From positions 1 to 55,695 of the IMG/VR virus record IMGVR_UViG_3300044691_000698: 55,695 nt of DNA. One strand, given 5' to 3'. The stretch comes from a virus. The translations under genes and the position numbers were made by a program. Of this stretch, positions 1-55,695 are shown piece after piece (position 1 is the first letter of the stretch; each line of letters begins with the position of its first letter). The notes under the pieces are model-generated. The model saw only the letters and a program-made list of their open reading frames with translations, did no database searches and was not told the DNA's origin.

Positions 1-127
1 ATGTAAACCACAGAAACCAGTGGAAACCAGTAAAGTGGTTTCCAGTATTCGTCAATGTTTTCGCACACTTTAAGTCCCCTAAAAACAAGGAAACCACTCT
101 ATTACTATATATATATATATATATATA
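1..127. repeat. Terminal direct repeat (left copy)
   Basis: Bases 1-127 are identical to 55569-55695, ending inside the same (TA)n tract. A perfect 127-base end overlap is what an assembler leaves when it closes a circular contig with k=127, so I read it as evidence of a circular or circularly permuted genome, not as a biological terminal repeat. Confidence 0.9.
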
Positions 128-272
128 CAGCTAGGGGCATTTGCGCGGCGGCGATTTCAAAAACAGTGGTTTCACGGTTTCTTAGAAAAAAGATGGTTTA
201 AGTTTATGAAGTTTATTAGGAATACTGTAAACCACTCTGCTGGTTTCCTGTAAATTGGAAAAGTGGTTTCTT
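1..272. other. Iteron-type replication origin (putative)
   Basis: The heptamer AAACCA(C/G), or its complement GTGGTTT, recurs at about 5-11, 14-20, 24-30, 35-41, 91-97, 166-172, 229-235, 240-246 and 263-269, in both orientations. One pair (22-43) forms an inverted repeat GGAAACCA/TGGTTTCC. A pure (TA)n tract at 104-127 gives an easily melted segment between iterons. Clustered short repeats plus an AT-rich unwinding element next to the helicase/primase operon is the usual build of an iteron origin. The initiator that binds the iterons is not identified. No parA/parB pair was seen. Confidence 0.6.
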
Positions 273-290
273 ATTGGCGGTAGAAAAAAG

Positions 291-346
291 TATAGCGAAG
301 TTAATGCGGTTCATCAGTTTTTGATAACTATACTAACTTCGCTATA
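291..346. repeat. 13-bp inverted repeat resembling recombinase arms
   Basis: TATAGCGAAGTTA (291-303) and its exact reverse complement TAACTTCGCTATA (334-346) flank a 30-bp spacer. The arm closely resembles the 13-bp arm of loxP (ATAACTTCGTATA), but the arms face the opposite way and the spacer is far longer than 8 bp. An internal GTATAG/CTATAC pair gives an alternative fold. It may be a recombination or resolution site for the nearby tyrosine recombinase, an initiator site, or a hairpin. Confidence 0.5.
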
Positions 347-394
347 TTTGTAGAAACTGAGTCGCTTTTTGAAAGCTGTGAGTATGGACGGGAG

Positions 395-577
395 TTACCA
401 GGGAGATTTTATCATCTTATCAACTAGCTCGGTTAATTTCCGTTTTTCTTCAGCGGGTAGGCGCCAGTACCGATACCTAACCAACCAGTAGCGCCAATCC
501 CATTTCGAGGGTTCAATTTTGACTAATCCAGGCTTAATTTTCTTTAGGCCCACTTTGAATTTCGATGGCTTTTGCAT
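395..577 (-). CDS. Small basic protein at end of replication operon
   Basis: A 60-residue, Lys/Trp/Arg-rich protein with no recognised domain. Its ATG lies 7 bases past the helicase stop, with AGGA a few bases upstream, so it is the last gene of the replication operon. The basic N-terminal half (many Lys) and the aromatic cluster WDWRYWLVRYRYW would suit nucleic-acid binding. Sitting between the helicase and the iterons, it could help at the origin, but that is inference only. Confidence 0.6.
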   Translation of the reverse strand: MQKPSKFKVGLKKIKPGLVKIEPSKWDWRYWLVRYRYWRLPAEEKRKLTELVDKMIKSPW

Positions 578-583
578 ATGTTC

Positions 584-1792
584 CTAGAAGCTGGAATTCC
601 ACTTTCCTATTACTTTAATAACACGTTCTTTACCCTTTGGCTGGGCCATTTGAACAACCGCTGGAAATTTTCCGGCCAGATTCTTGATCTTCTCTCGCCC
701 CGGCATTTTCTTGATGTATTGAAAGCGCGCCCCAATAGCAGCCTTGATTCCCGAGATAGTTACTTCTTGTCCCACTAGTTCGGAGAAATATTCCTCCAAT
801 AAAAATAGTTCCCAGTCAGCCAACCCCGCTTCGAGTACCACGTTATAACGCTCCGACCGGAAAGGCTTTAACATGTTGTTTTTGATTACACGCCCTTTCA
901 GGTATAGGCCAAAGGTTGTAATTGTTTCATCTGAAAGCAGCTCATCCCATCGCCCGTTAATCGTAGAATCCAATAAGCTCTTAGAAGTTAACTGAATTAC
1001 TGAAAAGCGTCGATCGCCTGATTCTATTCGAATGGAATCCATCCGGTTTGACGTAATATAGAAAGACGCTTTGTTATCAATCTCTTCGGCATCGACGCCC
1101 TTCTTTTCAATCTCAATCCGTTCATTCACCATATCCTTTATGCGATCTGCTTCTTCCTTGGAGGTGATTGAAATCTCATCAACATAGATGATCTGTTTAT
1201 TTTTGAGCTGTCCGTTGAACTGATTCTTGAAAATGTTATCCCGAACTTTGGCAAAATTGTGTTGCCCTAACAGGCGTGACATAATTTCCCCGAGCTTACC
1301 TTTACCTACTCCGGGCTCCCCAATCGCAGCAAGAATAGTAAAGTTCCGGGACTCCATTGCTGTCTTCAGCCAATCAAGAATGTACTCTTTGCTTTCAGTA
1401 TGCCCGTCCGTTAAGTGATCCAAATACTCAGTAATGATAACAGGCGGCGCATCCGGGCTTACAGGAAAGGGAAGATTGAAATAAAGATTATCCTTCTTCC
1501 AGAACGGCGGAATATATGTATTGAACAGCTCTTCCCCAAGCCGGTCTTTCTTAACTACCCAGTTGTTATTAGGATCATAAACAAACCGCGCTACTGAGAC
1601 CATCGTAGCTCTATACAACTCGAGTTCGGCTTTCTCCAACAGCAGGGGTAGGGATTTGTCAGGAATTCCAAACTCCACATCCCCATTCCTGAGATCCAGC
1701 AGCGCAGTTTCGTCAGGATTTTTGATATTTCGGATGAAGCTCGATCCGAGTAGCTTAGTCTTCCAACCGATGTTTTTATCAATCGCGCTCAT
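584..1792 (-). CDS. SF3-like replicative helicase (DUF5906 type)
   Basis: A 402-residue ATPase. The Walker A motif GEPGVGKGK is at residues 158-166, Walker B IIYVDEIS at 201-208, a sensor-like ITSNR at 246-250, and a GDRRF segment with the likely arginine finger at 259-263. This is the arrangement of superfamily 3 helicases in phage and plasmid primase-helicases (DUF5906 and D5/P4-like proteins), which unwind DNA ahead of the fork as hexamers. Here the primase half is a separate gene two positions upstream, unlike the fused NrS-1-type enzymes. The start overlaps the preceding gene by ATGA, indicating translational coupling. Confidence 0.85.
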   Translation of the reverse strand: MSAIDKNIGWKTKLLGSSFIRNIKNPDETALLDLRNGDVEFGIPDKSLPLLLEKAELELYRATMVSVARFVYDPNNNWVVKKDRLGEELFNTYIPPFWKKDNLYFNLPFPVSPDAPPVIITEYLDHLTDGHTESKEYILDWLKTAMESRNFTILAAIGEPGVGKGKLGEIMSRLLGQHNFAKVRDNIFKNQFNGQLKNKQIIYVDEISITSKEEADRIKDMVNERIEIEKKGVDAEEIDNKASFYITSNRMDSIRIESGDRRFSVIQLTSKSLLDSTINGRWDELLSDETITTFGLYLKGRVIKNNMLKPFRSERYNVVLEAGLADWELFLLEEYFSELVGQEVTISGIKAAIGARFQYIKKMPGREKIKNLAGKFPAVVQMAQPKGKERVIKVIGKWNSSF

Positions 1793-2250
1793 ACTGATTC
1801 CCCAATCTTAAAAAAGCCGCACCGACAGCCAAGCCAAGCGTTTGGTCCTCGGAAGTCGCAGTCGCAGGAAGTTTTTTCTTCCGTCACTACAGGATTGGAG
1901 GCATAAGCCCAATCTACTACTCCATAGGAGGGCGCGTATCCCAATCCGGATGCCAGGATCTGTTGAGCGCTTTGTAAAATTTGTTGAGGTACTAGTGGTT
2001 GTTGTTGTTGTTGAAAGTATTTCTGCGAATTGATTGCCGGAATTCCGAAAAGATTCGAAGGCGTCGAAACTAATTCCCACCCCAGAAGAACATCACCATC
2101 GGAACCCACATAGCCCTTGTCACACAAACCAGCGAGTTCTTTCTGACTATGAACGGTAATAGGCACAGTCGGAGCACCGCTTTTCCATTTTGATTTCATT
2201 TCAAAGGGTAGGTGCCCGGCCAGCTGTAAAACTTCGGCTTTGGTAAACAT
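1789..2250 (-). CDS. Unknown protein between prim-pol and helicase
   Basis: A 153-residue protein I do not recognise. It has a Gln run near residues 79-83 and a Cys-rich C-terminus (CDCDF...CRCGF) that could bind a metal. It overlaps both neighbours by 1-4 bases, so it is co-translated with the primase and helicase. By position it could be a helicase loader or an adaptor joining the split primase and helicase; nothing in the sequence proves this. Confidence 0.75.
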   Translation of the reverse strand: MFTKAEVLQLAGHLPFEMKSKWKSGAPTVPITVHSQKELAGLCDKGYVGSDGDVLLGWELVSTPSNLFGIPAINSQKYFQQQQQPLVPQQILQSAQQILASGLGYAPSYGVVDWAYASNPVVTEEKTSCDCDFRGPNAWLGCRCGFFKIGESV

Positions 2251-3104
2251 TACTTAATCTCCTTCACAAAAACAGCCCCATTGCTGATTGCGCCGTGCAA
2301 GCCTGACAGCGGAATTTCCTGCACAGCTCCATCCGGCGTTCGGACGCGCACAGTTTCAGTAGAAAGTATTTGGTTATTCTGCGCTGGCTTGCGGCAAACG
2401 AACCTTGCAAGATCTTCAATCTTGGTAGACGAAATAGTTTCATCAATCTCACACTGATTATCCACGAATCCCTGGAGCGCGATCAGAATTGACTCATAGG
2501 CCCAGCCCCAAGTTCTCATCCGACCGGCGAATTTCCGGAGCTTATCCCAGCGGCCATCTCCAGCGCCTAGAAATAATTCTTCGCCATTCTCTACAAAATT
2601 TGTTTTCTCAACATTCTTGTGAGTCAGTATAAAATCAATCAGCGCTTGCGGAGCTACTGCAATACCCTCCGAGGGACTGCGCTCCCAAGCATATTGAGTT
2701 CCATTAGGATGTATGGACGGCGGCAGTACGATGTATCCAGTCGCTGCCATAATATCCACGCCCTTTAGAATATTAAGGCGCGTAGGAGGCGGCGGCCCGA
2801 CCGGAAGCGCAAACAGCAAGTGCATACCTCCTCCTCCCGTCTTAGCTCTAGCTGTTTCTGGCAAGGCGCCTGTAAAAGATTCAACTGCTTCTAAAGAACC
2901 ACCTTTATGGAGATCCAAATCAACAGCTATGATTCGTGATGGACCTGTCGAAAGCCCCCAATTGCTCTCAGGAGACTGCGCTTTCCACCAAACATAATCA
3001 TTAGTCGCATCCTTGAAGCCATTAGCCGTAGCAGGCGCTTTTGATCGCGGCAGCAATGGAAACAGATACCAACCTAGATCTGAGTAAAGCTTAAAATCGT
3101 TCAT
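2250..3104 (-). CDS. Bifunctional primase-polymerase (prim-pol domain)
   Basis: A 284-residue AEP-superfamily primase. AVDLDLHKGG (residues 60-69) carries the catalytic D62/D64 pair. GGGMHLLF (91-98) carries the catalytic His, and GYIVLPPSIHPNG follows, as in Prim-Pol (PF09250) proteins of phages and plasmids. The enzyme would make primers for the PolA-type polymerase. Its ATG has no ribosome binding site and lies 6 bases after a GATAAT box (3111-3116), so the mRNA is probably leaderless. The operator at 3132-3163 sits just upstream. Confidence 0.85.
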   Translation of the reverse strand: MNDFKLYSDLGWYLFPLLPRSKAPATANGFKDATNDYVWWKAQSPESNWGLSTGPSRIIAVDLDLHKGGSLEAVESFTGALPETARAKTGGGGMHLLFALPVGPPPPTRLNILKGVDIMAATGYIVLPPSIHPNGTQYAWERSPSEGIAVAPQALIDFILTHKNVEKTNFVENGEELFLGAGDGRWDKLRKFAGRMRTWGWAYESILIALQGFVDNQCEIDETISSTKIEDLARFVCRKPAQNNQILSTETVRVRTPDGAVQEIPLSGLHGAISNGAVFVKEIK

Positions 3105-3110
3105 GCATGA

Positions 3111-3116
3111 ATTATC
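3111..3116 (-). promoter_or_regulatory. -10 box of leaderless prim-pol promoter
   Basis: Read on the minus strand this is GATAAT, 6 bases before the ATG at 3104. A weak -35 (TGTACA) lies 17 bases upstream. Confidence 0.45.
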
Positions 3117-3131
3117 TCACACAAAATAAAA

Positions 3132-3163
3132 ATTGTACATTCAATAATTATTGCTTTTATAAT
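3132..3163. promoter_or_regulatory. Operator site 1 (double ATTG-N6-CAAT dyad)
   Basis: ATTG-tacatt-CAAT-AATT-ATTG-ctttta-TAAT: two dyads, period 18 bp, in the divergent gap between prim-pol (-) and the 3247 operon (+). It overlaps the -35 of the + promoter. Confidence 0.75.
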
Positions 3164-3178
3164 TTTATCTGATATAAT
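3151..3178 (+). promoter_or_regulatory. Sigma70-type promoter for the 3247-6201 operon
   Basis: TTGCTT (3151-3156), 16-bp spacer, TATAAT (3173-3178). The -35 box lies inside operator site 1. Confidence 0.65.
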
Positions 3179-3246
3179 AAATAACGAATGGAACGAGCGC
3201 GTAAAGCTATTTTGTTTTTCTATCACGATTAATTGGGAGTTAACTA

Positions 3247-3540
3247 ATGTGTAATTTAGATTCGCTCTTTTTGAAAATATATTTTGGATTCATGGCCATA
3301 CTTATTATTTTCTGTTTTTCAGTAGTATTTTACCTGATTGTGATCGATTCGCTACGTGGGCTTTTCAGAAGTATAAAAGCTATAAAAGCTAGAAAGCATC
3401 AAGAGCTAGTAGAACGTTTATCAGATAGTTTCGCCGCTCGTAGCTTCGTCAACCAGCACGAATCTAACATCAACTTCTTATTGAAGTCTTTTCGAGAAAT
3501 CGAAGCTAAATTAGCTGCCAACAAAAAGGGGAAGAAGTGA
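3247..3540 (+). CDS. Single-TM membrane protein
   Basis: A 97-residue protein with one strong membrane helix (about residues 10-34) followed by a basic, helical cytoplasmic tail. It is the first gene of a twelve-gene + operon behind an operator-controlled promoter, with GGGAG 8 bases before the ATG. Function unknown. Early membrane proteins of this size often alter host envelope or exclusion functions, but nothing here shows that. Confidence 0.75.
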   Translation: MCNLDSLFLKIYFGFMAILIIFCFSVVFYLIVIDSLRGLFRSIKAIKARKHQELVERLSDSFAARSFVNQHESNINFLLKSFREIEAKLAANKKGKK

Positions 3541-4001
3541 AATCAAACCTCGCAGTTCATTTTAGTTCTAAATCGAATGATTGGGCCACGCCGCAATGGT
3601 TGTTTGATGAACTGAATGCGAAATATGGCCCTCTCGCTCTGGATGTTTGTAGTTCTAATGGCAATGGAAAATGCCCATTTAATATTGAATACCCGCGCAG
3701 CAATGGGTTGGAATTGTCGTGGACTAAATTTGGCAATCGAACTGCCTGGATGAACCCTCCGTATGGTCGTGAAATTGGAAAGTGGGTAAAGAAAGCTTAT
3801 GAAGAATCTCAAAAAGGTTGCCTTGTTGTCTGTCTATTGCCTTCTAGGACTGACACTAAATGGTTTCATAATTATATCTACAACAAACAAAACGTTGCAG
3901 TGCAGTTTATTAGCGGCCGTCTTAAGTTTGGCGCTGCTGTCAATAGTGCGCCCTTTCCGTCGATGGTAGTTGTTTTTAATCCACCCAAGGAAAAAGCATG
4001 A
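3537..4001 (+). CDS. Phage N6-adenine DNA methyltransferase
   Basis: A 154-residue protein of the phage DNA N6-adenine methyltransferase family (PF05869). SNDWATPQWLFDEL near the N-terminus and LDVCSS... form the SAM side, and the catalytic NPPYG motif is near residue 73. LPSRTDTKWFHNYI and the SGRLKF region are also typical. It transfers methyl groups from SAM to adenine in DNA, usually to evade host restriction. No partner nuclease is adjacent. The GTG start overlaps the previous stop (GTGA). Confidence 0.9.
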   Translation: MKSNLAVHFSSKSNDWATPQWLFDELNAKYGPLALDVCSSNGNGKCPFNIEYPRSNGLELSWTKFGNRTAWMNPPYGREIGKWVKKAYEESQKGCLVVCLLPSRTDTKWFHNYIYNKQNVAVQFISGRLKFGAAVNSAPFPSMVVVFNPPKEKA

Positions 4002-4153
4002 GTGACAAACTACAGATTGAACTGTGTTTAGAACGCGCAGGCACTGGGGATTTAATCCGGCATGAAATATCTTACGGCGCTGTGCTGAGTGATCTCATGG
4101 CGCTTCAAGCGCGAATTGAAAGTTTAGAAAAACAATTAAAGGAAAAGGAATGA
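3998..4153 (+). CDS. Small coiled-coil protein
   Basis: A 51-residue ORF joined by ATGA overlaps at both ends. The C-terminal half (LQARIESLEKQLKEKE) is a short coiled coil. No recognised domain; the evidence for it is the operon's overlap pattern. Confidence 0.65.
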   Translation: MSDKLQIELCLERAGTGDLIRHEISYGAVLSDLMALQARIESLEKQLKEKE

Positions 4154-4341
4154 GTCCTTGGCATGTCATTACGCTGGAAGATTTCGAGCACGAGCTCGGG
4201 TTACACAACAACAGCGCTGTCGATAATCGGTTACGCCGTAGAATATTGAAATGCTCATTGTGTCCACCTAATCGGAAAGAAAACGCTAAGCATTCAGGGA
4301 AGCCTAAAACAAAACCTAAATATAAGGACAAACGAAAATGA
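4150..4341 (+). CDS. Small basic protein
   Basis: 63 residues, unknown. A CSLCPPNRK segment and a Lys-rich tail suggest possible nucleic-acid or single-metal contact. It overlaps both neighbours by four bases. Confidence 0.65.
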   Translation: MSPWHVITLEDFEHELGLHNNSAVDNRLRRRILKCSLCPPNRKENAKHSGKPKTKPKYKDKRK

Positions 4342-4562
4342 TTCTAGCAATCGCAGTCTATTTAATAATCGGACTATGCTACAGCTCGTGGATGGCTTTT
4401 ATGATGTTGAAGTTAGAACCAGAAATCCAATGTGCATTAGTAGGCACGCCTGAAGAGCATCACATCGCTGTTTTGTTAATTGCTCTTGGAATTGCTGTAT
4501 TTACTTGGTTCCCGGACGTGTTGCGAATTCTTTTCATGAAATTGCGCGGAGCTATTAAATGA
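4338..4562 (+). CDS. Two-TM membrane protein
   Basis: 74 residues with hydrophobic helices at about 1-23 and 43-60 joined by an acidic loop (KLEPEIQ...TPEEHH). It resembles no named family I can recall. ATGA overlaps link it to the genes on both sides. Confidence 0.65.
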   Translation: MILAIAVYLIIGLCYSSWMAFMMLKLEPEIQCALVGTPEEHHIAVLLIALGIAVFTWFPDVLRILFMKLRGAIK

Positions 4563-4759
4563 AACTGCTTAAATTAATTGATCGTTTGATTGAGATTCAA
4601 AATATGGAACGCGACTATCCCGCTGACGAAATAGAGGTAGAACTTTTTATTGATGCAGCCGACCTACAACTACAATTTCCTTTAAATGATATTGCCGTCA
4701 GTCACTCTACCAAAACAGTGATTATGATTTCCGAACAGCCAGAGGGAGATACGGAATGA
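4559..4759 (+). CDS. Small acidic protein
   Basis: 66 residues, acidic (NMERDYPADEIEVELFIDAADLQ). No domain recognised. It lies inside the ATGA-linked operon. Confidence 0.6.
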   Translation: MKLLKLIDRLIEIQNMERDYPADEIEVELFIDAADLQLQFPLNDIAVSHSTKTVIMISEQPEGDTE

Positions 4760-4935
4760 ATTCACATCAGCGACGAGTTAATCGGCGTCTAGCTGCTAGG
4801 ACTCTCTATAAAATAAACGAAGTGTTTAAAGCATATTATGGGTCACCAATCGCGGGCCTTGTTCATGAATCTATTGTTTTTGGGCCTTGGACTAACAATC
4901 AAGGCGTGGAAGATCAGGAAGGAGATAAGGAATGA
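4756..4935 (+). CDS. Small protein, basic N-terminus
   Basis: A 59-residue ORF (MNSHQRRVNRRLAARTLYK...) between its neighbours by ATGA overlaps. No recognised domain. Its presence implies the long ORF in another frame from 4838 is read only from its later ATG (5006). Confidence 0.6.
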   Translation: MNSHQRRVNRRLAARTLYKINEVFKAYYGSPIAGLVHESIVFGPWTNNQGVEDQEGDKE

Positions 4936-5009
4936 GTTTCGGAAGCGCCTTCGTGTTGCTGCTAGGACTGGTATCATCGATCGTTTTAATAGGAATGATG
5001 TTTTTATGA
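4932..5009 (+). CDS. 25-residue single-TM miniprotein
   Basis: MSFGSAFVLLLGLVSSIVLI... is almost entirely one membrane helix. ATGA overlaps at both ends and a GGAGAUAAGG ribosome site in front support translation. Confidence 0.6.
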   Translation: MSFGSAFVLLLGLVSSIVLIGMMFL

Positions 5010-5212
5010 TTTCTAGACCTAATAAGAATCCGTCAATAGAGCCAGATGAATATGAATTTGTTCTGTCCTACAAACCAGGCTTCCCCGATAGTGCTGTTTA
5101 TATCAAAGTGTTTTTATCAAAAGCTGCGCTTGATAGAGCTAAACTTGGATTTATTTTCGAGCATGCGATTTCAGAATTATTAAAAAAAGCGAAGGAAAAA
5201 ATAAATGAGTAA
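5006..5212 (+). CDS. Small unknown protein
   Basis: 68 residues from the ATG at 5006. The longer in-frame start at 4838 would overlap two other genes and breaks the ATGA pattern. It ends in a Lys-rich amphipathic helix. Function unknown. Confidence 0.65.
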   Translation: MISRPNKNPSIEPDEYEFVLSYKPGFPDSAVYIKVFLSKAALDRAKLGFIFEHAISELLKKAKEKINE

Positions 5213-5480
5213 ATTCAAGATTGGCGATCGCGTTGCTGTTTATGTTTTGGATAGACATTTAGAAAATCGTCGCGTAATTGCGACCGTTACTCAGGTTTTA
5301 CCTAACGGACAATTATATACAGATCAAGAAGATACGAAAGACTTTGATGTTTCAATGGTGCATCCAAAGCATTGTCGCTTACTGAAACCTAAAAAGAAAC
5401 CCCGTTCGGTCTGGATTTACAATGGTCCGATCTTTGTCTCGTTCACAGAATTCGTTGAAAACCGAAAGGTGAGCAAATGA
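5205..5480 (+). CDS. KFKIGDRV-family small beta protein (copy 1)
   Basis: 91 residues beginning MSKFKIGDRVAVY, a pattern of SH3/KOW-like small beta-barrels. PKHCRLLKPKKKPRSVWI in the middle and VxFxEFVExRK at the C-terminus are shared with the next gene, so these two are tandem paralogs. A related N-terminus recurs at 50799-51013. Function unknown. Confidence 0.7.
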   Translation: MSKFKIGDRVAVYVLDRHLENRRVIATVTQVLPNGQLYTDQEDTKDFDVSMVHPKHCRLLKPKKKPRSVWIYNGPIFVSFTEFVENRKVSK

Positions 5481-5854
5481 AATTCAAAGTAGGCGATCGC
5501 GTTAGGGTATATGGCGCTGTTGCTCCTAAAGACGGTGGTTCGGTTAAATATGCGGAAGGAGAAAAAGGCAGAATAGTTTTCATCGAGCCTAACGGAAGTA
5601 TGGAGCTGTTTATGGATTTGTCTTTTACCGATGTTTATTTATTGAATCCTAACAGCCTTAATGAAATTCATCCGAGGCAGTGCCGGCTACTAAAACCTAA
5701 GGCAAAGCCTAAATCAGTTTGGATTTCTCCTGAATACCTAAACACACCCGATGATTGCGCGGACTCCGATTGCACGAGCGTTCATAATATTATTTCGAAA
5801 AGTGCTACCTCAGTGTGGGTGGAATTCGTCGAAAAGCGAAAGGGAAAGAAATGA
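5477..5854 (+). CDS. KFKIGDRV-family small beta protein (copy 2)
   Basis: 125 residues starting MKFKVGDRVRVYGAV. It shares RQCRLLKPKAKPKSVWI and the WVEFVEKRK tail with its upstream paralog, and has an inserted acidic stretch (about 86-100). It overlaps both neighbours by four bases. Unknown role; the fold is probably a small SH3-like barrel. Confidence 0.7.
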   Translation: MKFKVGDRVRVYGAVAPKDGGSVKYAEGEKGRIVFIEPNGSMELFMDLSFTDVYLLNPNSLNEIHPRQCRLLKPKAKPKSVWISPEYLNTPDDCADSDCTSVHNIISKSATSVWVEFVEKRKGKK

Positions 5855-6201
5855 TTCATTACTTTATGGGAATTACCTTATCCCTGTTTTGTATGGCGCC
5901 AGTTGTATTTTTTCTTGGTCGCCGACAACAACTTAGAAAACGAAAGGTCAGATTCTCAGAAGTTAAGCAACTACGAGCGCGTCTCAAACTACGCGAGAAA
6001 GATGTCGATTCGTTTGCCGAGTTGAATTCCAGTCTCCTAGATGAAGTAGCTGCGCTCAGGGTCGAGAACGCGATTCTTAGCAACCGTACTGCAATTGAGC
6101 AGGATCTGACTGAAAAATTCCGCGATAGAGTAAAGGAACTCGAAACCCACATTAAACAATATCGAATTAGCCCTCGTGAAACAAAGGCAGAAAAGAAATA
6201 A
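5851..6201 (+). CDS. TM plus coiled-coil protein
   Basis: 116 residues from the ATG at 5851, which overlaps the previous stop. One N-terminal membrane helix (about 3-23) is followed by a long charged coiled coil (about 35-100). This is the topology of an inner-membrane spanin, but no Rz1-type partner overlaps it, so the role is open. Last gene of the twelve-gene operon. Confidence 0.65.
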   Translation: MIHYFMGITLSLFCMAPVVFFLGRRQQLRKRKVRFSEVKQLRARLKLREKDVDSFAELNSSLLDEVAALRVENAILSNRTAIEQDLTEKFRDRVKELETHIKQYRISPRETKAEKK

Positions 6202-6257
6202 TTTCAGTTAATAGCGAAACTAAAGTCTTGAGGCATTTCTTACGATAAGAATTTAAT

Positions 6258-6527
6258 ATGAAACTGACTATTATTTTAGCCATTTCTCTTTTACTAGGCG
6301 CTTGCGGTTCCGTTTATGAAGGGCTCGCGGGCAGTTATACCAATACAGCAGATCAAACTGAAACCCTTACTCTGAAAGCAGACAAGACTTTCTCTGATAC
6401 CGGACATGGCGGGTTTTCCGGAACCTACAGCGTTTCCGGCGATACCATTACTTTCGTTAGTCCAGGCATTTCGCTTAATACCCGAAAATTAGGTTCAAAT
6501 GGAATAGAAGGCTACCGCAAAATTTAA
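6258..6527 (+). CDS. Small lipoprotein (moron-like)
   Basis: 89 residues. Signal sequence with lipobox LLGAC (Cys near residue 16) predicts an outer- or inner-membrane lipoprotein. The mature part (GSYTNTADQTETLTL..TFSDTGHGGFSGTYSV) reads as a small beta sheet. It stands alone, apart from the operon, and converges on a regulator gene. Lone phage lipoproteins often block superinfection or alter the lysogen's surface; that is inference here. Confidence 0.7.
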   Translation: MKLTIILAISLLLGACGSVYEGLAGSYTNTADQTETLTLKADKTFSDTGHGGFSGTYSVSGDTITFVSPGISLNTRKLGSNGIEGYRKI

Positions 6528-6766
6528 GCGTTTTCCTTTTCCTCATCTTTTGCAGTGTCACTGGCTGTTTTTTTTAATTTGTCGTGTTCGTCGCTGTCTA
6601 TCGAGAGCTGCATAAGATTCTCAATAACTGCGCTTACGGACACGTCGCCGCAGATTGTCTTGAATCGCGCATAAATACCAGGATCCAAACTGAAGGTAAA
6701 TCTTTCTTTATTCTGTTTATTGAGAGTTTCCAGTAGCTTGCTAAAATTGAACTCAATCAGCGGCAT
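6524..6766 (-). CDS. Ribbon-helix-helix-like DNA-binding protein
   Basis: 80 residues. The central part ERFTFSLDPGIYARFKTICG followed by VSVSAVIENLMQLSI has the strand-helix-helix pattern of MetJ/Arc/CopG regulators, with a charged C-terminal tail. AGGAG precedes the ATG. The upstream region holds CAAT/ATTG palindromes (6782-6796, 6872-6882) built from the same half-sites as the eleven dispersed operators. That makes it a candidate for the repressor of those sites, unproven. Confidence 0.6.
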   Translation of the reverse strand: MPLIEFNFSKLLETLNKQNKERFTFSLDPGIYARFKTICGDVSVSAVIENLMQLSIDSDEHDKLKKTASDTAKDEEKENA

Positions 6767-6781
6767 GAATTGCTCCTAAAG

Positions 6782-6882
6782 TCAATCATTCATTGAAGTT
6801 AACAACGCGATGCATAAATTAGTATGGCTTTAGTTACGAATTTCTGTCATAATATAATAAGATTCTAACTCTCAATCATTGA
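6782..6882. promoter_or_regulatory. Promoter with two CAAT/ATTG palindromes
   Basis: TCAAT-cattc-ATTGA (6782-6796) and TCAAT-c-ATTGA (6872-6882) flank a + promoter TTAGTT (6830-6835)-17-TATAAT (6853-6858). The second palindrome falls just downstream of the predicted start of transcription. Confidence 0.45.
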
Positions 6883-6925
6883 TCTTCCATCGCCACAATT
6901 GAACGTTTTCTGAAGTGGAGATTAT

Positions 6926-7066
6926 ATGAAAATACTCAAATTGAATAATAGTGTGTACAAAATAGTATACCAAACCGTTTCCGGGTCGCGGTACAAAATG
7001 TACAGCCATGTTTCCGGTCCACGCTTTTCAAGCAGCGACTGGTATGTCATTTTAATGAAAAAGTAG
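6926..7066 (+). CDS. 46-residue protein
   Basis: MKILKLNNSVYKIVYQTVSG... rich in Tyr/Ser, unknown. GGAG stands 5 bases before the ATG, and a TTAGTT/TATAAT promoter with a palindrome lies upstream. It runs between two regulator genes on the other strand. Confidence 0.55.
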   Translation: MKILKLNNSVYKIVYQTVSGSRYKMYSHVSGPRFSSSDWYVILMKK

Positions 7067-7073
7067 ATTGTTA

Positions 7074-7298
7074 CTACGCGCGGGGGATCTTTTTCTTTAG
7101 CCGCTCGTTGAATCTTATTATAAAATCCTCAAGCAGAGTACTTGCAGCGACTTCTAGCTCCTCGCAATTGTTTAGAAATTGTTTCCATTCCGAATCCACC
7201 ACATACAGCGAGTGTCGCGTTCTGCCTTTCCTTTTCTTTTGACGCGGAATCTTAATGAGCTTGTCGAGGTCCATTTTTTTACCATAACGTTTTCTCAT
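7074..7298 (-). CDS. Basic ribbon-helix-helix-like protein
   Basis: 74 residues from the ATG at 7298. A very basic N-terminus (MRKRYGKKMDLDKLIKIPRQ then KKRKGRTR) leads into RHSLYVVDSEWKQFLNNCEE and LEVAASTLLEDFIIRFNERL, a plausible RHH fold. A TATAAT box lies 6 bases before the ATG with no ribosome site, so the message is probably leaderless, as for several operator-linked genes. Candidate transcription regulator next to the integrase. Confidence 0.55.
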   Translation of the reverse strand: MRKRYGKKMDLDKLIKIPRQKKRKGRTRHSLYVVDSEWKQFLNNCEELEVAASTLLEDFIIRFNERLKKKIPRA

Positions 7299-7362
7299 GT
7301 GTTGATTATATGATGAAATTGTGTTGACTGGCTTACACAGGGTGTCATACCAGCTAGTTATT

Positions 7363-7551
7363 ATGGATATGCATTTGGTTGAGGAATGCAAAATATTAAA
7401 GGAGAGACTAAAGCGAGCAGAGGCTGCTGGTAACCGTCTGCGAGTCTTTGAATTGAAGCAGGAGTTGGAGTTTTTAGAGCGGAACTTTCCAGAGGAGTGC
7501 AAGGATGGACACGACGCTGAACGACCTAGTCCTACAGATAAACCAAGCTAA
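7363..7551 (+). CDS. Coiled-coil miniprotein (paralog 1)
   Basis: 62 residues from the ATG at 7363 (an upstream GTG in frame is less likely). The helix ECKILKERLKRAEAAGNRLR is followed by VFELKQELEFLERNF. Its heptad pattern is echoed by the next two ORFs. Its end overlaps the next gene by 47 bases. Unknown function. Confidence 0.5.
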   Translation: MDMHLVEECKILKERLKRAEAAGNRLRVFELKQELEFLERNFPEECKDGHDAERPSPTDKPS

Positions 7552-7669
7552 GCGTGATTATGAAAAATGGAAACGGTTGCGGGATCTTCGCAAAATGAGA
7601 GAGCTAACATCACAGTTGAAAAACTTTATTGCTACACTTGGTGGAGAAGATCCACCCAAAGCGGGGTAG
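7505..7669 (+). CDS. Coiled-coil miniprotein (paralog 2)
   Basis: 54 residues: MDTTLNDLVLQINQAKRDYE then KWKRLRDLRKMRELTSQLKN. Good ribosome site (GAGGAGTGCAAGG). Charged helix-loop-helix related in pattern to its neighbours. Unknown function. Confidence 0.55.
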   Translation: MDTTLNDLVLQINQAKRDYEKWKRLRDLRKMRELTSQLKNFIATLGGEDPPKAG

Positions 7670-7673
7670 GCAG

Positions 7674-7820
7674 TTGAAAGAACTAGATACATTAATGTGG
7701 AAAATAAACGAGATTAGGCTGAAGTATGAAAAGTATTCCAAGCTCGAGGATCTTGAAAAGCTACAGCATCTCAGAAAACAGCTCATTGATTTATTAAAAA
7801 AGCCTAAGACTCAATTATGA
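7674..7820 (+). CDS. Coiled-coil miniprotein (paralog 3)
   Basis: 48 residues from a TTG at 7674: LKELDTLMWKINEIRLKYEK then YSKLEDLEKLQHLRKQLIDL. Third of three similar helical miniproteins. Its 3' end overlaps the convergent integrase gene by 17 bases. Confidence 0.45.
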   Translation: MKELDTLMWKINEIRLKYEKYSKLEDLEKLQHLRKQLIDLLKKPKTQL

Positions 7821-8886
7821 GTTTTAAGGTTTCTTCATAATCTTTCTTGGTACGATCAGGTGATCGATGCCCCAGCCACGCGCTTATTTCATAAATACTT
7901 CTCTTTTTAGAACGCATCAAGGAAACAAAGCCCTTCCGTCCGCCGTACGTCTTGGCGCTAGGTTTGATATATTTTCTAATAGTTTGGTTCAACGGTCGAT
8001 CAAACCTGCCCGCTTCGATTAAGGCGGATGCCTTTTGCTGTTCGGGGAAAAGAACCGGAATCAGTTTCCATCTTTCCTCCTTCTTTAAGGAGATAAGTTT
8101 GGGTTGATAAATCATGAGAACTTTGTATCCATCCTGGGTAATAACCTTCCACGTTTTTTTATTTGATAATTGATCTATCTCGTGTGGTCGTAGCCCAAAC
8201 CAGATGGATACAAACAGCCAATTATACTGCTCTGGCGAGAAATCATCTTTGGAGTTTTCTAATTCGTCGGGTGTGATGGGCGCTGATTTGTTTCCATCAC
8301 TTTTCTCATAAAAGCTATCGGTTATTCGTTCTTTTGCGCGTCCACGAGGAACCGGAATAGGCAGATAAGGTTTCCCAGTCTTTTTCGCTAAAAAGAACCC
8401 CCACTTATTGATCATACTCAGAAGACGTTGAACATAATCGGCACTGAACCCTCTGTCAGTAAAGAGCTTATAAAAAACAGCAGGGAATTCGTTCCAATCT
8501 TCTAATGGAAGTTCAACCTTAACCAGAATTCTCCGGGTAGCACGCCATTGGTGGAGAACACGCTCGGTATCTTGATCGGCCGCTTTGAGGAGAAGTCTCT
8601 TTTCAAACTCAGAGGCGAAAGGTTCCGGCAGTCGAGACGAAAGCTCTAGATCTTCTGTTTTTAATCGAACTTGGATTTTTTGACGGCTTTTTTCGGCGTT
8701 CTTTAGTCTCTCAGTGGCTGACAGAGACTGCGCCCATGCTGTTGCCTCCAGTATAGTCATGTCTGGCTTGAAACCCAAAACAGCCCATTCGGTCTTAGGC
8801 ACGACCCGCTGCAGCCGGACCCCTTTTTCACGAATATCGAACACGAGGTTCCAGGAACGTTTGAATTTACGAACACTATAGGCCAT
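7804..8886 (-). CDS. int: Tyrosine recombinase / integrase
   Basis: 360 residues. The catalytic domain shows Arg in FGLRPHEIDQL (about 230), Lys in the beta hairpin YQPKLISL, box II as YGGRKGF (Arg about 317; the usual His of HxxR is Tyr), LGH with His about 340, and nucleophile Tyr about 350 in KKDYEE. It catalyses integration and excision at att sites. A 3' tRNA fragment suitable as attP lies about 100 bp upstream of its start. A shorter paralog with the same NWLF...GLRP...AGRKGF pattern is at 54413. Confidence 0.9.
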   Translation of the reverse strand: MAYSVRKFKRSWNLVFDIREKGVRLQRVVPKTEWAVLGFKPDMTILEATAWAQSLSATERLKNAEKSRQKIQVRLKTEDLELSSRLPEPFASEFEKRLLLKAADQDTERVLHQWRATRRILVKVELPLEDWNEFPAVFYKLFTDRGFSADYVQRLLSMINKWGFFLAKKTGKPYLPIPVPRGRAKERITDSFYEKSDGNKSAPITPDELENSKDDFSPEQYNWLFVSIWFGLRPHEIDQLSNKKTWKVITQDGYKVLMIYQPKLISLKKEERWKLIPVLFPEQQKASALIEAGRFDRPLNQTIRKYIKPSAKTYGGRKGFVSLMRSKKRSIYEISAWLGHRSPDRTKKDYEETLKLIIES

Positions 8887-8983
8887 ATCACTCTCCGTAT
8901 CGGCAGATTAGCGGCAAGTCCTATAGTGGTGACTTTTTACGTCACCAAAGTCGTCTAAGTTATTGATATTATTACAAACAGAT

Positions 8984-9030
8984 AGCCGACGACCGGACTT
9001 GAACCGGTGACGCAGTGTACTAGATTAGTG
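8984..9030 (-). other. attP: attP-like 3' end of a tRNA
   Basis: On the minus strand 9008-8992 is a canonical T-arm (ACCGG-TTCAAGT-CCGGT), followed directly by a 7-base acceptor strand CGTCGGC (8991-8985). Upstream sequence (to about 9030) could be variable arm and anticodon-stem remnant; length and acceptor sequence favour a Leu/Ser-class tRNA. No 5' half exists nearby, so this is not a working tRNA. A tRNA 3' end next to an integrase is the classic attP core, restoring the host tRNA on integration. Confidence 0.75.
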
Positions 9031-9052
9031 AAAAAAAACAAGTTTTTTATTC
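9030..9052 (-). terminator. Possible terminator of the FmdB-like gene
   Basis: On the minus strand AAAAAAC-tt-GTTTTTTTT directly follows the stop region. The stem is AT-only, so it is weak. Confidence 0.35.
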
Positions 9053-9316
9053 CTCGCCCTTTTTGCCTAGAAAGTTTGAACCTTTGTAAGGAACTACTTC
9101 CTTTGATCCGTCTTTCATTTTGAATTCAATATGTGCTCGTGAATATCCATCACGGCTCCAGTTAGAGCCGATTAACCGGAAGCTGCTTTTAGAAATCAGT
9201 TTTTGCATAGGAGTCTTACAAACTTCACAGGGTTCTTCGTTAGCCATCCTGCTGACGGGCTTCATAATCTCAGTCTGCGTTTGGCATTTCTCGCACGCAT
9301 ATTCATAAATAGGCAT
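9047..9316 (-). CDS. FmdB-like zinc ribbon protein
   Basis: 89 residues. MPIYEYACEKCQTQTE with CEVCKTPMQKLIS gives two CxxC knuckles, the FmdB/Zn-ribbon 8 regulatory family. These small proteins bind zinc and may act in transcription or as protein adaptors. Strong AGGAAGGAG ribosome site. Promoter lies in the operator-2 gap, shared divergently with 9393. Alone between attP and the operator, it could be expressed in lysogeny. Confidence 0.8.
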   Translation of the reverse strand: MPIYEYACEKCQTQTEIMKPVSRMANEEPCEVCKTPMQKLISKSSFRLIGSNWSRDGYSRAHIEFKMKDGSKEVVPYKGSNFLGKKGEE

Positions 9317-9338
9317 TTCAACTCCTTCCTGTTAGTAT

Positions 9339-9377
9339 ATTATAGTTGCAATAATATTGCAAATTCAATAATTATCA
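9339..9377. promoter_or_regulatory. Operator site 2 (ATTG-N6-CAAT dyads)
   Basis: ATTA-tagttg-CAAT-aat-ATTG-caaatt-CAAT-aatt-ATCA in a divergent gap. A + promoter TTGCAA (9357-9362)-17-TATACT (9380-9385) and minus boxes TTGAAT/TATAAT overlap it. Confidence 0.75.
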
Positions 9378-9392
9378 GCTATACTACAAGGA

Positions 9393-9929
9393 ATGAAGAC
9401 GTATGCTGGAGATTTAATGGAAGGTCCGGAAGGTCAAACGCACGTTGGCTGTGTCATCTTCAAGCGCAGATTTGAAAATAGAAAAAAGTCTACAGAGCCT
9501 GTTTTAAAAACAGATAGAAAGGCAAAGACGGCTGCAAGCATGTGTATTGTGGCTAACTGTTTAGACGAGGTAGCGTACAAAAAACGATGTCACAAGCACG
9601 CAGAAAAGACCAAACCGTCTACCAAGAAAGCTGCCAGGACATATATAGACTACGACTATATAGGCGCCTTGTCCTTCGAACATAGAAATTGGTTATGCCA
9701 ATTTACCGAGTCCTACTACCACAACCAGCCGGTTTCTCTGACAGTTTCGAAGGTGATGAAGTTACTGGACTACGGGGCTGACAATGCAAGAAGGCGTTGT
9801 GTTGAACTAACACTTTGTTCCAGCGTTGACCCAATCAACAGCAAATTAACCCACGTACCGCGCGAGTTTTACGTTAGGCTTTTCGATTTTTTCTCTCCCA
9901 TTGATCGGCGGTTATATGCCCGGCGCTAA
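9393..9929 (+). CDS. Zinc-knuckle protein A (possible late regulator)
   Basis: 178 residues, paralogous to the next gene. Shared segments are GDLMEGxEGQTHVGCVI, the knuckle CIVANC...KRCHKH, YIDYDYIGAL, and DNARRRCVELT near the C-terminus. The N-terminal CLYC of the paralog is replaced by KTYA, so the first zinc site is lost. TATACT ends 7 bases before the ATG, suggesting a leaderless or near-leaderless mRNA under operator 2. Lying just before the late module, a transcription role is plausible but unproven. Confidence 0.7.
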   Translation: MKTYAGDLMEGPEGQTHVGCVIFKRRFENRKKSTEPVLKTDRKAKTAASMCIVANCLDEVAYKKRCHKHAEKTKPSTKKAARTYIDYDYIGALSFEHRNWLCQFTESYYHNQPVSLTVSKVMKLLDYGADNARRRCVELTLCSSVDPINSKLTHVPREFYVRLFDFFSPIDRRLYARR

Positions 9930-10458
9930 GTATTCAAGTTGTTTGTATTGTGGTGATTTAATGGAAGGCGGTGAAGGACAGACACACGTTGGTTGCGTAA
10001 TCATAAAGCGAAAGCTGGAAAATAAAGAGCCTCCTGAAAAAACTTCAGTTTTCAAGACCATGAAAATTGCTCAGGCCGAAAAGGAACGCTGTGTTGTCAA
10101 AGACTGCAAGTTTAAAATAGAGTTGAAATTATCCCAAAAAAGATGCCCACACCATGCAGCTAAAGCAGTGAGAGCCTCCGCTTCTGCGGCAAGATCATAC
10201 GTAGACTATGACTATCTGTCGAAGCTAGATGCTAAGGAAAAAGCGTTCTTACATTTATTTACTAAAGACCACTATTATGGCCAAACAGCTAAAGTATTTA
10301 AGATAACTAAAAAGGAACGCAGAGTTATCTATACTGCGGATCACAGCAGACGCAGATGTGTAGATTTAACAATGACAACACCCCTTACCGAACGTGCGAC
10401 TCCTAATCCAGAAGACGGGTTAATAGCCTTAATTGATGCTAAATATAAAAAACCTTAA
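9916..10458 (+). CDS. Zinc-knuckle protein B (paralog of A)
   Basis: 180 residues from the ATG at 9916, overlapping gene A by 14 bases. N-terminal C2HC finger CLYCGDLMEGGEGQTHVGC, second knuckle CVVKDC...RCPHH, then SYVDYDYLSKL, a Tyr-rich FTKDHYYGQ segment, and ADHSRRRCVDLT. The invariant DYDY and RRRCV blocks in both copies argue for a conserved functional core. No named family recognised. Last gene before the late region. Confidence 0.7.
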   Translation: MPGAKYSSCLYCGDLMEGGEGQTHVGCVIIKRKLENKEPPEKTSVFKTMKIAQAEKERCVVKDCKFKIELKLSQKRCPHHAAKAVRASASAARSYVDYDYLSKLDAKEKAFLHLFTKDHYYGQTAKVFKITKKERRVIYTADHSRRRCVDLTMTTPLTERATPNPEDGLIALIDAKYKKP

Positions 10459-10635
10459 ACCGGTACTTTTGCTGTCTATTGGGTGGATGAGAAGTAGTCG
10501 AAGTCAAGAGTCGACACTAATTTAATTATACAAATGGGCTTTCAGAACCTCGCTTCCTTCTAATCCCTCAAAGAACCTTACTCCGTAACGGAATAGGTTC
10601 ACGCAAACCAGAACTAACCTCGAAAGAGAAGGCTC
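10459..10635 (+). promoter_or_regulatory. Leader of late module with hairpin
   Basis: 177 bp before the first late gene. A hairpin at 10573-10600 has stems GAACCT/AGGTTC and TCCGT/ACGGA. TATACA near 10530 is a weak -10 candidate without a clear -35. No ATTG-N6-CAAT operator is present, fitting separate late control. Confidence 0.4.
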
Positions 10636-10911
10636 ATGGAACTCAATGAATTAGACAGCGTCAAAAGTGATCTCCTAGCTGTTGAACACTCTAAGAAAGT
10701 TATCCAAAACACCATTGGCTTCTTAGGCGATGCTAACTTTGCCGGACGACACGCGCCGGATTTAGCTGAGGCGCTTAAATGGTTAAAGGATGTCCTCGCA
10801 CAAGCTGACGACGCACAATACAAGTTGCTGATACGTAAGGCTGAGTTAAGTGGGACTGATTTATTCGGCAGGGATCTTCCAACCGGGGAAGGCGTCTCAA
10901 ATGCTAAATAA
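10636..10911 (+). CDS. Unknown late protein, helical
   Basis: 91 residues, mostly helical and acidic (ELNELDSVKSDLLAVEHSKK..WLKDVLAQADDAQYKLL). First gene of the late operon, with GAGAAGG before the ATG. Not recognised; position next to the terminase suggests a packaging or virion-associated role. Confidence 0.65.
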   Translation: MELNELDSVKSDLLAVEHSKKVIQNTIGFLGDANFAGRHAPDLAEALKWLKDVLAQADDAQYKLLIRKAELSGTDLFGRDLPTGEGVSNAK

Positions 10912-11107
10912 TGCTTTTGATACTATTGCCGATTCGATTGAAGATGCGCCTGTTATCACTACTTTTGGCTTAGTTAAAGTGCAGGGTGAATACGCACTTG
11001 CTCGGATTACTACTAAGGGCGCTGAGATTCTAGATCAGAAAATCACTCGTGGAGATAAAGCCGATCCTGAATTTATGAAATTCCTGGTGGATCGCAGTGA
11101 TTACTAA
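10901..11107 (+). CDS. Unknown small late protein
   Basis: 68 residues from the ATG at 10901 (MLNNAFDTIADSIEDAPVIT), overlapping the previous gene by 11 bases. No domain recognised. Confidence 0.6.
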   Translation: MLNNAFDTIADSIEDAPVITTFGLVKVQGEYALARITTKGAEILDQKITRGDKADPEFMKFLVDRSDY

Positions 11108-11435
11108 AATCCTTTCATTCCTGAGAATAACGGACAGCAAATCACAGTTATCGCTAACTAACATTGCTGTTATTACGTTGGTCACTAAAGTTTTAACCTC
11201 GCCCCACCCAACAGCTGGAGATTTAGTCGCACTTGCTGTTGTTGTCGCTAACTACATTGGTAAAAAGATTATCGATTATCACCAATCTAAGATTCAAGCG
11301 CCTGACTATAATGTGCAAGCGCTGTCTGATTCGGTGAAAGCTCTTGAACTTAAAGTAGAAGACCAAAAAAATAAAATTAGCTCTCTCAGCATGGCAACGG
11401 GAATGCGATCCTCCAAGCCTGGTGTTTTTGGGTGA
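11097..11435 (+). CDS. Membrane-associated late protein
   Basis: 112 residues, GTG start. Two hydrophobic segments (about 22-34 and 42-56) followed by a coiled coil (KALELKVEDQKNKISSL). Holin-like topology is possible, yet it sits before the terminase genes. Unassigned. Confidence 0.6.
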   Translation: MITKILSFLRITDSKSQLSLTNIAVITLVTKVLTSPHPTAGDLVALAVVVANYIGKKIIDYHQSKIQAPDYNVQALSDSVKALELKVEDQKNKISSLSMATGMRSSKPGVFG

Positions 11436-11767
11436 TCCCTGAAACGAAAAATTTACCCGCTCCTGGAAAGAACAAAAAGCTAGTTCTTGAAGTTCGCAAA
11501 TCTCTAAACAAAGCTAAGTTTTCGCCAGTTTCAATTTTAGTGAACCAAGTCTTTCCGGTGCTGGAACCAAAAGAACAAGCGCGAGTTTGTTTAGAACTCA
11601 TTTCATATCTATTTCCAAAACCCACCGCAGCTGCGACGACTAAAAAATCAAAAGTAACAAAAGTTACAATAAACAATCAGCAAGTAGCAAATCACGCCAA
11701 TATAAAAACTTCAACAGGCCTGTCGCAAGCACAGCTCGATCAACTCGAAAAACTAGCCTCAGAATAA
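11432..11767 (+). CDS. Terminase small subunit (probable)
   Basis: 111 residues, GTG start overlapping the previous stop. The segment SPVSILVNQVFPVLEPKEQA..CLELISYLFPKP matches the pattern of small terminase-like proteins (a helical region ending in YLxPKP). It is directly upstream of TerL. It would bind phage DNA at the packaging start and hand it to TerL. Confidence 0.65.
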   Translation: MIPETKNLPAPGKNKKLVLEVRKSLNKAKFSPVSILVNQVFPVLEPKEQARVCLELISYLFPKPTAAATTKKSKVTKVTINNQQVANHANIKTSTGLSQAQLDQLEKLASE

Positions 11768-11774
11768 AAATTAA

Positions 11775-13181
11775 ATGAACAAATCGGTTTCTAAAGAAGA
11801 AGCCCGCATTGCCATGTGGCGTGCCGGGAATCTCAATTACAAGTTGCATCCAGCGCAAAAGAAGATGCGCGCTAACTTTGCATCATCTACTGGCCGTATC
11901 TATACACTCAATTGTGCCCGCCAGCTGGGCAAGTCGTTTTTTCTTTGTACGCTTGCGATCGAAACAGCGCTCAAAACTCCTTACTCCAGGGTAGCTTTTT
12001 GTGCTCCTACGAGCCGCATGACTAGGCAAATTATTATTCCCGCTTTTAGAGAAATTCTAAAAGACTGTCCGGAAGACATTCGTCCAGTGTGGTTTGCCCA
12101 AGAACAGCGCTTCGTTTTCCAGAATGGCAGCGTAATTGACGTAGCTGGATCTGAGAGTGGAAACGCCGATCGGTTGCGTGGAACAAAAGCCGATTTAGCT
12201 GTGATCGATGAAGCCGCTTTTATTTCGGATCTTGAATACGTCACTAAAGATGTAATGGCGCCGATGTTATTAACAACGCGGGGCCGGATATTAATGGCTA
12301 GCACGCCTTCGCCGATGCCAAGACATCCGTTTGAAACATATTGTTTGAAGGCAATCGAAACTGGAAACTATTCTCACTTTACGATCAACGATAATCCGAT
12401 GATCGCTAAGAACGAAATCGCCGAATGGTGCGATCTGGCAGGAGGAGTTGAAAGCACGACCTGGCGCAGAGAATACTTGGCGGAGTTCGTAGTTGAAGCT
12501 GAGCTTGTAGTAATTCCCGAATTCACAGCTGAAAAGCAAGCCAAAGCTGTACGGGAATACGACCGACCAACGCATTTTGATTCTTATGTTTCACTGGATC
12601 CTGGCGGACGCGATTTAACTGCCTCGCTATTTGGCTATTATGATTTCATCAACAATAAATACATTATTGAAGATGAAGTAGTTCTTGAAAATTCCAGAAC
12701 GGATATTCTGGCAACAGCCATAAAAGCTAAAGAGAATGAGTTATGGCTAGAGAAAAAACCCTATTTTCGAGTTTGTGATGCAGACCCAACTCTGATTAAC
12801 GATTTGGATGATATTTATGGATTGCGATTCATAACTACTGATCGCGATAACAAAGAAGCTTGCATCAATGATCTTCGCGTAATTATCCAGCAAGACCGAT
12901 TAGTCATAAGTCCAAAATGCAAAATACTAATCTCCCATCTAAGAAGCGCAATCTGGGACGCCAAGAGAGAAAAGTTCGCACGTATAACAGGCTTTGGTCA
13001 CTTCGATACGATTGATGCGCTTATCTATTTTATTAGGAATGTGCGCAAGGGCCATAACCCATTTCCAATAGATCAAGGACTGCGCGGGCCGAATGTCCAT
13101 ACATGGGACATTGAGCGCCCCAAAACCCCAACAGCCAAAATCTTCGAACGCATGTTCCTGCCTCCGAAAATATCTAAGTAG
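11775..13181 (+). CDS. terL: Terminase large subunit
   Basis: 468 residues. ATPase: Walker A-like ARQLGKS (48-54), Walker B LAVIDEAA (141-148), coupling motif around STPSP (177-181). RNase H-like nuclease: D275 in SLDPGG, D335/D337 in CDADPT, and HFDTIDALIY near the C-terminus. It pumps DNA into the prohead through the portal and cuts the concatemer. The gene order TerS-TerL-portal is standard. Confidence 0.95.
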   Translation: MNKSVSKEEARIAMWRAGNLNYKLHPAQKKMRANFASSTGRIYTLNCARQLGKSFFLCTLAIETALKTPYSRVAFCAPTSRMTRQIIIPAFREILKDCPEDIRPVWFAQEQRFVFQNGSVIDVAGSESGNADRLRGTKADLAVIDEAAFISDLEYVTKDVMAPMLLTTRGRILMASTPSPMPRHPFETYCLKAIETGNYSHFTINDNPMIAKNEIAEWCDLAGGVESTTWRREYLAEFVVEAELVVIPEFTAEKQAKAVREYDRPTHFDSYVSLDPGGRDLTASLFGYYDFINNKYIIEDEVVLENSRTDILATAIKAKENELWLEKKPYFRVCDADPTLINDLDDIYGLRFITTDRDNKEACINDLRVIIQQDRLVISPKCKILISHLRSAIWDAKREKFARITGFGHFDTIDALIYFIRNVRKGHNPFPIDQGLRGPNVHTWDIERPKTPTAKIFERMFLPPKISK

Positions 13182-13208
13182 TTCCCTCCTCCTTAAAGGT
13201 TTCAAAGA

Positions 13209-15308
13209 ATGAATGATAAAAAAACATATTGGGCAACATTACCATCAGACGAAATAGCGTCAGAGATTGTTGATCGTGTTGATAAGTACATGAAGTTCCT
13301 TGAATCATCGGGACTTTTGGCAATCTATCGAAAATCCTACAATGCATATTTTGGCGGAACGCCGAATGATTATTTTCAAAACAGTTCTTCAGTAGGCAGC
13401 GCAGGCGAGCAAGGCGAGCTGTCGATGTTGACTGTGAATCATTATAGAAATTTGATTCAGCATCTTCTAGTCATGACAACTTCGTCCAGACCAGCTCTGA
13501 ATAGCCAAGCTTCCAACACGGACATGAAGTCCAAAGCGCAAACTATACTGGCTAATGGAATTTTAGATTATTACATGCGCGATAAGCGCTTAGAGCGGTT
13601 TTGGAAAACGGCCTGTGAACATTCTCTCGTATTAGGAGAAGGCTATGTTGATATGGAATGGGATACATCGCTTGGACAACAATACGGCGTTGATCCTGCT
13701 AGTTCCAGAGTCGTTAAAGAAGGTGACATCAAATATACCAATCCGATTGGTCCTCTCGATGTAGTGCGTGATATTCACTCTAAGGAATACTCAGTATCAA
13801 GTTGGAAAATTGTACTCTATACAGCGAATAAATTTGATCTTGCTGCGAAATATCCAGAACTAGCGGACAAAATATTAGCTACTTCAACTAGTCTTGCAGA
13901 ACAAACCCGATGGTCAGTTGGCGGAACAATGGGAATGGGAACCGGCGATCTCGTTACTGTGAAGAAGCTGTATCATCCTATGACAGACAGCGTTCCGAAT
14001 GGTCGCCTGACGCTAGTTTTAGATAGCGATACTGTTTTATTTGATGGTCCATTGCCTTATACGAACTTACCGCAAGGTGTTCCGCTATACCGAATTGTTC
14101 CTGGTGATTTTGTAGGAACTCCGTTTGGGTACGCCTCCAGCTGGGATATTCTTGGGCTCAGTGATGTTCATAATTCACTCTATTCTACCGTCGTCACAAA
14201 CCAGACAAGCTTTGGTGTACAGAACGTAACAGTTCCTAAAGGCCATGACGTCAGTTACCAACAGCTTACTGGTGGACTCAATTTAATCGAATACGATTCA
14301 AAATTAGGCAAGCCTGAAAGTTTAAACTTAACACACACACCTCCTGAAATATTCAGCTTTATCGAAAAGATTGAAAAAACTGAATCACTCTTAATGGGAA
14401 TCAACGACGTAGTTCGTGGAGATCCACAAGCATCCTTAAAGTCAGGTTCCGCATTGGCACTAGTTGCATCGCAGTCCATTCAGTTTAATTCCGGTTTACA
14501 GGCTTCCTATATATCGCTGTTGGAAGACGTCGGAACCGCGACCATTCGAATGTTGCAGACTTTTGCGAATACAAAGCGCGTTGCATCTATTGCAGGCAAA
14601 TCAAAACGATTCATGCTCAAGGAATTCAGCAATGATGATATTGCGCAGATTAATCGTGTTGTCATTGATGTTACAAACCCACTTAGTCGTACTGTTTCCG
14701 GTCGTCTCGAAATGGCTAAGGATTTGCTGCAAATTCCTGGTTTGATCAAACATCCAGATCAATATTTTCAAGTTATTTCAACGGGAACTTACGAACCTCT
14801 CATTCAAGATCAAGAAACAGAATTACTAACGATCGACTCAGAAAACGAAATGATGCAGGATGGAGAAAACCCTCCTGTGATGATTACTGACGATCATGCG
14901 CTTCACGTTCGCGAACATAAAGCTGTTGTTTCTATGCCGGATTCGCGTAACGATCCTCGCGTTCTAAAAGCCGCGACTGACCACATACAGCAACATATTA
15001 ATTTATTAACAACTACTGATCCACGAGTTCTTATCTTAACAGGACAGACGCCGTTACCTCCGCCGCCTCAACCCGGTCCCCCACCACCACAAGGCGGCCC
15101 CGGGGCACCTCCTCCACAAGGTCCTCCACCCCACCAACAGCATCCTCCAATGAACAACATGCCCAATCATGCGCCTGGTCCAACGCTCAACCCCGCAGCT
15201 GGAACCATTGGAGAGCAAGCCGGCAACGTGAAGCCGCCAAACATGCCCACCAATCCTTTAACGAAACAACCTTTCAATAACGCCACTGGCGGCCTTCCTC
15301 AGAAATAA
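13209..15308 (+). CDS. Portal protein
   Basis: 699 residues, in the size range of podovirus-type portals. It directly follows TerL, and its long mixed alpha/beta core is followed by a Pro/Gly/Gln-rich C-terminal tail (about 615-690: PPPQPGPPPPQGG). The dodecameric portal forms the vertex for packaging and tail attachment. The function rests on position and length, plus recognisable wing/stem-like segments (TTSSRPALNSQ, NDVVRGDPQAS). Confidence 0.88.
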   Translation: MNDKKTYWATLPSDEIASEIVDRVDKYMKFLESSGLLAIYRKSYNAYFGGTPNDYFQNSSSVGSAGEQGELSMLTVNHYRNLIQHLLVMTTSSRPALNSQASNTDMKSKAQTILANGILDYYMRDKRLERFWKTACEHSLVLGEGYVDMEWDTSLGQQYGVDPASSRVVKEGDIKYTNPIGPLDVVRDIHSKEYSVSSWKIVLYTANKFDLAAKYPELADKILATSTSLAEQTRWSVGGTMGMGTGDLVTVKKLYHPMTDSVPNGRLTLVLDSDTVLFDGPLPYTNLPQGVPLYRIVPGDFVGTPFGYASSWDILGLSDVHNSLYSTVVTNQTSFGVQNVTVPKGHDVSYQQLTGGLNLIEYDSKLGKPESLNLTHTPPEIFSFIEKIEKTESLLMGINDVVRGDPQASLKSGSALALVASQSIQFNSGLQASYISLLEDVGTATIRMLQTFANTKRVASIAGKSKRFMLKEFSNDDIAQINRVVIDVTNPLSRTVSGRLEMAKDLLQIPGLIKHPDQYFQVISTGTYEPLIQDQETELLTIDSENEMMQDGENPPVMITDDHALHVREHKAVVSMPDSRNDPRVLKAATDHIQQHINLLTTTDPRVLILTGQTPLPPPPQPGPPPPQGGPGAPPPQGPPPHQQHPPMNNMPNHAPGPTLNPAAGTIGEQAGNVKPPNMPTNPLTKQPFNNATGGLPQK

Positions 15309-15320
15309 GGAAATCCTTTT

Positions 15321-15575
15321 ATGTCCATGTCACTATTAGATGCAAATCAGACGCTGCGATCTTCGTACGACGATACGACTAGTACATTCAAAATGCAGCT
15401 GCTGAATAATTTTGTTCCAGCGCTTTACGATACCGTAAGCCAAACAGCACCAAATTCCACCACAGATGTTTTTACCTTCAAAACAGGCGGAACCAGCGGA
15501 ACCACTGTAGCGACAATTACGATTGTATATACGGACACCACAAAAGCGACCATGTCGACTGCAGTTAGGACGTAA
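15321..15575 (+). CDS. Small virion protein, beta-rich
   Basis: 84 residues, Thr/Ser-rich with a repetitive beta pattern (FTFKTGGTSGTTVATITIVY). Lies between portal and a lectin-like protein. Probably a minor structural or decoration protein. Confidence 0.6.
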   Translation: MSMSLLDANQTLRSSYDDTTSTFKMQLLNNFVPALYDTVSQTAPNSTTDVFTFKTGGTSGTTVATITIVYTDTTKATMSTAVRT

Positions 15576-15578
15576 TTC

Positions 15579-16478
15579 ATGGCCTTCAAATTTAATCCAA
15601 TCACAGGTCAATTCAATATAGTAAACAGCAGTAGCGGCTCCAACTCGTTTACAATAATGCAACCGCCGCTTGGAACTTCACCAACTGCCTCAAGTGCTAC
15701 TGACACCTTAACGTTTGCAAGTTCAGATTCGTCTGTAACCATTACCGGGAATAGCGGGACCAAAACCTTAGATTTTAAAGCGGCAAGTCCGGGGAACTTT
15801 AATCCCGTGAATACGGCGGCTGTTTTGTTTGATGATTTCGCCTACACCGTGATTAACAAAACATCGTTAGCCCCGATGGGACCATTCAACTTAATTACCA
15901 GCAACAGCAATAATGCTTTTTTAGATTTAATAAGCGCTGGCGAAAACAATCGCACTGGCGTCATCAACCTTACGAATGATGCGACTCACGCAGAAACTGG
16001 TTTATACGGCGATGTGAACGCGGTTAAGTTTGCTAACGGTACTATCGTCGCGGCCACTGCAGTTTATCTTCCCACCATTCCGAATAACTCAACCAACAAC
16101 TGGGATTTTGTTTGGGGATATAGTCACACTTGGCCGAACATTGGTGACGGACCGGTGTTCGCCGTAAGCCCCGGCGTAAGTACAACCTTCTGGTCTTGTC
16201 TCTGCTATGCTGCTGGTGCCCCTACGATTGTAATCACTACGATCCCGTTTGTAGCAGCCACTTGGTATAACCTGCGCATTCAAATTAATGCGGCCGGTAC
16301 CTCTGTCACCTACTTCATCAATGGGACTTTAGTTGCCACGATTGCCACTAACATTAGTACAAGCGTCACAGGTCTCGGGTATCGCACCCTCGCCAGCACA
16401 GCAAACGCCACGAACGTTATTCGCATAGACTGGCTTTATCAAAGCTTCACTCCTTCTGCTGCTAGAGGAACATTCTAA
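15579..16478 (+). CDS. Lectin-like (ConA/LamG fold) virion protein
   Basis: 299 residues. A short N-terminal beta region is followed by a jelly-roll-like domain: VLFDDFAYT at the start and WYNLRIQINAAGTSVTYFIN near 225-245, typical of ConA-like lectin/glucanase domains. Could decorate the head or bind host glycans. Assignment rests on motif impression; no catalytic residues identified. Confidence 0.6.
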   Translation: MAFKFNPITGQFNIVNSSSGSNSFTIMQPPLGTSPTASSATDTLTFASSDSSVTITGNSGTKTLDFKAASPGNFNPVNTAAVLFDDFAYTVINKTSLAPMGPFNLITSNSNNAFLDLISAGENNRTGVINLTNDATHAETGLYGDVNAVKFANGTIVAATAVYLPTIPNNSTNNWDFVWGYSHTWPNIGDGPVFAVSPGVSTTFWSCLCYAAGAPTIVITTIPFVAATWYNLRIQINAAGTSVTYFINGTLVATIATNISTSVTGLGYRTLASTANATNVIRIDWLYQSFTPSAARGTF

Positions 16479-16711
16479 TGTACATCGCTTATAAACCTTG
16501 GGGCTCGGCTCCGAACAACCCAGGCTTTCCAGTAGACTATCCAGGCGAATGTTTCGAGTGCCCCGATCTTGCAACAGCCCAATCTAAGTATCCTGGATTC
16601 CACTACCTAAATGTTAGTTCTTTTAAGGCACTCGTTGAAAGCATGCAGGCGCAGTACGCTATTCAAATCTCAGCAGCACTATTAGTTGGCGTGCCCTTGG
16701 GGAAATTCTAG
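16478..16711 (+). CDS. Small late protein
   Basis: 77 residues, Pro/Gly/aromatic-rich N-terminus (MYIAYKPWGSAPNNPGFPVD), then a helix. Overlaps the previous stop by one base. Unknown. Confidence 0.6.
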   Translation: MYIAYKPWGSAPNNPGFPVDYPGECFECPDLATAQSKYPGFHYLNVSSFKALVESMQAQYAIQISAALLVGVPLGKF

Positions 16712-16713
16712 TC

Positions 16714-17049
16714 ATGAATGATACTGTAGTTTTATTCGACGATCTTACTGCAAGGATCCTTCAGGGCGTTGATGGTTCATTATATTTAGGAAATCCAAAG
16801 GCGCTTGTGAATCCTGTCTTCCCTCCAGGGATTCCGCCGCATTGCTGGCGGTTAGAAGATGGAAAGATTGCGGTTCATCACGAAGTTGAGATTACAAGAC
16901 GAGAGACAATTCTACACGATTCGGCGATCCCTCAAGACGCACTTCCAGTTGTTTCTCGATTTAGCAAAACTGATTTGCTTCTCCGACTTTCCCTATGCGC
17001 AAACGCTATAGCCGGAATTTATTTTATTTTTAAATTGTTTCATTCTTAG
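16714..17049 (+). CDS. Late protein with C-terminal TM
   Basis: 111 residues with a C-terminal membrane helix (LCANAIAGIYFIFKLF) and a beta-rich front half. It precedes the endolysin, so a holin or lysis helper is possible, although the single C-terminal anchor is unusual for one. Confidence 0.6.
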   Translation: MNDTVVLFDDLTARILQGVDGSLYLGNPKALVNPVFPPGIPPHCWRLEDGKIAVHHEVEITRRETILHDSAIPQDALPVVSRFSKTDLLLRLSLCANAIAGIYFIFKLFHS

Positions 17050-17059
17050 GAGTTAACAA

Positions 17060-17470
17060 ATGGCACGCCATGTAAATACTGGTGCCTGTCCGAAATGTCT
17101 GGAAATAATTTCGAAGTATCCCGGTTTTGATTCGTCCCTCGCTGATTGGTTCAAATCCTTTCAGTTGGTAAATAGAGATTCTCACATTAGCTGTGCCGGG
17201 CGCGGGAAAGTCGAACAAGAAGCTGATTTTGATAAAGACGTAAGTGATGCTCATTGGACCGAATCACCACATAACTACAACGGTGCGCTTGATTTCTTTC
17301 GCTTAACTCAAGCTGGTGGCGCCATTTTCGATAGACCTTGGTACCTCGCAGTCCTTGCACCTGCTGCGAAAAAAGCCGGTTTTGTGTGGGGGGGCGACTG
17401 GATTCACAGAAAAGATTATCCGCACGTTGAAATAGTCGATTTTAAGAAAAATGGAAAGTTGGTAGAATAG
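17060..17470 (+). CDS. Endolysin, M15-type L,D/D,D-peptidase
   Basis: 136 residues. Zinc-peptidase M15 signature: SHISCAGRG, SPHNYNGALDFF with the metal His/Asp, and WGGDW...DYPHVE carrying the last His. The pattern follows VanY/phage Ply500-like enzymes that cut peptidoglycan cross-links. No signal peptide, so a holin would be needed. GGAG at the start. Embedded in the structural operon between portal and scaffold, away from the 33-34 kb membrane-protein cluster. Confidence 0.88.
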   Translation: MARHVNTGACPKCLEIISKYPGFDSSLADWFKSFQLVNRDSHISCAGRGKVEQEADFDKDVSDAHWTESPHNYNGALDFFRLTQAGGAIFDRPWYLAVLAPAAKKAGFVWGGDWIHRKDYPHVEIVDFKKNGKLVE

Positions 17471-17471
17471 T

Positions 17472-17675
17472 ATGCCAGATTTTAAGAATTTAAATAAGTT
17501 TCTAGGCGGCGCCGAACAGCCGCCAGGAACGCCCAATATAGACCCACAAAAAGCACAACAAGTTCAGGATAGTTTTAATGGCGCTTTTGGGCTTCACCCC
17601 CAACAGCCGCAACAAGCAGGTGTTCCGACTGATCCTGGAACGCTCGAAAAACTTCTTTCTATGTTTAATAAATAG
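17472..17675 (+). CDS. Small Gln/Pro/Gly-rich late protein
   Basis: 67 residues, low complexity (GGAEQPPGTPNIDPQKAQQV). Directly after the endolysin. Unknown. Confidence 0.55.
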   Translation: MPDFKNLNKFLGGAEQPPGTPNIDPQKAQQVQDSFNGAFGLHPQQPQQAGVPTDPGTLEKLLSMFNK

Positions 17676-17753
17676 CTCAAACCGTTTTCCCATCCCGTCC
17701 TACTCCATTCCGGAGCGGACAACTAACACCCTACCTATACAGGAGTCCTAGTC

Positions 17754-18758
17754 ATGGCCGATCAAGTAAATTCAAGTGTTCCCTCGTCCGCCCCAGTGCA
17801 AGACAACAGCCCTACTCAAGAATCTGGTGTTCAATCACCGCAAGTCAATGCACAGACGGGCGCGCCGAATACCCAACAGCCGCTTCCAGGAAGCATGGGT
17901 GGAAATAAACCCCCTGTTGCCGGACAACCAACGGTCGCTCAAAAAGAAGCGATTCGAAAACACAAATTAAAAATTGATGGGCGCGAAGAAGAATTGCCCG
18001 AAGATGAAGTAATCAAATGGGCGCAATTGGGTCGTGCTTCTCAGAAACGTTTTCAGGAAGCTTCGGCAACCCGCAAACAAGCCGAAGATTTCATTCAAAT
18101 GCTGAAAACGGATCCCCGCAAAGTTCTGAGCGATCCTTCCATAGGCGTAGATTTACGCAAATTCTCCGAAGAATATCTGAGCGAACAGCTGAAGCTGGAA
18201 AGCTTGACTCCCGAACAGCGCCAAATCCGCGACATGCAGGAACAACTCAAAGCTAACGAAACCGAAAAGAAACAGGCCGCTGAAACGCGACGCCAAGAAG
18301 AATTCCAAAAAGCAACACAGCATTATACGCAAGAATACGAAACCGGTATCATGGATGCGATTTCAAGCAGCGGCCTACCGCGAACGCCATATATTGTTAA
18401 GCGTATGACGGATTATATGTCGTCTGCACTTCAAAACGGGTTGGATCTAGAACCTAAGAACGTCGTTGAATTAGTACGGCAAGATTATATTACGGACACC
18501 AATGCGCTTTATGGCCAGCTGGATGGCGATACGCTCCTGAAAATACTCGGCGACGGCGTAGCTAACAAAATTAGAAAAGCTGATTTAGCGCGAATACGCA
18601 ATCTTCAAAACCAGCCCCCCGCTGTCCCTGGATCCGAGTCCTCAGAGACAGTGGCTCCACAACAACAGCCTTCTTCCAGACAGGCACCCAAACCAGCGCC
18701 TACAAGCACAAAAATGAACGTTCACGAATGGCGCGAAATGATGGCTAAGAAAAAGTAA
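17754..18758 (+). CDS. Capsid scaffolding protein (probable)
   Basis: 334 residues. Disordered N-terminus (1-60), then KHKLKIDGREEELPEDEVI and a long charged coiled coil (RQIRDMQEQLKANETEKKQA), and a disordered tail ending in HEWREMMAKKK. This organisation directly upstream of the major capsid gene is typical of phage scaffolds, which guide prohead assembly and are then removed. Confidence 0.8.
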   Translation: MADQVNSSVPSSAPVQDNSPTQESGVQSPQVNAQTGAPNTQQPLPGSMGGNKPPVAGQPTVAQKEAIRKHKLKIDGREEELPEDEVIKWAQLGRASQKRFQEASATRKQAEDFIQMLKTDPRKVLSDPSIGVDLRKFSEEYLSEQLKLESLTPEQRQIRDMQEQLKANETEKKQAAETRRQEEFQKATQHYTQEYETGIMDAISSSGLPRTPYIVKRMTDYMSSALQNGLDLEPKNVVELVRQDYITDTNALYGQLDGDTLLKILGDGVANKIRKADLARIRNLQNQPPAVPGSESSETVAPQQQPSSRQAPKPAPTSTKMNVHEWREMMAKKK

Positions 18759-18823
18759 GTCATTTTACGAAATTTGCTGTCTATCTGTGTAGTAGTACGC
18801 CCTATCTCCACGCCGTCTGGAAA

Positions 18824-18960
18824 GGTTTCACTCCTTACCCCATGCCGGCGCTTCAGACTAGTAAGCACTAACTGCGCAATTCCCAATTCAATAAACCCAG
18901 TCCCGACACCTCAGATTTTCATCAAACCCCACCACATACACCCCCTCAAGGAGTGAAACC
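18824..18960 (+). promoter_or_regulatory. Long-range hairpin covering the capsid gene RBS
   Basis: GGTTTCACTCCTT (18824-18836) is perfectly complementary to AAGGAGTGAAACC (18948-18960), which contains the AGGAG ribosome site of the major capsid gene (ATG 18964). The 111-base loop between has no ORF I can support. Pairing would hide the RBS. Confidence 0.55.
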
Positions 18961-18963
18961 TCA

Positions 18964-20205
18964 ATGTCTACTGTCAATACTATTAGCACGCTGGATGGCT
19001 TGTTTAAACAAGTCTACGGCGATGGCGTCGTAAGCCTGTTGCCTGATTTCGCAATCATCAGCCGACGGGTAGATTTTAAACCCACTGAAAAGATCGGGGA
19101 TAGCTATGTTATTCCTGTGAAGCTTCAGTACGAAGGCGGATTTTCTTACGGAGCTTCTGGCTCTGGTGCCTTTAACTTAAATGGCGCTGTTGCAGGTCGA
19201 ATCGCAAAAGCGCAAGTCAACGCTTCTCAAATCGTTTTACGATCGCAGATCGACTACGAATCGGCTTTCAAAGCTGCCGGCGGCGGAAAAGTCGCATTCC
19301 AAGATGTTACTCAAGCCACTGTTGAAAACATGATGGAATCGTTCGCCAAGCGCCAAGAATTAGCGATGTTATACGGAGCTAGCGCAACTGGTCTAGGCGC
19401 AATTTCTACTGTAACTGTTTCCACTAACGCAACTATCACTTTCTCTACTCCTACTTGGAGTCCGGGAATCTGGGTAGGAATGGAAAACCATGTTCTAGAT
19501 GCCTATACGACTGGCAACAGCAAAGTTAACACGAATGCCGGTCTAACAATCGTCAGCGTGAACATGTCTGCTTCGCAAATCGTTGTTTCTGGCAACAGCA
19601 CTGACTTAGCTGCTCTTGCTGCGACGAACTACTTGGTATTCCAAGGCGCTTTCAGTCAAGAAATGACCGGGCTTGATGCAATTCTTACTAATACGGGAAC
19701 GCTGTTCAATATTAGCGCTGCGACCTATGCGTTGTGGAAATCTGGTTCCTACGCAGTTGGTGGACCTATCAGCATGGAAAAAACGCTGTTGGCTGCGGCT
19801 CAAGCAGTTCCGCTTGGTTTGAAAGAAGATACCATGCTTCTTTTAGCTGCCAAGCGTTGGGCTAATTTGAATAACGATCTCGCTGCTCTTCGAAGATCCG
19901 ATCAGTCTTACAAAGTATCGGGTTTCGAAAACGGCGTCGAAGGCATCACCTATCATGGCGTTTCGGGAAAATTAGAAATCGTTGCGCATCCTTTCATTAA
20001 AGAAGGCGAAGCGATGTTATTGCCGGAGAAGCGTTTGAAACGTGTCGGTGCTACTGACATCACGTTTAAGCGTCCTGGAAATCCGAACAACATCTTCAAG
20101 GAAATTGAAGGTCAAGCAGGATTCGAGCTTAGAAGTTATAGTGATCAACAGATCTTTCTAGAAGCTCCAGCATACGCTGTAAAATTGACCGGAATCACAG
20201 ACTAA
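18964..20205 (+). CDS. Major capsid protein
   Basis: 413 residues, right after the scaffold. The N-arm is followed by GDSYVIPVKLQYEGGFSYGA, the helix SAFKAAGGGKVAFQDVTQAT, and a C-terminal KRLKRVGATDITFKRPGNPN region, consistent with an HK97-fold coat protein. A rho-independent terminator follows, and the RBS lies in a 13-bp long-range stem, both fitting a separately tuned, highly expressed gene. Confidence 0.88.
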   Translation: MSTVNTISTLDGLFKQVYGDGVVSLLPDFAIISRRVDFKPTEKIGDSYVIPVKLQYEGGFSYGASGSGAFNLNGAVAGRIAKAQVNASQIVLRSQIDYESAFKAAGGGKVAFQDVTQATVENMMESFAKRQELAMLYGASATGLGAISTVTVSTNATITFSTPTWSPGIWVGMENHVLDAYTTGNSKVNTNAGLTIVSVNMSASQIVVSGNSTDLAALAATNYLVFQGAFSQEMTGLDAILTNTGTLFNISAATYALWKSGSYAVGGPISMEKTLLAAAQAVPLGLKEDTMLLLAAKRWANLNNDLAALRRSDQSYKVSGFENGVEGITYHGVSGKLEIVAHPFIKEGEAMLLPEKRLKRVGATDITFKRPGNPNNIFKEIEGQAGFELRSYSDQQIFLEAPAYAVKLTGITD

Positions 20206-20218
20206 CTAAAAAGAATGT

Positions 20219-20262
20219 GGGTAACTGAGTCTGTAAAAAGGATTTGGTTACCCTTTCTTTTT
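20219..20262 (+). terminator. Terminator after capsid gene
   Basis: Stem GGGTAAC/GTTACCC (20219-20225, 20247-20253) followed by TTTCTTTTT. Confidence 0.75.
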
Positions 20263-20275
20263 CTGAAAGGTTTTT

Positions 20276-20824
20276 ATGGCTATCAATACTCAAATCGTTA
20301 TTACTGACAGCACAACGACTGTCGGAGATGTAACGTCTCGCTTTAGCAAAGCTGGTTCGGACAAGCAGCAAACAAATCTTATCGTTAATTACTTAATGTC
20401 GCTTCTGACTCGCGCGCGTAACGGAAAATACACCTTGCAGTTTCAAAACGGCAACGCAGCTTCTTCTACTGGCACCTTAACGCTTACAAGCGTAGTAGCG
20501 ACTAATACTTGTTCGATTAACGGAATTACTTTTACTGCTATTGCTTCTGGCGCAACGGGCAATCAATTCAACGTTGGTGGAACGGACACGATTACAGCAA
20601 CTAATTTAGCTGCTGTGATTAGCGCATCTGTAACCGCTGGCGTGACTGGTATCGTCGTCGCGACTTCAGCGCTAGGTGTTGTAACGGTTTCTGCAGCTTT
20701 AGCGGGCGCGCATGGAAACGGTTACACTATTACTGGTTCCACTAACATCGTAGCTAGCGGCGCACGTCTTACCGGCGGTGTGGTTGATACTGCAACGATT
20801 ACCACTGTTCATCACGGTTTATAA
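20276..20824 (+). CDS. Virion protein, beta-rich (decoration or tail)
   Basis: 182 residues, Thr/Ala/Val/Gly-rich. The second half (GITFTAIASGATGNQFNVGG..LAAVISASVTAGVTGIVVAT) resembles a small beta domain common in phage head and tail proteins. Between two terminators just after the capsid gene, so a decoration protein is plausible. Confidence 0.65.
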   Translation: MAINTQIVITDSTTTVGDVTSRFSKAGSDKQQTNLIVNYLMSLLTRARNGKYTLQFQNGNAASSTGTLTLTSVVATNTCSINGITFTAIASGATGNQFNVGGTDTITATNLAAVISASVTAGVTGIVVATSALGVVTVSAALAGAHGNGYTITGSTNIVASGARLTGGVVDTATITTVHHGL

Positions 20825-20851
20825 AACTCCCCAAGCAGCGCTGCTTCAATG

Positions 20852-20891
20852 AAAGGTTCCGGTTAGTCTCCTTTTGCTATCCGGAACCTTT
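20852..20891 (+). terminator. Terminator, 11-bp stem
   Basis: AAAGGTTCCGG/CCGGAACCTTT with an 18-base loop, followed by a C/T-rich tract ending in CCTTTT. The gap to 20921 contains no gene. Confidence 0.65.
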
Positions 20892-20921
20892 CCCTCCCTC
20901 CTCCTTTTAGAAAGATAACAA

Positions 20922-22280
20922 ATGGTAAGTTTAGTCATAGCTGGAATTTCTTATCAGTATCCGCAGACTGGAGATCTGACTTGGGGCGATGGTGCATCTA
21001 CTTGGGCACAAGCAGTTACAGCCAGTATGTTGCAGACTTCTGGTGGATTATTTCAAATCACAGCTGACGTTGATTTTGGTTCAGCCAAAGGTCTAATTGC
21101 ACTTTATTTCAAATCGCGAACTGCAAATACTCCTTCTACCGGTTCTGTACGATTAGCAAAAACAGATTTTATTTCGTTTCGTAACAATGCGAATTCTGCC
21201 GATTTAGCGCTCGGGATTAATGGTTCGGACCAACTAACTTTTAATGGTGGAGCATTTCTAACTACAGCAGGATCGATATCTGCTTCTAAGATTTTAGTTT
21301 CAGATGGTTCTAGTAATATTATTTCTAGTTCTACCAACTCTTCGGTTTTAGCGTTTCTAGATCCTACTAGTTCAATCCAAACGCAAATCAATACAGCAAA
21401 TTCCAGCATTACGACAACAAACACTAACCTCACAACTACAAATACGAATCTTAGCACTCATACCGGAGCTTCGACAGGCGTTCACGGCGTTACCGGGTCG
21501 GTTGTCGGAACTACGGACACACAAACGCTTTCCGCAAAAACGCTAACGACTCCTCAAGTAAATGGACTAAAGTTAGCACTGTCGACAAAAACAGCGGCCT
21601 ATACGCTGTTAGTAACTGACGATGTAATTATAGGAAATTCCACTTCGTCGCCAATCAATTACACGCTGCCAACAACTACCGGGAAAGTCTTTACTGTAAA
21701 AAATATCAACACTGGCGTTATGATTGTACTTCCAGGTTCAGGTTTGATTGATGGTGCATCAAATTATCGTCTAGTGGCCCAATATGATTCAGCCACATTT
21801 ATATATGATGGTACAAATTATTCAGTTCTACATTCAAATATTACAGTAGCTGCACATGCTAATACTACTACATCACAGGCGATCGCAGTCGGTACTACTA
21901 ATATTAAGTTTGAAAATACTAATTACGACACAGCAAATATTCTATCTACAGGCGTCGTAACTACATTTACCGCCATAGCTGCCGGGAAATATGCCTTTTC
22001 AGCGACTCTAGTTACTAGTGCCCCCGCCAGCAATGGCGTCGCGCAGTTATGTGCTTTTAAGAATGTTTCAACCTTAGTATCGAATGGCACAAGTGTAAAC
22101 GTAGCTGCAGGATCAAATAACGCTTTAACTATTACCGACGCAGTTAATCTTGCGTTGGGAGACTCTATTCAATTCGGGATATATGCCACGGTTGGATTCA
22201 ACATCGGAATTGCAGCTGCTGGGGCACCCGGAACAGCAGGAACTCAAAATTACGCTTCTTTCGAACGTATTGGAAATTAA
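20922..22280 (+). CDS. Tail fiber / spike-like protein
   Basis: 452 residues. The N-terminus (YQYPQTGDLTWGDGASTWAQ) resembles attachment regions of phage fibers. A Thr/Asn/Ser-rich helical linker (about 155-180, SSITTTNTNLTTTNTNLSTH) follows, and the beta-rich C-terminal part (about 330-450) looks like a C1q/TNF-like or carbohydrate-binding head. Probable receptor-binding or appendage protein. Confidence 0.7.
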   Translation: MVSLVIAGISYQYPQTGDLTWGDGASTWAQAVTASMLQTSGGLFQITADVDFGSAKGLIALYFKSRTANTPSTGSVRLAKTDFISFRNNANSADLALGINGSDQLTFNGGAFLTTAGSISASKILVSDGSSNIISSSTNSSVLAFLDPTSSIQTQINTANSSITTTNTNLTTTNTNLSTHTGASTGVHGVTGSVVGTTDTQTLSAKTLTTPQVNGLKLALSTKTAAYTLLVTDDVIIGNSTSSPINYTLPTTTGKVFTVKNINTGVMIVLPGSGLIDGASNYRLVAQYDSATFIYDGTNYSVLHSNITVAAHANTTTSQAIAVGTTNIKFENTNYDTANILSTGVVTTFTAIAAGKYAFSATLVTSAPASNGVAQLCAFKNVSTLVSNGTSVNVAAGSNNALTITDAVNLALGDSIQFGIYATVGFNIGIAAAGAPGTAGTQNYASFERIGN

Positions 22281-22304
22281 TTAAAAAACTGGAGACTAAT
22301 AAAA

Positions 22305-22604
22305 ATGATGAACCCTAAGCATCAGGCCAAAATGGCTGTTCTTAAACATCTGTCCGGAATGATGGACGGAATGATGTCAAATAAATTGAAAAAACCGGCA
22401 ATCGCTGAAATTGAAGTGACTAAAATTCCTCACGCTCCTCACGCTGTTGATGGAGCTTCTCCGGAGGGTATTTTGCAAGACCATTCAATTGATCCTAATC
22501 TCGATCCTACACTTCATCAAGCAGAACAACACACCCAACATCCGGACAGCACCAGTGACGATGACTTAGCTAAATTGCACGAAATGTATTCTAAATTGAA
22601 GTAA
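22305..22604 (+). CDS. Small His/Asp-rich late protein
   Basis: 99 residues, Met-rich N-terminus and His/Asp-rich C-terminal half (HQAEQHTQHPDSTSDDDLAK). Unknown; sits between fiber-like and connector genes. Confidence 0.6.
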   Translation: MMNPKHQAKMAVLKHLSGMMDGMMSNKLKKPAIAEIEVTKIPHAPHAVDGASPEGILQDHSIDPNLDPTLHQAEQHTQHPDSTSDDDLAKLHEMYSKLK

Positions 22605-22650
22605 GTTTACAAATCTTCCTTAAATTTTCCCACCTTTGAAGGAATTTTCC

Positions 22651-23583
22651 TTGGCTAACTATACCTCTGATCAATTGATCACGCTTATCAAGACTAAGGG
22701 CTTGATCCCCACCAGCCAGCAAACGTTTCAACCAGCTGATTTTTTAAATCTACTGAATGATGAAGTTTCGATAGGAATCGTTCCTTTCGTTATGAAGATC
22801 CGCTCTGAACACTGGGTTTATACTTTGGACACTGCGATCGTTGCAGGGACTGCGGCTTATCCAATTCCGACTCGCGCTATCGGAGGCAAAGTTAGAGAAA
22901 TATCCATCGTTGATAATGCCGGGAATGTTTATGACGTTCCACAAATTCAGCAAGAAGAACTTCCTTTTTATAATTCTGGAATGAGTAGCGGTGGATATAA
23001 CTATCAATTTTATTTCCAAGCAAACAACATAATTATTGTTCCTACGCCGCAAACTACTGTTGGTTTGATGCGCGTAACATATTACAGAAGGCCAAATGCA
23101 TTAGTATCATCGCTGTCTGCTGCATTAGTTACAGCTGTAAATGTTTCTACAAACACCGTTACGGTTAGCTCAGTTCCCAGTACTTTCTCGACGTCAACGC
23201 CGTTGGATATGATTAACGGAAATCCGGGCTTTGAATGGCGAGCAATTGATTTAACTCCGACTACTATAGTTGGAACCGCACTTACTTTCTCAACATTACC
23301 GACGAATTTAGCTGTAGGGGATTATCTTGCACTTAGCGGACAATCTCCAGTTCCACAAATGCCGGTTGAACTTATTCCAATGCTAACGCAGCGAACTGTC
23401 GTAAAAGTGCTCGAAGCATTAGGCGATAAGCAAGGCGTCGATATAGCGCAAGCCAAACTCATTGAAATAAACGCTGCCTGCGAGCATATCCTTAGCCCTC
23501 GTTCAGACGGAAATCCGAAAAAACTCATTAACCATTATTCCCCGCTCAAAATCATATCCTCCAGAGGTTTCATAAGAAGCTAA
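22651..23583 (+). CDS. Head-tail connector / adaptor protein
   Basis: 310 residues from a TTG at 22651, which has AAGGA 7 bases ahead; an in-frame upstream TTG would lie inside that ribosome site. DFLNLLNDEVSIGIVPFVMK, the beta segment YPIPTRAIGGKVREISIVD and FYFQANNIIIVPTPQ match adaptor (gp4/SU10-like) proteins that sit under the portal. It directly precedes the nozzle-like gene, as in other podoviruses. Confidence 0.7.
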   Translation: MANYTSDQLITLIKTKGLIPTSQQTFQPADFLNLLNDEVSIGIVPFVMKIRSEHWVYTLDTAIVAGTAAYPIPTRAIGGKVREISIVDNAGNVYDVPQIQQEELPFYNSGMSSGGYNYQFYFQANNIIIVPTPQTTVGLMRVTYYRRPNALVSSLSAALVTAVNVSTNTVTVSSVPSTFSTSTPLDMINGNPGFEWRAIDLTPTTIVGTALTFSTLPTNLAVGDYLALSGQSPVPQMPVELIPMLTQRTVVKVLEALGDKQGVDIAQAKLIEINAACEHILSPRSDGNPKKLINHYSPLKIISSRGFIRS

Positions 23584-26481
23584 ATGGATAGGCCACAAAT
23601 AAAATTAGCTGGTTTGTATACCTACCCGAATAATCTTTCGGAAGTTCCCACCGGATCCCTACAGCAAGCTGACAATATCGTACTTGATGCTGATGGAGAG
23701 ATACAGTCGCGTCGAGGATTTGATGTTCTTGTTGAGACGGTCGGCATGAATACCAGCATTGCAAACAAACTTTTTAAATTTCAAGGCTTCCTGATCGCTC
23801 AGTATGATGCGGATAAATTAGCATACAGGTCGCCCGGCGTTGGTTGGATTAACTACACCGGCAGTTTTGCTCCAGTCGACGCAGCCGCTGTAAAAACCAG
23901 AGCTGTTGAATCCAACTCGAATTTCTATTTCACTTCTTCTACCGGCATTAGAAAACTTGACGCATACAACGGAGCTGTCACCAATGCGGGTGGCATCAAG
24001 GCGCTTGATATTCAATCGGCGCTTGCCGGAGCTGGAAGCGGCTTCTTAACAAACAACGTCGCGATTAGCACAACTGGAACGACCGCAGTTGGAAGCACAA
24101 CAATTACCGCGATTCCTTCTACGACTGGAATTGCTATCGGTAATTACGTCTCTGGCTCGGGAATCCAAGCCGGATCAACAGTCACCGCGATTACCTCTAC
24201 AACGGTAGTTTTGTCCCAGACTGCTACAATCGCAGCAACTGGCGTGGTGCTGAACTTCTACACCGGATCCGCTGTTGCCTACCGCGTGGTGTTCGGCATA
24301 CGTGACGCAAATAATAATCTGATTCTCGGCTCTCCGTCTCAGCGCTTTGTAATTGCGAATACCGGCAGCACTTCAGATAACACCACGGTTACGATCACCG
24401 TTCCGCAAGGCGTCACTACTAACCATTTGTTTCAGATTTCCCGATCGGGCATGACTGTAGCGGCCAATATCGAGCCTAATGATGAACTGCAATTAGTTTA
24501 TGAAGGCAATCCTTCTGCTGGTCAGATTGCTGCGCTTTCGATAACCGTAACGGACATTACGCCTGATAGCTTGCGCGGCGCGACGATCTACACGGCATCC
24601 TCGCAAGAAGGAATTCTGCAAGCAAACGAACCGCCTCCGCTAGCTGTTGATATTGCGCAATATAAAGATTACGTATTTTACGCAAATACGACGTCAAAAT
24701 ACCAATTAAATTTAACGCTCCTCGCGGCTGGCGGGACTTCCGGCGTTGGGATCGGCGATACCATAACTATTAACAGCGTTGCAGCGACTACTGTCTCTAC
24801 TGATGGAACTAATGTTTTAAAATCTGTGGCCTCTGTGAGTGGGATTGCCATAGGACAAGTTGCTGTTGGTGCGGGCATTCCAAACGGAACCACTGTTACA
24901 GCAGTTGGAACGACAACGGTTTCGCTAAGCGCTGCGACAACAATTACCGCATCTTTGGTTCCTGTTAGTTTTAATTTGATTCTTACAGCAGCTGCCGTGG
25001 AAAACATAGCAACGAGTAGTTTTGCTGTTGTTACTACGGGAACGCCAGCGCAAAATATTACTAGCACTGCTAACAGTCTTGTCAGAGTTATAAATCGCTC
25101 AAGTTCAAACGGATCGGTATATGCCTACTATCTTTCCGGAGTGACAGATCTTCCCGGAAAAATATTACTTCAAAGTCGCCTTTTGGGTGCCGCAGCTTTT
25201 TATCTAAATGCTAGCGCCCACAGTACTGGATACAGTCCGTTTTTGTTACCAAATGGAACAAGCGTTTTAGCAACTCAAAGCATTCAAAAAAACGCCCTTT
25301 ACTGCTCCAAACAACAACAGCCTGAATCAGTGCCATTAACAAATGTGTTTTTTGTAGGTTCTGCTGCATATCCTATCAAGCGAATCATACCTCTGCGCGA
25401 TAGTCTTTTTATCTTAAAAGACGACGGTATTTTTCAGTTAGTAGGCCAAACGTTAGCTTACTTTTATATCAATCTATTTGATTCTACTTCGAAATTACTA
25501 GCTCCTGATTCGGCTGTTGACCTAAATAACACTATTTATTGCCTTTCTAACCAAGGCGTTATCAGTATCTCTGATACAGGAATTAGTGTCGTAAGTAGGC
25601 CAATTGAAGGCGATTTGCTGTCTATATTCGGGGCCAATCTGACGAATGTTCAGAATATGACTTTTGGCGTCTCCTATCAGAGTGACCGCAAATATCTTCT
25701 AGGCATTATATCCGCTGCCGGTGACCTCAGTCCTACTCAGGTTTATGTTTATAATTTATTCACAAACGCATGGACTCGCTGGCCGCTAAGCAAAACGTGC
25801 GGAATAGTAAATTCGTCGGACGATAAGCTTTATTTCGGTAGTGCAACTTCTAATAACATCAATGTCGAACGCAAAAACTTCGATTACTCGGATTATATCG
25901 ACGCTGGGACGGCAAACAGCATTATAGCGTTTAATGGAACTTCAGTAACGCTAGGCACAACGACAGGAATTACCGTCGGAGATTTGCTGTATCAGAGTTA
26001 CACGCAAAAGTCTGTAATTACGGCTATCAATATCGCAACGTCTGTAGTGACGGTTCAAAACACTATAAATTGGACACTCACCGGCGCCACAATTAACAGC
26101 GCGATTAACTGCGTTTTATCCTTCCAGCCACAGACTTCAGGACAGCCGTTTATGGCTAAACAATATTCAGAGCTGGAAATGTTTTTCAAGCGCGCAACGT
26201 TTTATCAAGCCTCTGTAGCTTTTACGTCGGATCTCTCTCAGAGCACTGACATAGTTCCGCTAGCGGGCAACGGTATCGGAGCATGGGGATTATTTCCATT
26301 CGGAACAGTGCCTTTCGGCGGAATCGTTTCGCAATTGCCTATTCGAACTTATGTACCGCTAGAAAAACAGCGTTGTTCGCAGCTGAATCTCAAATTCATT
26401 CATCGCGTTGCTTATGGAAACTTTATTTTAAACGGCTTTAATCTAAAAGATCGCAGCATCTCCGAAAGAGTGTCGGATTAA
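23584..26481 (+). CDS. Tail nozzle-like protein (965 aa)
   Basis: The N-terminus PTGSLQQADNIVLDADGEIQ...RRGF matches the start of podovirus tail tubular B / nozzle proteins, and the body reads as repeated beta blades. Two internal Thr/Ala/Ile-rich repeats (near 165-230 and 420-470, with TAVGSTTITAIPSTTGIAIG-like units) look like inserted immunoglobulin-like domains. It would form the distal tail tube. It overlaps the following ATG by one base. Confidence 0.75.
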   Translation: MDRPQIKLAGLYTYPNNLSEVPTGSLQQADNIVLDADGEIQSRRGFDVLVETVGMNTSIANKLFKFQGFLIAQYDADKLAYRSPGVGWINYTGSFAPVDAAAVKTRAVESNSNFYFTSSTGIRKLDAYNGAVTNAGGIKALDIQSALAGAGSGFLTNNVAISTTGTTAVGSTTITAIPSTTGIAIGNYVSGSGIQAGSTVTAITSTTVVLSQTATIAATGVVLNFYTGSAVAYRVVFGIRDANNNLILGSPSQRFVIANTGSTSDNTTVTITVPQGVTTNHLFQISRSGMTVAANIEPNDELQLVYEGNPSAGQIAALSITVTDITPDSLRGATIYTASSQEGILQANEPPPLAVDIAQYKDYVFYANTTSKYQLNLTLLAAGGTSGVGIGDTITINSVAATTVSTDGTNVLKSVASVSGIAIGQVAVGAGIPNGTTVTAVGTTTVSLSAATTITASLVPVSFNLILTAAAVENIATSSFAVVTTGTPAQNITSTANSLVRVINRSSSNGSVYAYYLSGVTDLPGKILLQSRLLGAAAFYLNASAHSTGYSPFLLPNGTSVLATQSIQKNALYCSKQQQPESVPLTNVFFVGSAAYPIKRIIPLRDSLFILKDDGIFQLVGQTLAYFYINLFDSTSKLLAPDSAVDLNNTIYCLSNQGVISISDTGISVVSRPIEGDLLSIFGANLTNVQNMTFGVSYQSDRKYLLGIISAAGDLSPTQVYVYNLFTNAWTRWPLSKTCGIVNSSDDKLYFGSATSNNINVERKNFDYSDYIDAGTANSIIAFNGTSVTLGTTTGITVGDLLYQSYTQKSVITAINIATSVVTVQNTINWTLTGATINSAINCVLSFQPQTSGQPFMAKQYSELEMFFKRATFYQASVAFTSDLSQSTDIVPLAGNGIGAWGLFPFGTVPFGGIVSQLPIRTYVPLEKQRCSQLNLKFIHRVAYGNFILNGFNLKDRSISERVSD

Positions 26482-26897
26482 TGTTTTTACCTCCGTTTAA
26501 AAGATTGTCGGTGGAAGATTTCAAAGATCAAACGAAATGGATTGCGAAATTACTATTTCCGATTAATCAAGTATTTCTATCTCTTGCTAATGGATTACAG
26601 CACGGAATTACTTTTAAAGACAACATCGCCTGTCAGATTCAAATAGTTTCCTTCAACAACAATTCAACCGAACTGAGTCCGACACACCCAATAAAATTTT
26701 TACTAACTTCGTTGAATACTGCGCCGGTCGGATTGTGGTTAGTAAGCGCTGTTGATTCGAGCGCTGTTCCGCAAGCACTGACAACAGCACCATTTGCAAC
26801 ATGGAACTACAATAGCCAGTCGAGACAAATCTATATAACTGCGGTTTCCGGCTTAGTCGCAGGTCAAGCTTACCGATTAACTTTCATAATTATTTAA
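26481..26897 (+). CDS. Tail-associated protein
   Basis: 138 residues. N-terminal helix (KRLSVEDFKDQTKWIAKLLF) plus beta domain. A small gene immediately after the nozzle often encodes a fiber anchor or needle. Not recognised further. Confidence 0.6.
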   Translation: MFLPPFKRLSVEDFKDQTKWIAKLLFPINQVFLSLANGLQHGITFKDNIACQIQIVSFNNNSTELSPTHPIKFLLTSLNTAPVGLWLVSAVDSSAVPQALTTAPFATWNYNSQSRQIYITAVSGLVAGQAYRLTFIII

Positions 26898-26910
26898 GAG
26901 TTTAACTAAA

Positions 26911-28392
26911 ATGCCTTTTGCTTTTCAAACTGATGAAGAAAACCAGCTTACTGATCCCAGTCAGCAATCCACGCAAACATCGTCGGATCCTAGCCAACCG
27001 CAAACGCTTTCTGGAGGCACTGGCGGTCAAGTAGGCGCTACTGCTGGAGGTGCTGCTGCGCCCGGTAAAACGCCATCGTCCAGTAATTCGTTCACAAATC
27101 TTCAAAGCTATCTAAACGCCAATTCTGATGGTTCTCTTGGTTCAAATTTGTCAGGAAAGCTTCAAGGCAATATCGATGATGCAACTAAGCAAGAAGGCAA
27201 TACATCTAATCAATTCAAAGACCAAGTCGATCAGAACACTACTAAATATAATCCTGATTTGGTTAATAGCGCCATTAGTGATCCTAGCAATTTTGTATCC
27301 GATCCCTCTAAAATAAATGCTTTTGCTACTCAGAGAGATGCTGCCTATAAGGGACCGTCCTCGCTGACGGATACCTCAGATTTGTATAACAATGCGTACG
27401 GTTCAGTTCAGAATGCGTCTCAGAATGCCCAGAACGCTCAAACTGATGGCGGAAAACAAGCTCTTTTACAGCAATATTACGGCCGTCCTGATTATGGTTC
27501 GGGTCAACAGTCGCTGGACATGTCTCTCCTTAATAGTAATCCAAGCACTACAAGTAAGTTTTCAAATATCGCAGACCAAGCAACGCAATTAAAAAGCGGT
27601 TGGAACGACTATATGAATGGTCTCGGTAAATACGCCACTCAAGGCGCTACTGATACCAAAACAGCGCATGACAATACGCGATCAGCTCTAGGAATCGATG
27701 ATTCTGGAAAGATATTGGACGCAACTCCGACGTCCACCGGCGCTATTCAAGGGTTAGAGAATAACGTCAATTCTGCTGTTACCGCAGGGAATACTGCGGC
27801 TGCTTCAAATTATGCGGCTGCCAAGAATGATTTAACAACTGGTCATTTAACTCAAGATGATATTAAGAATTTAAAACTACAAAGCTTACTAGGCCAATCT
27901 ACTTATAATACTGATCCCACTCAATCGCAGTATCTTCAGCAAGCCGGAACAGCAACAGCCAATAATGTTGCAACTTCTGATCAATACGCGCGCATGAACG
28001 CTCTAGCGCAGTTAGCAAATACGCAAAATACCTTCCTGACTGGTAATCCTTCCCAAGCTGGTTCGTATAATCCAAACGCTGTTTTTAATACCGGCGCTTA
28101 TCAGAATTCCTTGAATCAAGCGCAACAAGCCTATCAGAATTCTCTGAACAGTAGCACCGTAGGTCAGTTAGGCGCACAAACTAATCTCGACCTTGGCAAT
28201 TATAGTAATCCTGCGAATAACGCTATGACGGCAAACCAGCTGTCGGCGTGGAACGCTAATTCGATCGCACACCCAATATTAAACGGTTTGTATGACGATG
28301 CCGCTAACTCCAGAAAATCTCAGACCGCGCTCCAAAACATTCTAGATGCATATGCCACTAAGCAAGGCGCCAACACAAAGTTCGGCGGCTAA
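26911..28392 (+). CDS. Ejection-type virion protein, Gln/Asn/Ser-rich
   Basis: 493 residues, strongly Q/N/S/A-rich with long predicted helices (QNAQNAQTDGGKQALLQQYY). It is the first of four consecutive large low-complexity proteins filling the position of internal virion/DNA-ejection proteins in podoviruses. No enzymatic motif seen. Confidence 0.65.
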   Translation: MPFAFQTDEENQLTDPSQQSTQTSSDPSQPQTLSGGTGGQVGATAGGAAAPGKTPSSSNSFTNLQSYLNANSDGSLGSNLSGKLQGNIDDATKQEGNTSNQFKDQVDQNTTKYNPDLVNSAISDPSNFVSDPSKINAFATQRDAAYKGPSSLTDTSDLYNNAYGSVQNASQNAQNAQTDGGKQALLQQYYGRPDYGSGQQSLDMSLLNSNPSTTSKFSNIADQATQLKSGWNDYMNGLGKYATQGATDTKTAHDNTRSALGIDDSGKILDATPTSTGAIQGLENNVNSAVTAGNTAAASNYAAAKNDLTTGHLTQDDIKNLKLQSLLGQSTYNTDPTQSQYLQQAGTATANNVATSDQYARMNALAQLANTQNTFLTGNPSQAGSYNPNAVFNTGAYQNSLNQAQQAYQNSLNSSTVGQLGAQTNLDLGNYSNPANNAMTANQLSAWNANSIAHPILNGLYDDAANSRKSQTALQNILDAYATKQGANTKFGG

Positions 28393-28425
28393 ATTCCTTT
28401 CCCAATTTAACGGAGATAAAACAAA

Positions 28426-29484
28426 ATGTTCGGCTACGATGATGCAATCGGTGCAGGTATATCCGCAATCGGCGGAATTGAATCTGCACAACAAAATGAT
28501 TTCGCTACAAAAGCGCGCCAAGCAGCTCTTGCTAATTTACAAAACATTGGAACTCCGCAACTCAATGTTCAATTTAATCCCTATACTAGCGCGGGAAAAA
28601 TTGACCCATCTTTAGAGAGCGCAGTCAATCAAGGCAATTCCCAAATGGCAGGAATATCAACATCGCCTTCCCAAGCTGGTCTTGATGCTATTTCTAATTT
28701 ACAAAACGTTTCGCGCAATGGCGGATTGACGATTGCCGATAAAGCAAATCTTAACAATATCCAGAATCAATCTAATGCTCAAATGTCTGGCGCACGCGGT
28801 GCCATTCAACAGAACATGAATGCTCGTGGTTTGGGCGGATCCGGTCTAGAGTTAGCTGCACAATTATCCAACGCACAAAATGCTGTTAATAATGCCAATA
28901 CGCAAGGCACGGCTGTCGCTGGACAAGCTCAACAAAATGCTCTTAACGCTGTTAGTAATGCCGGAACCCTCGGGCAAAACATGCAAGGGCAGCAATACCA
29001 GCAACAAGCGGCTAAGGCACAAGCGCAAGATGTTATTAATAAATTCAATACTCAAAATAATCAGAATGTCGCTAATACAAATGTAGCTAATAAAAATACT
29101 GCACAATATGCAAATCTGAACAATGCTCAGAATATTTCTAACCAAAATACCGGTTTACAGAATCAACAATCCCTTCAGAACAATGCTTACCAACAACAAG
29201 CTTTCCAAGACACGCTTTCGAAACAGCAAGCAGCTGCTGGGCAATCCAACACGGTCGCTGGACAAGCTACTGCTAACGGGCAGGCAGCTGGTAAATTTTG
29301 GGGTGGAATAGGTCAAGGCGTTATTCAAGCTGGGGCCTCAAATAATAGTTCGGCTACTCCGTCGCAAGATAAATGGAATTCATTTTTAAATTCCCAACAG
29401 CAAACCAATACTAATACCCCTGTTGAAGAAAAAGATCCTATTGGCGGTGCTGTTGGTGCTTATGCCGGATCTAATGGTTACTAA
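28426..29484 (+). CDS. Ejection-type virion protein, Gln/Asn-rich
   Basis: 352 residues. A Gly/Ala/Ile-rich N-terminus (DDAIGAGISAIGGIESAQQN) could insert into membranes, followed by a Q/N/A-rich helical body. Such N-termini are common in small ejection proteins that line the trans-envelope channel. Inference from composition and position. Confidence 0.65.
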   Translation: MFGYDDAIGAGISAIGGIESAQQNDFATKARQAALANLQNIGTPQLNVQFNPYTSAGKIDPSLESAVNQGNSQMAGISTSPSQAGLDAISNLQNVSRNGGLTIADKANLNNIQNQSNAQMSGARGAIQQNMNARGLGGSGLELAAQLSNAQNAVNNANTQGTAVAGQAQQNALNAVSNAGTLGQNMQGQQYQQQAAKAQAQDVINKFNTQNNQNVANTNVANKNTAQYANLNNAQNISNQNTGLQNQQSLQNNAYQQQAFQDTLSKQQAAAGQSNTVAGQATANGQAAGKFWGGIGQGVIQAGASNNSSATPSQDKWNSFLNSQQQTNTNTPVEEKDPIGGAVGAYAGSNGY

Positions 29485-29494
29485 AGAGAATTAA

Positions 29495-30886
29495 ATGCCT
29501 AATCTTGAAGAATTGATGCAGCTCCTACAACAACAACAGGAATCGGGACCCTTTGTAGACCAAACGCCTACAAATAATCCGATGCCTATTCAGACTAGCG
29601 ATTCTCCGAACGCTCCAGTGCCAAATTACTTAACTGGCATTAATGCTCCAGCTCCTGCTTCCCCTCCTGTTGCTCCAGCTGTTGTTCCTTCAGCACCGAT
29701 CCCAAGACAGCCAAAATCAACTCCTGCTGCTATGAACGCTAACTCTGAAAGCGATGCGTCTTCTGTTGCGGAAAAGCCTGATTTAAAAAAATATTTAATG
29801 GAAAAATACGGTTTTGGTCCTGGCAGCGATATGGATGCGCTGACTAAAGCTCAGATGGATAAAAGTAAGGGTGAGAATGATGCGTTATCTCAACACGGAT
29901 ACGCAACTATTGCAGGCGCTCTTTCTGGCAATGCGGATGTAAAACCTGACGAAAATTTCTATAAAACTCTCCATAATGATGCAGGCAAGGGCGTTGAAGA
30001 TGTTCTCCAGCGACGTGCAGCCACTACTGAGAATTTAAAGAATGCTTCGCAAGTTGATGCGCTTTCTAAAGAACAGCAAGAGAACGATCCCAATAGTGAT
30101 TACTCTAAGTCTGTACAGAAATCTTTCTTGGCTGTTGCTAAAGCCGCGGGAATGGACCCAGCTGTTATCGAAAACATGTCAGGCTCTCAATTAATGGCGG
30201 GGATTGCCGATCCAGCCAAAATGATGCTCGGGTATAAGGAAGCGCAAATGAAAGCGCAAGAAGCGCGTGATATGAAAGAAATGATGCTTAGTAATAAGCA
30301 GGATACTACGCAGAATCAGGCAATGACTGAAGCGGCTAAGGCAATGGAAGGCTTAAAAGCACGCGGTTCTGTAAAGAATGCTTTTGAAGCCAATCGCAGA
30401 GCAATGAACTTAATTAGTCTTGTTAATCAAGTTAAGAATAAAAATGATATGACCCCAGGTCAAGTCAGCACCTTTAAGGAAGAAATGTCTGGCATGATCA
30501 ACGGTGGAGCGCCAACTGTCCAAGGCGCAACCCATGTAATCAGTCCAGCAGCTTCTGCGAAATTCGCAGATATGATGAACTACCTAGACAGTGGAGTAAG
30601 GGGCGCAGGCATGGGTAAACAGATTGAGTCCTATCTTCCATATTTTAAAGACGTTATTAATAATTCGAACAAAGTAATCAAGAACAGCCAAGATCAAATT
30701 CTTTCAGGCTACAGCCGTAAAGCGCGACCGGAAGATTTAGAATCCCTACGCACCCAATTTAATAAAGATTTACCCGATCCGGAAATGCTGTTCAATCAGG
30801 GAGGTTCACAAAAATCTCAACCTGCTACTGTAATCCAAAACGGTCACACGTACACTCTTAACCCACAGACCGGAAAATACGAATAA
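29495..30886 (+). CDS. Ejection-type virion protein
   Basis: 463 residues: disordered Pro/Ala-rich N-terminus (30-85), helical middle (KEAQMKAQEARDMKEMMLSN), C-terminal VIQNGHTYTLNPQTGKYE. No catalytic motif. Between two other ejection-type genes. Confidence 0.6.
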   Translation: MPNLEELMQLLQQQQESGPFVDQTPTNNPMPIQTSDSPNAPVPNYLTGINAPAPASPPVAPAVVPSAPIPRQPKSTPAAMNANSESDASSVAEKPDLKKYLMEKYGFGPGSDMDALTKAQMDKSKGENDALSQHGYATIAGALSGNADVKPDENFYKTLHNDAGKGVEDVLQRRAATTENLKNASQVDALSKEQQENDPNSDYSKSVQKSFLAVAKAAGMDPAVIENMSGSQLMAGIADPAKMMLGYKEAQMKAQEARDMKEMMLSNKQDTTQNQAMTEAAKAMEGLKARGSVKNAFEANRRAMNLISLVNQVKNKNDMTPGQVSTFKEEMSGMINGGAPTVQGATHVISPAASAKFADMMNYLDSGVRGAGMGKQIESYLPYFKDVINNSNKVIKNSQDQILSGYSRKARPEDLESLRTQFNKDLPDPEMLFNQGGSQKSQPATVIQNGHTYTLNPQTGKYE

Positions 30887-33375
30887 TGGCTGACCAGAAA
30901 CCCACATTCGATCCCAACCAGCCTTTTTCGGCCGGCCCGGAATCCGCAAAACCAGCATTTGATCCAAACCAACCCTTCCAAGCAACTGAGGAACAACAAA
31001 CGGAAACTCCGTCAGGATTAACGTCATTTGGTCGTGGATTGCGTCAAGGCGCTACGTTGGGATTTGACGACGAGCTAGGCGGCGGTGCCGGTGCAGCGCT
31101 TGAAAAACTAAAAGGTAGCGATAAAGATTTAGTCGAGCTTTATAGAGAAAAGCGCGATGCTATTCGGAGAGATAACGAAGAAGCTTCCAAAGAACATCCA
31201 TATATTACAGGCGCGGGTAAGATTTTAGGATCTATTCCCACATTTGCAGCTGGTGGTGAAATTCCCGCAGTTGCTAAACTAGGCCTTGCCGGCAGAGGCG
31301 CTCTAGAAGCTGGACTAATGACAGCTGGTGATTCGAATGCCGATCTGACTAAGGGTGAAGCCGGGCAATTTGCAGGCGATGTAGCAAAAGGCGCTGCGAC
31401 TGGCGCTGTTTTGAATCCCGCGATTCATGGCGTTTTGAGCAAAATCGCCCCAGTAGCAAAAGGTTTAGTTTCAAAATATTTAGGCCCGTCCAAATCCGAC
31501 ATTGATGCGTATCTAGCTAATCCGGAAGCCATTAACGGCGCCCGCAGCCGTAACGAGATTCACCAAGATGTGCTAGATCTCGTTAACGAGAAACGTGATG
31601 CAGTAAAAGCGGCGCAAGAAAATCTCGCCAAGTCACAGGCTGCGGTTGACCAATTAACTTATGGTAAAAAAGCTGACTTGCGCGATGAAGTTTCGGATCA
31701 ATCCAATGCTCTTGGGGGATTAAAAAATGACGCCAGCGCAGCCTCGCAAGCAGCATCGTTAGACCATCAACAAAATTTAGTCGCAGCTCGAGATGCAGCT
31801 CGCGTAGCACACGAACAAGCGCTTGCTGAACATCAAGCTCATTTGAGCGCAATCGCTAGTGCTCCCCATCCATCAGAAATGGCGGATGATGTGCTGGATT
31901 CCATGCAGCAAGTAAAACAATTAGCGCAGGAAAAATCAGGCGACATTGCCACTAAATTAGCGGGCAGCTCTGAGACGGTTGATCCTAAAATTCTGCTTAC
32001 TAAACTGGACGACATTACTAAGGGTCTCCGCAGCACTGAAGATGTTACTGATGCCTCTGGAAACGTAGTTCCAGGTGCAGTTATTGGCAGCGAACGCAAA
32101 GCAGCTGTTCACTCTCTTGATGGAATAAAAGCTGATTTTGATAAAGTCGCCGAACAATATCCTGAAGGTATCCCAGTCGATAAAGCTCGCCAAATGCTTC
32201 AAGGCATTAATGCCGACTACACCGAATTATCCAAAATTTCCTCTAACTCCCCCGCAGCCCTTGCGCATAATCAATTTCGCGCACACTTACGTAATTTAGT
32301 GGGTCCTGCTGGGAGTGAGTACGATGCAGCGATGAAGAATGACGTCGAGCCTCTCTATAAGCTGTTGGCTCAAGCGCATCAGCATTTTGGTGGGGCTTCC
32401 AGAGACCAAATCGCATCAAAATTAGGCCGTTTGGCTAATCCGACCGCGGAGCAGGGCAGAGACGTTTTATCAACATTAGGTGCAGTTACTGGACGTGATT
32501 TTGAGTCTCCATTGCAGCAACACATGTTGGCTCAAGCTGCTCTGAAAGATAAAGCCGGTTTGGCGGGTTCCTTAACGAGCTCACAGGAACGTGCAGGCCT
32601 TCCACAGATTCAATCAGAAATCGACAATTTATCGGCACCTGGTGCGCGTCAAGCCGTATCAGATCAAGCAGCAGCTCCTATTCGCAATGATATAGCTGAA
32701 GGACAAAACGAACTCGATTATTTACGGCATCCGGACGTTCAAGCTTCTCGCTTAGAAGACGCTGTAAATAGCTCGCCCGAAATGCAAAATCTCCAAGAAG
32801 CGGGCGGGGAATTCGGCGCTGCCGAGGATGCAGCGGAACCTTTCAAAGGCGTGAATGAGAATACGCTTCAAGGTAAACTCGCATCAGCCCAGCGCGGTAA
32901 CAGCATTGCTAATACTGGCTTAGTGAAAGACTTATCCGACGCTAGCGGACACGATTTCCAAAAAGAATTAAATCTATTAAAAACTAAAGAAGCGTTACAA
33001 GGTGGAAACACCAACGGTTCACGAAAAGTTAATTTATGGAGCATTACTGGCGGAGCTTTGGGCGCTACGGTTGGACATCCCGGTCCGGGCGCGGTAATCG
33101 GAGCTGCGGTCGGCGCTGGGGCGGATACTACTGGCAGCAATACAGCTAAGAAAGTACTCGATACGTATATAGGCGCCGGAAATATGGCTGATGCCGGGAT
33201 ACAGCGGATTTCTAATCTTTTAGGAACTAATCCACAAGCCTTTAAACAATTCGCAGCTCCCCTAATGAACGCAGCTAAACGTGGCCCACAGGCTATGGCT
33301 GTTGCTAATTTTGTGTTGGCTCAGCAACATCCTGAATATAAACAGCTAATTGATAGCGTAATGAATCAAAAATAG
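30886..33375 (+). CDS. Large ejection/internal virion protein (829 aa)
   Basis: The N-terminus has two FDPNQPF repeats (about 7 and 25) followed by GRGLRQGATLGFDDELGG, a pattern seen in large phage structural/injection proteins. The body is Ala-rich helix and coiled coil, and a Gly/Ala-rich segment near 725-755 (ALGATVGHPGPGAVIGAAVG) may cross membranes. No lysozyme motif found. Last gene of the virion module. Confidence 0.65.
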   Translation: MADQKPTFDPNQPFSAGPESAKPAFDPNQPFQATEEQQTETPSGLTSFGRGLRQGATLGFDDELGGGAGAALEKLKGSDKDLVELYREKRDAIRRDNEEASKEHPYITGAGKILGSIPTFAAGGEIPAVAKLGLAGRGALEAGLMTAGDSNADLTKGEAGQFAGDVAKGAATGAVLNPAIHGVLSKIAPVAKGLVSKYLGPSKSDIDAYLANPEAINGARSRNEIHQDVLDLVNEKRDAVKAAQENLAKSQAAVDQLTYGKKADLRDEVSDQSNALGGLKNDASAASQAASLDHQQNLVAARDAARVAHEQALAEHQAHLSAIASAPHPSEMADDVLDSMQQVKQLAQEKSGDIATKLAGSSETVDPKILLTKLDDITKGLRSTEDVTDASGNVVPGAVIGSERKAAVHSLDGIKADFDKVAEQYPEGIPVDKARQMLQGINADYTELSKISSNSPAALAHNQFRAHLRNLVGPAGSEYDAAMKNDVEPLYKLLAQAHQHFGGASRDQIASKLGRLANPTAEQGRDVLSTLGAVTGRDFESPLQQHMLAQAALKDKAGLAGSLTSSQERAGLPQIQSEIDNLSAPGARQAVSDQAAAPIRNDIAEGQNELDYLRHPDVQASRLEDAVNSSPEMQNLQEAGGEFGAAEDAAEPFKGVNENTLQGKLASAQRGNSIANTGLVKDLSDASGHDFQKELNLLKTKEALQGGNTNGSRKVNLWSITGGALGATVGHPGPGAVIGAAVGAGADTTGSNTAKKVLDTYIGAGNMADAGIQRISNLLGTNPQAFKQFAAPLMNAAKRGPQAMAVANFVLAQQHPEYKQLIDSVMNQK

Positions 33376-33382
33376 AATAATT

Positions 33383-33396
33383 ATTATACTTGCAAT
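33383..33396. promoter_or_regulatory. Operator site 3 (single dyad)
   Basis: ATTA-tacttg-CAAT followed by AATT and a degenerate half-site GGTG. It overlaps the -35 of the 33426 promoter. Confidence 0.55.
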
Positions 33397-33419
33397 AATT
33401 GGTGCATTTAGAATATAAT
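33390..33419 (+). promoter_or_regulatory. Leaderless promoter of 33426 operon
   Basis: TTGCAA (33390-33395), 18-bp spacer, TATAAT (33414-33419); the ATG follows after 6 bases with no ribosome site. Confidence 0.65.
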
Positions 33420-33425
33420 TAAACT

Positions 33426-33707
33426 ATGAATGAACTCCTCAAATATCCATTAGTAGTAATCGCATTCGATGACCACTGCATAATCTCAGGATATTCTAGG
33501 AATAAAATGACTCCTGAACCTTGTGTAGCTGTTGGGTTTTTGATTGAAGAAACTACCGCGCATTACGTAATCTGCAATTGGGTTTCTCGCAAGGCGCTTA
33601 GTTCTGATTCCGAGTATGCTGTTATAAGAAAACACAAAGGCGTAAAGATTTTTCGGAGTCCAAAAACAGGACTCAATTCATTGAAAACTAAATTAGGATT
33701 AAAATGA
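33426..33707 (+). CDS. Unknown protein, leaderless
   Basis: 93 residues, no recognised domain (FDDHCIISGYSRNKMTPEPC...). First gene of an operator-controlled operon leading to small membrane proteins and a rhomboid; TATAAT is 6 bases from the ATG. The next ATG overlaps its stop. Confidence 0.65.
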   Translation: MNELLKYPLVVIAFDDHCIISGYSRNKMTPEPCVAVGFLIEETTAHYVICNWVSRKALSSDSEYAVIRKHKGVKIFRSPKTGLNSLKTKLGLK

Positions 33708-33907
33708 TCGACTGGAACGCACTGCTGGCAAATCACCCCGATATAGCTAAATATTTACTTCTATTATTTGCTATTTCTGAGGGTCTTTCATTGGTTCCTG
33801 AAACTATCACAAAAGCAACAGGCGTTATTCAGTTGCTGTATATCACAGTACTCAAAATAACTGCCAAATTCAAGAAACCCCCACCCAATGATACTGGAAC
33901 AATATAA
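33704..33907 (+). CDS. Small membrane protein (holin candidate)
   Basis: 67 residues; hydrophobic helix near 16-34 (AKYLLLLFAISEGLSLVP) and a second weaker one near 42-54, with a basic tail. Size and topology fit a small holin, supported by a neighbouring coiled-coil TM protein; the endolysin, however, is 16 kb away. Confidence 0.55.
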   Translation: MIDWNALLANHPDIAKYLLLLFAISEGLSLVPETITKATGVIQLLYITVLKITAKFKKPPPNDTGTI

Positions 33908-34103
33908 TAAACTGGACAATCGGCTGGTCGTTATCGAAACACTAGTCGCTGAACGCAATCAAGTCTCTCTAGAACAGCAAACTCAAATTCTTTTCGAATT
34001 ACGAGAAATAAAAAAAGAACTTGGAATTTTAAAAGTAAGAACTGCAGGTGTATCAGCTCTTGTTGCAGTGGCTGTTGGTTTTATTACGCATAAGCTTTTT
34101 TAA
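33888..34103 (+). CDS. Coiled coil with C-terminal TM (XhlA-like)
   Basis: 71 residues: amphipathic coiled coil (NRLVVIETLVAERNQVSLEQ..LRELKKE-like) then a C-terminal membrane helix (GVSALVAVAVGFITHKLF). This is the layout of XhlA-type phage hemolysin/holin partners. Overlaps the preceding gene by 20 bases. Confidence 0.6.
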   Translation: MILEQYNKLDNRLVVIETLVAERNQVSLEQQTQILFELREIKKELGILKVRTAGVSALVAVAVGFITHKLF

Positions 34104-34136
34104 ATCCTGCCTCAACCCAAACCCCACCGGAGACCA

Positions 34137-34748
34137 ATGCGAAAATTCCCTGCTTTTACGACGATATTTTGTCTAAATTTGCTCGTGTTGATTGCTGATT
34201 CGATCTTCGGCATCGGAATGAATCTCGCAGTTACGCCTGTCGATTTTATGGGAATCCCTACATTGCATGGGCTTGTGACGCTTATCACGCATATGTTCAC
34301 TCATGCGAATTTTGATCATTTTTTTGGGAATTTTCTATATGTGACGCCAGCTGCGCTTTATTTAGAGCATAAACTTGGCTCTCTCAAATTTACCTTGATT
34401 TGGCTGTTATCCGGACTAGGCGCAGTACTTTTATTTATGCTGGTACCGCATGTGAATCCATGGGGATCTCTAATAGGCGCGTCCGGTGCTGCTTCCGGAG
34501 TCTTTGCAATGGCCTGTCTCGAAATTAACGAGTCGCGCTTTGTAAAAGCCTTGGCGCTTTGTACGCTCGGAGTGATTTTCATTCAACAGCTGATTCCGGC
34601 TATTTATTCTAGCTTTTTGCCTCTACAAATAGCTTATTGGGCGCATGTAGGCGGAATCCTTACCGCGCTTGTTATCAAAGCTGTTTGTCCGGCGCCTCTA
34701 TTGAAGGAGTTAGATGATTCTACCGATTCTGCTATTAATGGCGCTTAA
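34137..34748 (+). CDS. Rhomboid family intramembrane serine protease
   Basis: 203 residues with six or so membrane helices. HMFTHANFDHFFGNF (52-66) is the conserved TM2 region. The catalytic Ser is in GASG (S116) and the catalytic His in HVGG (H170). Rhomboids cleave substrates within the bilayer. GGAGA precedes the ATG. Rare in phages; substrate unknown, but lysis, envelope alteration or anti-superinfection roles are conceivable. Confidence 0.88.
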   Translation: MRKFPAFTTIFCLNLLVLIADSIFGIGMNLAVTPVDFMGIPTLHGLVTLITHMFTHANFDHFFGNFLYVTPAALYLEHKLGSLKFTLIWLLSGLGAVLLFMLVPHVNPWGSLIGASGAASGVFAMACLEINESRFVKALALCTLGVIFIQQLIPAIYSSFLPLQIAYWAHVGGILTALVIKAVCPAPLLKELDDSTDSAINGA

Positions 34749-35266
34749 TCTTTCTTCGCTTCTGATTCTTCTACTAGCGTGGAAACAGCGACATCCATCC
34801 CGACAGCTTGCTCGGATTGAGATGCGACGATCGCTGAAACTTGTTCAAGGTTCGAAGGCCCGTTTAGATCTTCAAGACTAGCTAATTTCACAACGTCAGC
34901 TTCCGAAATTTCAATAAGCCCGATATCTGCTAAAGCGACGATTGCCTTTTGGACTATTCCAACTGTCAGTCTTCGCTTTTTTGCTATTTCCCTCAATGTA
35001 GCTGCGGGGTTGTAACATAGATAACCATAAACAGCGATTTCGACCGGCGTGAACCCGCCACAAAATACAAAACCCAGCATTCGGACGCTGTTGTCGGTCA
35101 ATTCGGATCGCAGTCCTTCTCCGTTGAGACGTGCCAAAACCAGTAGGCCAAATTCCATCGCTTTTAGGCTACGTTCGAAAATAGCGTTTGGAAGCTCGAT
35201 ATATCCATTATTTAAATCGAAAATAGTTAGTTGTTTCTTTTCAACAACAGCAGTTTGTTCGCTCAT
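34745..35266 (-). CDS. Winged-helix-like DNA-binding protein
   Basis: 173 residues. ATLREIAKKRRLTVGIVQKA..ALADIGLIEI (about 88-120) is a winged helix-turn-helix, and the N-terminal part resembles replication/initiator-type helix domains. Possible transcription or replication regulator. Its 3' end overlaps the convergent rhomboid by four bases; its start is coupled to the upstream metallophosphoesterase. Confidence 0.6.
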   Translation of the reverse strand: MSEQTAVVEKKQLTIFDLNNGYIELPNAIFERSLKAMEFGLLVLARLNGEGLRSELTDNSVRMLGFVFCGGFTPVEIAVYGYLCYNPAATLREIAKKRRLTVGIVQKAIVALADIGLIEISEADVVKLASLEDLNGPSNLEQVSAIVASQSEQAVGMDVAVSTLVEESEAKKD

Positions 35267-36030
35267 TATTTTTTACCTTTCATTGAATACAATTTACCTT
35301 CCAAAACGCACGAATAATTGACGATAGGAATTGGCTGTAAGTAAACGACTCCCGATTTAGGTTCCAGATAGCCTACACCGAAGCCCAAGGCCCAGTTCTT
35401 GCGAGCATTAACAGCATGCATATAGTCAGCAGCTTCTAGATCTCCAAGCCAGCCAAATTGCGCTGATACTTTATGCTCACCCATTGCGTTGCCTTCAACG
35501 ATATAGGCCATTCGGTGCGTATGCCCGGTTACGATGGAATGCTGATAGGTATCCAGACATTTGAACACTGAGGTGCGTCCGGCAGTTCCTACATCATGAA
35601 TAAAGTTAACTTTACCGACGCGAATATCATGCTTGTACGGAATGTATTCCCAGCCTCTGTTTTTCAAATCTAAAATCTTATCAGTACTCACAAAATTAAA
35701 TAGCTCTGGCGCAGCTGCCTCTAGATAACGATCCAATCGATAACAGTGATTTCCCGCGATGAAGATTTTGCGTTTAGCTCCTAAAGCCTCTAGCTGCGTG
35801 AGTCCGGCCTTTGCAGAAGTTACTTCTTCATCAAGCTTTAAGGCTCTATTTGGATTTTTAGAATGTGACGAAACGCTGTAGAAATCCACAAAATCACCCA
35901 GCGTGATAATAGTATCTGGCTTGAACGCCACAGCTGTTTTTAGCATCAGGTTCCAGGCCCTTTTATCGTGATACGGAAAATGAACATCGGGAATGATTAG
36001 AAGTTTTTGTAGTTTATTTTGCATTCGCAA
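35266..36030 (-). CDS. Calcineurin-like metallophosphoesterase
   Basis: 254 residues. Metal-site motifs in order: PDVHFPYHD, TLGDFVDF, AGNHCYRLDRY, FIHDVGTAG, TGHTHR. It may act as a DNA/RNA or nucleotide phosphatase; similar enzymes occur in phage replication clusters. Overlaps the preceding gene by 17 bases. Confidence 0.85.
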   Translation of the reverse strand: MRMQNKLQKLLIIPDVHFPYHDKRAWNLMLKTAVAFKPDTIITLGDFVDFYSVSSHSKNPNRALKLDEEVTSAKAGLTQLEALGAKRKIFIAGNHCYRLDRYLEAAAPELFNFVSTDKILDLKNRGWEYIPYKHDIRVGKVNFIHDVGTAGRTSVFKCLDTYQHSIVTGHTHRMAYIVEGNAMGEHKVSAQFGWLGDLEAADYMHAVNARKNWALGFGVGYLEPKSGVVYLQPIPIVNYSCVLEGKLYSMKGKK

Positions 36031-36277
36031 TCAGCCTTTCGATAACTTTACGTACTTCAGAGAAATTTTGTTTTTTCGGCGCGGGAAACAGCTGGTCGCG
36101 CAATCCGGTGTAATTCAAACCAAGTTTCTCGATAGAACTGCGCTCTAGACGCCCTGCCGAAACAGCTGCGAAGCGTCCACGCGTCACTTCATTAGGGCGA
36201 ACGTCATATTCCTTAGCTGCTTCGAGTATGATCTTTTTAGTTAAAGCGATTACTTCGGCCGGAGTTCGTGGTTTCAT
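36014..36277 (-). CDS. Small HTH-like protein
   Basis: 87 residues, helical and basic (EVIALTKKIILEAAKEYDVR..RFAAVSAGRLERSSIEKLG), possibly DNA-binding by a helix-turn-helix of the initiator/Rha kind. Four-base overlap with the HNH gene upstream. Unproven. Confidence 0.6.
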   Translation of the reverse strand: MKPRTPAEVIALTKKIILEAAKEYDVRPNEVTRGRFAAVSAGRLERSSIEKLGLNYTGLRDQLFPAPKKQNFSEVRKVIERLIANAK

Positions 36278-36612
36278 TCCTTTTTCCCCTTTACGTTTTG
36301 TTTTCTTAACCGGTCTTCTGGGACGGATTTAAGTTTATGGCAGTCTAGACATAATATTTTGAGCCCTTCCGGTTCCACCCACAGCCGCTCAATAACAGCT
36401 TGATATGAATCAAACCCAGTAACAGGAATCATTGGATTAATGTGATCTACTTGAGTTCCTTTGCGTCCTACAATGAGCCCGCAGCCTTCGCACTTATCCA
36501 CGCCAGGCGCTATTTCGGCTCGTTTGCGAGCAGACTTTTTTTGCGGACTCCAGCCCCAAATTCTTCTAAGAGCTGCTAGGATGTAATTATGTGTCTTTTT
36601 ATCTAATTCCAT
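36274..36612 (-). CDS. HNH endonuclease-like protein
   Basis: 112 residues: zinc pair CEGC (with a later CLDCH), VDHINPMIPVTG with the catalytic His, and LKILCLDCHKLKS. This is an HNH nuclease fold often found near polymerase genes; it could cut Holliday or branched DNA, or be a host-genome nuclease. First gene of an operon behind operator 4. AAGG stands 7 bases before the ATG. Confidence 0.8.
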   Translation of the reverse strand: MELDKKTHNYILAALRRIWGWSPQKKSARKRAEIAPGVDKCEGCGLIVGRKGTQVDHINPMIPVTGFDSYQAVIERLWVEPEGLKILCLDCHKLKSVPEDRLRKQNVKGKKE

Positions 36613-36641
36613 TTCGTTGCCTTATCTTATTTACAATAAGT

Positions 36642-36672
36642 ACTAGATTTACAATATTATTGTATATTCAAT
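36642..36672. promoter_or_regulatory. Operator site 4 (double dyad)
   Basis: ACTA-gattta-CAAT-att-ATTG-tatatt-CAAT, directly upstream of the 36612 gene and just past the polymerase stop. Confidence 0.7.
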
Positions 36673-36679
36673 AAATAAT

Positions 36680-38719
36680 CTACAAAAAAAGGTCTTCTTC
36701 ACTAAAAGAAGTCAAAATCTTTTGATCAACTGTTATTGGTACCGACAGGCGATAAGATGATTCCATAATGTGTTTCATCTCCGCAGCTCTTTCATGAACG
36801 CGATCCTTCTTTTCAAGCGCAACAGCAGAATCATAGACAGTGCCGACTATCCGGAATCCAGCTTGTTTCAAATTAACTAGCGCGGCTTTTTCAATAGTTG
36901 CTTCTAGCCCTTGAATCGGCGCGCAAAACGCCTGGTTTTTGGCATGACTGTACCGGAGTTTGGCTCGGACAAAAATGTCTTCATCAGTAAGACGTTCTTC
37001 GGGATTCTTTTTAAGCGCTTCAACCATTGCTAGGGAACCGCTGAAGGTTTTGTTACGGAAATCAAGAAATTTGCCGTAGCTGATGTCGGGCAATCTCCTA
37101 ATACGTCCATTCGTCGCGACGATTTGTTTATTTTTAATAACTAACTCTAGCTGTTGGTCTAAATACTGTCGATAGCGCGCCCAATGCCTGAAAATTTCAT
37201 CTTTGAATACTTTGCATTCCTGGTAGGTATATTCGAGACCATTCTTTAACTTGAATTGCTGCAACAGCGTTCCGGGTTGGGCATCAAAGATCATCGCGAA
37301 ATTGGCCGTTTTGGCAGCCTGTCGTTGCTGTTTTTCGACCGCTGTCTCTGGGATTCGGAACATTTTCGCAGCTGTTTGTTTGTGCAGATCTGGGTCTGGT
37401 TTGTGGTACTCATTCAGTAAAACTGGATCTTGGCTCAAGTCAGCTGCGATTTTTAGCTGTATCTGTTTAAAGTCACAATAGATGAAAACTTCATCATCGT
37501 TTTCAGGAATGTAATATTTCTTAACGGCTGATTCGCGTGGAATGTTGTTCATATTCGGGTCAGTTACCGAAAAGCGCCCAAACTCCGTCATATGCTTGTA
37601 ATTCGGATATACCCACGGTAGTCCATTAGTTGTATTAGCCGTAACGTGGGAAAGGATGCCTTTTGTATCGGTTCCGACATAAGTATTGAGTGTTTTTACC
37701 GTCTTTTTGTACGCTCCAAACACTTCCAGAACTGGCCTGAGGCTATGGTCTTCATGCAACTTATCGCCCACTTCTGCTAACAGTTCCTCCTTGATAGAGG
37801 GTTTTCCGCCTTTGGTTTTCGGTATCAATCGTTCCGGAACGTTATAACAGCCATAAAAAAGCCGTGCTACTTGAGGCCCGGAAGCCCAATTGAAAGCTGT
37901 TCCATCTTTTTCAGATTGTTTTTGGATGGACATAATTTTTTTAGGACTCGAAAAACTCGCCACAGCTTCTAAATAAAGCTGGTCTTCGATTGCGCTTCTA
38001 TACTTAGCTGTTAGCTCATTCAGACTTGTCATATATGCGGCCTGACGCGTTTCAGTTTCGACCCTAAGTTTCTCAATCGCATCAGGATCAACACGGACGC
38101 CTCGTAGTTCAAGATCAAGCAAAACAGCTTCTGCCGGAACCATCTCGTTCAAATAGTAAGTTAGAGGTGTTTGTTTATAGCCTTTTTGATTCATTTCCAG
38201 ATGCAGCTTTTCTATTTGAGATTTGAATTTGTAAAAAAGGTCTCTGTCATTTCGCACGTCTTCAGCGTTGTATTCAGCGATCAGCGGGTAGTACGGACTT
38301 TCCTCTAGTGCGAGGTCAAAGGCGCACAGCTGTCCTACATGTTGAAATTTCATTGCGGCGAGGCATTCATCTAAATCATTTTTAGCTCGCGTAGAGTCCT
38401 CACCAAGCTCGATCCGTGACAACGGTTTTAATCCCAAGGGCCGGTTTTCATCCAACAGCAATGCCAACAGCATGGTGTCGTAGAATTGGCCTTGAAGTTC
38501 CAACCCGTTGGAAATGAGAAACTTCAAATCAAAACGAGTATTATGTCCGATTTTAATTAAAACCGGATTACTAAAAGCTTCGCGGAATTCAGCCGAAATA
38601 TTACCAGCTCGCTCTACTTTGATTTCACCACTGTCAATTGCCCACGCTACGCAATACAATTTATCTTTAAAAAATCGCAGCCCTGTCGACTCAATGTCTA
38701 AAAAGAGATATTTACCCAC
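36680..38719 (-). CDS. PolA-family DNA polymerase with 3'-5' exonuclease
   Basis: 679 residues. Exonuclease: DIES (D8, E10), NTRFDLKFL, YNAEDVRND. Polymerase motif A is DFKQIQLKIAADLSQD (about 415), motif B RQAAKTANFAMIFDA (about 465), motif C VYDSAV (about 627). Several usual residues differ: Glu of the steric gate is Gln (QIQL rather than QIEL), the O-helix GxxY becomes AMIFD, and motif C HDE becomes YDS. Catalytic Asps remain. It would replicate the genome with the prim-pol and helicase. Confidence 0.92.
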   Translation of the reverse strand: MGKYLFLDIESTGLRFFKDKLYCVAWAIDSGEIKVERAGNISAEFREAFSNPVLIKIGHNTRFDLKFLISNGLELQGQFYDTMLLALLLDENRPLGLKPLSRIELGEDSTRAKNDLDECLAAMKFQHVGQLCAFDLALEESPYYPLIAEYNAEDVRNDRDLFYKFKSQIEKLHLEMNQKGYKQTPLTYYLNEMVPAEAVLLDLELRGVRVDPDAIEKLRVETETRQAAYMTSLNELTAKYRSAIEDQLYLEAVASFSSPKKIMSIQKQSEKDGTAFNWASGPQVARLFYGCYNVPERLIPKTKGGKPSIKEELLAEVGDKLHEDHSLRPVLEVFGAYKKTVKTLNTYVGTDTKGILSHVTANTTNGLPWVYPNYKHMTEFGRFSVTDPNMNNIPRESAVKKYYIPENDDEVFIYCDFKQIQLKIAADLSQDPVLLNEYHKPDPDLHKQTAAKMFRIPETAVEKQQRQAAKTANFAMIFDAQPGTLLQQFKLKNGLEYTYQECKVFKDEIFRHWARYRQYLDQQLELVIKNKQIVATNGRIRRLPDISYGKFLDFRNKTFSGSLAMVEALKKNPEERLTDEDIFVRAKLRYSHAKNQAFCAPIQGLEATIEKAALVNLKQAGFRIVGTVYDSAVALEKKDRVHERAAEMKHIMESSYRLSVPITVDQKILTSFSEEDLFL

Positions 38720-38734
38720 GCCATCACCCCTGAT

Positions 38735-38899
38735 TTACTTTTCTTCAGTTGTATCGCTAACGCGCGCTTTATAGCCACACCAGCAACACTTTCCCGTCGC
38801 TACAGCGGGCGCCCAATTTTCACTCTCGCATTCCGGACAGCGTACTAAAAATAATGTTGGTTCCCCGTCTTGGTTCTTTCCTTTAAAAACGTACCCCAT
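38735..38899 (-). CDS. Small zinc-ribbon protein
   Basis: 54 residues from the ATG at 38899. CPEC...CCWCGY forms a zinc ribbon. The start overlaps the preceding stop by one base, 16 bp ahead of the polymerase. Unknown role, perhaps replication-associated. Confidence 0.65.
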   Translation of the reverse strand: MGYVFKGKNQDGEPTLFLVRCPECESENWAPAVATGKCCWCGYKARVSDTTEEK

Positions 38900-39207
38900 T
38901 ACTTTGAACCCCTTCCTATTAGGATGCTTGCAGCGACTAGAAGCACTCCTATAACAACATTGCGCGTAGTTACTAAATTGCCAGAGGATACGTCTTGTTT
39001 GCACTGGTCCATCAAACTATTACGGTCTGCCAATAGCTGTTTGTTTTGCTCCTGGCAGGCTTCAAGCGCGTCTTCACCTTTGTGAACTACATCGATGCAA
39101 AGTCGCAGTCCCTCTGCAGCGCGTTTATCTTGATCGGTATCCGCGAAGCCAACAGCACTATTTAGAAGAAGGATCGTGCAAATCAGCATTCTTAGAAAGG
39201 TAGTCAT
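38899..39207 (-). CDS. Secreted protein, C-terminal TM (o-spanin-like?)
   Basis: 102 residues from the ATG at 39207 with a perfect GGAGG. Signal peptide MTTFLRMLICTILLLNSAVGFA with likely SPase I cleavage, then a charged helical domain and a C-terminal membrane helix (VVIGVLLVAASILIG). It starts inside the preceding TM/coiled-coil gene in another frame, like Rz/Rz1, but it has no lipobox. Confidence 0.6.
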   Translation of the reverse strand: MTTFLRMLICTILLLNSAVGFADTDQDKRAAEGLRLCIDVVHKGEDALEACQEQNKQLLADRNSLMDQCKQDVSSGNLVTTRNVVIGVLLVAASILIGRGSK

Positions 39208-39442
39208 TGAGCCTCCGTAAGGACGCATCGTAAGCGTCGTTTGCTTGTTTTGATTTCATCTCAGTCTTTTGATCAGTTGCTTCGAAATGCGATTGCAGCA
39301 AATCAAGTTTAACGAGTCGTAGCTGTTTGCTTTTAAATTGAACAATAACAGCCAGAATCCCAACAGCTGTTGCTAGAGCTAACATTAGGTATTGAGAGAG
39401 CGTTAGCTTGATGTTTTGTAAAAATCCTAAAATCACATTCAT
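39158..39442 (-). CDS. TM plus coiled-coil protein (i-spanin-like?)
   Basis: 94 residues from the ATG at 39442, GGAGG 6 bases ahead. N-terminal membrane helix (SQYLMLALATAVGILAVIVQ), then a periplasmic coiled coil (SHFEATDQKTEMKSKQANDA). Topology of an inner-membrane spanin. The next gene begins 50 bases before its end. Confidence 0.65.
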   Translation of the reverse strand: MNVILGFLQNIKLTLSQYLMLALATAVGILAVIVQFKSKQLRLVKLDLLQSHFEATDQKTEMKSKQANDAYDASLRRLNDYLSKNADLHDPSSK

Positions 39443-39519
39443 CAGAGTCCTCCAAGGAACGGAACCCGCAGTCCTATCAAAAATGACAGAGACTACGAGC
39501 TCCGTGTGGGTTTGGGTTT

Positions 39520-39903
39520 TTACAAAGAAACGCCACCAGGAGTATTCAGAAACACTTTGTATTGATGCGCGTTTGTGCCAGTCCATTCGCCAGAGGTGAT
39601 TTCCTTTTTGCCTTCGTACAAGATGGTGATGTTCGAGCCAACGGTCGTTTTTTCGAGCTTTTTGTTAAGCATTCCGGATCCGTTGATTCCGACAACATTT
39701 CCATCCGCTAATTCAACTTTATGCACTAGCGATTTGATCTTGCTGCCAGCTTTGAAGGAGCCAAGGTAATTTCCAGTGATTTCTTCGCCAGCAGTGATTG
39801 GGTTTTCTTCCGAGTTTGGCCCGCGAAAATACGCTACAGATCCTTCGCCATTTCCGAGCGTTACTTCTTGACGTTCATTTACTGCTACTGCTTTTTTAGA
39901 CAT
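39520..39903 (-). CDS. Possible ssDNA-binding (OB-fold-like) protein
   Basis: 127 residues, beta-rich: SVAYFRGPNSEENPITAGEE, ITGNYLGSFKAGSKIKSLVH, GNVVGINGSGMLNKKLEK, NITILYEGKKEI. Proteins of this pattern lie next to YqaJ exonucleases and polymerases in phages, suiting a single-strand binding role. Follows the exonuclease gene. Confidence 0.6.
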   Translation of the reverse strand: MSKKAVAVNERQEVTLGNGEGSVAYFRGPNSEENPITAGEEITGNYLGSFKAGSKIKSLVHKVELADGNVVGINGSGMLNKKLEKTTVGSNITILYEGKKEITSGEWTGTNAHQYKVFLNTPGGVSL

Positions 39904-39945
39904 GCTTTTTCCTTTTTTAGTTTTATGTAGTTTTCGCAGCTAAGG

Positions 39946-40653
39946 TTAATCCTGACCGCGAGCTTCCATCGTTTCGAACATTAGTTTGGCCAGGCTGTGG
40001 GTCGTGCTGAGTGTCTCGAAATTTTTAGAGAGTGTTTTGAATACGCTGATTAGGTCAGATTGCGCGAATAGAGGCGGAGTTTTCGTCTCTACGTTTTTCC
40101 AAAATGCTTTGAGTTTATCAAGAAGGAGCGCGTTATACACAGCGTCCGGAGTGACTTCAACAACAGCTAATGGTAAGTCTTCGCTGTAGTACGAAACGTA
40201 ATAAGTCGATACCGCACCCGTTACGATAATTTGATGCGCTAATTGCGCTACATACTTAGAGGGCACAACGCCTTTAAGAGCTTTGGCATGATCCACTTTG
40301 CTAGGGCACTTTATTTCAAGATTCTTATTAACAACTTCATTGAAGCCATCAAGAGATGCTCGGACGAATTCAAAGTGATCATGCTCCGCAACGATTGGAG
40401 GAAACTTCAAGCCTATTTGCACTTCAAACTTCTCACGAACCATCGGCTCTAACTGAGTGCCACGATCCATCGCTCGCTGTTGATAGAAATTCGCTGGCGC
40501 GCGTTCAAGTAAACCAATTTTTTGAGACCACAGCTCAAACGGAGTACTCCAAGGACTATCTCCCATAATGACTGGCGCATCGGAAGCACCTAGACCTTTA
40601 CCGCGAAAAACTTTCCAAGCAGGCGTGTTTTGGTCGACTTGATGAATCTTCAT
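39946..40653 (-). CDS. YqaJ-type recombination exonuclease
   Basis: 235 residues from the ATG at 40653 (a GTG 15 bases upstream lies in the -10 box). Motifs: GLGASDAPVIMGDSPW, FELWSQKIGL, AMDRGTQLEPMVRE, and FVRASLDGF...LEIKCPSK carrying the D-ExK nuclease residues. A lambda-exonuclease-like enzyme that makes 3' overhangs for recombination. Leaderless promoter TTGCAA-17-TATAGT ends 6 bases before the ATG, inside operator 5. Confidence 0.88.
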   Translation of the reverse strand: MKIHQVDQNTPAWKVFRGKGLGASDAPVIMGDSPWSTPFELWSQKIGLLERAPANFYQQRAMDRGTQLEPMVREKFEVQIGLKFPPIVAEHDHFEFVRASLDGFNEVVNKNLEIKCPSKVDHAKALKGVVPSKYVAQLAHQIIVTGAVSTYYVSYYSEDLPLAVVEVTPDAVYNALLLDKLKAFWKNVETKTPPLFAQSDLISVFKTLSKNFETLSTTHSLAKLMFETMEARGQD

Positions 40654-40659
40654 TCTATT

Positions 40660-40688
40660 ACTATACACTAGAATTATTGTAGTTGCAA
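40660..40688 (-). promoter_or_regulatory. Leaderless promoter of the YqaJ operon
   Basis: Minus strand TTGCAA (40688-40683), 17-bp spacer, TATAGT (40665-40660), then 6 bases to the ATG at 40653. Confidence 0.65.
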
Positions 40689-40707
40689 TAATTATTATAT
40701 ATGCAAT
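40676..40707. promoter_or_regulatory. Operator site 5 (double dyad)
   Basis: ATTG-tagttg-CAAT-AATT-ATTA-tatatg-CAAT in the 63-bp divergent gap; it overlaps the promoters of both flanking operons. Confidence 0.75.
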
Positions 40708-40716
40708 AATATATTC

Positions 40717-41253
40717 ATGAATAGAAGAGAACTTGAACGAAAATACGTCGTCACATATCCAAAAACGTTAGGCACTATTCAGAGCCAGCTGCAGAGAGCA
40801 ATGCCTCATCTTAATCGATTGGAGGGCTTTGATACCGACACCTACTATGTGGCTTCATGCGCTGATTTTGTAAGGCTTAGAACCGGCAAAAGTAGCGTGC
40901 AGGGGCACACTGAGATTGAACTGACTACAAAATATACAGATCAAGGCTCCAATGAGAACCGCGAAGAACTTAATGTTAAGTTAATCGAAGGTACGCAGAT
41001 CCTGCCCTTACTAGAACGAGCGCTTGGCCCGGCGATTGGCTCCGTTGAGAAACAGTTCACGAAATTCAAGCTGCATGGAAATGTTGAAATCGCTCTATAT
41101 AAGGTGACGGACGATAAGCGTGTGTTTTTAGAGATCGAAGCACCATCCGTTAAATTGATTGAGATCTATGAAGCGCTAATTAGCGAAACCCTTACGCTTG
41201 TTAGGGAAGAGCGATCTATTTTTCAAATGTTTATTAAAGGAACAGCCAAATGA
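40717..41253 (+). CDS. CYTH-domain phosphohydrolase/cyclase
   Basis: 178 residues. The diagnostic ExExK motif is E5-L-E7-R-K9, followed by FVRLR, TEIELTTKY, REELN, K/R-rich KRVFLEIEA: the alternating charged strands of the CYTH tunnel (thiamine triphosphatase, inorganic triphosphatase or class IV adenylate cyclase). It would act on a triphosphate with a divalent metal. Rare in phages. TAATAT ends 4 bases before the ATG, so translation may be leaderless. Confidence 0.85.
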   Translation: MNRRELERKYVVTYPKTLGTIQSQLQRAMPHLNRLEGFDTDTYYVASCADFVRLRTGKSSVQGHTEIELTTKYTDQGSNENREELNVKLIEGTQILPLLERALGPAIGSVEKQFTKFKLHGNVEIALYKVTDDKRVFLEIEAPSVKLIEIYEALISETLTLVREERSIFQMFIKGTAK

Positions 41254-41684
41254 CAAAAAAGCCATTGGTTTATTTATGTGCAAAAATCAAGGAATCGGCG
41301 CGGCCAGCAAATAACACTGTGGCGGCTTCCTTAAAAGCAGCTGGGTTTGCTGTATATGTGCCACACGAGCAAGCGCCTAATAATCCAAAAGATGGTCGAT
41401 TTGATGCTGCCAAAATATTCGAGTTAGACTTCGGCGCAATGCAGAAATCTAGTTTGTGTGTTGTTGTGGGGGACATTGGCTGTGATTGCTCGGCTGAAAT
41501 TGGCTGGTTTGCCGGACAGTCAATTCCAATTTTTCATGTTCCTAACGGAGACACAAGTTGGACTAATTCGCCAATGTTAATTCCATTTCTTACTAAATAT
41601 CCTATGGTGCCTGTGCTGTCTAAGGCGGGGGAAATGATTTCAGGCTTTTATTTGAATGGAAATAAGTTATGTCAGACAAAGTAA
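41250..41684 (+). CDS. Nucleoside 2-deoxyribosyltransferase-like protein
   Basis: 144 residues: PLVYLCAKIKES, the AAGFAVYVPHEQAP region, FELDFGAMQKSSLCVVVGD, and CSAEIGWFAGQSIPIF, matching the Rossmann-like fold and Glu-containing active-site helix of PF05014 enzymes, which move deoxyribose between bases. Linked by ATGA to the CYTH gene, hinting at a nucleotide-related operon. Confidence 0.75.
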   Translation: MTKKPLVYLCAKIKESARPANNTVAASLKAAGFAVYVPHEQAPNNPKDGRFDAAKIFELDFGAMQKSSLCVVVGDIGCDCSAEIGWFAGQSIPIFHVPNGDTSWTNSPMLIPFLTKYPMVPVLSKAGEMISGFYLNGNKLCQTK

Positions 41685-41890
41685 ACCAGCCTTCTCATTA
41701 CACTGCTGGTGGAATCGAAACGATTGATTTCATTCGTGCTCGGTTGAGTAAAGAACAGCTCAAAGGCGCTTATCTTTTTAATATTATAAAATATTGCAGC
41801 AGAGCCGACCTTAAAAATGGAATCGAAGACTACAAAAAGGCGCAGGTATATCTAAAATGGCTAATAGAACTCGAAGAAAAAGGGATCTAA
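41669..41890 (+). CDS. DUF3310 protein
   Basis: 73 residues: QPSHYTAGGIETIDFI, FNIIKYCSRADLKNGIEDYK and AQVYLKWLIEL are the full signature of DUF3310, a small phage protein often next to nucleotide-metabolism genes; biochemical role not established. Overlaps both neighbours. Confidence 0.85.
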   Translation: MSDKVNQPSHYTAGGIETIDFIRARLSKEQLKGAYLFNIIKYCSRADLKNGIEDYKKAQVYLKWLIELEEKGI

Positions 41891-42504
41891 GTAGAGCAGG
41901 TACCGTCCACGGTCGCCTAACAATTCTTACACCGACCACAAAGGACGGTCAAAACGCTTGGAATTGTTTGTGTGTTTGTGGAAACCAACACTTGGTAAAA
42001 GTAGGTGACTTTAAAGCGACCATAAGTTGTGGGTGTTATCGAAGAGAAATATCCGGTGCTAGAAACAGGAAGCACGGAATGCACAATAGCAAAGCTTACT
42101 ACGCATGGACTTCGATGAGGAAACGCTGCCTAAATCCAACCCATAAAGCCTATAAAAATTACGGAGGCCGAAGTATCACAATTGCAGCTCGATGGGATCT
42201 CTTTGCAAACTTTATTATAGACATGGGGATGCCTAAAGAAGGGCAATCACTAGATCGAATAAACAACGATGAGGGTTACTCACCACAAAATTGTCGTTGG
42301 ACCGATTTTAAAACTCAAAATAATAATAGAAGGTCTGCCCGGATTTTCAATACAGCCCATGGAAGAATATCGTTAACTGAAGCCGCCAAAATATCAGGCC
42401 ACAGCCCACAAACTCTTTCATGGAGACTAAAAGGTATTGGAATGACAATTGATGTCGCTATGACGACACCTAAATTTAGAAATAGAAAAGTAACTAGCGC
42501 TTGA
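41857..42504 (+). CDS. HNH homing-type endonuclease
   Basis: 215 residues. N-terminal zinc region (CLCVCGNQHLV...ISCGCYRRE), then YYAWTSMRKRCLNPTHKAYK, YGGRSITIAARW, LDRINNDEGYSPQNCRW, the HNH-like core of many phage mobile endonucleases, and a C-terminal helix-turn-helix (LTEAAKISGHSPQTLSWRL). Likely a selfish endonuclease; its 34-base overlap with DUF3310 suggests later insertion. Confidence 0.8.
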   Translation: MANRTRRKRDLSRAGTVHGRLTILTPTTKDGQNAWNCLCVCGNQHLVKVGDFKATISCGCYRREISGARNRKHGMHNSKAYYAWTSMRKRCLNPTHKAYKNYGGRSITIAARWDLFANFIIDMGMPKEGQSLDRINNDEGYSPQNCRWTDFKTQNNNRRSARIFNTAHGRISLTEAAKISGHSPQTLSWRLKGIGMTIDVAMTTPKFRNRKVTSA

Positions 42505-42593
42505 TGATTTTTTCAATCTCGCTCAACGGAACCGGCGTCCTTCCTCAGAAAGAACGAGCTTTTTTTCTTTTTTCCAATGTGGTTTTCGCATCT
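42505..42593. terminator. Possible bidirectional terminator region
   Basis: Between convergent genes. A weak GCTC/GAGC stem precedes TTTTTTTCTTTTTT on the + strand; the fold is not convincing. Confidence 0.3.
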
Positions 42594-42704
42594 TTACTTC
42601 CCCTTCCGCGCATTAGCTTTTTTGCGTAGTCGAGCTTTTTCCCAGTAGAAAACGATCGGGCTAACTCCGAATAACGCTAATGTAATAACAATGAAAAAAA
42701 GCAT
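42594..42704 (-). CDS. 36-residue single-TM protein
   Basis: MLFFIVITLALFGVSPIVFY is one membrane helix, followed by a basic tail. GGGAG 6-8 bases ahead of the ATG. Likely last gene of the 43607 operon. Confidence 0.6.
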   Translation of the reverse strand: MLFFIVITLALFGVSPIVFYWEKARLRKKANARKGK

Positions 42705-42760
42705 GCTTAGTCTCCCAAATCGAAACTATCGACGCTAAGTCCAACAACTAACAGTCAACA

Positions 42761-43027
42761 CTAGACAAACTTTCTTCTATTTTGCCCAGAGTAGGGTGAT
42801 TTCATAACATCGCAAGCTACGCAATATCGCAACACACTGGGCCGACTATACGGATCATTCGATCCAAACCCACAGTCTTCGCAATGCGTTGTCTTCAAAT
42901 AATGCAACGCTGCTTCGGCATAACTTCTAAAAAAGCGTCCGCAGCCTTCATTGGGACAGCGATGGAATTCCTGATACCGCTCCGTCTCTTTACTGAAGGA
43001 AACGCTCTTTTTCTTAAAAAGACTCAT
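42761..43027 (-). CDS. C2H2/CxxC zinc-finger protein
   Basis: 88 residues. CPNEGCGRFFRSYAEAALHY...H CEDCG resembles a C2H2 finger, and a second CVAC lies near the end. Possibly DNA- or protein-binding. ATGA overlap with the gene upstream. Confidence 0.65.
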   Translation of the reverse strand: MSLFKKKSVSFSKETERYQEFHRCPNEGCGRFFRSYAEAALHYLKTTHCEDCGFGSNDPYSRPSVLRYCVACDVMKSPYSGQNRRKFV

Positions 43028-43419
43028 TCAACTTCCTTCCATTTATTCGTGTCGCGCCATTTAGTTTCGTGAAATCTTGGTAAGTTTGTTTCCGTAATTC
43101 GCAGCGTAATTCCTTTCGAAGCAGCATCTTGAAGCATGATATGAGCTGTGTCTTGGCTGTATTCAAATAGCGCTTCGCGCGGCCATTCCGATTTCACGTA
43201 TGCCTTTTTAGCGTTACCTAATTCGAGAGTGCCTTCTAAAGATTTCGGAACCAGCAGATATCGGCGCAAAGGAGTAACGTAAACAGTAACGTCGTAAAGG
43301 CCTTGAGGGACTTCCTGTTCATTGGCTTCAATCGGATCAAGCATTCCCATGAATAGCTTTTCACATTTGCGTTTAATTGTAGCTTTCCATTGGACGGTTT
43401 CTTCAGGCGTCATAGGCAT
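43024..43419 (-). CDS. Unknown protein
   Basis: 131 residues, mixed alpha/beta (LYDVTVYVTPLRRYLLVPKS). A RusA-like resolvase was considered but the Asp pattern is missing. Overlaps neighbours on both sides. Confidence 0.6.
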   Translation of the reverse strand: MPMTPEETVQWKATIKRKCEKLFMGMLDPIEANEQEVPQGLYDVTVYVTPLRRYLLVPKSLEGTLELGNAKKAYVKSEWPREALFEYSQDTAHIMLQDAASKGITLRITETNLPRFHETKWRDTNKWKEVE

Positions 43420-43607
43420 ATGATCACCAGCAGTAGAATAAAATATACCAAAAAGAGACCGACAGCTGGCTCCTGCAAGGATGATCTGGTTAGTTTGTAA
43501 AAGCGGGTAAGTAGCTTAGATATGCCTAAAATAGCAGCGCGTGAAAGGTAAGCGGCATCGCTCAAGGCAACTTCGAAGATAAGCCGGAACTGTCCTAGTA
43601 ATCCCAT
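43410..43607 (-). CDS. Small C-terminal TM protein, leaderless
   Basis: 65 residues; C-terminal membrane helix (VGLFLVYFILLLVIICL). TTGTAG-17-TATCTT ends 6 bases before the ATG and there is no ribosome site, so it is probably leaderless under operator 6. Unknown role. Confidence 0.6.
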   Translation of the reverse strand: MGLLGQFRLIFEVALSDAAYLSRAAILGISKLLTRFYKLTRSSLQEPAVGLFLVYFILLLVIICL

Positions 43608-43613
43608 GCCTAG

Positions 43614-43642
43614 AAGATATCATAGAATTATTAAAACTACAA
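43614..43642 (-). promoter_or_regulatory. Leaderless promoter of 43607 operon
   Basis: Minus strand TTGTAG (43642-43637), 17 bp, TATCTT (43619-43614), 6 bases to ATG. Confidence 0.6.
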
Positions 43643-43661
43643 TAATTATTATAAATTCAAC
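43630..43661. promoter_or_regulatory. Operator site 6 (double dyad)
   Basis: ATTA-aaacta-CAAT-AATT-ATTA-taaatt-CAAC; covers the -35 of the 43607 promoter. Confidence 0.7.
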
Positions 43662-43667
43662 AAAGCA

Positions 43668-44057
43668 TTATTTGATTATCTTAGAATAATAGCTCTTTTT
43701 AGGAACTGCGGCCCATTTGGGTTCTTTTGGCTCTTCCTTTGGCTTGGTTGCTCGCGTTTGGCGATAGTCTGTTTCATATTTGGCATTTTTCGCAACCTCT
43801 TCAAAATCAATCTTCCAAGTTACTGGATGCGGAATATTCTTCAAGTAATGGAGCGCTTTAATATAAGCTGCGTAGCGGTTCATAAATTTAATAACATCAC
43901 CGCGCGACATAACTGGAATAGTCGCAATAGGCTGCATTCGCCCTTTCTGGTCATCAGCTGTGTATATAGTTAGCTTCTTTTTATCCTTTTCAGAAAAATC
44001 GATATAAAACGTACCTTGCGCATAACTCACTTTAGCAAAACTGGCTTTGTCATTCAT
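43668..44057 (-). CDS. Unknown protein with basic tail
   Basis: 129 residues from the ATG at 44057, which has GGAG 8 bases ahead; an upstream in-frame ATG (44075) lacks one. Beta-rich N-terminus (AKVSYAQGTFYIDFSEKDKK) and Lys/Pro-rich C-terminus. Follows operator 7. Could bind nucleic acid; unproven. Confidence 0.65.
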   Translation of the reverse strand: MNDKASFAKVSYAQGTFYIDFSEKDKKKLTIYTADDQKGRMQPIATIPVMSRGDVIKFMNRYAAYIKALHYLKNIPHPVTWKIDFEEVAKNAKYETDYRQTRATKPKEEPKEPKWAAVPKKSYYSKIIK

Positions 44058-44109
44058 GTTAAACACTCCGTTCATGCTGGATTAGTTATGCAATTGAGAT
44101 GCCGTTATT

Positions 44110-44123
44110 ATTGCACTCGTAAT
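44110..44123. promoter_or_regulatory. Operator site 7 (one dyad)
   Basis: ATTG-cactcg-TAAT followed by AATT and a degenerate AGTT half-site, upstream of 44057. Confidence 0.55.
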
Positions 44124-44276
44124 AATTAGTTTGTTTACGTGAAACTGTTAGGATTGTATACAAATATTGTAACTGAAACAAGTAACAATTGTGTGTTTGT
44201 TCAAATGATTCAATAAGTAACGGTAATTTGTATATATTTTAGGCAGTGTCGCTTAAAAATGACATGCTTGAAAAGC

Positions 44277-44345
44277 TTTGTGGGCCTAGGTCGCGCCCTT
44301 CCTAGAATTAATCCGGTAATTGCATTCCAACCGGATACCCACAAA
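44277..44345 (-). ncRNA. Structured RNA element E
   Basis: Closing stem TTTGTGGG/CCCACAAA (44277-44284, 44338-44345) encloses ATCCGGT/ACCGGAT (44311-44317, 44330-44336) and CTAGG/CCTAG (44286-44290, 44301-44305): a clean three-way junction about 69 nt long. Strand assigned from the surrounding operon. Element F at 47048 has the same closing stem. Confidence 0.5.
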
Positions 44346-44378
44346 TTGTTTTACACCGAGACCGGATTGGAAAAAAGG

Positions 44379-44516
44379 TTTGGCGGCCTCCGGGGATCTC
44401 ACCCGTCGCCTTGGACATTAGGATCGGGCTTGAACCATCCTGCCTGCCGCTGCGTACTTTTTCTATTTCGGCTTTATCCAAGTAGGCGATGCTTTTTGAG
44501 CCGCGCCGCCGCCAAA
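44379..44516 (-). ncRNA. Structured RNA element A
   Basis: Closing stem TTTGGCGGC/GCCGCCAAA (44379-44387, 44508-44516), matching element G. Inside are CTTGGA/TCCAAG and a T-arm-like GGTTCAAGCCC on the minus strand. tRNA-like pieces are visible, but no full cloverleaf. Confidence 0.5.
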
Positions 44517-44518
44517 TT

Positions 44519-44653
44519 ATTTTACCGAGGCCGGGCTTGATTCCGGCTGAGCGACGTATGTTTGTCTGGGGAATCAATTCGACTCTATCCCCGATGTTGC
44601 CCCATCGTCGCCGCATTGTACGCTGCGTGTCCTTCCACGCCGCTCGGTAAAAT
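44519..44653 (-). ncRNA. Structured RNA element B
   Basis: 11-bp closing stem ATTTTACCGAG/CTCGGTAAAAT. Minus strand order: CGGCGTGGAAGG with a GCGTG/CACGC hairpin, CGATG/CATCG and GGGGA/TCCCC hairpins, then a T-arm-like GCCGG-AATCAAGC-CCGGC directly before the closing strand. Element C shares both ends with a different, longer middle. Confidence 0.55.
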
Positions 44654-44655
44654 TG

Positions 44656-44748
44656 TTTTGTAGGCTGGTAGTTCACTTGCGCCCACGTCAGTCAGACCAC
44701 TCCAGCGAGTCTGCGTCACTACGGTTAACGTCTCAGGGACCTACAAAA
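44656..44748 (-). ncRNA. Structured RNA element D
   Basis: 9-bp closing stem TTTTGTAGG/CCTACAAAA. Internal hairpin on the minus strand CAG-ACTC-GCTG-GAGT-..CTG. It abuts element B and begins right after the terminator of the 44825 gene. Confidence 0.5.
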
Positions 44749-44750
44749 TT

Positions 44751-44792
44751 CTAAAAAAGGATGTACCGATTTATTTAAACACTTCTCGGTAC
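44751..44792 (-). terminator. Terminator after the 44825 gene
   Basis: Minus strand stem GTACCGA/TCGGTAC (44792-44786, 44769-44763) followed by TTTTTT. Confidence 0.65.
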
Positions 44793-44824
44793 CACAAGTG
44801 TAACAAACAAGGTTCGGAACGGAA

Positions 44825-45040
44825 CTACTGTGCTTTAGGATCGCAGGTTATAAACCCATTTTGTCGCTTATTGTGCGTCCGGTATAGGCATTCAAGATGC
44901 TTAATCGCAGCGTCGTAGCCATAATGATAGTGATTGGCTTCATTGCGCGCTTGGCTCAAGTTTGCAAAAACAGCAAGCGTTGTTACGATCAAAAGAATCA
45001 ACGCAAGACTAAAAACCGCAGTAGCTAGTAGGTTACGCAT
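44825..45040 (-). CDS. TM protein with Cys-containing periplasmic tail
   Basis: 71 residues. One N-terminal membrane helix (VFSLALILLIVTTLAVFA) then a hydrophilic region with two Cys (LECLYRT..ITCDPK). GGGAG precedes the ATG; the upstream small ORF overlaps it by 16 bases. Unknown. Confidence 0.65.
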   Translation of the reverse strand: MRNLLATAVFSLALILLIVTTLAVFANLSQARNEANHYHYGYDAAIKHLECLYRTHNKRQNGFITCDPKAQ

Positions 45041-45198
45041 TCGTTCTCTCCCTTTAGGTAAGTGCTTTCTAGAAAAAGTAAATCGTCGTAGGCTTGGATT
45101 AATTTGAAATGTCTCACTAACGCTCGGTCACTTTCGTACCGTCGTAGCATTCGAAAGGAAACAGCGAGACGCAGCAGCATGAATTCTTTCCTATTCAT
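45025..45198 (-). CDS. Small basic helical protein
   Basis: 57 residues (MNRKEFMLLRLAVSFRMLRR...). It overlaps the preceding stop by 8 bases and the next gene by 16, consistent with coupling. No recognised domain. Confidence 0.5.
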   Translation of the reverse strand: MNRKEFMLLRLAVSFRMLRRYESDRALVRHFKLIQAYDDLLFLESTYLKGENECVTY

Positions 45199-45373
45199 GA
45201 AAAGTCTCTTCTGGCTCGGTGAGTTTTACCGTTAGCTGTTCTTGAATTAGTCCGTCGATCAGGAATCGGGCCGCTGCTAATGTTTTGGCGGGAACTAAAT
45301 TTGAACCGACATGAACGTAATACATGCTCATGTAAGGGTTAGTGGAGATTTTATAACTTTTATATTCCAACAT
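45191..45373 (-). CDS. Small unknown protein
   Basis: 60 residues; beta hairpin (YKSYKISTNPYMSMYYVHVG) then a helix (AKTLAAARFLIDGLIQEQL), reminiscent of small phage proteins that annotate as hypothetical. GAGG 5 bases ahead. Confidence 0.6.
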   Translation of the reverse strand: MLEYKSYKISTNPYMSMYYVHVGSNLVPAKTLAAARFLIDGLIQEQLTVKLTEPEETFHE

Positions 45374-45392
45374 ACGTGCCTCGTGAGATCCT

Positions 45393-45500
45393 TTATTTAC
45401 GGTTTAATAACGTTACGATATTCAAAACGGCCAAGACTAAGACGCCAGTCGTTCCAGCGAAGTAATAAACGCCTGCGAAACATAAAAGATCTACAAACAT
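45393..45500 (-). CDS. 35-residue single-TM protein
   Basis: MFVDLLCFAGVYYFAGTTGV plus LVLAVLNIV forms one long membrane helix. Ribosome site CGGAG; first gene behind operator 8. Confidence 0.6.
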   Translation of the reverse strand: MFVDLLCFAGVYYFAGTTGVLVLAVLNIVTLLNRK

Positions 45501-45541
45501 AAATTCTCCGGTTTCGAGTTACGTTAAGTTTATCAGGATTT

Positions 45542-45572
45542 ATTGCAAATGCAATATTATTCCGAATGCAAT
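45542..45572. promoter_or_regulatory. Operator site 8 (double dyad)
   Basis: ATTG-caaatg-CAAT-att-ATTC-cgaatg-CAAT. Minus promoter TTGCAT-16-TAAACT overlaps it and leads to 45500. Confidence 0.7.
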
Positions 45573-45599
45573 AAACTGCGGGCACGCAAATAGCTAATA

Positions 45600-45785
45600 T
45601 TATTGACTAAACGCACCCGCGCAGTCGTTCTCAATCGCTTCCACCGTGCAGTCGTCGCAGATCTCTTTGTTAGCATCAAGACTGAATTCATCCTGACTGC
45701 CATACATGTCGCATGAGAGACATTGTTCATGAAATTTAAAATCATTCGGCGTTTCGGCACATTGGCAACAAATGCATTCTCTCAT
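45600..45785 (-). CDS. Cys-rich zinc-binding miniprotein
   Basis: 61 residues with CICCQC, HEQCLSCD and CDDC: likely two zinc knuckles. ATGA overlap with the upstream gene. Unknown partner. Confidence 0.65.
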   Translation of the reverse strand: MRECICCQCAETPNDFKFHEQCLSCDMYGSQDEFSLDANKEICDDCTVEAIENDCAGAFSQ

Positions 45786-46138
45786 TTTTCCTCCATTGCT
45801 TTAAGCGCCGCTAAACAAATAGCGAGCGGTGCTGTTTCTGCGCGCACATCAGGAAAGGCGACTAGGTCGTCAACTGCTTTTCTCCCAATCCAAACGTCGA
45901 ATCCTTCCTCAGAATTAGCCAACGCCCATTGGTAGCCCTTGGCCGATACAGCTGACAACACTGCAAACGCTGCTGCGATGTCCGACGAGTAGTGTGGAAC
46001 TGTAATCTGTTGAGGTATGCCGCCCGGTACTAAGTGTCTGTGTTCAGGGTTAGCCCAATCTAGTTCGGTCCACTCCCAACCCATTACTTTCTCGGCAATT
46101 TCACGATCAAGATCGCGTCCAGCGCCTAATGTTTGCAT
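45782..46138 (-). CDS. Phage ABA-sandwich domain protein
   Basis: 118 residues. REIAEKVMGWEWTELDW, IPQQITVPHYSSDIAAAFAV and a helical end match the small phage alpha-beta-alpha sandwich family (PF18066), common in early regions; function unknown. Confidence 0.75.
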   Translation of the reverse strand: MQTLGAGRDLDREIAEKVMGWEWTELDWANPEHRHLVPGGIPQQITVPHYSSDIAAAFAVLSAVSAKGYQWALANSEEGFDVWIGRKAVDDLVAFPDVRAETAPLAICLAALKAMEEK

Positions 46139-46275
46139 CGTCCACTCCTTCTACATTTGCCTGCTGGTGTTGGGGCGGAGCTGGGAGCACCAAAAATTGA
46201 CACAAGCAGTAAAATAAAAAACGGCGAAAGCGGTATTGCGATGCATGCAAAAACTACTAAAATATCATGATTCAT
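46126..46275 (-). CDS. Small TM protein
   Basis: 49 residues from the ATG at 46275 (GGGAG ahead; longer in-frame start rejected). One or two membrane segments (VVFACIAIPLSPFFILLLVS) and a basic Cys-containing tail. Confidence 0.6.
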   Translation of the reverse strand: MNHDILVVFACIAIPLSPFFILLLVSIFGAPSSAPTPAGKCRRSGRCKH

Positions 46276-46502
46276 TTCGTTTCTCCCTTTTCTAAAGCTT
46301 CGCGGGCTCGAGTCCCGCATTCCTTCGCCACTTTCGAGAGTTCTTTTATGTGACCATCTTTATCTGGAAAGTGATTTTCCTCCTTCGCGTAAAACTTCAG
46401 CGCGGTTTCGAGAGATGCGATTCGCTCCGCCTGAGAGTGAATAGTTTTCCAAGGACTGTCAGGAGCTTGGTTATATAGGGCAGGGTCTTTTGGATCATTC
46501 AT
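46272..46502 (-). CDS. Ead/Ea22-like small protein
   Basis: 76 residues: AERIASLETALKFYAKEENH and TRAREALEKGE are typical of phage early Ead-like proteins. GGAGAG precedes the ATG. Upstream 46503-46583 contains repeated GTTACTTT but no clear promoter. Confidence 0.65.
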   Translation of the reverse strand: MNDPKDPALYNQAPDSPWKTIHSQAERIASLETALKFYAKEENHFPDKDGHIKELSKVAKECGTRAREALEKGETK

Positions 46503-46583
46503 TTCTTCTCTCCTTTACTTTGTTACAAAGTAACCACAATACCCTCACTACGTGGTAAGAAAGTAACATTGATTTACAAGGCC

Positions 46584-46658
46584 TTAAGTCAAAGTTCTTG
46601 CAAGATGGATAACCAAAGCTGTAGTCACCATAAAAATTAACCAGTAAATAACAAACAT
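46584..46658 (-). CDS. 24-residue TM miniprotein
   Basis: MFVIYWLIFMVTTALVIHLA... begins 26 bases after RNA element C. Its leader TTAACAATTGGGAG is repeated before the 47283 gene. Confidence 0.5.
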   Translation of the reverse strand: MFVIYWLIFMVTTALVIHLARTLT

Positions 46659-46683
46659 AATTACTCCCAATTGTTAAAATTTT

Positions 46684-46880
46684 TACCGAGGCCGGGCTTG
46701 ATACCGGCTTAGTCGTTTTTACGTGACCCTCATGTGTCGGAGCACTTTGGTCACAACTAAGTCTCCAAACGTCTTCCGAATCCCGTTCAGATATGCGTGT
46801 CCCCTGTCAGGTTAGTTTAACCACACGTATTAAGTGATTCGTGGTCTTATCACACCTGCAGCCTTCCACGCCGCTCGGTA
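46684..46880 (-). ncRNA. Structured RNA element C (longer homolog of B)
   Basis: Closing stem TACCGAG/CTCGGTA. Shares TACCGAGCGGCGTGGAAGG at the 5' end and GCCGG-TATCAAGC-CCGGCCTCGGTA at the 3' end with element B, while its middle is about 60 nt longer, as if a peripheral hairpin were inserted between GGAAGG and ACACGC. Confidence 0.55.
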
Positions 46881-46881
46881 C

Positions 46882-46897
46882 TTTTCCTTGCGGAAAA
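46882..46897 (-). ncRNA. GNRA-tetraloop hairpin
   Basis: Minus strand TTTTCC-GCAA-GGAAAA, between RNA elements G and C; GCAA is a stable GNRA loop. Confidence 0.55.
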
Positions 46898-46909
46898 CTG
46901 TTAAATTGT

Positions 46910-46993
46910 TTTGGCGGGCTAGGTATTTTGACCATCTATATTTCCTAGCGCCCATGTAACTAGTGATCTGGGTGATCGCGTGCCACCGCCAAA
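46910..46993 (-). ncRNA. Structured RNA element G
   Basis: Closing stem TTTGGCGG/CCGCCAAA, same as element A. Inner stems GGTG/CACC and GCTAGG/CCTAGC. Confidence 0.5.
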
Positions 46994-47047
46994 TATTCGC
47001 TAACGCTCAATGTCGCTTCCTTACGGTCGCTCCTGTTTGCGCTTCGC

Positions 47048-47109
47048 TTTGTGTGGGCCGTGTCGCCGTAGGGGGTTACACGATTACTTGGTCCTACCCA
47101 ACCCACAAA
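47048..47109 (-). ncRNA. Structured RNA element F
   Basis: Closing stem TTTGTG/CACAAA extended by GG/CC with a small bulge, like element E. Inner CGTGT/ACACG or GTAGG/CCTAC alternatives. 46994-47047, between F and G, is GC-rich with AGCG repeats. Confidence 0.45.
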
Positions 47110-47112
47110 TTC

Positions 47113-47283
47113 TTAAAGTTTCTCATTAACAAAACACGTTTTTATGTGCTCTTCGGTCTTTTTATCGCCCACGCAATTTAATAGATGAATGCGACAAGTG
47201 CGAACATCGTTAATGTTATATTGCCAATTGGTCGGGGCACCACACCATAATGCTATGGCGGCCAATAACTGTAATATGCTCAT
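47113..47283 (-). CDS. Small secreted or TM protein
   Basis: 56 residues from the ATG at 47283 with GGGAGG. The hydrophobic N-terminus (MSILQLLAAIALWCGA) could be a signal or anchor; three more Cys follow. Ends 4 bases before RNA element F. Confidence 0.55.
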   Translation of the reverse strand: MSILQLLAAIALWCGAPTNWQYNINDVRTCRIHLLNCVGDKKTEEHIKTCFVNEKL

Positions 47284-47311
47284 AATTCCTCCCAATTGTT
47301 AAAAGCGCAGC

Positions 47312-47339
47312 GCCAGGAGACGCAGTCGACTACCAACTC
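47312..47339. repeat. 28-bp direct repeat (copy 1)
   Basis: Identical to 48049-48076. It contains the final Ser-Trp-stop codons of the 47330 gene and the following bases, including the palindrome AGTCGACT. Confidence 0.85.
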
Positions 47340-47539
47340 AAAATCTTAGTCGTTTTCCAAAAGTAACGTTCGTTCCAATAAAGAATTTGTTCGGCTTTAT
47401 ACCACTCCAACCACACGCCCTTGTCTGAATCGTCTCTTACTGGGAATAAAGCAAACCTACTTACAGTACGTATGTCTCCTACTTGTGGAATTCTTTTAAA
47501 ACGTCTAGGTTTTAGTGTCATTACCAACTCCATACTCAT
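47330..47539 (-). CDS. Small unknown protein
   Basis: 69 residues, basic and aromatic (TLKPRRFKRIPQVGDIRTVS..WNERYFWKTTKIL). Ends SW-stop within the 28-bp repeat. ATGA overlap with the TM miniprotein upstream. Confidence 0.6.
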   Translation of the reverse strand: MSMELVMTLKPRRFKRIPQVGDIRTVSRFALFPVRDDSDKGVWLEWYKAEQILYWNERYFWKTTKILSW

Positions 47540-47625
47540 TTCTTATTAAGCCAGTCCAATAAATAAACAGCTGGAATAAATACAAAAATTAACACTACTG
47601 CTACACCGAACACGTAACCTACCAT
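47536..47625 (-). CDS. 29-residue TM miniprotein
   Basis: MVGYVFGVAVVLIFVFIPAV... single membrane helix; stop overlaps the next ATG. GGGTGGGG ribosome-like site 2 bases ahead is close, so the start is less sure. Confidence 0.5.
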   Translation of the reverse strand: MVGYVFGVAVVLIFVFIPAVYLLDWLNKK

Positions 47626-47677
47626 GACCCCACCCTTATGTTTCCAACCACAATTCCATTTTGAACAGGCACCTTTC

Positions 47678-47842
47678 CTAAAAGGGATACTCGGCGATTA
47701 CATAAGTGATTCCAAAAAGTGTTTTATATTTGATTACCACCTCAGTATCAAAAAATACCGCTGGTCGCTGGAACCGTAGCAATATGCAAATTAAAATAGA
47801 CGGTTTTTTGTTTTCGGTTATTTTAAAGATGTTCTTTGTCAT
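47678..47842 (-). CDS. 54-residue unknown protein
   Basis: MTKNIFKITENKKPSILICI... with FQRPAVFFDTEVVIKYKTLF; starts just after the 47858 gene. Ribosome site weak. Confidence 0.45.
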   Translation of the reverse strand: MTKNIFKITENKKPSILICILLRFQRPAVFFDTEVVIKYKTLFGITYVIAEYPF

Positions 47843-47857
47843 TACCGTGACCACACC

Positions 47858-48031
47858 CTATTCTTTAATTTCTTCAAACTCATCAAAGTCGCTATATTCA
47901 TGATCAGTTTCATCGGTAATGTCGTCGAAATCGCCGTCTATACACTTTTGTTTCGCTTCGGCTTTGCTCTTCGCTGTAACATAGCCAATCCCAGTCGCAA
48001 CTACTCTGCATGTAAATCTATATTGTTTCAT
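47858..48031 (-). CDS. Small acidic protein
   Basis: 57 residues from the ATG at 48031 with GGAGG 5 bases ahead. MKQYRFTCRVVATGIGYVTA begins a beta-alpha unit and an Asp/Glu-rich tail follows (EYSDFDEFEEIKE). The start lies downstream of the second 28-bp repeat. Confidence 0.65.
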   Translation of the reverse strand: MKQYRFTCRVVATGIGYVTAKSKAEAKQKCIDGDFDDITDETDHEYSDFDEFEEIKE

Positions 48032-48048
48032 AATTACCTCCAACGACT

Positions 48049-48076
48049 GCCAGGAGACGCAGTCGACTACCAACTC
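48049..48076. repeat. 28-bp direct repeat (copy 2)
   Basis: Second copy of 47312-47339, again containing the Ser-Trp-stop end of a gene (48067-48405). Confidence 0.85.
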
Positions 48077-48405
48077 CATACTCTGATATTACCAACAGCT
48101 AGTCCCTGACCTAATCCATTTAATAAAACATCTTTACATAGCCGCTCGCCACCGACATCATTTCTGTTAAGCGCTTGCATATAGCTATACGTAAAGCCTA
48201 GAGCGAATGTTAGGACTGCGCTGAATACTAAAGAATCCGGCTTATCCAGCGTGAGAGCTTGGTTTGCAAAGCCGTATAGGAAAGTCTGTAGTGCGAAACT
48301 AATTCCTATATGGTCCCAAGTATGCGCGCTCTCGTAAGCATCATCGGCCCTGACCGGGCCTGTCGCGAGCGACAAGAGTAAGAAAATAACTAATAGACGT
48401 TTCAT
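48067..48405 (-). CDS. Exported membrane protein
   Basis: 112 residues. Signal peptide (KRLLVIFLLLSLATGPVRA), then TWDHIGISFALQTFLYGFAN and TFALGFTYSYMQ hydrophobic segments. Faintly like YfiM/DUF2279 envelope proteins. C-terminal SW from the shared repeat. Confidence 0.6.
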   Translation of the reverse strand: MKRLLVIFLLLSLATGPVRADDAYESAHTWDHIGISFALQTFLYGFANQALTLDKPDSLVFSAVLTFALGFTYSYMQALNRNDVGGERLCKDVLLNGLGQGLAVGNIRVWSW

Positions 48406-48611
48406 TGCACATTCTCCCTTGCTATTTTCCTGCAGTAAGCGACGTAGCTAGTAACCTCGTCATACGTAGCCGGGTGATTGAGCGCGTAGTCAATCCCGGC
48501 AATACAACCATTATCGTAGGCGTCTACTAGTTCCTCTGGGCCCAGTCGATTACAGGCTATAACCTGAAAAAGCACTATCGAGATTAAGGCTATGACCTTA
48601 AAGCGTTTCAT
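48402..48611 (-). CDS. Putative small lipoprotein
   Basis: 69 residues; signal with VIAC lipobox-like end (Cys near 20), then an acidic mature part with two more Cys. ATGA overlaps on both sides. Confidence 0.6.
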   Translation of the reverse strand: MKRFKVIALISIVLFQVIACNRLGPEELVDAYDNGCIAGIDYALNHPATYDEVTSYVAYCRKIARENVQ

Positions 48612-49078
48612 TTAGTTTTTCCTGTTAACTTAGTATGTTCGGCTCTTTCAAACTTCGGAATTCTCTGGCGCCATTCTTTGTGAGATGATTTGGATTGAAT
48701 GTGCAACACACGACCAGAAACTTGCTCAATAAGAGCCAATGTCGCTTCCGCTGGGGTGCTTCCAAAACCTTGGATTGATGAATAGACAGCGTTTGTGTCG
48801 TTCAAGTTAAAAGAATATTGAGTCTCTTCTATACCAGCGCACCAATGTCCACCGCGAGCGCCCGATTGATAAAATCGTTTGATGACTAGATCAATTTTAG
48901 TTTCTTCTAACCAGGTTTCAAACGTCGTGGACACACTTGGGTTAATCCCTTGCTCGGCATCTATCTCAAGACGCCGTGCAATATGGTGGCACTTTTCGAA
49001 CGTTTCCAATTCTTGCGGTGTGATTTGCTTTAGTTCTAATGCTTTTTCTAGAAACGTATAGTTGATTTCAAGTTTCAT
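48608..49078 (-). CDS. Unknown early protein
   Basis: 156 residues from the ATG at 49078. Helical N-half (FLEKALELKQITPQELETFE) and a C-half with STPAEATLALIEQVSGRVLH, a pattern of phage Ead-like proteins. Function unknown. Confidence 0.65.
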   Translation of the reverse strand: MKLEINYTFLEKALELKQITPQELETFEKCHHIARRLEIDAEQGINPSVSTTFETWLEETKIDLVIKRFYQSGARGGHWCAGIEETQYSFNLNDTNAVYSSIQGFGSTPAEATLALIEQVSGRVLHIQSKSSHKEWRQRIPKFERAEHTKLTGKTK

Positions 49079-49251
49079 TATAGCTGCCCTCCAGAAATGG
49101 TTACCAAATCCACTCCGACGCACATAGCAACGAAAATAACGGCAATAGTGGGGACAGGATAACTCACACATGAGTAAATGATTCCACCAATGACGCTAAC
49201 GAATATTGGAAGAAACAAAAAACCTGCAGTGAATTCAATAAAGCGTTTCAT
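49078..49251 (-). CDS. Two-TM miniprotein
   Basis: 57 residues from the ATG at 49251, two membrane helices (FLFLPIFVSVIGGIIYSCVS and IAVIFVAMCVGVDLV). ATGA overlap upstream, one-base overlap downstream. Confidence 0.6.
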   Translation of the reverse strand: MKRFIEFTAGFLFLPIFVSVIGGIIYSCVSYPVPTIAVIFVAMCVGVDLVTISGGQL

Positions 49252-49496
49252 TCTTCTTCCCCCAATGCTTCGCTGGCTATTTGATAAGCTATTACAATTG
49301 GCGAAGGTCCATCGAATGTGAGTACATCCAGACTTTTTATTATTTTCCTCAACGCCGCATCCTTCCGGTCGATTTCGGAGAGGAGGTTTCCCCACGCCGC
49401 ATCGACGCGTTTCTGCACCAGTTTTAAATCGCCGTGGCAATCCTTGATCATAAATTCAACGTCAGGCGTTCTCAATTTCCGTTCAGCGGGGGTCAT
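49248..49496 (-). CDS. LLSEIDRxDAAL family protein (copy 3)
   Basis: 82 residues: MTPAERKL..., NLLSEIDRKDAALRKI, ASEALGEEE. Paralog of 49648 and 49896; a helical early protein repeated in tandem. Unknown. Confidence 0.65.
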   Translation of the reverse strand: MTPAERKLRTPDVEFMIKDCHGDLKLVQKRVDAAWGNLLSEIDRKDAALRKIIKSLDVLTFDGPSPIVIAYQIASEALGEEE

Positions 49497-49651
49497 TTCT
49501 TATTCTCCTCAAAGCAGTTGCAGCATTCAAACTCCGCGTCGCCTTCTTCAATTACAAGTCCATCCCACTCATAACAAAAGTGAAGCGTGGGGCGTTTGTC
49601 TAGTTCGTCCAATGGAATAATCCCTTCTTCCATCATTTCCCATTTGGTCAT
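49493..49651 (-). CDS. Small Cys-containing acidic protein
   Basis: 52 residues from the ATG at 49651 (ATGA overlap). FECCNCFEENKK at the end may bind metal. Unknown. Confidence 0.6.
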   Translation of the reverse strand: MTKWEMMEEGIIPLDELDKRPTLHFCYEWDGLVIEEGDAEFECCNCFEENKK

Positions 49652-49899
49652 TCCAGCCCCAAAGCTTCGGTAGTCAGTAGTTCCGCCGTTTTGATTTCGT
49701 TCCAATCAATCGCCCAATTCTTTTCGAACGCTTCAAAGGCCAAGTGCAATTTTTCTCTCGCCAGCCGCAACGCCGTATCTCGCAGGTCGATTTCGGAGAG
49801 GAGAAATTTAACATCTTTTTCAATATCGTGGTTGTGGGTGTAGCCTTTCACCCAGGTCCTAATATCATCGACATTCTTTTTCCGTTCAGCGGTGGTCAT
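49648..49899 (-). CDS. LLSEIDxRDxAL family protein (copy 2)
   Basis: 83 residues: MTTAERKKNVDDI, KFLLSEIDLRDTALRLAREK, LLTTEALGLE. Middle copy of three tandem paralogs. Confidence 0.65.
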   Translation of the reverse strand: MTTAERKKNVDDIRTWVKGYTHNHDIEKDVKFLLSEIDLRDTALRLAREKLHLAFEAFEKNWAIDWNEIKTAELLTTEALGLE

Positions 49900-50108
49900 T
49901 TCTCTTCTCCCAACGCTTCGCGGGCTAGTTCTGAATGGTGATTAGAGCCGTTACGAGAACAATCACTATGTGCAATCTCAAACAACGCCGCATCCCGCCG
50001 GTCGATTTCGGAGAGGAGGAGTTTAGTATCTTCGACGCCGATTTCCATACCGTCATCAACCTTGGCTCGAATAAACTCTAATTGTTTTTTCAGTTCAATC
50101 GGCGTCAT
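49896..50108 (-). CDS. LLSEIDRRDAAL family protein (copy 1)
   Basis: 70 residues: MTPIELKKQLEFIRAKV, KLLLSEIDRRDAALFEIAH, REALGEEK. Coupled by ATGA to both sides. Confidence 0.65.
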   Translation of the reverse strand: MTPIELKKQLEFIRAKVDDGMEIGVEDTKLLLSEIDRRDAALFEIAHSDCSRNGSNHHSELAREALGEEK

Positions 50109-50338
50109 TTCTTTCCCCTTCCGTTTTCTAAGTATTGAATCATCTCTAGTATCTGCACGGCTTCTACGTAGCGGCCATGTAAGAATTCGCTATATACGCT
50201 CCATGGTGGTGCTTTAGATTTTTCTAGCGCTATTCCCAACGCGCGCACCCGGTACTTTATGTAAGCCTTCGCTGATTTTTTAGCGCTAGGGCTGAGGCGG
50301 ATAAATTCTATCGCCGGTAACGTGATAGGCGCTTTCAT
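50105..50338 (-). CDS. Small basic protein
   Basis: 77 residues, helical (KKSAKAYIKYRVRALGIALE). Unknown; in the ATGA-linked early operon. Confidence 0.6.
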   Translation of the reverse strand: MKAPITLPAIEFIRLSPSAKKSAKAYIKYRVRALGIALEKSKAPPWSVYSEFLHGRYVEAVQILEMIQYLENGRGKK

Positions 50339-50802
50339 TTCTTACTACCCTCCCATTTGTCTAAAAGAGCGCGGGCTTCTGTGTGGTTGGAAGTACAGGC
50401 CCGGGTCTCAGCGCGACAGTTGGAGCAACTCGCATACCCTTCCAAAACCTCTTTCGCCTCGGCGAGTAGTCTTTCTACTTCTTGTCGTTCTTCGGCCGCC
50501 TGTTTGAGTTTGGTTTCGAGTCGTTCCGCTTTGTCGCTGTAGTAGTCAGGCTCTGATAATTCCTCCAGCGTATTCAAAAGCTGCGGCAGCGCGTTGTGGG
50601 TTTCGGTGATAAGTTCGGCTTCATTTTGACAAACACCGCTCGCAACTTGGTATCTTGAAACACAACCAATTGCACCCGACCACACGTCTTTGCGATGGGT
50701 TAAACCCGCAAACTGCACCTTAGAATCAAGTGCCTCCCAATGCCAATCCGTTCCCTTCGCCTTCAATTCTCGTAAGTGTTTTATTAAATCAGTTAGATTC
50801 AT
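50335..50802 (-). CDS. Ead/Ea22-like coiled-coil protein
   Basis: 155 residues: ETHNALPQLLNTLEEL (typical Ead-like motif), a long coiled coil (KAERLETKLKQAAEERQEVE) and CSNCRAETRAC, a possible zinc knuckle. Early accessory protein of unknown role. Confidence 0.65.
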   Translation of the reverse strand: MNLTDLIKHLRELKAKGTDWHWEALDSKVQFAGLTHRKDVWSGAIGCVSRYQVASGVCQNEAELITETHNALPQLLNTLEELSEPDYYSDKAERLETKLKQAAEERQEVERLLAEAKEVLEGYASCSNCRAETRACTSNHTEARALLDKWEGSKK

Positions 50803-51013
50803 TTCTTCCCCCGATTTTTAAGCGAAGCGGCCGAGCCTTGGCGAGATTCGACGAATTCCCCAAGATCTGTCCCAAACGCTTTTTCAAACTCTGTTTGCAG
50901 CCATTGCCTGTGGCCGTCATTCCCATGAAGAATAGAATCCAAAAACGTTTTCCCTTATCCTCGTACCCCGATTCGTAAAAAGCTACGCGATCGCCAATCT
51001 TGAATTTAGTCAC
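50799..51013 (-). CDS. KFKIGDRV protein needing a -1 frameshift
   Basis: Zero frame begins MTKFKIGDRVAFYESGYEDK GK like the 5205/5477 proteins. In the -1 frame the segment after 50954 reads TFLDSILHGNDGHRQWLQTE.. to ..SLKNRGKK and stops at TGA 50799-50801, giving the four-base ATGA overlap seen throughout this operon. The zero frame instead runs 14 bases into the next gene with an odd tail. The switch must fall between the TAA at 50955-50957 and the run TTTTT (50945-50941); CGT-TTT-TGG could slip to TTT-TTG. Programmed slippage, indel mutation or sequencing error. Confidence 0.55.
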
Positions 51014-51309
51014 TTGGCACCTCGCTTTTTAATATCACGTAACGCTGCAAGTACTCTGGAGCGGGGATGTTTTTGTGGATAGGCTGAATCACGGCCATCA
51101 TTGATCCTGGCGGTGGAACTGGTCGGATCAATAAGACGATAAAGAGCTTTTGCTTCTTCAGTCCTGCCAGCGTTGCTCGGCATTCCGCAATGCCCGATTG
51201 CACACCTAACGTCAGGATTCATAGGATCCTGGAGTTTTCCAGTAGTCCAATTCTTTTTAGGAATTGCAGAAAACTTTTTAATAAAATAATCGACAGTGTA
51301 TTTAGTCAT
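51010..51309 (-). CDS. DUF6197-like protein
   Basis: 99 residues: FIKKFSAIPKKNW, DVRCAIGHCGM, EEAKALYRLIDP, ARINDGRD, RVLAALRDIKKRGA follow the pattern of the DUF6197 family of phage and bacterial small proteins. Function unknown. Confidence 0.65.
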   Translation of the reverse strand: MTKYTVDYFIKKFSAIPKKNWTTGKLQDPMNPDVRCAIGHCGMPSNAGRTEEAKALYRLIDPTSSTARINDGRDSAYPQKHPRSRVLAALRDIKKRGAK

Positions 51310-51512
51310 TTCGTCCTGCCTTGTTTCTTTAATTGATTCAAAAGAATGCGCTGTTTCGCAGCTCCGAGACGATACTTATTAAAATCAGCTAACGGAACTA
51401 ACACTCGTGTTTGGCATGCTGTTAGGCATTGGATACAACGCCCATCACGAACGATCGGACTGCCGATAGACCCTTTAGCATTCTGTATTAAATGAAACTT
51501 ACATCGGTTCAT
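51306..51512 (-). CDS. Small Cys/basic protein
   Basis: 68 residues from the ATG at 51512 (AGGAG 8 bases ahead). CKFH...GRCIQCLTAC suggests a zinc site, followed by a basic helix. First gene after operator 9. Confidence 0.6.
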   Translation of the reverse strand: MNRCKFHLIQNAKGSIGSPIVRDGRCIQCLTACQTRVLVPLADFNKYRLGAAKQRILLNQLKKQGRTK

Positions 51513-51575
51513 TATTATCACTCCTGTTAAACGTTCAGCTTGTGATTCTTATATAATGCACTATTCCTACCAAGT

Positions 51576-51615
51576 ATTGCAAGCACAATAAATATTGAAA
51601 ATACAATAAATATTG
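51576..51615. promoter_or_regulatory. Operator site 9 (extended, 2.5 dyads)
   Basis: ATTG-caagca-CAAT-AAAT-ATTG-aaaata-CAAT-AAAT-ATTG, with 18-bp periodicity kept over three half-units. Upstream of the 51512 gene. Confidence 0.75.
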
Positions 51616-51673
51616 CCTAACGTTTTGACGATCTGGATTCAATTGTGTGGTTCCAGGCTGAGGTTAGGCACGG

Positions 51674-51701
51674 TGTATATCTTTCAGACGGAGCTGTTTA
51701 A
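51674..51701 (-). promoter_or_regulatory. Early promoter copy 1
   Basis: Minus strand TTAAAC (51701-51696), 16 bp, TATACA (51679-51674), within a block GGCACG-TGTATATCTTTCAG-GCTGTTTAAGAA repeated at 54112-54154. Confidence 0.65.
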
Positions 51702-51704
51702 GAA

Positions 51705-52121
51705 CTAGTCGGAGAAATCAGTTAGATTTAGTAACGTTGGAAACTTACCTTTTTTATATCGCTTAGGCTCACCATCACTGACTTGAATATAGCCACCATA
51801 AAAGCCATTGTGCTCAACACGGCTTTCAAAAGTGACAGTTCCGCTGGACGTTTGGATCGTAGTTCCCACTGATTCGATCACGCCATTATCATCATTGGAC
51901 ATCTCTATCCATTCACTATTCGTAACTTCCATAATGGTCGCGCCGATTAGATTCGCAGCTCCGGTAACAGCTGCTAGGAAACAATGCGCACAACAATCGC
52001 CTTCCCACGTTAAATACAACATTCCTTTGTCTGTATAGAGCGCCACGAGATCTTTTTCGTCATTAATCTGCGCTCCTAACACAAGGCGTCCGACGAGCGC
52101 TTTGATTTCTAAATCGATCAT
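51705..52121 (-). CDS. DUF7448-like early protein
   Basis: 138 residues, beta-rich. LTWEGDCCAHCFLAAVTGAA is the notable motif (a GDCC core), with YGGYIQVSDGEPKRY-like C-terminal strand. Similar phage proteins are annotated as DUF7448; role unknown. Confidence 0.65.
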   Translation of the reverse strand: MIDLEIKALVGRLVLGAQINDEKDLVALYTDKGMLYLTWEGDCCAHCFLAAVTGAANLIGATIMEVTNSEWIEMSNDDNGVIESVGTTIQTSSGTVTFESRVEHNGFYGGYIQVSDGEPKRYKKGKFPTLLNLTDFSD

Positions 52122-52158
52122 TAGTTATCTCCCTTTGTTTAAATTCACCCGCGCTCTA

Positions 52159-52620
52159 TCAAAAATGAACATGATTAGCCTGCGCTGCGTCGATTAATTG
52201 CTGTACATAATAAGCGCGGTGCTCGTGCCAAAGCCAAGCGGTTAAAACGACTGGATACATCAAGGATTCGGGTTCTTGTTCATCGCTGTTGTTGAACCGC
52301 GCCTCAGGGACCGCAATTTTTTTTAAGTTATGTGTGAGCTGAAAGTCGCAGTGACCGAGTTCATGAAAAATAAGCTCTTCCCGCTCGTCAGGCCCAAACG
52401 AATCCCACGCCGTTTGATCAATCTGAATTTGTTGTTGGCTGAAGTTGCAAAAACCTGCGTTGCCTTGCCCAGCGTCACCGAAACTAATGCCAGATTTAAC
52501 TGAGTGGGAAGTCGCAGTCTCGAATGAGTTTACATAATCGGTAAAAGCGGGATCGACCGTTGTTGTAGGTCGTCCACAGCTGACTAATAGACATAATGTA
52601 AAGACTGCGCTGAGCTTCAT
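52159..52620 (-). CDS. Lipoprotein zinc metalloprotease-like protein
   Basis: 153 residues from the ATG at 52620. Lipobox LLVSC (Cys near 15) and a zinc-binding HELGH motif inside EELIFHELGHCDFQLTHN, with a later MYP turn and Glu/His residues. It resembles small zincin-like proteins of unknown substrate. Exported, so it would act in the envelope. Unusual in an early phage operon. Confidence 0.7.
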   Translation of the reverse strand: MKLSAVFTLCLLVSCGRPTTTVDPAFTDYVNSFETATSHSVKSGISFGDAGQGNAGFCNFSQQQIQIDQTAWDSFGPDEREELIFHELGHCDFQLTHNLKKIAVPEARFNNSDEQEPESLMYPVVLTAWLWHEHRAYYVQQLIDAAQANHVHF

Positions 52621-52621
52621 G

Positions 52622-52855
52622 TTATTTACCTTTCGCAATTGTTTTTCGAACTTCGTCAATGAAGTATTCTGGTGCGTGGCTTGCTTCTAAATAGCCAAGG
52701 CATTCGGTTAATCGGTCGAGCATTTCAGGCGCTGCTGCTATCAAAAGAGCGTCTTTTTCTTCACAGCATTCGGCAACAGGCGCTCCGGTTTCGTCCACTA
52801 CAGTCAATCCGTCTTTCAAAACCGTCCATTTTTCAGTGTGTTTGCTCATACTCAT
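52622..52855 (-). CDS. Ead-like small protein (AAPEML)
   Basis: 77 residues: DALLIAAAPEMLDRLTECLG is the typical phage AAPELL motif; a beta N-terminus precedes it. Related in pattern to 53215. Confidence 0.7.
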   Translation of the reverse strand: MSMSKHTEKWTVLKDGLTVVDETGAPVAECCEEKDALLIAAAPEMLDRLTECLGYLEASHAPEYFIDEVRKTIAKGK

Positions 52856-52901
52856 TCCTTTCAGTCATTCGTTTGCGCTGTAAGCGCGGTTCGTTAAACA
52901 T
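52833..52901 (-). CDS. Possible 22-residue basic peptide
   Basis: MFNEPRLQRKRMTERNEYEQ.. with AAGGA 7 bases ahead; overlaps the next gene by 23 bases. Marginal. Confidence 0.3.
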   Translation of the reverse strand: MFNEPRLQRKRMTERNEYEQTH

Positions 52902-52917
52902 TGTTAATTCCTTTCAG

Positions 52918-53211
52918 TTAATAGCTTTTGCCATGACGGTCTAATAGTCGCGTGTATCGTTCCATTAAGTTTCCAAAGCGAATAAGAGCTTCATCCGTTG
53001 CATGCGCGGTTATTTCGACTGCAAACCAGTCGTCTTTGTCGTGTTTCTTTAGACCTGGTGCTGGTCGGAACTGCCAATGCGTTGGAACGTCTAGTCCACG
53101 AAGAAACGCTTCGGTTGCTACTGCAAAAAATGCACTCATACTTTCTGCCCAATCGTCACAACTTCCTTGGTTCCGGTAAGCACTCATTAACTCTTTATAC
53201 TGAAGTTTCAT
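52918..53211 (-). CDS. Unknown early protein
   Basis: 97 residues, helical first half (SCDDWAESMSAFFAVATEAF) and a mixed second half. Not recognised. Part of the leftmost early operon behind operator 10. Confidence 0.6.
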   Translation of the reverse strand: MKLQYKELMSAYRNQGSCDDWAESMSAFFAVATEAFLRGLDVPTHWQFRPAPGLKKHDKDDWFAVEITAHATDEALIRFGNLMERYTRLLDRHGKSY

Positions 53212-53214
53212 GAA

Positions 53215-53517
53215 TCACTTTCCTTCCGCTTTGTTAATTGCAGTCCTAAGTTGTTCCTTAGTCTCCGAATACTGCCCCATAGGCGAATAATTAAGCATCA
53301 CCAAGGCACGTCTTGCCGCTTCCAATAATTCAGGCGCTGCGCTGATTAACTGAGCATTCGCAGTCGCTTGATCGCACGCTTCTTGCTGTGATTCACCAAA
53401 ACCATGCACTTCTTCTACAATCTCTTGGCCGTTTTCCGTTAAAACAGTTGCTGGGGATATGTCGTATAACCCGGTCGTGTTAGCCTTGTATGTCCAGGGA
53501 CCTTTAGTGTGTTTCAT
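53215..53517 (-). CDS. Ead-like protein (AAPELL)
   Basis: 100 residues: KHTKGPWTYK at the start and NAQLISAAPELLEAARRAL near residue 55-72 are the hallmark of the phage Ead/Ea22-like family. Role unknown. Confidence 0.75.
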   Translation of the reverse strand: MKHTKGPWTYKANTTGLYDISPATVLTENGQEIVEEVHGFGESQQEACDQATANAQLISAAPELLEAARRALVMLNYSPMGQYSETKEQLRTAINKAEGK

Positions 53518-53529
53518 TACGAACTCCTT

Positions 53530-53631
53530 CTATTTAATAACGACGATAACGATATACAAAAGCGTTGCAGCTACGGACAGATTCAGTAGATCAAACAAGC
53601 GTTCAAAGCTCTTGTAATTAAAGTTATTCAT
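53530..53631 (-). CDS. 33-residue TM miniprotein
   Basis: MNNFNYKSFERLFDLLNLSV then a membrane helix; GGGAGAC upstream of the ATG at 53631. The longer in-frame start at 53715 is inside the previous gene. Confidence 0.55.
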   Translation of the reverse strand: MNNFNYKSFERLFDLLNLSVAATLLYIVIVVIK

Positions 53632-53632
53632 A

Positions 53633-53878
53633 TTATTTAGTCTCCCAAGTTTCACATTCAGAACAAAATCTAATGTCCGGAACCGAACCGCAAAATTCAT
53701 AATGGTATTTTCCAATAGTTATTGTATATCCTGCATAACCGCCAGGACGACGAATCCACAACTCGGTTTGTTCACCGTTCCATAGATATACTTCATTCTT
53801 ATTCAATCGCTTTTTATTAGTGTAACCAGCTGCTTGCCATTGTTCAGAATTGAACATTGATTCTTTAGTTGCTTTCAT
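53633..53878 (-). CDS. Unknown protein with C-terminal CxxC
   Basis: 81 residues, beta-rich (NEVYLWNGEQTELWIRRPGG) with three Cys near the end (FCGSV..RFCSECETW). Follows the 25-residue leader ORF. Unknown. Confidence 0.65.
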   Translation of the reverse strand: MKATKESMFNSEQWQAAGYTNKKRLNKNEVYLWNGEQTELWIRRPGGYAGYTITIGKYHYEFCGSVPDIRFCSECETWETK

Positions 53879-53881
53879 GAA

Positions 53882-53959
53882 TCACTTTCCTTCCTTTGCT
53901 GTTTCTCGTTTGACTTGCGCTTGCATTGTTTTCAGTAACCGGCGTTCTCTCTTGCTCAT
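53882..53959 (-). CDS. 25-residue basic peptide
   Basis: MSKRERRLLKTMQAQVKRET..; AAAGGAG upstream. First ORF after operator 10. Confidence 0.5.
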   Translation of the reverse strand: MSKRERRLLKTMQAQVKRETAKEGK

Positions 53960-54024
53960 GCTAGTAAACTCCTTTGAAGCTTGCTTGCTTCATGAGTATT
54001 AGTAATGCATGATGCCTGCCAAAT

Positions 54025-54056
54025 ATTGTAAGCTCAATAATTATTGAAAGTGCAAT
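54025..54056. promoter_or_regulatory. Operator site 10 (perfect double dyad)
   Basis: ATTG-taagct-CAAT-AATT-ATTG-aaagtg-CAAT: the closest match to the consensus. It lies between the 54123-54151 promoter and the first early gene. Confidence 0.8.
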
Positions 54057-54122
54057 AATGCTGTAGAAGTTTCATACAACTCTCTAAAAAGCTGTCCGGC
54101 GCTAGGCACAAACTAGGCACGC

Positions 54123-54151
54123 TGTATATCTTTCAGTCGTTGGCTGTTTAA
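54123..54151 (-). promoter_or_regulatory. Early promoter copy 2
   Basis: Minus strand TTAAAC (54151-54146), 17 bp, TATACA (54128-54123); near copy of 51674-51701. Confidence 0.65.
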
Positions 54152-54277
54152 GAAAGTTACAGTTTTTGGACAGTAAATTGCAATTCTATTACAAATGAAA
54201 ACCGCGCAGCGCTGACAGGAAACTGCGCCGAATTGGGAATGCAATAAGTCTTATAAGTACATGAATTATTGAATGTA

Positions 54278-54333
54278 TTGACAGGACTGCGCAGCCTGCT
54301 ATAATGAACTGCGTTATCCTCTATAAAGGATAA
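54278..54333 (+). promoter_or_regulatory. Consensus promoter and hairpin for second recombinase
   Basis: TTGACA (54278-54283), 16 bp, TATAAT (54300-54305): perfect sigma70 boxes. TTATCC/GGATAA dyad (54314-54333) follows at the predicted 5' end of the mRNA. The remaining part of the 54156-54412 gap shows GCGCAG-rich repeats but no gene. Confidence 0.75.
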
Positions 54334-54412
54334 TGCATACTTACAGCGCTGTTTTTGGCGGCGCATTGGCTGTTAGCTAGGCTTGGTTTGATCGCCTAAT
54401 AGGAGATAAGAT

Positions 54413-55369
54413 ATGTTTATTATTAACAAGACTGCGAATCAGGACAGGCCCCACCCCCCCAGGGATACCTCCGGCCATCCTATATATATAAACACAGGTG
54501 ACGCTATGCCTCTACCTAGAGCGGAGCAATTTGTTGAATTTGTTATTTTTAACAAAGCTTGCGGGGGACAGATTACTCAGAGATACCGCACGCTGATTTC
54601 CACATGGCGGCAAGTGCAGAAATTCCTAAATAGTGCAAAAATTGAAAGTTCCGTAGCTTGCAGGAATCCGGAATTGCTGTTTCAGTACGCACTCCGGAAT
54701 CAACTTAGTTTGGATTATACGAAAAAATGTTGCTCAATGATTAACTGGTTTGAGGAATTCTGTTCAAATTTAGAAAACAGGGCAGCGGGACACCATGAAT
54801 TCCCCCGGGGGGCTATGAGGGAAAAGATCCGCGACGCTTTTAGAGATTCTGAGAAACGCCCTAAAAACAGCGAAGCGCTTACTGAGGAAAGTCTTTTAAA
54901 AAGTCGCAGTCTCCTGGAAGCACCTTTCTACAATTGGCTGTTTCTGAGCTTCTATTTAGGGCTCCGACCAGCTGAAGTTGATGCGCTTAAGAATCCGTTA
55001 AGCTTTAAACTGAATGGAGATTCCATTTCGGTATATCAGGCTAAACTGACTCAGTTGCCTAGGGAACAGCGATGGAAAGTTATTCCGATTTACTTAGAGG
55101 AGCAAAAGGTTGCTATTGATATTATTCAATCTGGAGAATTTGAAAGACCAGGAATTCGGTTAATACATAAAGTGCTTGGGAAAGAGTTTCATTCCTATGC
55201 GGGTAGGAAAGGCTTTGCGCAGCTGTTAATAAGAAGGGGACTGGATCTGGAAATTATTTCAGTAATGCTGGGGCATTCAAGTATTGAACTAACGCGGAAG
55301 CATTATATCAATCCGGTTGATGTCCAACTGGAGCGCGTCAGGCAGCTGATGGCCGGAATTGCGAAATAA
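54413..55369 (+). CDS. Tyrosine recombinase (second, resolvase-like)
   Basis: 318 residues, AGGAG before the ATG. Arg in LGLRPAEVDAL, Lys in VYQAKLTQL, box II YAGRKGF (Tyr in place of His), LGH with His about 288, nucleophile Tyr about 298 in RKHYINP. Clear paralog of the 7804 integrase with a shorter N-terminus. Driven by its own perfect promoter and adjacent, across the circle junction, to the iterons and the loxP-like repeat, so dimer resolution or copy control is plausible. Confidence 0.88.
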   Translation: MFIINKTANQDRPHPPRDTSGHPIYINTGDAMPLPRAEQFVEFVIFNKACGGQITQRYRTLISTWRQVQKFLNSAKIESSVACRNPELLFQYALRNQLSLDYTKKCCSMINWFEEFCSNLENRAAGHHEFPRGAMREKIRDAFRDSEKRPKNSEALTEESLLKSRSLLEAPFYNWLFLSFYLGLRPAEVDALKNPLSFKLNGDSISVYQAKLTQLPREQRWKVIPIYLEEQKVAIDIIQSGEFERPGIRLIHKVLGKEFHSYAGRKGFAQLLIRRGLDLEIISVMLGHSSIELTRKHYINPVDVQLERVRQLMAGIAK

Positions 55370-55378
55370 TGCCGGTCT

Positions 55379-55400
55379 ATTGAATTTGTAATAATTATTG
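55379..55400. promoter_or_regulatory. Operator site 11
   Basis: ATTG-aatttg-TAAT-AATT-ATTG, directly after the recombinase stop and before the 55402 ORF. Confidence 0.6.
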
Positions 55401-55401
55401 G

Positions 55402-55560
55402 ATGTATGACGCGCCGGAAGTACTGCGAGGCGAATGGCGCTGCCTTATTTCGAATAATAGGCGGGCGCAGTCTCTGGGGAGAGATGGTAAGTTCTACCCA
55501 GTACTTGGTGAAACAGCGGGAGCCGAATTCTCGCAAAACCTACCAGAGCTAAGTGCATGA
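55402..55560 (+). CDS. Possible 52-residue protein
   Basis: MYDAPEVLRGEWRCLISNNR... open for 52 codons immediately after operator 11, with no ribosome site. Unknown. Its position next to an operator half-site (ATTGG-ATG) is the main support. Confidence 0.4.
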   Translation: MYDAPEVLRGEWRCLISNNRRAQSLGRDGKFYPVLGETAGAEFSQNLPELSA

Positions 55561-55568
55561 AGTTCATA

Positions 55569-55695
55569 ATGTAAACCACAGAAACCAGTGGAAACCAGTA
55601 AAGTGGTTTCCAGTATTCGTCAATGTTTTCGCACACTTTAAGTCCCCTAAAAACAAGGAAACCACTCTATTACTATATATATATATATATATATA
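55569..55695. repeat. Terminal direct repeat (right copy)
   Basis: Exact copy of bases 1-127, showing that the contig closes into a circle through the origin region. Confidence 0.9.

Follow-up and report, generated by a model that had tools for sequence, protein, structure and literature searches.

Two arrays of closed elements in a viral genome

The window, the whole 55,695-nt stretch analysed here (IMG/VR record IMGVR_UViG_3300044691_000698), contains seven closed elements arranged end to end in two arrays, E, A, B and D in one and C, G and F in the other (Table 1). The operon around both arrays is on the minus strand and densely packed with small ORFs that have Shine-Dalgarno sequences; the arrays lie in two of its gaps. 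Thus, on the RNA strand they are not crossed by the reading frame of a conserved gene, as the original prediction of structured RNAs required. The A–B and B–D spacers were 2 nt each when extended stems were counted. In the two array regions, closing stems of ≥8 bp with perfect Watson-Crick pairing numbered five, versus 1.75 expected from block shuffles. The predicted closure and end-to-end arrangement were confirmed. D and F folded like shuffled sequence. A syntenic relative of the window, found via its capsid protein, lacked the arrays; scanning for patterns of DNA polymerase and of terminase brought up no confirmed relative.

Table 1. Positions of the seven elements, and of the parts of B and C, in the window (CM, covariance model)
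Feature	Position	Strand	Description
E	44277..44345	.	8-bp closed three-way junction, well folded; fold z-score -3.2 to -3.4
A	44379..44516	.	9-bp closed element; CM 10.3 bits, minus strand
B	44519..44653	-	complete family member, 135 nt
B P1 3' strand (P1')	44519..44529	-	
B P3	44530..44547	-	T-arm-like hairpin GCCGG[AATCAAGC]CCGGC, 0 nt from P1'; from sequence
B middle	44548..44624	-	hypervariable, 77 nt; last base is the invariant A
B P2	44625..44640	-	D-arm-like hairpin GCGTG[GAAGGA]CACGC, after 2-nt linker CG; from sequence, family-conserved
B P1 5' strand	44643..44653	-	ATTTTACCGAG; pairs with 44519-44529, 11 bp
D	44656..44748	.	9-bp closed element; interior folds no better than shuffles
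C	46681..46883	-	family member, ~60-nt insertion within P2 loop
C P3	46691..46708	-	hairpin GCCGG[TATCAAGC]CCGGC, by CM alignment; end shared with B
C P2 5' strand	46862..46871	-	GCGTG and loop start GAAGG; 3' strand CACGC at 46799-46795; by CM alignment
G	46910..46993	.	8-bp closed element; CM 8.4 bits, not significant
F	47051..47110	.	weak closed element, stem ~6 bp plus a bulge; ends resemble E, with a 14-nt repeat of the E end; z-score -0.9

B and C are members of a phage RNA family

Elements B and C each represent one copy of a phage RNA gene family that has not been described before. They had been paired on the strength of common ends with an inserted middle. The ends were indeed kept (19 nt exact at one, 30 of 32 nt at the other) and the middles differed, and C carried a further insertion in its P2 loop. 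The exact 19-nt end gave no match when used as a search pattern. Fold z-scores were -4.65 for B (minus strand) and about -3 for C.

The family plan was P1, a 2-nt linker C[G/A], P2, a middle, A, P3 and P1'. P1 was an uninterrupted stem of 6–20 bp with free sequence. P2 had 5 bp and a GANGGA loop. The middle was hypervariable, 45–208 nt long, and ended before the invariant A. P3 also had 5 bp, its loop was a T-loop variant, usually UNUCRANY, and it abutted P1' with 0 nt between them. The element spanned about 100–270 nt and was encoded on the minus strand in the window.

The exact P2 pattern was found in at least 119 IMG/VR stretches, versus 18 for the reversed control pattern. Among the matches listed, which held 116 distinct P2 hits, 80 had a P1 of ≥7 bp (control, 2); 72 of these 80 had a perfect 5-bp P3 directly before P1', preceded by A in 71. 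When the search started from P3, the GANGG loop lay exactly at P1+2+5 in 45 of 53 cases (control, 4/265), and 37 of the 45 hits were fully paired, with several stem sequences. A descriptor gave 162 matches, and 4.76 Mb of reversed sequence yielded none. Phages and prophages together supplied about 165 distinct members.

A covariance model (R1), trained on a set that contained neither the window nor B, matched B with 61.4 bits (E = 5.1e-11, minus strand only) and C with 31.9 bits (E = 8.5e-5), and nothing else in the window. Most of the phages searched with it carried one or two copies, and two bacterial genomes of 5.5–6.1 Mb had no more than 1 and 2, respectively. Cultured carriers were Acidovorax AP1, Caulobacter DMCA, Komagataeibacter phiKX1/2, Iodobacter PhiPLPE, Alcaligenes QDWS595 and Pseudanabaena Pan3, so the family is open to experiment.

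Rfam 15 gave no match to the window region at E ≤ 10, and none of its non-tRNA families covered the homologous elements. The family itself was absent from Rfam 15, and its motif had no match in the open literature searched. A conserved structured RNA at no fewer than about 160 phage and prophage loci, lacking an Rfam 15 match, amounts to a sizeable gap in phage annotation. The middles yielded no constant hairpin or motif, and a search for kissing or pseudoknot pairing showed no enrichment of middle sequence complementary to the invariant loops. No constant protein partner was found near family loci. A terminase-like gene lay downstream on the same strand at about one-fifth of loci, often more than 1 kb away; its identity is a reading of its Walker motif, and its PHROG is of unknown function.

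Compensatory changes indicate that the conserved molecule is RNA

Two-sided compensatory changes were observed at 18 of 18 pairs, across all three helices. The covariation score was 0.739, versus 0.164 for shuffled and ≤0.113 for slid alignments. Members of alignment A1 were selected for pairing, which makes it 100% paired by construction; the unbiased measures are the P2- and P3-side hit counts. The loop GG of P2 and the loop UC of P3 were invariant. The original prediction of a conserved fold depended on covariation in homologs, and for B and C it held. On the sense strand, G.U cells outnumbered A.C cells 44 to 9, indicating that the conserved molecule is RNA. The family and its helices are virtually certain.

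Copies in one phage (B/C, L135 and L058) had common P1 and P3 and unrelated middles. Constant ends around unrelated middles, together with the absence of the elements from the syntenic relative, would also suit elements acting as DNA, such as attC-like recombination sites or cassette-like mobile units with exchangeable middles. We regard this as very improbable. The G.U bias on one strand is a sign of RNA, P1 sequence was free, unlike that of transposon ends or attC, and no constant recombinase partner was found. The symmetric G.U/A.C departures and fixed ends of attC or other DNA sites were not observed.

The other five elements

Among the seven elements, B and C alone are demonstrated as a family. 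Fold z-scores were weak for A (-1.8 to -2.4) and G (-1.6 to -2.0), and that of D (-0.1 to -0.8), like that of F, was no better than shuffles. The model placed A and G at their exact borders on the minus strand, with E-values of 0.17 and 0.43, neither significant; D and F were placed weakly and E was not placed. The proposed A/G and E/F families were not borne out, as the likeness lay mainly in closing-stem sequence (8–16 nt) and the interiors were not common.

All seven elements might instead form one class of tRNA-like decoys, with A, D, E, F and G as members whose arms have diverged. Their common closing-stem style, the tiling and the exact placement of A and G are in keeping with this, and enlarged-loop members exist (C, and a second copy at locus L163 with 31.5 bits). 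Other closed stems were also enriched in the flanks of family members elsewhere (50 versus 22.6). Against it, none of the five showed significant membership by the model, and they had no common interior motif. We consider a single class doubtful. The predicted new class of tRNA-like phage RNAs stands for B and C, with homologs in many phages.

The family resembles the tRNA elbow

ARAGORN called no tRNA in the window at normal thresholds; at 70% thresholds its calls all scored low and agreed in neither anticodon nor strand, and a normal or relaxed tRNA was rejected. A twister or other ribozyme was suggested by the GCCGG..CAAGCCCGG string but had no Rfam match.

By sequence and pairing, the family and tRNA (RF00005) have in common the helix order, the 2-nt linker, a D-like loop with GG, and a 5-bp T-arm-like hairpin with UCRA set directly on the closing stem. 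The anatomy of the tRNA elbow (PMC4810234) agrees with the family plan. The family also differs from tRNA. The anticodon arm gives way to the variable domain, and the middles did not show an anticodon feature (5-bp stem, 7-nt loop). P1 is 6–20 bp rather than a 7-bp acceptor, the P3 loop has 8 nt instead of 7, often with A or G after U54, and the linker is C[G/A] rather than U8-A9. Neither ARAGORN nor Rfam matched the element itself. For B and C, the prediction of a T-arm-like loop in something other than a normal tRNA was thus correct.

Family copies occurred beside or within tRNA arrays more often than by chance. Ten of 135 copies lay ≤100 nt from a tRNA, versus about 3 expected, all on the same strand. 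At L049, two copies alternated with genes for tRNA-Leu, -Lys and -Arg, and a tRNA was nested in the middle at L196, L140 and in Pan3. Few middles contained a tRNA, and T-arm-like motifs were not enriched in middles generally.

The tRNA-like arms, adjoining tRNAs and nested tRNA sequences could mark the elements as relics, that is, functionless phage tRNA genes that are decaying or hypervariable. This is hardly credible, because the compensatory changes in the P2 and P3 stems, and loops, linker and A before P3 that are near-invariant in more than 150 distinct copies, would not survive decay. The extra T-loop nucleotide and the absent anticodon arm are likewise constant features.

We infer a discrete RNA that is stable after transcription. 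The elements could alternatively be cis parts of polycistronic phage mRNAs, acting as intercistronic stabilisers or as processing signals for RNase P, RNase Z or RNase III and functionless after release. RNase P and RNase Z recognise elbow-like folds (PMC4810234), the two arrays occupy gaps within a single minus-strand operon, and the L049 copies alternate with tRNA genes. However, the downstream gene was not fixed, and the next gene was convergent in Caulobacter DMCA and Pseudanabaena Pan3. A P1 of up to 20 paired bases breaks tRNA-like cleavage geometry, and a signal has no need of a large variable middle. We consider the cis reading unlikely. A test of nearest-ORF orientation was crude and uninformative, because long spurious ORFs overlap elements in GC-rich contigs.

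A proposed elbow scaffold with a variable domain

Our preferred explanation, with a probability of roughly 0.55, is that the B/C RNA is an elbow scaffold displaying a variable domain, its likeliest role being that of a tRNA mimic or decoy. The RNA would fold the corner of tRNA as a compact closed scaffold, in which P1 stands in for the acceptor stem, P2 for the D-arm, and P3, stacked on P1, for the T-arm. Predicted loop-loop contacts G18-U55 and G19-C56 would lock the elbow, and the hypervariable folded domain would sit at the anticodon-arm position. On pairing and loop identity, a three-dimensional tRNA elbow is probable to a high degree.

The role of the RNA may be to display this domain. 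Whether it is a stand-alone scaffold carrying cargo is an even bet; the unrelated middles within one phage are consistent with it. An engineered "tRNA scaffold" by Ponchon and Dardel reportedly has cargo RNA in place of the anticodon arm on the acceptor, D and T arms. The phage RNA would be its natural counterpart, an RNA scaffold with exchangeable cargo, differing in being phage-encoded and in its longer closing stem of free sequence. The Ponchon and Dardel work is cited in PMC3753655.

As a mimic or decoy, the RNA might, while the phage infects its host, tie up a nuclease or a tRNA-binding factor of the cell. The elbow is the surface on which RNase P, RNase Z and the ribosome act, so an RNA copying it would offer a handle on why phages carry RNAs beside tRNAs. 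Functional phage tRNAs counter tRNA-cutting defences by replenishing cleaved tRNA or resisting cleavage (PMC11555353, PMC10264068). Those tRNAs and the elbow RNAs are both tRNA-related phage RNAs of tRNA-rich regions and possibly have a common purpose, but elbow RNAs cannot decode. An anti-defence decoy is a tentative proposal, less likely than not. Equally speculative is a modular RNA arsenal in phages of alpha-, beta- and other proteobacteria and a cyanobacterium, in which the elbow scaffold and its exchangeable domain, arrayed with tRNAs and closed tRNA-like decoys, would sequester host factors that handle or cut tRNA.

GOLLD and ROOL RNAs likewise come from phages and prophages, frequently lie close to tRNA islands and have no assigned function. 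They are far larger and have Rfam models, neither of which matched the homologs or the window. tmRNA also joins a tRNA-like domain to another RNA domain that replaces the anticodon part. In contrast to tmRNA, the family had no ARAGORN or Rfam tmRNA call and no alanyl acceptor, and no tag reading frame was found. At locus L254, a tmRNA was present as a gene separate from the element.

Two arrays of closed elements and a probably new RNA family

The original prediction of seven consecutive closed elements (A to G) held: all were present and tiled with very short spacers. The seven elements occupy two gaps in a minus-strand operon densely packed with small ORFs, which carry Shine-Dalgarno sequences. 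The two array regions together held five perfect closing stems of at least 8 bp, versus 1.75 expected from shuffling. ARAGORN and Rfam detected nothing among the array elements of the window. Fold statistics supported E, B, and C, and weakly A and G, but not D or F.

A weak blastn match to Acidovorax phage AP1 (24 exact bases, E 0.3) was the decisive lead to a family, defined here as elbow RNA, to which B and C belong. The AP1 locus has a 14-bp perfect closing stem enclosing GCGTG[GAAGGA]CACGC ... GCTGG[AATCAAGC]CCAGC. Compared with B, both this closing stem and the hairpin on the 3' side show compensatory changes. The consensus consists of closing stem P1 (6–20 bp, free sequence), C[G/A], hairpin P2 (5 bp, GANGGA), a hypervariable middle of 45–208 nt, A, hairpin P3 (5 bp, loop usually UNUCRANY), and P1'. 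The linker was CG or CA in 151 of 153 copies, and the A preceded P3 in 152 of 153.

Scanning IMG/VR with the P2 hairpin pattern gave at least 119 matches, versus 18 with the reversed pattern. Among the matches listed from the P2 and P3 scans, most were complete elements. Circularity was avoided by using one hairpin as the anchor and then seeking the other. Among the matches listed, P2 anchors had a P1 of at least 7 bp in 80 of 116 cases (control, 2), and 72 of these 80 had a perfect P3; P3 anchors had the P2 loop at the exact place in 45 of 53, fully paired in 37 of 45. Two-sided changes occurred at 18/18 pairs in 60 diverse copies. Pairing departures were more often G·U (44) than A·C (9), indicating that the conserved molecule is RNA and identifying its strand, which in the window is the minus strand.

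A covariance model built from 25 homologs scored B at 61.4 bits and C at 31.9 bits and matched nothing else in the window. C has an additional domain within the P2 loop. A and G were placed at exact borders, with insignificant scores. The family explains the arrays as a whole only partly; A, D, E, F, and G stay outside the assignment.

Elbow RNA was intergenic in seven named cultured phages. In GTDB, eight matches lay in named or binned bacteria (Chromobacterium, Bordetella, Ancylobacter, Pseudoroseomonas, Comamonas, beta proteobacterium AAP99, a Rhizobiales MAG, and a Bdellovibrionaceae MAG), presumably as prophages. Four loci of other phages carried tandem pairs; in L135 and L058, the closing stems were the same or similar and the middles unrelated.

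No Rfam 15 family matched elbow RNA of the window or its homologs, and none of six motif strings turned up as a motif of phage RNA in the open-access papers covered by the search; the single paper with a match was an oligonucleotide study on another subject. Judged against these sources, elbow RNA is best called a new family within the broad kind "tRNA-like RNAs".

Likeness to tRNA

The order closing stem, 2 nt, GG hairpin, variable part, UCRA hairpin, 0 nt, closing stem corresponds to the tRNA acceptor, positions 8–9, D-arm, anticodon plus variable region, and T-arm. P3 loop variants, including TTTCGAGC, TGTCGAAT, and TATCAATC, retain T-loop U55 C56 R57 A58 and differ from tRNA in that U54 is followed by an additional nucleotide. 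The G19–C56 pair and G18–Psi55 contact of tRNA make a flat elbow surface, of which the ribosome, RNase P, RNase Z, and others make use (PMC4810234). We infer that contacts of this type form in elbow RNA too. Unlike tRNA, elbow RNA has no anticodon arm; in its place stands a hypervariable domain that is folded and has many GNRA-type tips (e.g., CCGAAAGG).

Nested and neighboring RNAs

In a few cases (L196, L140, and Pseudanabaena phage Pan3), the middle is or contains a tRNA passing the Rfam tRNA cut-off, a nesting like that reported for GOLLD linkers. In L049, tRNA genes and elbow RNA alternate. A tRNA lay within 100 nt of elbow RNA in 10 of 135 cases versus 3 expected, and in each case the two shared a strand. 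Other closed structures also flanked elbow RNA more often than chance.

One of these closed structures is a tRNA-like RNA in L160 with an unusual anticodon loop and an acceptor stem of 12 perfect base pairs; charging as for a normal tRNA would not be possible. In L245, a similar tRNA-like RNA, whose closing stem is 10 bp, is found to the right of elbow RNA. Other RNAs near family members are listed in the table.

Coordinates of features in the window and compared loci
Feature	Locus	Position	Remark
Array gap	Window	47113 to 46658	Minus-strand operon
Array gap	Window	44825 to 44057	Minus-strand operon
HNH endonuclease gene	Window	41857-42504	~1.8 kb from first array
HNH endonuclease homolog	G001	34513-35064	In relative
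Eco57I-type restriction-modification methylase gene	L029	6100-7752	Occupies array position of window
Palindrome-like pair	Window	45539-45575	TTTATTGCAAATGCAATA / TATTCCGAATGCAATAAA
Repeated end motifs	Window	22-270; 55602-55666	AGTGGTTTCC / GGAAACCACT
Nested tRNA	L196	3788-3858	In middle
Nested tRNA	L140	1812-1884	In middle
Nested tRNA	L251	5928-5993	In middle; Rfam cut-off passed
Tandem pair	L133	5069-5189; 5215-5334	
Tandem pair	L135	1703-1830; 1916-2036	
Tandem pair	L058	5230-5378; 5391-5546	
Tandem pair	L163	2305-2476; 2482-2586	
tRNA-like RNA	L160	1674-1753	Beside family member
Phage-encoded permuted tmRNA	L254 (Alcaligenes phage vB_Af_QDWS595)	3565-3912	RF04321 111 bits, beta_tmRNA 93.8 bits; in tRNA region adjoining elbow RNA
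abiF RNA	L047	7856-7891	Rfam motif of unknown function; 12 nt downstream of family member
Burkholderiales-2 RNA	L051	2490-2565	Rfam motif of unknown function; adjoins family member

Proposed role

No constant protein partner was found among the neighbor genes of the loci. In Caulobacter phage DMCA and in Pan3, the gene following elbow RNA is convergent, which argues against a 5' regulator. Copies in the same phage (B/C, L135, and L058) share their ends, and their middles are wholly different. The simplest reading is that elbow RNA would be a closed, nuclease-resistant scaffold that has a tRNA-like surface and displays an exchangeable domain, comparable to the engineered tRNA scaffold (cited in PMC3753655). 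Elbow RNA might also act as a decoy for host factors that handle or cut tRNA, a role that would be consistent with a tRNA surface, a location in tRNA arrays, and a middle that turns over. Phage tRNAs blunt tRNA-cutting defences (PMC11555353, PMC10264068).

Accessory nature of the locus

The sole syntenic relative, a close one (L029, IMGVR_UViG_3300013772_000021), lacks the arrays and has the Eco57I-type methylase gene at that place instead, indicating that the arrays are accessory. The locus resembles a hotspot of an accessory or defence-related kind. The HNH endonuclease gene seems mobile because its homolog is at a different place in the relative. The palindrome-like pair is possibly an operator.

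The record (55,695 bases) is probably a complete genome because its ends carry a 127-base direct repeat. The end motifs beside this repeat are perhaps an origin or end-recognition region.
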